From a bacterium (lineage in GTDB: Bacteria; UBP14; UBA6098; JAFGQG01): 20,834 bases of DNA. The DNA is taken from the NCBI GenBank assembly GCA_016930435.1, contig JAFGGQ010000023.1, positions 1 to 20,834 of the forward strand, written 5' to 3'. The first letter of the stretch is position 1. Each line of letters starts with the position of its first letter. The notes under the pieces were generated by a model. The model saw nothing but the letters and a program-made list of their open reading frames with translations. It did no database searches and was not told the origin of the DNA. The translations under genes and the position numbers were made by a program. This document shows, in pieces, positions 1 through 20,834 of the stretch.

Positions 1-1
1 C

Positions 2-1111
2 CTCGCTTTCGAATCAAAGACAAAACAAAAAGTTGAAGTAATCGAAGAGCAGGTGGGGGAAAGTCCTGAAAAACCCAGATCCAAAGAAGAACTTAAAAGA
101 TATCAGGAACTACTCGATAATTTCCGGGAAGAAAGCCGGAATTTAATAGAATCTATCGAGAAGGGTGAGATCCCGGATAAATTTCTTGATCGCCTGAAGA
201 ATATTATTGGTCAACTACCAGCCTCGGGGAAGGACTTAGCCCAGGAAGGTTTACCCTCCCCGCCCGAAGAATTAATGCCCGTTCAGGATATCGATTTTAC
301 CATCCTGGAAGAGGTTAACCAGGATGTCGAGGTTTTGCTCGATAGCTTAAGGAGCCGTGACGATATTGTTAAGGCTAAAGCGGTTCAGGGCTTACTCCAA
401 AAAGGGAATGAAGCGGTTGAACCAATATTTAACTTTATTTTAGATGAACCTTCTTTAAAGAACCGGAAACTGGGAGCCTTGATAATAAATCGTTTAGGAC
501 CGGAAGCCATAGAATCTTTCGTGAATTTGATAAAACCTACTCATGAGCCTGAAAGATTGATTAATGTAATTGCTGTAATCCCCTTATTTAGCAACCCTAA
601 CATAGTTAAAAAGGTTCGAGAGCTTAACCTTGTGGAAGACAACAGGGTTCAACATGCCATCTTTTCAGTTCTTAAAAAACTTCGGGGTGAAAACATAGAT
701 AAACTGATTCTGGACCTTGTTCACTCCAAAGATGAAAAGCTTCAGCTGAAAGCAGTAAGAGCAATTGGTGAGATGAGGGGGGCTTTTGCAATCCCGGTGC
801 TTCTGGATATGGTAAAAAAGGTACATTTCTGGGAGAATGAGCCCAATTTAAGACTTCAGAAAGAGATCATGCTAACACTTGGGAATATCAAGGACGCTGG
901 CATTGTGGAAGGACTTATTTGCCTTATCAAAAAGGAAACTCCGTTCAAGTTAAAAAGGAATAAAAAGGATCTGGTGCGAATAGCTGCCTGCTGGGCACTG
1001 GGAGAGATAGGTTCACCCAAGGGCAGGGAAATACTGCGCAGATGCCTCCATGATAAGAATATATTAGTAAGGCAAGTGGCTCGTGGCTCATTAGAGAAAT
1101 TATCATTTTAA
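2..1111 (+). CDS. HEAT-repeat protein, 5' end missing
   Basis: The reading frame is open from base 2 to the TAA at 1109-1111, so the gene probably starts left of the window. A GTG at 53 is possible as a start but has only a weak purine stretch before it. The first 90 or so residues are charged and look helical. From about residue 92 (counting from the GTG) to the end, paired amphipathic helices repeat every 30-45 residues. Examples are the stretch around AVQGLLQKGNEAVEPI, the one around LKAVRAIGEMRGAFAIPVLL, and the last one with CWALGEIGSPKGREILRR. This is the signature of HEAT or PBS-lyase-type HEAT repeats, which form a curved solenoid used for protein-protein binding. There is no signal peptide in the visible part and no catalytic motif. 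The partner is unknown. The next gene follows after 55 AT-rich bases. Confidence 0.8.
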   Translation, partial: LAFESKTKQKVEVIEEQVGESPEKPRSKEELKRYQELLDNFREESRNLIESIEKGEIPDKFLDRLKNIIGQLPASGKDLAQEGLPSPPEELMPVQDIDFTILEEVNQDVEVLLDSLRSRDDIVKAKAVQGLLQKGNEAVEPIFNFILDEPSLKNRKLGALIINRLGPEAIESFVNLIKPTHEPERLINVIAVIPLFSNPNIVKKVRELNLVEDNRVQHAIFSVLKKLRGENIDKLILDLVHSKDEKLQLKAVRAIGEMRGAFAIPVLLDMVKKVHFWENEPNLRLQKEIMLTLGNIKDAGIVEGLICLIKKETPFKLKRNKKDLVRIAACWALGEIGSPKGREILRRCLHDKNILVRQVARGSLEKLSF

Positions 1112-1166
1112 TTTAAAACAACGTTATTAGCAAATTTAATTAATAACTCCAAAACCCTGATGAACT

Positions 1167-1532
1167 ATGGAAAAAGATAAAAAAACTCCGGAAAATACCG
1201 ACCCCCTTTTCCTTCAACTGCTGACCATGCTGCAGGTCGGAGCATATCAGCAATTGGGGATGATCGCCAATCCTTTAACAAATAAAACCGAGGTGAAAAT
1301 CGAAGTAGCCAGAAACACTATTGACCTTATTGAGATGCTTCAAAATAAGACGGATGGCAATCTTAATGAGGAGGAAGACCAAATTCTGAACCAACTTCTC
1401 TATGATTTAAGAATGCGCTATGTCCAAACCTGCGAAAGCAAAGAGGATGTTTCTGATCCGGAGGAAGGGGAGGAAGAAGTACCGGATGAACCGGAAATAA
1501 CGGAGAGTCAATCCCAAGATGAAGAAATATGA
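1167..1532 (+). CDS. DUF1844 family small protein
   Basis: The product is 121 residues. Residues 13-88 match the DUF1844 pattern as I know it: an LFLQLLTMLQ helix, a QQLG...NPLTNK turn, then TIDLIEMLQNKT, a GNLNEEE linker and LLYDLRMRYV. Members are short cytoplasmic proteins of unknown function found in Acidobacteria, Deltaproteobacteria, Planctomycetes and candidate phyla. After residue 90 there is a low-complexity acidic tail rich in Glu and Asp, which looks disordered. No strong Shine-Dalgarno sequence precedes the ATG. The last 14 bases overlap the start of the glycosyltransferase gene at 1519, which suggests the two are translated together. No function can be given. Confidence 0.85.
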   Translation: MEKDKKTPENTDPLFLQLLTMLQVGAYQQLGMIANPLTNKTEVKIEVARNTIDLIEMLQNKTDGNLNEEEDQILNQLLYDLRMRYVQTCESKEDVSDPEEGEEEVPDEPEITESQSQDEEI

Positions 1533-2517
1533 TAATTTAACCGAAACTCACAAAAGCCCTTATCTTACAGTACTCTGTCCACTTTATAATGAGGAGGATA
1601 ACCTTTCGGATCTGGTTGATAGTATCAAAGTCGGATTGGGAAAGCTGGACAAATCCTATGAGCTTTTACTGGTCAATGACGGTAGTACGGATAATACTTT
1701 AGATGTAGCAAAAGGATTAGCTCTCTCTGAAAGCAATATCAGGATTGTATCTTACTCTACCAATAAAGGCAGAGGAAAAGCGCTGCGTACAGGGTTTGAA
1801 AATGCAAGAGGGGATATAGTTGTTTCTATAGATGCCGACCTTACTTACGATGTTTCCCATATTCTTAGAATTGTGGAGATATTTGAAAATGAGGAGGCCA
1901 CCGATGTAGTTATAGGCTCTCCGTATATGCGAGGAGGTCAGACTATCGATGTTCCATTCTTCCGATTGCTCATCAGTAAAATAGGGAATATTATACTACG
2001 TTTTGCTATAAACCATGGCCTGAGAACATTTACAGGAATACTGCGGGGCTATAGAAAATATGTGCTGGATTCCCTGGACCTAAATTCCGATGGAAAGGAA
2101 ATCCACCTGGAAATACTATCCAAAATAATTGCCCTGGGTTACAACATCAGAGAGATGCCCTCCACATTGAGGGGAAGGAAAACCGGCCATTCCAAATTCA
2201 AATTCAGGCTGACCGCTTTTTCACACCTTGTTTTTACATTTTTTGAGAGGCCCATTCTCCTTTTCGGAATAGCTGGCCTGATTTTTCTCCTGATCGGTTT
2301 ATGTGGAGGAGGTTATATTATCTTTCTGTGGGCATCCGGCAACCTTAATCCCGAACGCCCTTTGATGAACCTTACCGTCCTTCTTATCCTGACCGGTATT
2401 CAAATCCTTTTCTTCGGTTTTCTGGCAACGCAATTGGTTATTTTGCGGAGTGAAATATACCGGATCCAAAAGGAAAATCAATTTATCCTCAAGAACCTGA
2501 AAAAACCTAACCAGTAA
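1519..2517 (+). CDS. GT2 family glycosyltransferase with two C-terminal membrane helices
   Basis: The 332-residue product is a GT-A-fold family 2 glycosyltransferase. The N-terminal strand has LCPLYNEEDNL (residues 19-29), the nucleotide-binding motif VNDGSTDNT (52-60) and a metal-binding DAD (105-107). Residues 245-270 and 283-309 are two hydrophobic helices, an arrangement shared with DPM1/GtrB/ArnC-like polyprenyl-phosphate sugar transferases. This suggests it moves a sugar from a nucleotide donor to a lipid carrier at the inner face of the cytoplasmic membrane; the sugar cannot be read from the sequence. The ATG at 1519 lies inside the end of the DUF1844 gene in another frame. The next gene begins 24 bases downstream and also encodes a glycosyltransferase, so it probably belongs to a surface polysaccharide or protein glycosylation group. 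Confidence 0.87.
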   Translation: MKKYDNLTETHKSPYLTVLCPLYNEEDNLSDLVDSIKVGLGKLDKSYELLLVNDGSTDNTLDVAKGLALSESNIRIVSYSTNKGRGKALRTGFENARGDIVVSIDADLTYDVSHILRIVEIFENEEATDVVIGSPYMRGGQTIDVPFFRLLISKIGNIILRFAINHGLRTFTGILRGYRKYVLDSLDLNSDGKEIHLEILSKIIALGYNIREMPSTLRGRKTGHSKFKFRLTAFSHLVFTFFERPILLFGIAGLIFLLIGLCGGGYIIFLWASGNLNPERPLMNLTVLLILTGIQILFFGFLATQLVILRSEIYRIQKENQFILKNLKKPNQ

Positions 2518-2541
2518 ATTGATGAATTCTATCCCCGATCT

Positions 2542-3720
2542 ATGAAAACAAAAGAAACTCCTGTGGTTATAGTCACCACGTCATATCCTGATTCTCCCTC
2601 GAGCTACCGTGGCAAATTTGTACAGAATTTAACCCGTCAAATAAGTCTCCTGGGATTTCAACCTTATGTGCTTACCGCCAGGATTTTCGATAACAGCTTA
2701 AGGGAAGAGATCCAGGACGACATCCCTATAAAACGCTTTACATTCTGGTCTGAAAATAAACTCCTCATTGAATATAAGAGAATTCCCTTGCTTCGTATGC
2801 TCACGTATATTATAAGCTGCTTTTTCGCTACCTGGAAGGTGATCCGCAAACATAAAATAAAATTGATCCATGCCCATTTCACTATCCCTACTGGTTTTAT
2901 CAGTGTGATTCTGGCCCGTCTGACCGGGATCCCGGTTATAGTGACTGCCCATGGCTCCGATATACTTACTTTGCCCCGAAGATCGAGATTGTTAAAAAAC
3001 ATAGCTGTCTGGACCATGAAAAACGCTCATCTGGTAACCACTGTAGCACAGCACATGACAAGCAAACTAAGGGAGTGGGGTATAAACCCGGATAAGATTC
3101 ACACTATTCCGATGGGAATCGACCTTGATATCTTTAAACCGGAAAATAGTGATAAAAACCGGCAATTAAAAAACCCCTTAATTGTAAGCAACCGCAATTT
3201 ACTCCCTCTTTATAATGTGGATTTATTGATCAGAAGTCTGCCTCATGTCATTGATGCTTTACCGGAGGTAAGGTTGATCATTGCCGGCAGGGGTTCGGAA
3301 AGGGAGAACCTGGAGAATTTAGCCCTAAAACTTGGACTAAAAGACCATATTGAATTTGTCGGGTTTGTACAGAACAATGATATGCCCCGGCTGTTAAGAA
3401 AAGCATGCCTGTTCATATCGGCTTCCTCTTCCGATGGCACTGCAGTCTCGCTGCTGGAAGCATTAGCCTGCGGCACATTCCCGATAGTCTCCGATATTCC
3501 TGCTAACCGGGAATGGATAATCCATGGCGAAAACGGATTGCTTTTTCCCCTGAAAAGCCCGGTAGCGCTGTCGAATTGTATAATCCAGGCCATTCAGGAT
3601 AACAAACTCCGGGAAAAAGCAGTCAGTATGAACCGGGAAATTGTTGCAGAAAGGGCATCCTGGCCCAGAATAGGGGCTCAGTTCAAAAACCTTTACCAGG
3701 TTATGTTAAATGAAAACTAA
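2542..3720 (+). CDS. GT4 family (GT-B fold) glycosyltransferase
   Basis: The 392-residue product has the two Rossmann-like halves of a GT-B retaining glycosyltransferase. The N-terminal half has a Gly-rich entry region (PSSYRGKFVQNL, 18-30), the strand LIHAHF (108-113) and TAHGSD (135-140). The C-terminal half has a LIIAGRGSE strand-loop (245-253) and the donor-binding region SSSDGTAVSLLEALACG (295-311). The usual E-x7-E pair of this family is present as D298-x7-E306, with aspartate at the first position. Such enzymes transfer a sugar from UDP- or GDP-sugar to a growing glycan in the cytoplasm. The last 11 bases overlap the 2-epimerase gene, so coupled translation and a shared pathway are likely. 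The acceptor and sugar are unknown. Confidence 0.88.
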   Translation: MKTKETPVVIVTTSYPDSPSSYRGKFVQNLTRQISLLGFQPYVLTARIFDNSLREEIQDDIPIKRFTFWSENKLLIEYKRIPLLRMLTYIISCFFATWKVIRKHKIKLIHAHFTIPTGFISVILARLTGIPVIVTAHGSDILTLPRRSRLLKNIAVWTMKNAHLVTTVAQHMTSKLREWGINPDKIHTIPMGIDLDIFKPENSDKNRQLKNPLIVSNRNLLPLYNVDLLIRSLPHVIDALPEVRLIIAGRGSERENLENLALKLGLKDHIEFVGFVQNNDMPRLLRKACLFISASSSDGTAVSLLEALACGTFPIVSDIPANREWIIHGENGLLFPLKSPVALSNCIIQAIQDNKLREKAVSMNREIVAERASWPRIGAQFKNLYQVMLNEN

Positions 3721-4819
3721 GTTGAAAACACTATTACTGGTGGGAACGCGTCCCAATTTGATGAAAATTGCCCCACTTATGAAGGCGATGGAAGAAAAGG
3801 GGGGGTTTGAACCCATCCTGGTCCATTCCGGGCAGCATTATGACCAGAACATGTCACAGGTTTTTTTTGAGCAGCTTCAAATACCCAAGCCTGATTACCA
3901 CCTTGGCGTAGGTTCCGGAAAGCATGGTGAGCAGATAGCAAAAACCTTGATTCATTTTGAAGAGGTGGTTGTTAAACTGATACCCCGGCTTATCGTGGTG
4001 GTTGGTGATGTAAATTCTACCGTTGCGGGAGCTTTGGTAGGGACCCGTTACGGTATAAAGGTAGCCCATGTTGAAGCTGGTTTGCGAAGCTTTAACTGGG
4101 AAATGCCCGAGGAACAGAACAGGGTGCTTACCGACAGGCTATCCGACTTCCTGTTTACACACTCCCCGGAAGCAGAAATTAATTTGCTGAACGAAGGCAT
4201 AGATTCCCAGAAAATATTCTTTGTGGGAAATATAATGATAGACTCGCTGGTCCGTTTTCGAGCACAAGCCAGAGAACGGTCAACTATCCTGAAGAGGCTT
4301 CAACTGACACCGGGCAGCTATTCCTTGCTTACCCTTCATCGGCCATCTAATGTGGACACCAAAGAGGGTTTGGAAAAAATCATTAGATTACTCCGAATGG
4401 TCCAGGAGAGGATAAAGATAATTTATCCTATTCATCCCCGTACTCAGAAGAGCCTTGACAAATTCGGATTATCCTATTATTTAAAAGATTTATCCAATCT
4501 GGTATTAATTGAGCCGATCGGATATCTGGATTTTTTAAGCTTAACCGAAAAGGCAAAATTGGTTATGACCGACTCCGGAGGGATACAGGAGGAAACAACC
4601 TATTTGAATATACCCTGTTTGACTTTGAGGGAGGAGACGGAAAGGCCTATAACCGTTTTAAAAGGAACCAATACGATAGTAGGTACTGATGAAGATCGTA
4701 TCCTTGCCGAGATCGAAAATATTTTGAATGGTAATCCTAAAAGGGGCATTATACCTGAATTATGGGATGGTAAAACATCGGAAAGGATAATAAACATCCT
4801 GCTTGAGAAATTTGATTGA
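3710..4819 (+). CDS. wecB: Non-hydrolysing UDP-N-acetylglucosamine 2-epimerase
   Basis: The 369-residue product has the normal length of this family and carries its landmarks: VGTRPNLMKIAPL near the start, HSGQHYDQNMS (39-49), VVGDVNSTVAG (97-107), HVEAGLRS (120-127), PEEQNR (133-138), LLTLHRPSNVD (206-216) and MTDSGGIQEE (286-295). By alignment from memory with E. coli WecB, D100, E122, E134 and H210 match the catalytic D95, E117, E131 and H213. The enzyme interconverts UDP-GlcNAc and UDP-ManNAc, giving a precursor for surface glycans. Related epimerases act on UDP-2,3-diacetamido sugars (WbpI type), and that option stays open because no UDP-ManNAc dehydrogenase lies beside it. The ATG lies within the last codons of the GT4 gene, and the aminotransferase follows after 15 bases. 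Confidence 0.92.
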   Translation: MKTKLKTLLLVGTRPNLMKIAPLMKAMEEKGGFEPILVHSGQHYDQNMSQVFFEQLQIPKPDYHLGVGSGKHGEQIAKTLIHFEEVVVKLIPRLIVVVGDVNSTVAGALVGTRYGIKVAHVEAGLRSFNWEMPEEQNRVLTDRLSDFLFTHSPEAEINLLNEGIDSQKIFFVGNIMIDSLVRFRAQARERSTILKRLQLTPGSYSLLTLHRPSNVDTKEGLEKIIRLLRMVQERIKIIYPIHPRTQKSLDKFGLSYYLKDLSNLVLIEPIGYLDFLSLTEKAKLVMTDSGGIQEETTYLNIPCLTLREETERPITVLKGTNTIVGTDEDRILAEIENILNGNPKRGIIPELWDGKTSERIINILLEKFD

Positions 4820-4834
4820 AAGAGAGGAGCATAA

Positions 4835-6250
4835 ATGGGAAATTATAAATATACATCTCCGGATATTGGGCCCAGGGCTCAAGCCTTGATTCAAAGGGAT
4901 AAGAAAGTATATTTTGGGGCTCATACCCGCTCTCCGGAGATCCCGCTGGTAGTGGATCATGGCCAGGGCTGTATGATCTACGATGTGGATGGCAACGAAT
5001 TTCTGGATTTTGGAGCCGGATATGCAGTAGCCAGTACGGGCCATTGCCACCCGGAGGTTGTAGAAGCCATCCAAACCCAGGCTGAGAGGTTACTTCACCT
5101 ACCGGGAAGCGATTTTTTTTATGAACTGCAGACTGAATTGGCCGAGAAACTTGCTAACTGGGCTCCGGGCAACTTTCCTAAACAGGTTTACTTCGGCTCC
5201 AGCGGCGCTGAAATGGTTGATTCAGCACTGAAATTGGCTAAGTACTATACCGGAAGATATAAGCTGATATCATTTTTTGGAGCTTTTCACGGAAGAACCT
5301 TTGGAGGAATGACCGTCTGTGGAAGTAAATACGTCCAACGAGCAGGTTTTGGGCCCCTGGTCCCCGAAGTTTACCACACACTCTATCCATATTGCTACCG
5401 TTGTCCCCTTGGAAAAACCTATCCGGATTGTAAAAAAGGTGTGGAAACGCTGGAAGGAATTCCTTTATTGCCCTGTGTCGCTTTCCTGAACAATGAGATA
5501 TTCAGACGTTTAATCAATCCTTACGAAGTTGCCGCACTGCTGGTAGAACCTATTCAGGGTGAGGGAGGCTATATTGTACCCCCACCCGAATTTCATCCTT
5601 TACTCAGGGCAATTACCAGTAAATACGGGATCATCTATATTGTAGATGATATTCAAGCTGGATTAGGCAGAAGCGGACGCATGTTCACAACCGAGCATTG
5701 GGGAGTAGCTGCCGATGTTAACATTATCGCTAAGGGCCTTGCTTCTGGTATCCCTATTGGCGCAATAATCGCCCGTTCGGAATTGATGGATCCCGAGCTG
5801 GATAACCATGCATGGGTGCCCGGCTCCCATGGCAGCACATTCGGAGGTAACCCAATCGCCAGTATTGCCGCCCTTAAAACCCTGGAGTTGATACATGGAA
5901 AATTGATGAAGAATGCCAGGGAAATGGGCCTTTATTTAATGGAAAACCTTCTGGAACTCCAAAACAAACACCGGATTATCGGAGAAGTCCGGGGAATTGG
6001 CCTGATGATCGGTATCGAAATTGTCCAGGATAAAATTTCCAAAACACCTTTCCCTGAAAATTTTACTACCGATGGGAAAAATATAAAATCCGTGATCGTA
6101 GGCAACGCATATAAAAAAGGGATGATAATCTTCGGCTGCGGTTTTAATAGTATCCGCTTATCACCGCCGTTAATCGTCAATAAAGCTGAAGCGGACCAAT
6201 GCTTGCGGACACTGGATGAAATATTCACTGAAATTGAAAGTAATCTTTAA
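4835..6250 (+). CDS. Class III PLP-dependent aminotransferase (GABA/ornithine aminotransferase-like)
   Basis: The 471-residue product is a fold-type I, class III aminotransferase. It shows the entry region MIYDVDGNEFLDFGAGYAV (47-65), the phosphate-binding GSSGAEMVDSALKLA (121-135), the ring-stacking segment GAFHGRT (149-155), DDIQAG (271-276), which binds the pyridine nitrogen, and the Schiff-base lysine K300 in IIAKGLASG. GSTFGGNP (333-340) supplies the second-subunit phosphate contact. GAGG at 4825-4829 is a fair ribosome site. The motif usually read as DE(V/I)Q(T/S)G has Asp in place of Glu. Residues 187-199 hold three cysteines (YCYR-C-P and YPDC), as in the archaeal-type aminotransferases that include broad-specificity amino acid racemases. 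The substrate could be GABA, ornithine, lysine or another amino acid. It is not a typical sugar aminotransferase despite following glycan genes. Confidence 0.87.
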   Translation: MGNYKYTSPDIGPRAQALIQRDKKVYFGAHTRSPEIPLVVDHGQGCMIYDVDGNEFLDFGAGYAVASTGHCHPEVVEAIQTQAERLLHLPGSDFFYELQTELAEKLANWAPGNFPKQVYFGSSGAEMVDSALKLAKYYTGRYKLISFFGAFHGRTFGGMTVCGSKYVQRAGFGPLVPEVYHTLYPYCYRCPLGKTYPDCKKGVETLEGIPLLPCVAFLNNEIFRRLINPYEVAALLVEPIQGEGGYIVPPPEFHPLLRAITSKYGIIYIVDDIQAGLGRSGRMFTTEHWGVAADVNIIAKGLASGIPIGAIIARSELMDPELDNHAWVPGSHGSTFGGNPIASIAALKTLELIHGKLMKNAREMGLYLMENLLELQNKHRIIGEVRGIGLMIGIEIVQDKISKTPFPENFTTDGKNIKSVIVGNAYKKGMIIFGCGFNSIRLSPPLIVNKAEADQCLRTLDEIFTEIESNL

Positions 6251-6282
6251 AATTTTTTAATGAAGGATTTTTAACTAATACC

Positions 6283-7803
6283 ATGCAAACCCGAATTATT
6301 ATTAACTCACAGGTGCATGAATCCCGAATCGGGATTCTGGAAGATCGTGATCTGGTGGAAGTCCAGGTAGAAAGGCCTGATACCAGGCGTATCGTTGGTA
6401 ACATATATAAAGGAAAAGTGGAAAATATCTTGCGTGAGATCCAGGCTGCGTTTGTGGATATTGGTTTGGAGAAAAGGGCTTTCCTGCATATAAGCGATAT
6501 CAGCTCTTTTGATGCTTTTCTGGATTCCGAAGTAGAGGAACTCAGTCAGCCTACTAAGCATCACCGGAAAGAACGAATTGAAAACCTTATCAAGCCTGGT
6601 GATGATATTCTGATCCAGATAATCAAGGAGCCGATCGGCAGCAAAGGGCCCAAAGCTACAACTCAGTTAACCATGGCCGGGCGCTATTTGGTTATGATCC
6701 CGGGTGCAGAGCACGTAGGGGTATCCCGGCATATCCGTAACCGTCAGCAGCGGCGGCGACTGCAAAGGATAGCGCATCAGTTCAAAACCGAAGGAATCGG
6801 GTTGATAGTCAGAACGATTGCCGAAAAACAAAAGATCGATGTTCTTCAACAGGATTTTGAGCATGTGTTTAAGAACTGGGAAACCCTTAAGAAGAAGGCA
6901 GAAGCTCTACCCGCACCTTCCCTGGTCTATAAGGACATAGGATTGGCCGCTAAACTGGTCCGCGATTTTTTCTCATCTGATGTCGAGGAGCTGGTTATCG
7001 ATTCCAAAGAGGAATACCAGAACATCAGGAATTATCTGGAAAAAGTAGCACCCCATCTGCTGGACAGGGTTAAACTCTATAAAGGTAAACAGCCAATTTT
7101 TGACGAGTATGGAATCGAATCCCAGATCAGCGAGATGCTATCCCGAAAGGTTCAGGTTGCCCAAGGTATCTATATCGTTATTGACCGGACTGAGGCGATG
7201 GCCGTTATCGATATAAATGCAGGGCGTTTTTCAGGAAGCATCGGGCACGATGAGTCAATTCTCAAAGCCAATGTCCTTGCTATGGAAGAGATCGGAAAGC
7301 AGCTCAGATTAAGGGATATCGGGGGAATCATAGTTATCGATTTTATCGATATGGAAAGCGAAGAATGTAAAAGAAAATTGCTCGCGGAGATTAAACGGGT
7401 CATTCGCAATGATCGCTCCACTATCAGATTCTCTTCGATTAATGAATTCGGTCTGGTAACCATGACCAGGAAGCGCATCAGACCCAGCGTCATTCAAAGC
7501 ATCACCGAAATCTGCCCTGTTTGCGGAGGCAGCGGTATCCTGCTTTCCTCTACTTCAGTCATCACCCTGCTGGAAAGGTTTTTGATGAGGGCTCACCTGA
7601 ATAAATACCAGAAGCTCATCGTGATCGCACATCCCAATGTTTGCGCCGAATTCATTCAGGGTGAACCATCTTACCTGGAGATGCTGGAATCAAGCTACAA
7701 GATTAAAATGAAGCTACTTGCGGATATTACTATCGCAAACGATCAGTTCATGATAATTGATGCCAATAGTGGTGAAGATATAACAAATAAATTTATTGCT
7801 TGA
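6283..7803 (+). CDS. rng: Ribonuclease G (RNase E/G family)
   Basis: The 506-residue product has the length and order of RNase G. An S1 RNA-binding domain (about 35-125) opens with GNIYKGKVENIL and contains AAFVDIGLEKRAFLHISD. The DNase I-like catalytic core has AVIDINAGRFSG with D310 and GGIIVIDFIDM with D353, matching by position the Mg-binding D303 and D346 of E. coli RNase E. CPVCGGSG (411-418) is the zinc-link motif that joins subunits. It lacks the long C-terminal scaffold of RNase E. The enzyme makes 5'-monophosphate-dependent cuts in single-stranded AU-rich RNA, as in 16S rRNA maturation and mRNA decay. It sits before rplU, a common bacterial arrangement. The gene lies 32 bases after the aminotransferase. 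Confidence 0.94.
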   Translation: MQTRIIINSQVHESRIGILEDRDLVEVQVERPDTRRIVGNIYKGKVENILREIQAAFVDIGLEKRAFLHISDISSFDAFLDSEVEELSQPTKHHRKERIENLIKPGDDILIQIIKEPIGSKGPKATTQLTMAGRYLVMIPGAEHVGVSRHIRNRQQRRRLQRIAHQFKTEGIGLIVRTIAEKQKIDVLQQDFEHVFKNWETLKKKAEALPAPSLVYKDIGLAAKLVRDFFSSDVEELVIDSKEEYQNIRNYLEKVAPHLLDRVKLYKGKQPIFDEYGIESQISEMLSRKVQVAQGIYIVIDRTEAMAVIDINAGRFSGSIGHDESILKANVLAMEEIGKQLRLRDIGGIIVIDFIDMESEECKRKLLAEIKRVIRNDRSTIRFSSINEFGLVTMTRKRIRPSVIQSITEICPVCGGSGILLSSTSVITLLERFLMRAHLNKYQKLIVIAHPNVCAEFIQGEPSYLEMLESSYKIKMKLLADITIANDQFMIIDANSGEDITNKFIA

Positions 7804-7903
7804 CTTAACCAATAGACATATATAAATTTATTTGAATTTTTTGTTTGGAAGAGAACTTAAAAATATTATAGGAAAAGGAAATATACATTTTCAGGAGGAA
7901 TAG
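7804..7903 (+). promoter_or_regulatory. AT-rich leader before rplU
   Basis: This 100-base spacer between rng and rplU is much richer in A and T than its flanks and ends in a strong Shine-Dalgarno sequence, AGGAGG at 7893-7898, five bases before the rplU ATG. Runs such as TATATAAATTTATTTG (around 7818-7833) could hold a promoter, but I cannot single out a convincing -35/-10 pair. No stem-loop strong enough to be an attenuator or terminator stands out. It is the widest gap in the rng to lpxC-fabZ run, so an internal promoter here is plausible. Confidence 0.3.
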
Positions 7904-8407
7904 ATGTACGCAATTGCGAAAATAGGTGGAATGCAGTTCAAGCTACAGAAAGGGGAAAAAATAGCCGTCCCCAGAATGAATCAGAAAAAAGTCGGAGATA
8001 CAATCGAGATTGCCGAGGTTCTTCTTTTAAATGACGGTAATAAAAGCTATGTTGGACAGCCTTTTGTTGAGAAATCGAAGGTAATTGCTGAGGTCATTGA
8101 CCATATAAAAGACGATAAGGTTACCGTCTATAAGAAAAAACGCAGAAAAGGTTATTCAGTTAAACATGGTCATCGTCAGTTGCTTACCGAGATCCTCATC
8201 ACCGATATCATCATTCAGACCAAAACGAGCCATAAAAAAGATGCCGTTAAGGGGAAGATTGAAGAAGTCCCGGCGGAAGGTGAATCTGCTGATGAAGTGC
8301 TGTCTGAGGAAGCAATAGAGGAAACTGACCTTGATGAAAATGCTGAAGAACCCGGGGATAGCGATCTTACAGATGATACAGCCAAATCATCGCATGATGA
8401 ATCTTAG
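7904..8407 (+). CDS. rplU: 50S ribosomal protein L21 with an acidic C-terminal tail
   Basis: Residues 1-105 are a standard L21. It starts MYAIAKIGGMQFKLQKGEKI, has the GDTIEIAEVLLL strand, and carries the basic rRNA-binding stretch YKKKRRKGYSVKHGHRQ (76-92). L21 binds 23S rRNA in the large subunit. Bacterial L21 is usually close to 103 residues; this one runs to 167. The extra 62 residues are acidic and low in complexity, with repeated Glu/Asp-Ala patterns, and should be disordered. L27 (rpmA), normally the next gene, is absent here; bamA overlaps the end instead. AGGAGG five bases before the ATG supports the start. The last 14 bases are shared with bamA in another frame. Confidence 0.95.
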   Translation: MYAIAKIGGMQFKLQKGEKIAVPRMNQKKVGDTIEIAEVLLLNDGNKSYVGQPFVEKSKVIAEVIDHIKDDKVTVYKKKRRKGYSVKHGHRQLLTEILITDIIIQTKTSHKKDAVKGKIEEVPAEGESADEVLSEEAIEETDLDENAEEPGDSDLTDDTAKSSHDES

Positions 8408-10790
8408 ATATTCAGGATCAAAAATCTTTTTGCTATACCAGAATACCGGTAAAATCCTGCTGTTATTGATTTCTCTGGTTTTTGTATTATCAGTTCCGCT
8501 TAGGGCTGAGAACAATACTATTCTGTCTATTGATGTTCAAGGCAATAACGAGACCAGTATTAACCTTATTAAAGCAGCTTCTACCCTTAGCAGCGGTGAA
8601 AATTTTACCCTGGGTAATATTGAGCAGGCCGTTAAGAACATCTATCGAATGGGGATGTTCGAAGATGTTAAAATAGTAGGAGAACGTAGTCCGCAGGGCC
8701 TTAATGTAATCATCACCGTCAAGGAATACCCTCGCCTACAAAAAGTGGAATTTTCGGGGAATAAGGTGATCAAAGAGAAGAAGCTTTCAGAATCAGTATC
8801 CATCGATTCAATGGAATTTGTTTCTCCACAAAAAGTAAAGGAAGCCATTGTAACCCTTAGAAAGCTTTATCAGGAAAAGGGATATGTAAATTCGACTATC
8901 AAAACAGAGCCTTTTGAATCGAGTGGCAATCGTTTGATTCTCCGTTTTATTATTGATGAAGGGGAGCGGATAAGGGTGAAATCAATTGATTTTGAGGGGA
9001 ATAATTCCATATCCGGTAAAAAACTCCGGAAAAAGATGGAAACTCATCAAAAGGGTTTATTCAGGTCGGGTGAATATAACGAGGAAACGTTCCGGGAAGA
9101 CAAGAATACGCTGATCGACTTTTATCATAAAAATGGTTATATCAACGCCGAGATAATAACCGATACCAGTTGGGTAGCACCTAATGGTGAGGACCTGTTC
9201 CTTAAAATAATTTTTGACGAGGGCGACCAATATTATTTTGGCGAGGTTGATATATTAGGGAATTCGGTATTTCCAGTTGATAAGATAAAGGGTTCTCTGA
9301 CCTTTGAGAAAGGGGAAATATTCAGCAGTGAAAAATTAGAGGAAAGCCTTGCCAACATCTACTTTCTTTATCAGGAGGATGGCTATATCTTTACTCAAAT
9401 TAATGACCAGAAGGAGTTGGTTGACAGTAGTGCCAATCTGATTTTGAATATCTTTGAGGGCCAGCAAGCCAGGGTCAACCGCATTGATATCACTGGGAAT
9501 ACCCGTACTTACGAAAAGGTTATTCGGCGCGAATTTGCCATTCTGCCCGGTGAGGTTTTTAAGCGCAGCAAGCTGATCCGCACCCAGCGTAATGTTTATT
9601 ATCTGAACTATTTTGAAGATGTCCGTCCCGATTTTGAAGTTTTGGACAATGGGGATGTCAATCTGGAGATTCAGGTAGTGGAAAAGCCTATAGGCCGTTT
9701 TCAGGTTGGAGCAGGATACAATAGCCGGGACAATTTGGTGGGAACCATAAGTGTTGGCTGGCCCAATGTACTTGGCAGGGGCTGGGAAACCGAATTCAGC
9801 TGGGAATTCGGCAAGCAAAAGCAAAATTTGAGTTTCAGCTTTACCGAACCTTGGTTCCTGGACACGCCTACAACGGTTGGTCTGGATTTATATAATTCAC
9901 TTTGGAAATGGAGTAATTACTATACAGAGCAGAGAAGGGGAGGAGCCCTCAGGCTGGGTAGAAGATTGCGCTGGCCGGATGACTATTTCACCGTTTACTT
10001 ACGATACCGACTGGAACAGGTTAGTTACTTCGATTTTGACGATTCCTATACCCCCAGCTATGCCTACGATCTCCGTTCAATTGACTGGCCAAAGCTTCGG
10101 TCCGCAACCCGTTTTACTATTAAAAGGGACAGCCGGGATTCACAGTTGTTCGCTAATGAGGGAAATATGAATTCATATAGCATTGAATTCGCAGGGAATC
10201 TCCTCGGCGGGGATGAAGATTTTGAAATGCAGAGCATTCAATCCAATTGGTATTTTAAGATCTGGGAATACCTGATCTTCGTAACCAAAGTACGGTTCGG
10301 ATTCCTTACTAACTGGATGGGAAACCCTGATGATGTGCCCTTCGGGGAAAGGTTCTTTCCGGGTGGAGTAAGCTATGACGGACAATTGCGGGGCTATGAC
10401 GACCGTAAAATCAGTCCCATTGACTATACCGATGAAGAATTCGATTCTACGGTTACTCCGGATGCTTCCGGTGAATACCCGATGGATACACCAAGTTATC
10501 CCTTCCGCATAGGAGGAAGGGCAATGATGATCCTCTCCACGGAATTAAGGGTTCCTATTGCCAAAGACCAGCTTTATTTCTCAGTATTTTCGGACATGGG
10601 TAATTCCTGGCTGAGACCCAGCTACATGAGATCCAATGATCTCTATAAATCGGTGGGGGTTGGTGCCCGGCTGGTAGCCCCTCTGATAGGGGTTATCGGA
10701 TTCGATGCAGCATACGGACTGGATGATCTTAATGGTGATGGCGACCCGGAGGGTTGGAATTTTCACTTTCAGATCGGCCCAGAGTATTAA
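8394..10790 (+). CDS. bamA: Outer membrane protein assembly factor BamA
   Basis: The product has a signal peptide (basic start, hydrophobic core KILLLLISLVFVLSV, likely cleavage after A38 in LRA-EN). Five POTRA domains follow (about 41-113, 114-191, 192-278, 279-357, 358-431), each with a V..I...GN strand-turn and a GY/GMF helix end. A 16-strand barrel from about 435 carries the loop motif QLRGYDD (the VRGF/RGY region of Omp85 proteins) and ends in a C-terminal tyrosine. BamA folds and inserts beta-barrel proteins into the outer membrane. An in-frame ATG at 8331 would extend it by 21 residues without signal character and overlap rplU by 77 bases. I prefer ATG 8394 (or 8397), which puts the hydrophobic core near the start. 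No Shine-Dalgarno is clear there, so translation may depend on rplU. Confidence 0.95.
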   Translation: MMNLRYSGSKIFLLYQNTGKILLLLISLVFVLSVPLRAENNTILSIDVQGNNETSINLIKAASTLSSGENFTLGNIEQAVKNIYRMGMFEDVKIVGERSPQGLNVIITVKEYPRLQKVEFSGNKVIKEKKLSESVSIDSMEFVSPQKVKEAIVTLRKLYQEKGYVNSTIKTEPFESSGNRLILRFIIDEGERIRVKSIDFEGNNSISGKKLRKKMETHQKGLFRSGEYNEETFREDKNTLIDFYHKNGYINAEIITDTSWVAPNGEDLFLKIIFDEGDQYYFGEVDILGNSVFPVDKIKGSLTFEKGEIFSSEKLEESLANIYFLYQEDGYIFTQINDQKELVDSSANLILNIFEGQQARVNRIDITGNTRTYEKVIRREFAILPGEVFKRSKLIRTQRNVYYLNYFEDVRPDFEVLDNGDVNLEIQVVEKPIGRFQVGAGYNSRDNLVGTISVGWPNVLGRGWETEFSWEFGKQKQNLSFSFTEPWFLDTPTTVGLDLYNSLWKWSNYYTEQRRGGALRLGRRLRWPDDYFTVYLRYRLEQVSYFDFDDSYTPSYAYDLRSIDWPKLRSATRFTIKRDSRDSQLFANEGNMNSYSIEFAGNLLGGDEDFEMQSIQSNWYFKIWEYLIFVTKVRFGFLTNWMGNPDDVPFGERFFPGGVSYDGQLRGYDDRKISPIDYTDEEFDSTVTPDASGEYPMDTPSYPFRIGGRAMMILSTELRVPIAKDQLYFSVFSDMGNSWLRPSYMRSNDLYKSVGVGARLVAPLIGVIGFDAAYGLDDLNGDGDPEGWNFHFQIGPEY

Positions 10791-10821
10791 ACGCTTTTTT
10801 AGATGAACTTAATAGCATTGA

Positions 10822-10827
10822 AGGAGG
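10822..10827 (+). promoter_or_regulatory. Ribosome binding site that fixes the ompH start
   Basis: AGGAGG lies five bases before the ATG at 10833. An in-frame ATG at 10803 would add ten residues, place this site inside the gene and push the signal peptide away from the N terminus. The site therefore argues for 10833. Confidence 0.75.
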
Positions 10828-10832
10828 TTATA

Positions 10833-11363
10833 ATGTCAAAGTATTACCTAACTGTTATTACCATCGCCCTTGTCCTGGCTGCGAGCCTCGCTTTATCCCT
10901 GGCCCAGGATATGTCCATCGTTTATATTAACTCTGAACGTCTGCGAACAGAGTATTCTGCCTTTATCGACGCGCAGAATAAATTCGATTCAGAAGTCGCA
11001 GTTTGGGAAGAAGAAGCCACCGCCCTCGAAGGAGAATTAATCGATCTCCAGAAGGAATATGAACAGCAGGCTTTATTACTCAGCGAAGATAAGAAAAAGG
11101 AAAAACAGAGGCTTATCGAACAAAAACAGGAAGAATATCAAAATTATCTGTCTAACGTATTTGGCAGAGGTGGCCAGGCCGAAAAACGTAATACCGAACT
11201 AACCTCACCATTATTGGACAAGATTAATACCGTATTAGAAGAAATTTCTTTAAAAAACGGATATAGCGTTGTTCTTGATGCCGGCAGTGGCGCTATTGCT
11301 TATGCTGATGAAAACCTGGATATAACGGACCTCATACTGGAGAAACTAAATACCGGAGAGTGA
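10833..11363 (+). CDS. OmpH/Skp-family periplasmic chaperone
   Basis: The 176-residue product begins with a clear signal peptide (MSKYYLTVITIALVLAA, likely cleavage near SLA-QD at 24-25). A short beta strand (MSIVYINSERL) follows, then a long charged helical region (about 45-110, rich in Glu, Lys and Gln) and a C-terminal strand region with YSVVLDAGSGAIAYADE. This is the layout of Skp/OmpH, a trimeric jellyfish-like chaperone that holds unfolded outer membrane proteins in the periplasm and delivers them to BamA. Its position directly after bamA and before lpxD is the classic bamA-skp-lpxD order. The stop codon is three bases before the lpxD start, so the two are probably co-translated. Confidence 0.9.
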   Translation: MSKYYLTVITIALVLAASLALSLAQDMSIVYINSERLRTEYSAFIDAQNKFDSEVAVWEEEATALEGELIDLQKEYEQQALLLSEDKKKEKQRLIEQKQEEYQNYLSNVFGRGGQAEKRNTELTSPLLDKINTVLEEISLKNGYSVVLDAGSGAIAYADENLDITDLILEKLNTGE

Positions 11364-11366
11364 GCA

Positions 11367-12380
11367 TTGAAGCTCATTGAATTAGCTCAAGCTATCGGAG
11401 GGGAACTACGGGGCAACCCGGATCTGGAGATATTGCGGTTGGCTCCATTAGAAGAAGCTCAACCCGGAGACCTTTGTTTCCTGGGCAGTGGCAAGTACAA
11501 GGAATTTCTGAAGGATTGCCACGCTGCTGCTGTAATTATCAAACCGGAATTATTACCCGAAAAACACATTTTCAGCGCTATTTTACATCCCGATCCATCC
11601 GGGTGCTTGCGGACAATTCTGGAAATGCTGTATCCGGAGCAACCATTTGAGGCTTACCGTGACCCCACTGCGGTCATCTCTGCACAGGCAACTTTAGGAA
11701 AAGGGGTATTCATTGGGCCCTATTCAGTTATTGAAGATAATGTTAACATCGGTGATAATACCTTTATTGCGCCGCATTGTTACCTGGGTAATAATACCAT
11801 AATAGGGAAAAATTGCCGCTTATTCCCCGGAGTCAAGATATACAAAAACACCCGTATAGGCCACTCGGTAATAATTCATAGCGGTGTGGTTATTGCAGGT
11901 GACGGATTTGGATACACCCATCCGGATGAGGATGGTAAATGCCTGAAGATCCCTCAGGTTGGGGGAGTCCGAATCGAGGATAATGTTGAAATAGGTGCCA
12001 ATACAACCATTGATAGGGCAACACTGGGGGATACCGTGATCGGTAAGGGTACCAAAATTGATAATCTGGTTCAGATCGCCCATAACGTGAAAATCGGTCA
12101 AAACTGCTTGATCACATCCCAGGTTGGGGTAGCTGGAAGCACGGTGATCAAGGATCGGGTTATTATCGGAGGTCAGGCGGGATTTGTGGATCATATAGTA
12201 ATCGGACCCAATACCTTTGTGGGGGCTCAATCCGGAGTTAGCAAATCCTTTCCTGGAAACGGCTTTATATCCGGTTCCCCTGCAAAAGACCATCGCAAGT
12301 GGCTGAAGGAATGCGTTCTTATCTCCAAACTTGAAAAACTGTATGAAGAGCTTAAAGAGATTAAATCCAAATTAGAATAG
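11367..12380 (+). CDS. lpxD: UDP-3-O-acylglucosamine N-acyltransferase LpxD
   Basis: The 337-residue product is close to the usual LpxD length. Residues 1-100 form the uridine-binding domain (LAQAIGGELRGNPDLEI, PLEEAQPGDLCFL). Residues 101-290 are left-handed beta-helix hexapeptide repeats ([LIV]-G-x-x-x-x steps such as IGDNTFIAPH and IGANTTIDRAT). H239 in VQIAHNVKIG has the same number as the catalytic H239 of E. coli LpxD. A C-terminal helix pair follows. The enzyme adds a hydroxyacyl chain from acyl-ACP to UDP-3-O-acyl-glucosamine, the third step of lipid A synthesis, in the cytoplasm. The start is a TTG, which gives MKLIELAQ; GGAG at 11355-11358 is the likely ribosome site. Confidence 0.95.
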   Translation: MKLIELAQAIGGELRGNPDLEILRLAPLEEAQPGDLCFLGSGKYKEFLKDCHAAAVIIKPELLPEKHIFSAILHPDPSGCLRTILEMLYPEQPFEAYRDPTAVISAQATLGKGVFIGPYSVIEDNVNIGDNTFIAPHCYLGNNTIIGKNCRLFPGVKIYKNTRIGHSVIIHSGVVIAGDGFGYTHPDEDGKCLKIPQVGGVRIEDNVEIGANTTIDRATLGDTVIGKGTKIDNLVQIAHNVKIGQNCLITSQVGVAGSTVIKDRVIIGGQAGFVDHIVIGPNTFVGAQSGVSKSFPGNGFISGSPAKDHRKWLKECVLISKLEKLYEELKEIKSKLE

Positions 12381-12385
12381 AAATT

Positions 12386-13798
12386 ATGGACAAGATGCAG
12401 CGTACTATAAAAAAAGCGGTTTCTATTTCGGGGATTAGCTTGCATACCGGTAAACCAGCCCGTATAACCTTCAATCCTGCCCCGGAGAATAGCTGGTTTA
12501 AATTTATCCGGGTGGACCTTCCCGGAAAACCGGAAGTTCGGGTACAAGTCTCTAATGTCACAAACGACCTTTACCGAGGTACCAATCTGGAGGAAAATGG
12601 CGTCCGGATTAAGGTAACCGAGCACGTTTTAGCTGCCCTGTATGGATTGGAAATCGATAATGCAATCATTGAACTTGATGGTGAAGAGCCACCAGTGCTT
12701 GATGGCAGTTCCAAACCTTATGTTGACCTGCTACTTAAATCGGGTTTCCGGGAACAGCAGAAACCCAAGAATACATTTGATGTGGAAGATGTAATCCAAT
12801 ATTCACAATCAGAGCGAGGTACAGATATACATCTCATACCATACCGAGATTTTCGGATTACTTTCATGATAGATTTCCCCCATCGGGTTGTAGGTACGCA
12901 ATATACTACTATGGAATCCCTGGAAAGGGAATTCATAAAGGAATTCGCCCCTGCCCGTACTTTCGGTTTTCTCAGTGAAATGGAGCCATTACTGAAAAAG
13001 GGTTTGATAAAGGGTGCCAACCTGGATAATGCCATTCTCTTTGTGGATAATGAAGTAAGCAAGGATGAATTAACAGCTTTAAAATGCCATTTTAAGTTTC
13101 AGGACGATCTTTTTGTTGGGGAGAATCAGATACTGAACAACACCCAGTTGCGGTTCTATAATGAGCCCTGCCGGCACAAGGTTCTGGACCTTCTGGGTGA
13201 CCTTGCGTTGCTGGGATTTAATATCAAAGGCCATATTATTGCAGCGAGATCGGGCCACAGCACCAATATAGAGCTGGTAAAATTGATCAGGAAGCAATAC
13301 GAAAAGCAGCAAATTTCCAGAAAATATGGTGTTGATGATAAAAAAGTACTCCTTGATAACAAAGCCATTGAGAAGATATTGCCACATCGCTATCCATTTC
13401 TGTTAGTAGATAAAATAACCGATATTGAACCCTTTAAAAAAGTTGTCGGTATTAAGAATGTAACCCGTAATGAACCCTTTTTTGAGGGGCATTTTCCTGG
13501 TCATCCGGTGATGCCCGGTGTTCTGGTAGTGGAAGCTTTAGCCCAGACCGGCGGATTCCTGCTGCTGCAGGAGATAGAGGAAGTGGAAAAAAAGGTGGTT
13601 TATTTTTTGGGTATCGACAATGTAAGGTTTCGGAAACCGGTTTATCCGGGTGACCAGTTGGTTCTGGTTATAGAGGTGGATCAGAGAAGGCCTAAGGTAG
13701 CTAAATTTACCGGTAAGGCTTATGTTGACGATGAGTTGGTCTGTCAGGCTACCATGTTAGCCTCGGTAGTAGATAAAAAAACGATCATTCCCGATTAA
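12386..13798 (+). CDS. lpxC/fabZ: Bifunctional LpxC deacetylase - FabZ dehydratase fusion
   Basis: The 470-residue product joins two enzymes. Residues 1-305 are LpxC, the zinc deacetylase that commits UDP-3-O-acyl-GlcNAc to lipid A. VTEHVLAAL holds E79 and H80, CRHKVLDLLGDL holds zinc ligands H264 and D268, and SGHSTN holds H291, matching E78, H79, H238, D242 and H265 of the E. coli enzyme by pattern. After a linker (306-325), residues 326-470 are FabZ, the (3R)-hydroxyacyl-ACP dehydratase. ILPHRYPFLLVDKI opens it, and GHFPGHPVMPGVLVVEALAQ contains the catalytic pair H369 and E383, 14 residues apart as in the stand-alone enzyme. Such fusions are typical of Bacteroidetes and relatives. The fusion couples lipid A and phospholipid synthesis, since both draw on hydroxyacyl-ACP. 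It ends the + strand run. Confidence 0.96.
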   Translation: MDKMQRTIKKAVSISGISLHTGKPARITFNPAPENSWFKFIRVDLPGKPEVRVQVSNVTNDLYRGTNLEENGVRIKVTEHVLAALYGLEIDNAIIELDGEEPPVLDGSSKPYVDLLLKSGFREQQKPKNTFDVEDVIQYSQSERGTDIHLIPYRDFRITFMIDFPHRVVGTQYTTMESLEREFIKEFAPARTFGFLSEMEPLLKKGLIKGANLDNAILFVDNEVSKDELTALKCHFKFQDDLFVGENQILNNTQLRFYNEPCRHKVLDLLGDLALLGFNIKGHIIAARSGHSTNIELVKLIRKQYEKQQISRKYGVDDKKVLLDNKAIEKILPHRYPFLLVDKITDIEPFKKVVGIKNVTRNEPFFEGHFPGHPVMPGVLVVEALAQTGGFLLLQEIEEVEKKVVYFLGIDNVRFRKPVYPGDQLVLVIEVDQRRPKVAKFTGKAYVDDELVCQATMLASVVDKKTIIPD

Positions 13799-13810
13799 TC
13801 CGGCAAGGAT

Positions 13811-15961
13811 TTATTTCATTAAAACTATGCTCTGCATCGCGGAGTACTTCCCCAGCCTGAAAACAGCAAGGTAAACTCCCGCAGGTATCCTGCGGTTCAT
13901 TTTGTCCAAGCCATTCCAGAACAGTTCATATTTTCCGGGACCCTTAATAAAAGCATCTTTCAAGGATAATGAAGTTATCTTATGACCGGTGATCGCATAG
14001 ATTTGTACTTCATTATTAAGGTTTGGCACTATTCCGGGAAGATCTAAGACAAGTCGGGTTTCAGCATTGAATGGATTGGGATAAGCAGAAAGCTTATAGT
14101 AGGAAGAAGGTAGGAATTCGGGTTCTTCAGGAATACTGGCAAGAGAATTGTTAAAGACCAGAAAACCATATTCGTTTGCCAGGTAAACGGTGTTGGAAAA
14201 AACCGTAACCCCATTGGACTTGCCAGGAATTGAATAAAAACCATAGGATACCGGCGATTCCAGATCATCTGCATAATAAACCGCCTCAAGCCCCTCATCA
14301 TTCTCTGCAATATATAACCAGCCATCATCGACAGCAATACCATTGGCCTTATCTTCGGTCTCATATATGGTGATCAGGTCAGGGTCAGCGGGGTTGGATA
14401 CGTCAAATATATACACTCCATTATTTTCAGCGGCCACGAAGATAAGACCGCCTTCCTTGAGCATATCCACCGTTGACCAGCCGCTAAGCGGATAATGACC
14501 AACCAGCATCATGGTTACACGGTTGATAACGTACAAGCCTTCATCGTTATCAGAAAAGTAGAAATAATCTTCGGTTACTACCAACGCCCTGGCATGTGGG
14601 GAATTGTATTCGCCCATCGGTGTAGGCCGAGTAGGATTGGAGATATTTATCCTTTTAACCCCGATATTATCAACCGTTAAATAGGCAATATCGTCAACGA
14701 TGGCGATATCATAGCAAATACTGCCGGAAGAGTAGGAAGTGTCATAATCGGGATCGGTGATATCGGTTACATCTACGATTTGCATACCGTTATTGGAAGC
14801 CACATACATATAATCATCATAGATTGCAACATCCCGGAAAATAGCGGTCACGTTAAAATTGGAGATGGAGATGGGTTCTACTGGATTGCCGACGAATACG
14901 ATCTCGATCCCTCCGTTACGGCCTACCAAAAAAGCATATACATCGTGGACCAGGATCCGTCTCAGGTCATTGACCGGATAATCCCATCCATCGCGCCGTA
15001 TATCCGAGGGATCCGAAATATCCAGTGAGATCACGCCTTTTGTAACCGAAGCATAGAGATGGTCTTCGCTGACCAGCGCTAATTCCCGCACTCCAATACC
15101 CGAAATGCTGAACCAGTCTAACCGAGTTATGTCTGAAGGATGGGTAACATCGAAGACTTGCACTCCCTGATTATCGCAACCTGTAAAGACATAATTATCC
15201 TTGACTTCTACGGAGAAGACGGTAATGCTGGGGGATTCATAGCGATCTGTTTCGGTGGGATGAGCCCGATCGTGTACATCCAGAACAATAAGTCCGGATA
15301 CATCCGCAGCAAGGTATGCATAATCACCATTGACCGCAATCTGGTTTATTACGGTAAATGAAGAGTAAGTGCCAAGGTTGGAGGGATCTTCGGGGTCAGA
15401 GATATCCACGATCTGCATTCCGGAAAGGCCACGGGCAACGTAGAGATAATCTCCCTGGATGGTTAAATCCCAACCACCTCCGGCAAGATAATGGGAGGTC
15501 ACGGTCATAGGATGAGCCGGGTCGCTGATGTCTATTATATAAATTCCCAACAACTCGCCGGTTACTATGGCATAATGGTCTTTAATAACTACCCCGCTGA
15601 TTATATCAGAGGATTCCCAGACTGATACTACTTCCGGGAAAATCGGCCTGGAAACGTCCACGATAGCCAGACCTCCCCAACCCGCCGCAAGGTAAGCATG
15701 ATTCCCCGATACTGCCACTCGGCGGCCCTCCCCTTCTGCATAGGCAAGGCCTAAAAGAACCGGTTCACCCGGAATACTCACATCATAAATGCCTAAACCC
15801 AAAGTAAAAGCACAGTATAAACGAGAACCCGAACAAACGATCCCCTCAATATCAGACCATACAGAGCTGCCTAAAAGCTCTAATGGACAATCCTGAGAAA
15901 AACTTAAACCCAGGCTGCTTAGAATAACCAAGATTAGAAATAAGATTACATTTCGTTTCAT
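13811..15961 (-). CDS. Secreted LVIVD-repeat beta-propeller protein with C-terminal sorting domain
   Basis: The product is about 716 residues. A signal peptide (MKRNVILFLILVILSSLGLS, likely cleaved before QDCP) is followed by 13 full and two half repeats of about 42 residues (about 30-605) on the pattern G-x-x-IVDVS-P-x-x-P ... V.V.G.YAYLA. These are LVIVD repeats, each a propeller blade. The last domain (622-716) starts with AYPNPFNAETRLVLDLP and ends IPAGVYLAVFR...IVLMK, a FlgD-like or Por-type C-terminal domain that directs cargo to type IX secretion or cell-surface attachment in FCB bacteria. It therefore probably acts at the surface; its ligand is unknown. AAGGAG lies 10 bases before the ATG, and a GTG one codon upstream (15964) is an equally good start. 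Its stop is 12 bases from the lpxC-fabZ stop. Confidence 0.88.
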   Translation of the reverse strand: MKRNVILFLILVILSSLGLSFSQDCPLELLGSSVWSDIEGIVCSGSRLYCAFTLGLGIYDVSIPGEPVLLGLAYAEGEGRRVAVSGNHAYLAAGWGGLAIVDVSRPIFPEVVSVWESSDIISGVVIKDHYAIVTGELLGIYIIDISDPAHPMTVTSHYLAGGGWDLTIQGDYLYVARGLSGMQIVDISDPEDPSNLGTYSSFTVINQIAVNGDYAYLAADVSGLIVLDVHDRAHPTETDRYESPSITVFSVEVKDNYVFTGCDNQGVQVFDVTHPSDITRLDWFSISGIGVRELALVSEDHLYASVTKGVISLDISDPSDIRRDGWDYPVNDLRRILVHDVYAFLVGRNGGIEIVFVGNPVEPISISNFNVTAIFRDVAIYDDYMYVASNNGMQIVDVTDITDPDYDTSYSSGSICYDIAIVDDIAYLTVDNIGVKRINISNPTRPTPMGEYNSPHARALVVTEDYFYFSDNDEGLYVINRVTMMLVGHYPLSGWSTVDMLKEGGLIFVAAENNGVYIFDVSNPADPDLITIYETEDKANGIAVDDGWLYIAENDEGLEAVYYADDLESPVSYGFYSIPGKSNGVTVFSNTVYLANEYGFLVFNNSLASIPEEPEFLPSSYYKLSAYPNPFNAETRLVLDLPGIVPNLNNEVQIYAITGHKITSLSLKDAFIKGPGKYELFWNGLDKMNRRIPAGVYLAVFRLGKYSAMQSIVLMK
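14147..15874 (-). repeat. LVIVD repeat array, about 14 propeller blades
   Basis: Inside the minus-strand gene, about 42-residue units recur with a strand ending in IVDVS, IIDIS, IVDIS, VLDVH, VFDVT, SLDIS, IVDVT, RINIS or IFDVS, then a second strand ending in YLYVA or YAYLA. The array opens with the second half of a blade and closes with the first half of one, so the ends can pair to close the ring. The total is close to 14 blades, which fits two seven-bladed propellers in tandem. The repeats are diverged in DNA and visible only in the protein. Confidence 0.75.
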
Positions 15962-16012
15962 CACCTTTGCACTCCTTCAATAATTTAAGCGCTTTTAAAA
16001 AATAACGTTTGT

Positions 16013-16042
16013 AATATAATACAGTAATCGGGTTTGTAACAA
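16013..16042 (-). promoter_or_regulatory. Candidate promoter for the LVIVD gene
   Basis: On the minus strand, TTGTTA (16042-16037) and TATATT (16018-16013) are separated by 18 bases, a fair match to a sigma-70-type -35/-10 pair. The -10 lies about 50 bases before the ATG at 15961. In such AT-rich DNA chance matches are common, and FCB bacteria may use a different consensus. Confidence 0.3.
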
Positions 16043-16155
16043 CTGAAAAATTTTGGTTTTATTAATTATTTTGATAATTTAATAAAAGAAAAAATAAAGA
16101 AATATTTAAATCAATATAATATTTCAAAAACAGGTTAAATAACGAAAATAAAATC

Positions 16156-16183
16156 TTGCCCAATCCAATATTTTTGTTATTCT
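16156..16183 (+). promoter_or_regulatory. Candidate promoter for the giant repeat gene
   Basis: TTGCCC (16156-16161) and TATTCT (16178-16183) are 16 bases apart on the plus strand, about 46 bases before the ATG at 16230. The match to a sigma-70 consensus is modest, and the AT-rich context makes it uncertain. Confidence 0.25.
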
Positions 16184-16229
16184 ATAAAGTTAGTTATTTT
16201 TATGAATACCTAAATGCAGGAGAGTATTA

Positions 16230-19200
16230 ATGCGCCATTCAAATATTTACAGAATTTTACTATTAGGTTTATTATTTATATTTCCTATTGTACAAGTTGG
16301 GTTTAACGAGCCTTTAAGTTCAGGACCGGAACCTATAGACTATGCTTCCTGGAAAGCGGAAAGGGCTTTATTGGGTGAAGATGGTGGAGGAATTGCCCGG
16401 ACACTTGAACCGATGGAAGTAAGCTCCGGCAATGGTTATGTTCATGTTCGCATGAATCAGCCCGATGCCGAGTTTTTAGAAGGTGCGGATCCCAATGGAT
16501 TAAGTAACTACAAGCGTTTGATGTATAGTTATCCTGATTATTGGGGACCTATTTCTACTTCCTGGATACTCTACAAAGTCGATGGTTTTGCAGCCGATAA
16601 AACGGCCAGCGGCGGAGCGCTGGGTAATGCTGATCTTACCTACAATGATGCCGGTACATTAGTTGCGGTTTGGAATGATTACCATGGCGTTCGGATACAA
16701 CAGGAGCTTAGCCCGGTATCACTTGGTGCAAGTCCGGGTGACAACGAACAGATCCGTTTTAGGGTTAAGTTCACCCCTGTTGACGGTTCCTGCCATGATG
16801 TAGGCTGCATTATCCATTACGATACGATGCTTGACTCCGATGATGGTGCCTCTATTTCCACAGCATTTGGATATTCCGGAGTATCCGAGATATTTTACGC
16901 TCCCAGTATTCCTAATATCTGGCGGGCTTATGAGGGGGGTTATCCCCCGGTCCCAGGCAACCTTCAATCTTTGGGAATTCTGGTAGGATTCGAAGCGGTT
17001 ATGCCCGATATATTTTACTATGGCCGTTGGCCCGTTATATCCGGCTATGGTTGGGCACATGCATCATGGGAGATAGGCGTGGGATTCGGCGGTGATACCG
17101 CTGTACTGGTAAAATGGCTTCAACATAATGTATGCCCGGGAGATACCTTGACCTATGCAACATATTACGGAATCGGTGAACTCGCTTCTGTGTTGCTTAG
17201 TATCTCACACTCTCCCGCAACCATTTATTCCGGTTGCTATAGCTTTGCCCCTAACCCTATTACTATAGACGCTATAATTACCAACATCGGTGAAGATGAG
17301 GCAAACAATACCCAGGCCTGGATTGAATTTGACCGGCACGTCTTCTCTATCGCAACAGGCGATAGTCTTTTTAACCTGGGAACATTGGAAGATTTCGGGG
17401 GATCGGATACAGCTCGCTGGGTTTTGAACATCGAACCTGCATTGGAAGATACAATTATATGTTATACTGTTGCTGTTACCGCTGATGATATGGATTCCGC
17501 GATTTCCGAGGAATACTGTATTTACATACCACCTCGCAACGATTTTCGGATAAGCGCCGCAGCAGACGATTCCGCAATATGCTCCGGCGAATGCACACGG
17601 TTCAGGGTCGATGTGGATGGCGGCACCGAACCATTCTTTTTCGCCTGGTCGCCTTCACTTGGTATTTTGGATACTAACAATTATGAACCCTTTGTCTGCC
17701 CGGAAATTTCTGGTAGAGACACACTCCTGACCTATCGACTGATAGCTTACGATACCATGAATGGAGAAGTTGATTGTATCGATACGACTTATGTTGATCT
17801 CAGAGTACTGCAGGTACCTACGGGCACGGTTAATAATGACACTATCTGGTATGGGGAAGTAGGTACACTGACAGTAGTCCCGGAACCAGCTACTGGTAAC
17901 AGATATGAATGGAGTACATGGGATACTACTCAAAGCATTTTCGATAGCCCTCCGGTTACTTCCCAATACTATGTAACCATATATCATGGCATCTGTGTTT
18001 CTGAAGCGATCGCGGGAACCATTTTTGTGCTGACCGATACACTTCCGCCTGAAGGCGTTTTAATACTGCCGCTTCCGGATTCCTACTCGGCCTGTTCACT
18101 TCAGCAGATCATCGCGGCTTTCACAGACAACTGGAGCCTGGTAACCGATTCACTCATCCTGATTATTAACGGGGACACGATCCGGGGTGATTCTCCATAT
18201 ATAACCTGGCTGGGAGATTCCATGGCGGACACCATGGTCTTTAACCCACCACCCGGATATTTCAGCGATGGCGAAGTAGTCGAGGTTTTTATCCAGATGT
18301 TCGATTTCTTCGGAAACCCACTGAATGAACCCCTGATTTGGTCATTTATTATCGATTACAGCCCTCCGGCGGTTTGGGGAGAAATCCCACCGAACATAAG
18401 TGTCGTTACCGAAGGCGCACCTTCAATATCCGTTCATATTGCCGATAGCGGCAGTGGATTGGATCTGGACAACCTCGCCTTTGTGATCGAAGGGATTACG
18501 TATCCATACGGATCTACCGGAATTTTTTACAACCCGGCTACAGGGGAATTCCGATTTGAACCATCAGCATTGGGACTACGTTTTCTTGATGGTGATACTA
18601 TAAGGGTTTGCCTTACCGGTATCCGCGATCTTCCTGACTATTGCGGACCAAATACCGGCGATGATTATTGCTGGGAATTCTATATAGTGCTGTCAGCACC
18701 CTATGCGGTGATACAGGAACCCTATAATGGTACCTATTCAGCATGCAATGACCAGGGCGTTGTTGTCTATATTATCAACGATTATGATATCGATCCCGCT
18801 TCAATTCGATTTTCTGCTCGAGGGAGTACCTATGAGATATCCGATCCTGAATTGTCATTTTCCGATTCCCTATTGACCTATCAACCCTTACCAGGAACCT
18901 GGACCCATGCCGAAACGGTACTGGTCAGTCTGGATAGTGCGGACAATATTCATGGCTTTCACCTCACGGGAGCTCCCGTGGAGTGGGAATTCATTATTGA
19001 CCTTTCCGGCCCCCTTGTTACCGGTATTGATCCCGCGCCGTTTTCCGTCGTTCCGGATCCCTCACCATTGATCTCAATGATCCTTTCCGATGACTTAAGC
19101 GGGTTAGATGAGAGTTCAATCAACCTTACTGTCAATGGTATTTCCTATAGCAGCTCACATTTTGCCGTATTCTGGGACGGGGACAGCCTTGCCTTTGACC

Positions 19201-20834
19201 CCGTGTTACTGGGGATCAGCTATGGCGACGGGGATACAGTTAGAATATGTTTGCATGCCGAAGATTCCCCCGATTATTGCGACCCCAATGAACTTGACAC
19301 CTGCTGGTACTATATTATCGGTATTGAAGGGCCCGTAATGACAATCCTGGAACCCATGAATAACACTTACAGCTCCTGCGATGATCAGGCTGTACTGATT
19401 GCCCTGAATGATCCCGATGGAGTACAGGCTTCATCAATCGAACTGATAGTCCAGGGCATTCACTATGGGGTAAGCGACTCTCGGCTCCGCTTCCGGAACG
19501 ATACCTTGCGCTTTATCCCAAATCCAACCTGGTCTAATGGCGATATCATCGAAGTAATGCTTACGGTAGCAAATGATATTTATGGCAGCCCACTGCAGAA
19601 CCCTACTACATGGAGTTTTATTATCGACCTTCAACCGCCTGTTATCCAGAATACATCGCCCGAATACCTTATTGTAAACGATCCTTTAATACCTATTTCC
19701 GTAGAAGTTTACGATTCGCTTAGCGGTCTGGACCCGGCTTCAATTGCCCTCATCGTTAATGGCTTATCTTATTCCTCGATCTCCGCGGGTATCACTTTTG
19801 ACTGGGATTATTCGGGAGCGTTTCCTCTATTAACCGTTAATTTTGACCCCGCTCTGGCCGGAGTAAGTTTCACACATAACGAAACCGTGTACGTATGCCT
19901 GCAAGCGGGTGACGATCCCCATTATTGTGCCCCTAATGAGAACGAGATTTGCTGGGAATTCTTTCTGGACACCAGGGGCCCTTATTCCCGGCTCCTTACA
20001 AACATACATGGATTATTCTCAGCATGTTCCCTGCAAGGTTTCTCAATCGCTATCTGGGATACTGCTATTGCACACGGAGTGGATACAGCCTCAATTATCC
20101 TGAATATTAACGGGACTGACCTCAGTCTGGGTACACACCCCGATTTAACATGGTCAGGCGATACCCTGTTCTTCCAACCGTCAGTTCCCTGGGCTGATGG
20201 AGAAATTATCACAGCATATCTGACCGCAGCCCTCGATGCTTATGGCAATCCCTTAACCACCGCTGATACCTTCAGCATTACTATGGATCTGACTCCGCCC
20301 GTTATCTCTGCCATGGCTCCGGGACCGGGCTGGGTAATCGAGGATACTGACCCCATCATTAGTTTTATAATCCTCGATATTCTTAGCGGAGTTAATTACG
20401 ACGGCGTGATCGTCGAAGTCAATGATACTATGTATGACCTGTCTAATCCGGAGTTTTCACGTGCAGGGTCACTTTTTACCTTTGATGTTAGCATTTCCAC
20501 TACCATTGACTTGACCGGAGGGGATACGGTAACCGTGTGTGTTTTTGCAGCCGACATGCCAGATACCTGCTCCCCAAACAGGATGGAATACTGCTGGGAG
20601 TTTTCTCTTTCACGGGGGGGACCGGTAGCCCACGCTGTAGAGCCACTGGAATCCCTTTATTCCGCTTGTGACAGCCAGAGCATTATTATTGATCTGGCCG
20701 ATTCCAATGGCATCGATGAATACACGATCGAACTCGAGATCAATGGTGTAGTTTATCATATTTATAATCCGGAACTTGAATATGTGGGAACATCACTGAT
20801 ATTTACTCCTATACCGCTATTTCCAAGCGGGGAG
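16230..20834 (+). CDS. Giant secreted repeat protein with Ig-like modules, 3' end missing
   Basis: I read this frame codon by codon: it opens with ATG at 16230, five bases after AGGAGAG, and has no stop in 1535 codons up to the last base of the window. Residues 1-25 are a signal peptide (RILLLGLLFIFPIV). Residues 30-300 are a beta-rich domain I do not recognise, with a DTMLDSDDGA segment at 198. Residues about 325-435 look like a CARDB or similar adhesion-type sandwich (ITIDAIITNIGEDEA). Residues 439-601 look like two PKD/SprB-type domains. From residue 607 two module types alternate to the window edge. There are no catalytic motifs and no membrane helix after the signal. It is probably an extracellular adhesin or surface-layer filament; a C-terminal sorting domain would be expected beyond the window. 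The divergent neighbour encodes another secreted protein. Confidence 0.9.
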   Translation, partial: MRHSNIYRILLLGLLFIFPIVQVGFNEPLSSGPEPIDYASWKAERALLGEDGGGIARTLEPMEVSSGNGYVHVRMNQPDAEFLEGADPNGLSNYKRLMYSYPDYWGPISTSWILYKVDGFAADKTASGGALGNADLTYNDAGTLVAVWNDYHGVRIQQELSPVSLGASPGDNEQIRFRVKFTPVDGSCHDVGCIIHYDTMLDSDDGASISTAFGYSGVSEIFYAPSIPNIWRAYEGGYPPVPGNLQSLGILVGFEAVMPDIFYYGRWPVISGYGWAHASWEIGVGFGGDTAVLVKWLQHNVCPGDTLTYATYYGIGELASVLLSISHSPATIYSGCYSFAPNPITIDAIITNIGEDEANNTQAWIEFDRHVFSIATGDSLFNLGTLEDFGGSDTARWVLNIEPALEDTIICYTVAVTADDMDSAISEEYCIYIPPRNDFRISAAADDSAICSGECTRFRVDVDGGTEPFFFAWSPSLGILDTNNYEPFVCPEISGRDTLLTYRLIAYDTMNGEVDCIDTTYVDLRVLQVPTGTVNNDTIWYGEVGTLTVVPEPATGNRYEWSTWDTTQSIFDSPPVTSQYYVTIYHGICVSEAIAGTIFVLTDTLPPEGVLILPLPDSYSACSLQQIIAAFTDNWSLVTDSLILIINGDTIRGDSPYITWLGDSMADTMVFNPPPGYFSDGEVVEVFIQMFDFFGNPLNEPLIWSFIIDYSPPAVWGEIPPNISVVTEGAPSISVHIADSGSGLDLDNLAFVIEGITYPYGSTGIFYNPATGEFRFEPSALGLRFLDGDTIRVCLTGIRDLPDYCGPNTGDDYCWEFYIVLSAPYAVIQEPYNGTYSACNDQGVVVYIINDYDIDPASIRFSARGSTYEISDPELSFSDSLLTYQPLPGTWTHAETVLVSLDSADNIHGFHLTGAPVEWEFIIDLSGPLVTGIDPAPFSVVPDPSPLISMILSDDLSGLDESSINLTVNGISYSSSHFAVFWDGDSLAFDPVLLGISYGDGDTVRICLHAEDSPDYCDPNELDTCWYYIIGIEGPVMTILEPMNNTYSSCDDQAVLIALNDPDGVQASSIELIVQGIHYGVSDSRLRFRNDTLRFIPNPTWSNGDIIEVMLTVANDIYGSPLQNPTTWSFIIDLQPPVIQNTSPEYLIVNDPLIPISVEVYDSLSGLDPASIALIVNGLSYSSISAGITFDWDYSGAFPLLTVNFDPALAGVSFTHNETVYVCLQAGDDPHYCAPNENEICWEFFLDTRGPYSRLLTNIHGLFSACSLQGFSIAIWDTAIAHGVDTASIILNINGTDLSLGTHPDLTWSGDTLFFQPSVPWADGEIITAYLTAALDAYGNPLTTADTFSITMDLTPPVISAMAPGPGWVIEDTDPIISFIILDILSGVNYDGVIVEVNDTMYDLSNPEFSRAGSLFTFDVSISTTIDLTGGDTVTVCVFAADMPDTCSPNRMEYCWEFSLSRGGPVAHAVEPLESLYSACDSQSIIIDLADSNGIDEYTIELEINGVVYHIYNPELEYVGTSLIFTPIPLFPSGE
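18048..20834 (+). repeat. Alternating A/B module supra-repeat, four full units and part of a fifth
   Basis: Units start near 18048, 18696, 19329, 19977 and 20619, giving 216, 211, 216 and 214 residues. Each unit is an A module of about 105 residues followed by a B module of about 110. A modules start with a GP...EP...YSAC signature, and most end in W-[SE]-FIID-x-x-PP (FSITMD in unit 4). B modules have D.-SG-[LV]-[DN] near the start, then GDTVRVCL-type strands, a DYC-x-PN turn and CWEF. Cys codons of the A signature sit at 18093, 18744, 19377, 20025 and 20667. The DNA is too diverged to be a recent tandem duplication, so the array is old and kept by selection. Confidence 0.85.

Follow-up and report, generated by a model that had tools for sequence, protein, structure and literature searches.

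A giant protein with a predicted Ig-like stalk and supersandwich head, a probable type IX secretion cargo of UBP14

The type IX secretion system (T9SS) is known in outline, and two of its described type B cargo systems come closest to the protein analyzed here. SprB of Flavobacterium johnsoniae is a very large surface protein and T9SS type B CTD cargo (PMC9143113, PMC12618676), and in Porphyromonas gingivalis a complex of PorE, PorP and PG1035 brings together type B cargo, a PorP-type barrel and an OmpA-type peptidoglycan-binding domain (PMC9143113). Descriptions from Bacteroidota treat the barrel and PorE, the OmpA-type wall binder, as separate proteins, for which a static cell-wall complex has been proposed (PMC9143113, PMC12618676). 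UBP14, or Candidatus Idrufiota, comprises genomes of 1.29-3.98 Mb (review, PMC11382960), and a search of the literature on T9SS in candidate phyla returned nothing on UBP14. Here, we describe a gene at the edge of a 20,834-nucleotide window, which is the whole of contig C27 in a UBP14 genome of 2.85 Mb in 180 contigs. Its product is one of dozens of such surface proteins in this bacterium and shows at full length one of the giant proteins that account for much of what this little-studied phylum secretes.

The host had been taken for an uncultivated diderm in a first-pass annotation of the window. This fits the BamA-, LpxD- and LpxC/FabZ-like genes upstream and the encoded SprA, and the closest relatives that carry a name likewise come from metagenome assemblies. 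By eye, BamA-, OmpH/Skp-, LpxD- and LpxC/FabZ-fusion-like genes stand in a row at 8331-13,798, a sign of a lipid A outer membrane. They are followed on the minus strand (13,811-15,964) by a gene for a 717-aa LVIVD-repeat protein with a YPNPFN tail, which matches the T9SS type A tail model at 17 bits (curated cut-off 23).

The frame under study starts with an ATG at 16,230 on the plus strand and runs for 1535 codons up to the contig end at 20,834 (1543 codons if measured from stop to stop); it contains no stop codon because the assembly of contig C27 ends there. A ribosome binding site, AGGAG, is found at 16,218-16,222 (+), seven bases ahead of the ATG. Both the uninterrupted frame running off the window and the good ribosome site of the first-pass annotation were thus borne out. 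Scans for promoters and terminators gave counts close to the shuffled level. The frame is not a product of chance, since the joined protein described below agrees with an ortholog at 1372 of 2323 aligned columns, and the frame itself has 109 matches within its own genome. The gene is real and intact, and the window encodes the first two thirds of its product, which is 2333 residues long.

The missing end was traced to contig C79. The final 49 bases of C27 (20,786-20,834, +) overlap in frame with the end of C79 (minus strand) at 47/49 identical positions, and a genome search returned this as their sole other match. Reading through C79 (L032:2087-4528, minus strand) supplies 798 further residues, with A/B pairs 5-7 and a C-terminal type B signal, and reaches the stop codon that had been sought beyond the window, giving 2333 aa in total. 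The ortholog (L056, JAFGQG010000198.1) is an unbroken frame of 2335 residues that starts at its own contig edge. The joined protein aligns with it from end to end (59% identity, eight gap positions). Because the overlap reaches both contig ends, the ortholog aligns across the junction without a gap there and a leuS-like gene (named by reading) comes next in both genomes, the join is very likely right. The overlap is just 49 bases long with two mismatches, and A/B paralogs are abundant in the genome, which could mean that C79 instead carries the end of some paralog and that the true tail lies elsewhere; given the same three observations and the lack of any other genome match to the overlap, we consider such a misjoin hardly credible.

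A C-terminal sorting domain, which the first-pass annotation had proposed to look for, is indeed present. CHU_C (PF13585) matches the end of the C79 continuation with 39.4 bits (cut-off 27), at about aa 2238-2333 of the joined protein, and is assigned to the window gene via the C27-C79 join; the L056 ortholog scores 37.4 bits. The NCBI model TIGR04131 covers positions 4-85 of 85 on the C79 tail at 26.1 bits, under its cut-off of 35. A conserved cysteine opens the type B tail (SC..NPFTPN) and another lies near its end (VCNGT) in L032:2087-4528 (-), L056:2-7006 and L042:2049-4910 (-).

The genome also encodes machinery for such a tail. Its SprA matches TIGR04189 with 661 bits (cut-off 200), and SprA_N was detected in 14/17 UBP14 genomes, including all nine high-completeness ones. 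PorV-family proteins are encoded as well, and the C25 peptidase family, of which PorU is a member, is represented by 15 matches. With the model for T9SS type A tails 150 matches were obtained and with the CHU_C type B model 21, so that secreted cargo makes up a large share of the 2.85-Mb genome. For the motor protein PorM/GldM, a single Pfam model (PF12081), run without a positive control genome, gave matches in 0/17 UBP14 genomes.

Based on these findings, the protein is most likely a shuttle-anchored T9SS type B surface protein and probably an adhesin; its acidic, lysine-poor composition agrees with this reading. The signal peptide would bring it to the periplasm, where the SprA/Sov translocon would recognize the C-terminal type B signal; a PorP/SprF-type barrel would then receive the protein and hold its C-terminus at the outer membrane. 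There it would probably be fixed to the wall and not moved, because in UBP14 such barrels carry an OmpA-type peptidoglycan-binding domain in the same chain. Seven Ig-like A/B pairs would form an extended stalk that holds the supersandwich head off the cell, and the head would probably bind a polymer or a neighbouring surface. The intact frame, the join, the domains, the type B tail and the SprA and PorP-like genes are computational results, and surface location, anchoring, the extended shape, the shuttle used and adhesion are what we infer. Speaking against the shuttle-anchored reading are the location of the tail on a separate contig, joined through 49 bases with two mismatches, the TIGR04131 score below its cut-off, a leuS-like neighbour instead of a shuttle, and PF12081 in 0/17 genomes.

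The N-terminus of the protein consists of a likely signal peptide (aa 1-25; 16,230-16,304, +), read by eye from MRHSNIYR, with its basic residues, and the hydrophobic stretch after it, and of the head domain (aa 26-318; 16,305-17,183, +), folded from about aa 60. Three smaller domains follow on the same strand: a beta domain at aa 319-437 (17,184-17,540), which is common to five paralogs, a domain at aa 438-530 (17,541-17,819), which had been named PKD-like, and a domain at aa 531-603 (17,820-18,038) related to the region with Ig_7 repeats in paralog L021. The earlier description of a modular layout holds for one head followed by an A/B array. The CARDB-like assignment of the beta domain is weak, with 12.7 bits against a Pfam cut-off of 22.7 (PF07705), and the PKD-like one has no Pfam match.

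Four complete Ig-like A/B pairs lie within the window on the plus strand (18,039-18,698, 18,690-19,331, 19,323-19,979 and 19,971-20,621), and of pair 5 the contig end leaves just the opening portion of its A domain (20,613-20,834). In the joined protein, the seven pairs occupy aa 604-1912 and 2017-2234, separated by about 105 residues without domain assignment. The repeat exists at the protein level only; Tandem Repeats Finder detected no DNA repeat in the window. For pair 3, two beta sandwiches were predicted (pLDDT 97.5), in line with the beta-sandwich folds expected in the first-pass annotation; Foldseek matches were Ig-like structures of many kinds, and a sequence search of an A/B unit against the Protein Data Bank gave no match. 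The nearest named family is Big_5 (PF13205), which likewise consists of Ig-like repeats and matches one B domain on C79 (26.4 bits, cut-off 23.6) and several paralog units. In contrast to Big_5, the window part stays below the cut-off (17.8 bits), A and B types alternate and cysteines are conserved.

A/B units are present in all 17 UBP14 genomes examined, and 139 A/B matches were counted in the genome of the window gene. So large an expansion, together with the acidic and lysine-poor composition of the joined protein (pI 4.05, 0.5% K), might also fit an S-layer-like structural coat, in which the acidic Ig arrays would pack with dozens of paralogs and the head would serve assembly instead of adhesion to foreign targets; the Deinococcus HPI S-layer protein (8cka) was returned at rank 25 when the A/B unit was searched with Foldseek. 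However, Ig folds are so widespread that this match counts for little. An S-layer is usually built on one abundant protein, whereas the paralogs here vary greatly in sequence (mostly 30-45% identity) and in length (from several hundred to about 4100 aa) and carry type A or type B tails. We therefore rate a structural coat as an improbable alternative to the shuttle-anchored cargo. The proposal of a large filamentous adhesin or surface-layer protein is thus supported by the CHU_C tail, the Ig-like folds and the predicted all-beta head as far as a surface protein is concerned; of the two, an adhesin is the more probable. The array itself looks old and not homogenized, as different A/B units share mostly 30-45% identity compared with 59% overall to the ortholog.

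The head of this protein belongs to a domain family without a name. No Pfam model matched it above any cut-off, and a sequence search of the Protein Data Bank returned one chance hit only (E 0.58). For this N-terminal domain, listed as unknown in the first-pass annotation, AlphaFold predicted an all-beta supersandwich (pLDDT 87.6, pTM 0.83). Structurally, it came closest to a chain from the chloroplast NDH-PSI supercomplex (Z 16.4 and an rmsd of 3.1 across 211 residues), followed by galactose mutarotase (GalM; Z 15.8) and cellobiose phosphorylase N-domains (Z about 15). The predicted fold is accordingly galactose-mutarotase-like, as in GalM, the N-domains of GH94, GH65 and GH116 and the YidC periplasmic domain (Z about 15-16 across roughly 200-230 residues at 6-12% identity); unlike these domains, the head lacks a sequence family match and sits on a predicted stalk, and no catalytic domain was recognized alongside it.

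A profile built from a three-row alignment was used to scan the genome collection and detected the head family in all 17 UBP14 genomes examined, with at least three matches each. Some of its members, such as L039, end in type A tails, whereas the window protein, L021, L031 and L042 combine the head with type B tails. One 1081-aa paralog with the same head (L025:2287-5529) shows no recognized tail and has a C25 peptidase in the next frame. Among fifty members from the own and related genomes, D173, W250, D264 and W271 (head-domain numbering) do not vary and W206 and D180 hardly do, but no His or Glu is invariant, the best conserved being H164 (88%) and E210 (72%). Mutarotase-type catalysis is therefore unlikely. 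The resemblance to galactose mutarotases and to GH94, GH65 and GH116 N-terminal domains could still suggest a sugar-acting enzyme or enzyme subunit displayed on a stalk. GH94 and GH65 enzymes have their catalytic barrel in a separate domain; no such domain was recognized in this protein, and YidC and copper amine oxidase share the supersandwich fold, which is thus no proof of function. Considering also the missing invariant His/Glu, we find a displayed enzyme decidedly unlikely.

More unusual than the window protein itself are the OmpA-fused shuttles, which are often found directly 3' of type B cargo genes. The PorP/SprF shuttle model PF11751 has seven matches in this genome and is present in all 17 UBP14 genomes, mostly in frames of 850-1070 aa. 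In three examples of the own genome (L031:12260-15178, L034:5966-7999 and L042:1-1902), a PorP/SprF barrel, CARDB and an OmpA domain were seen directly in one polypeptide, each directly downstream of a type B tail gene; judging from their length, the remaining shuttles are probably such fusions as well. Across 10 genomes, we counted 18 pairs of type B gene and shuttle with the shuttle downstream on the same strand and at most 800 bases from the tail, and no other arrangement occurred among the compared rows, a subset of the type B list. The window gene has no shuttle beside it; a leuS-like gene follows instead. A PorV-family match on C79 was considered as its shuttle and rejected, as it has no PorP match.

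Taken together, the analysis names a fold for the head and provides a testable export and anchoring route for the giant proteins of UBP14. Tentatively, these elements may belong to a divergent T9SS in UBP14, in which shuttle and wall anchor form one polypeptide (PorP/SprF barrel, CARDB, OmpA), the usual PorM/GldM motor is missing or unrecognizable and the phylum-wide supersandwich-headed, Ig-stalked family is among the main type B cargo, although we regard this broader scheme as doubtful. The barrel-OmpA fusions beside other type B genes support the proposed PorP-PorE-type wall holding of non-moving type B proteins (PMC9143113, PMC12618676), with support that probably comes from outside Bacteroidota.

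Compared with the described systems, the UBP14 protein shares with SprB of F. johnsoniae (PMC9143113, PMC12618676) its very large size, a predicted surface role, a likely signal peptide (here by eye), a C-terminal CHU_C/type B domain, and SprA and PorP/SprF proteins in the genome. It differs in its probable phylum, in having a repeat type and a head domain of its own, and in the absence of an adjoining shuttle gene; at the level of the system, the UBP14 shuttles bear an OmpA domain and no PorM/GldM match was found. In its missing neighbour, the window gene resembles the orphan type B substrates of F. johnsoniae, which share a distant shuttle. The nearest parallel for anchoring is the PorE-PorP-PG1035 complex of P. 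gingivalis (PMC9143113), which has the same three components, whereas in UBP14 the barrel and the OmpA-type domain are joined in a single polypeptide.
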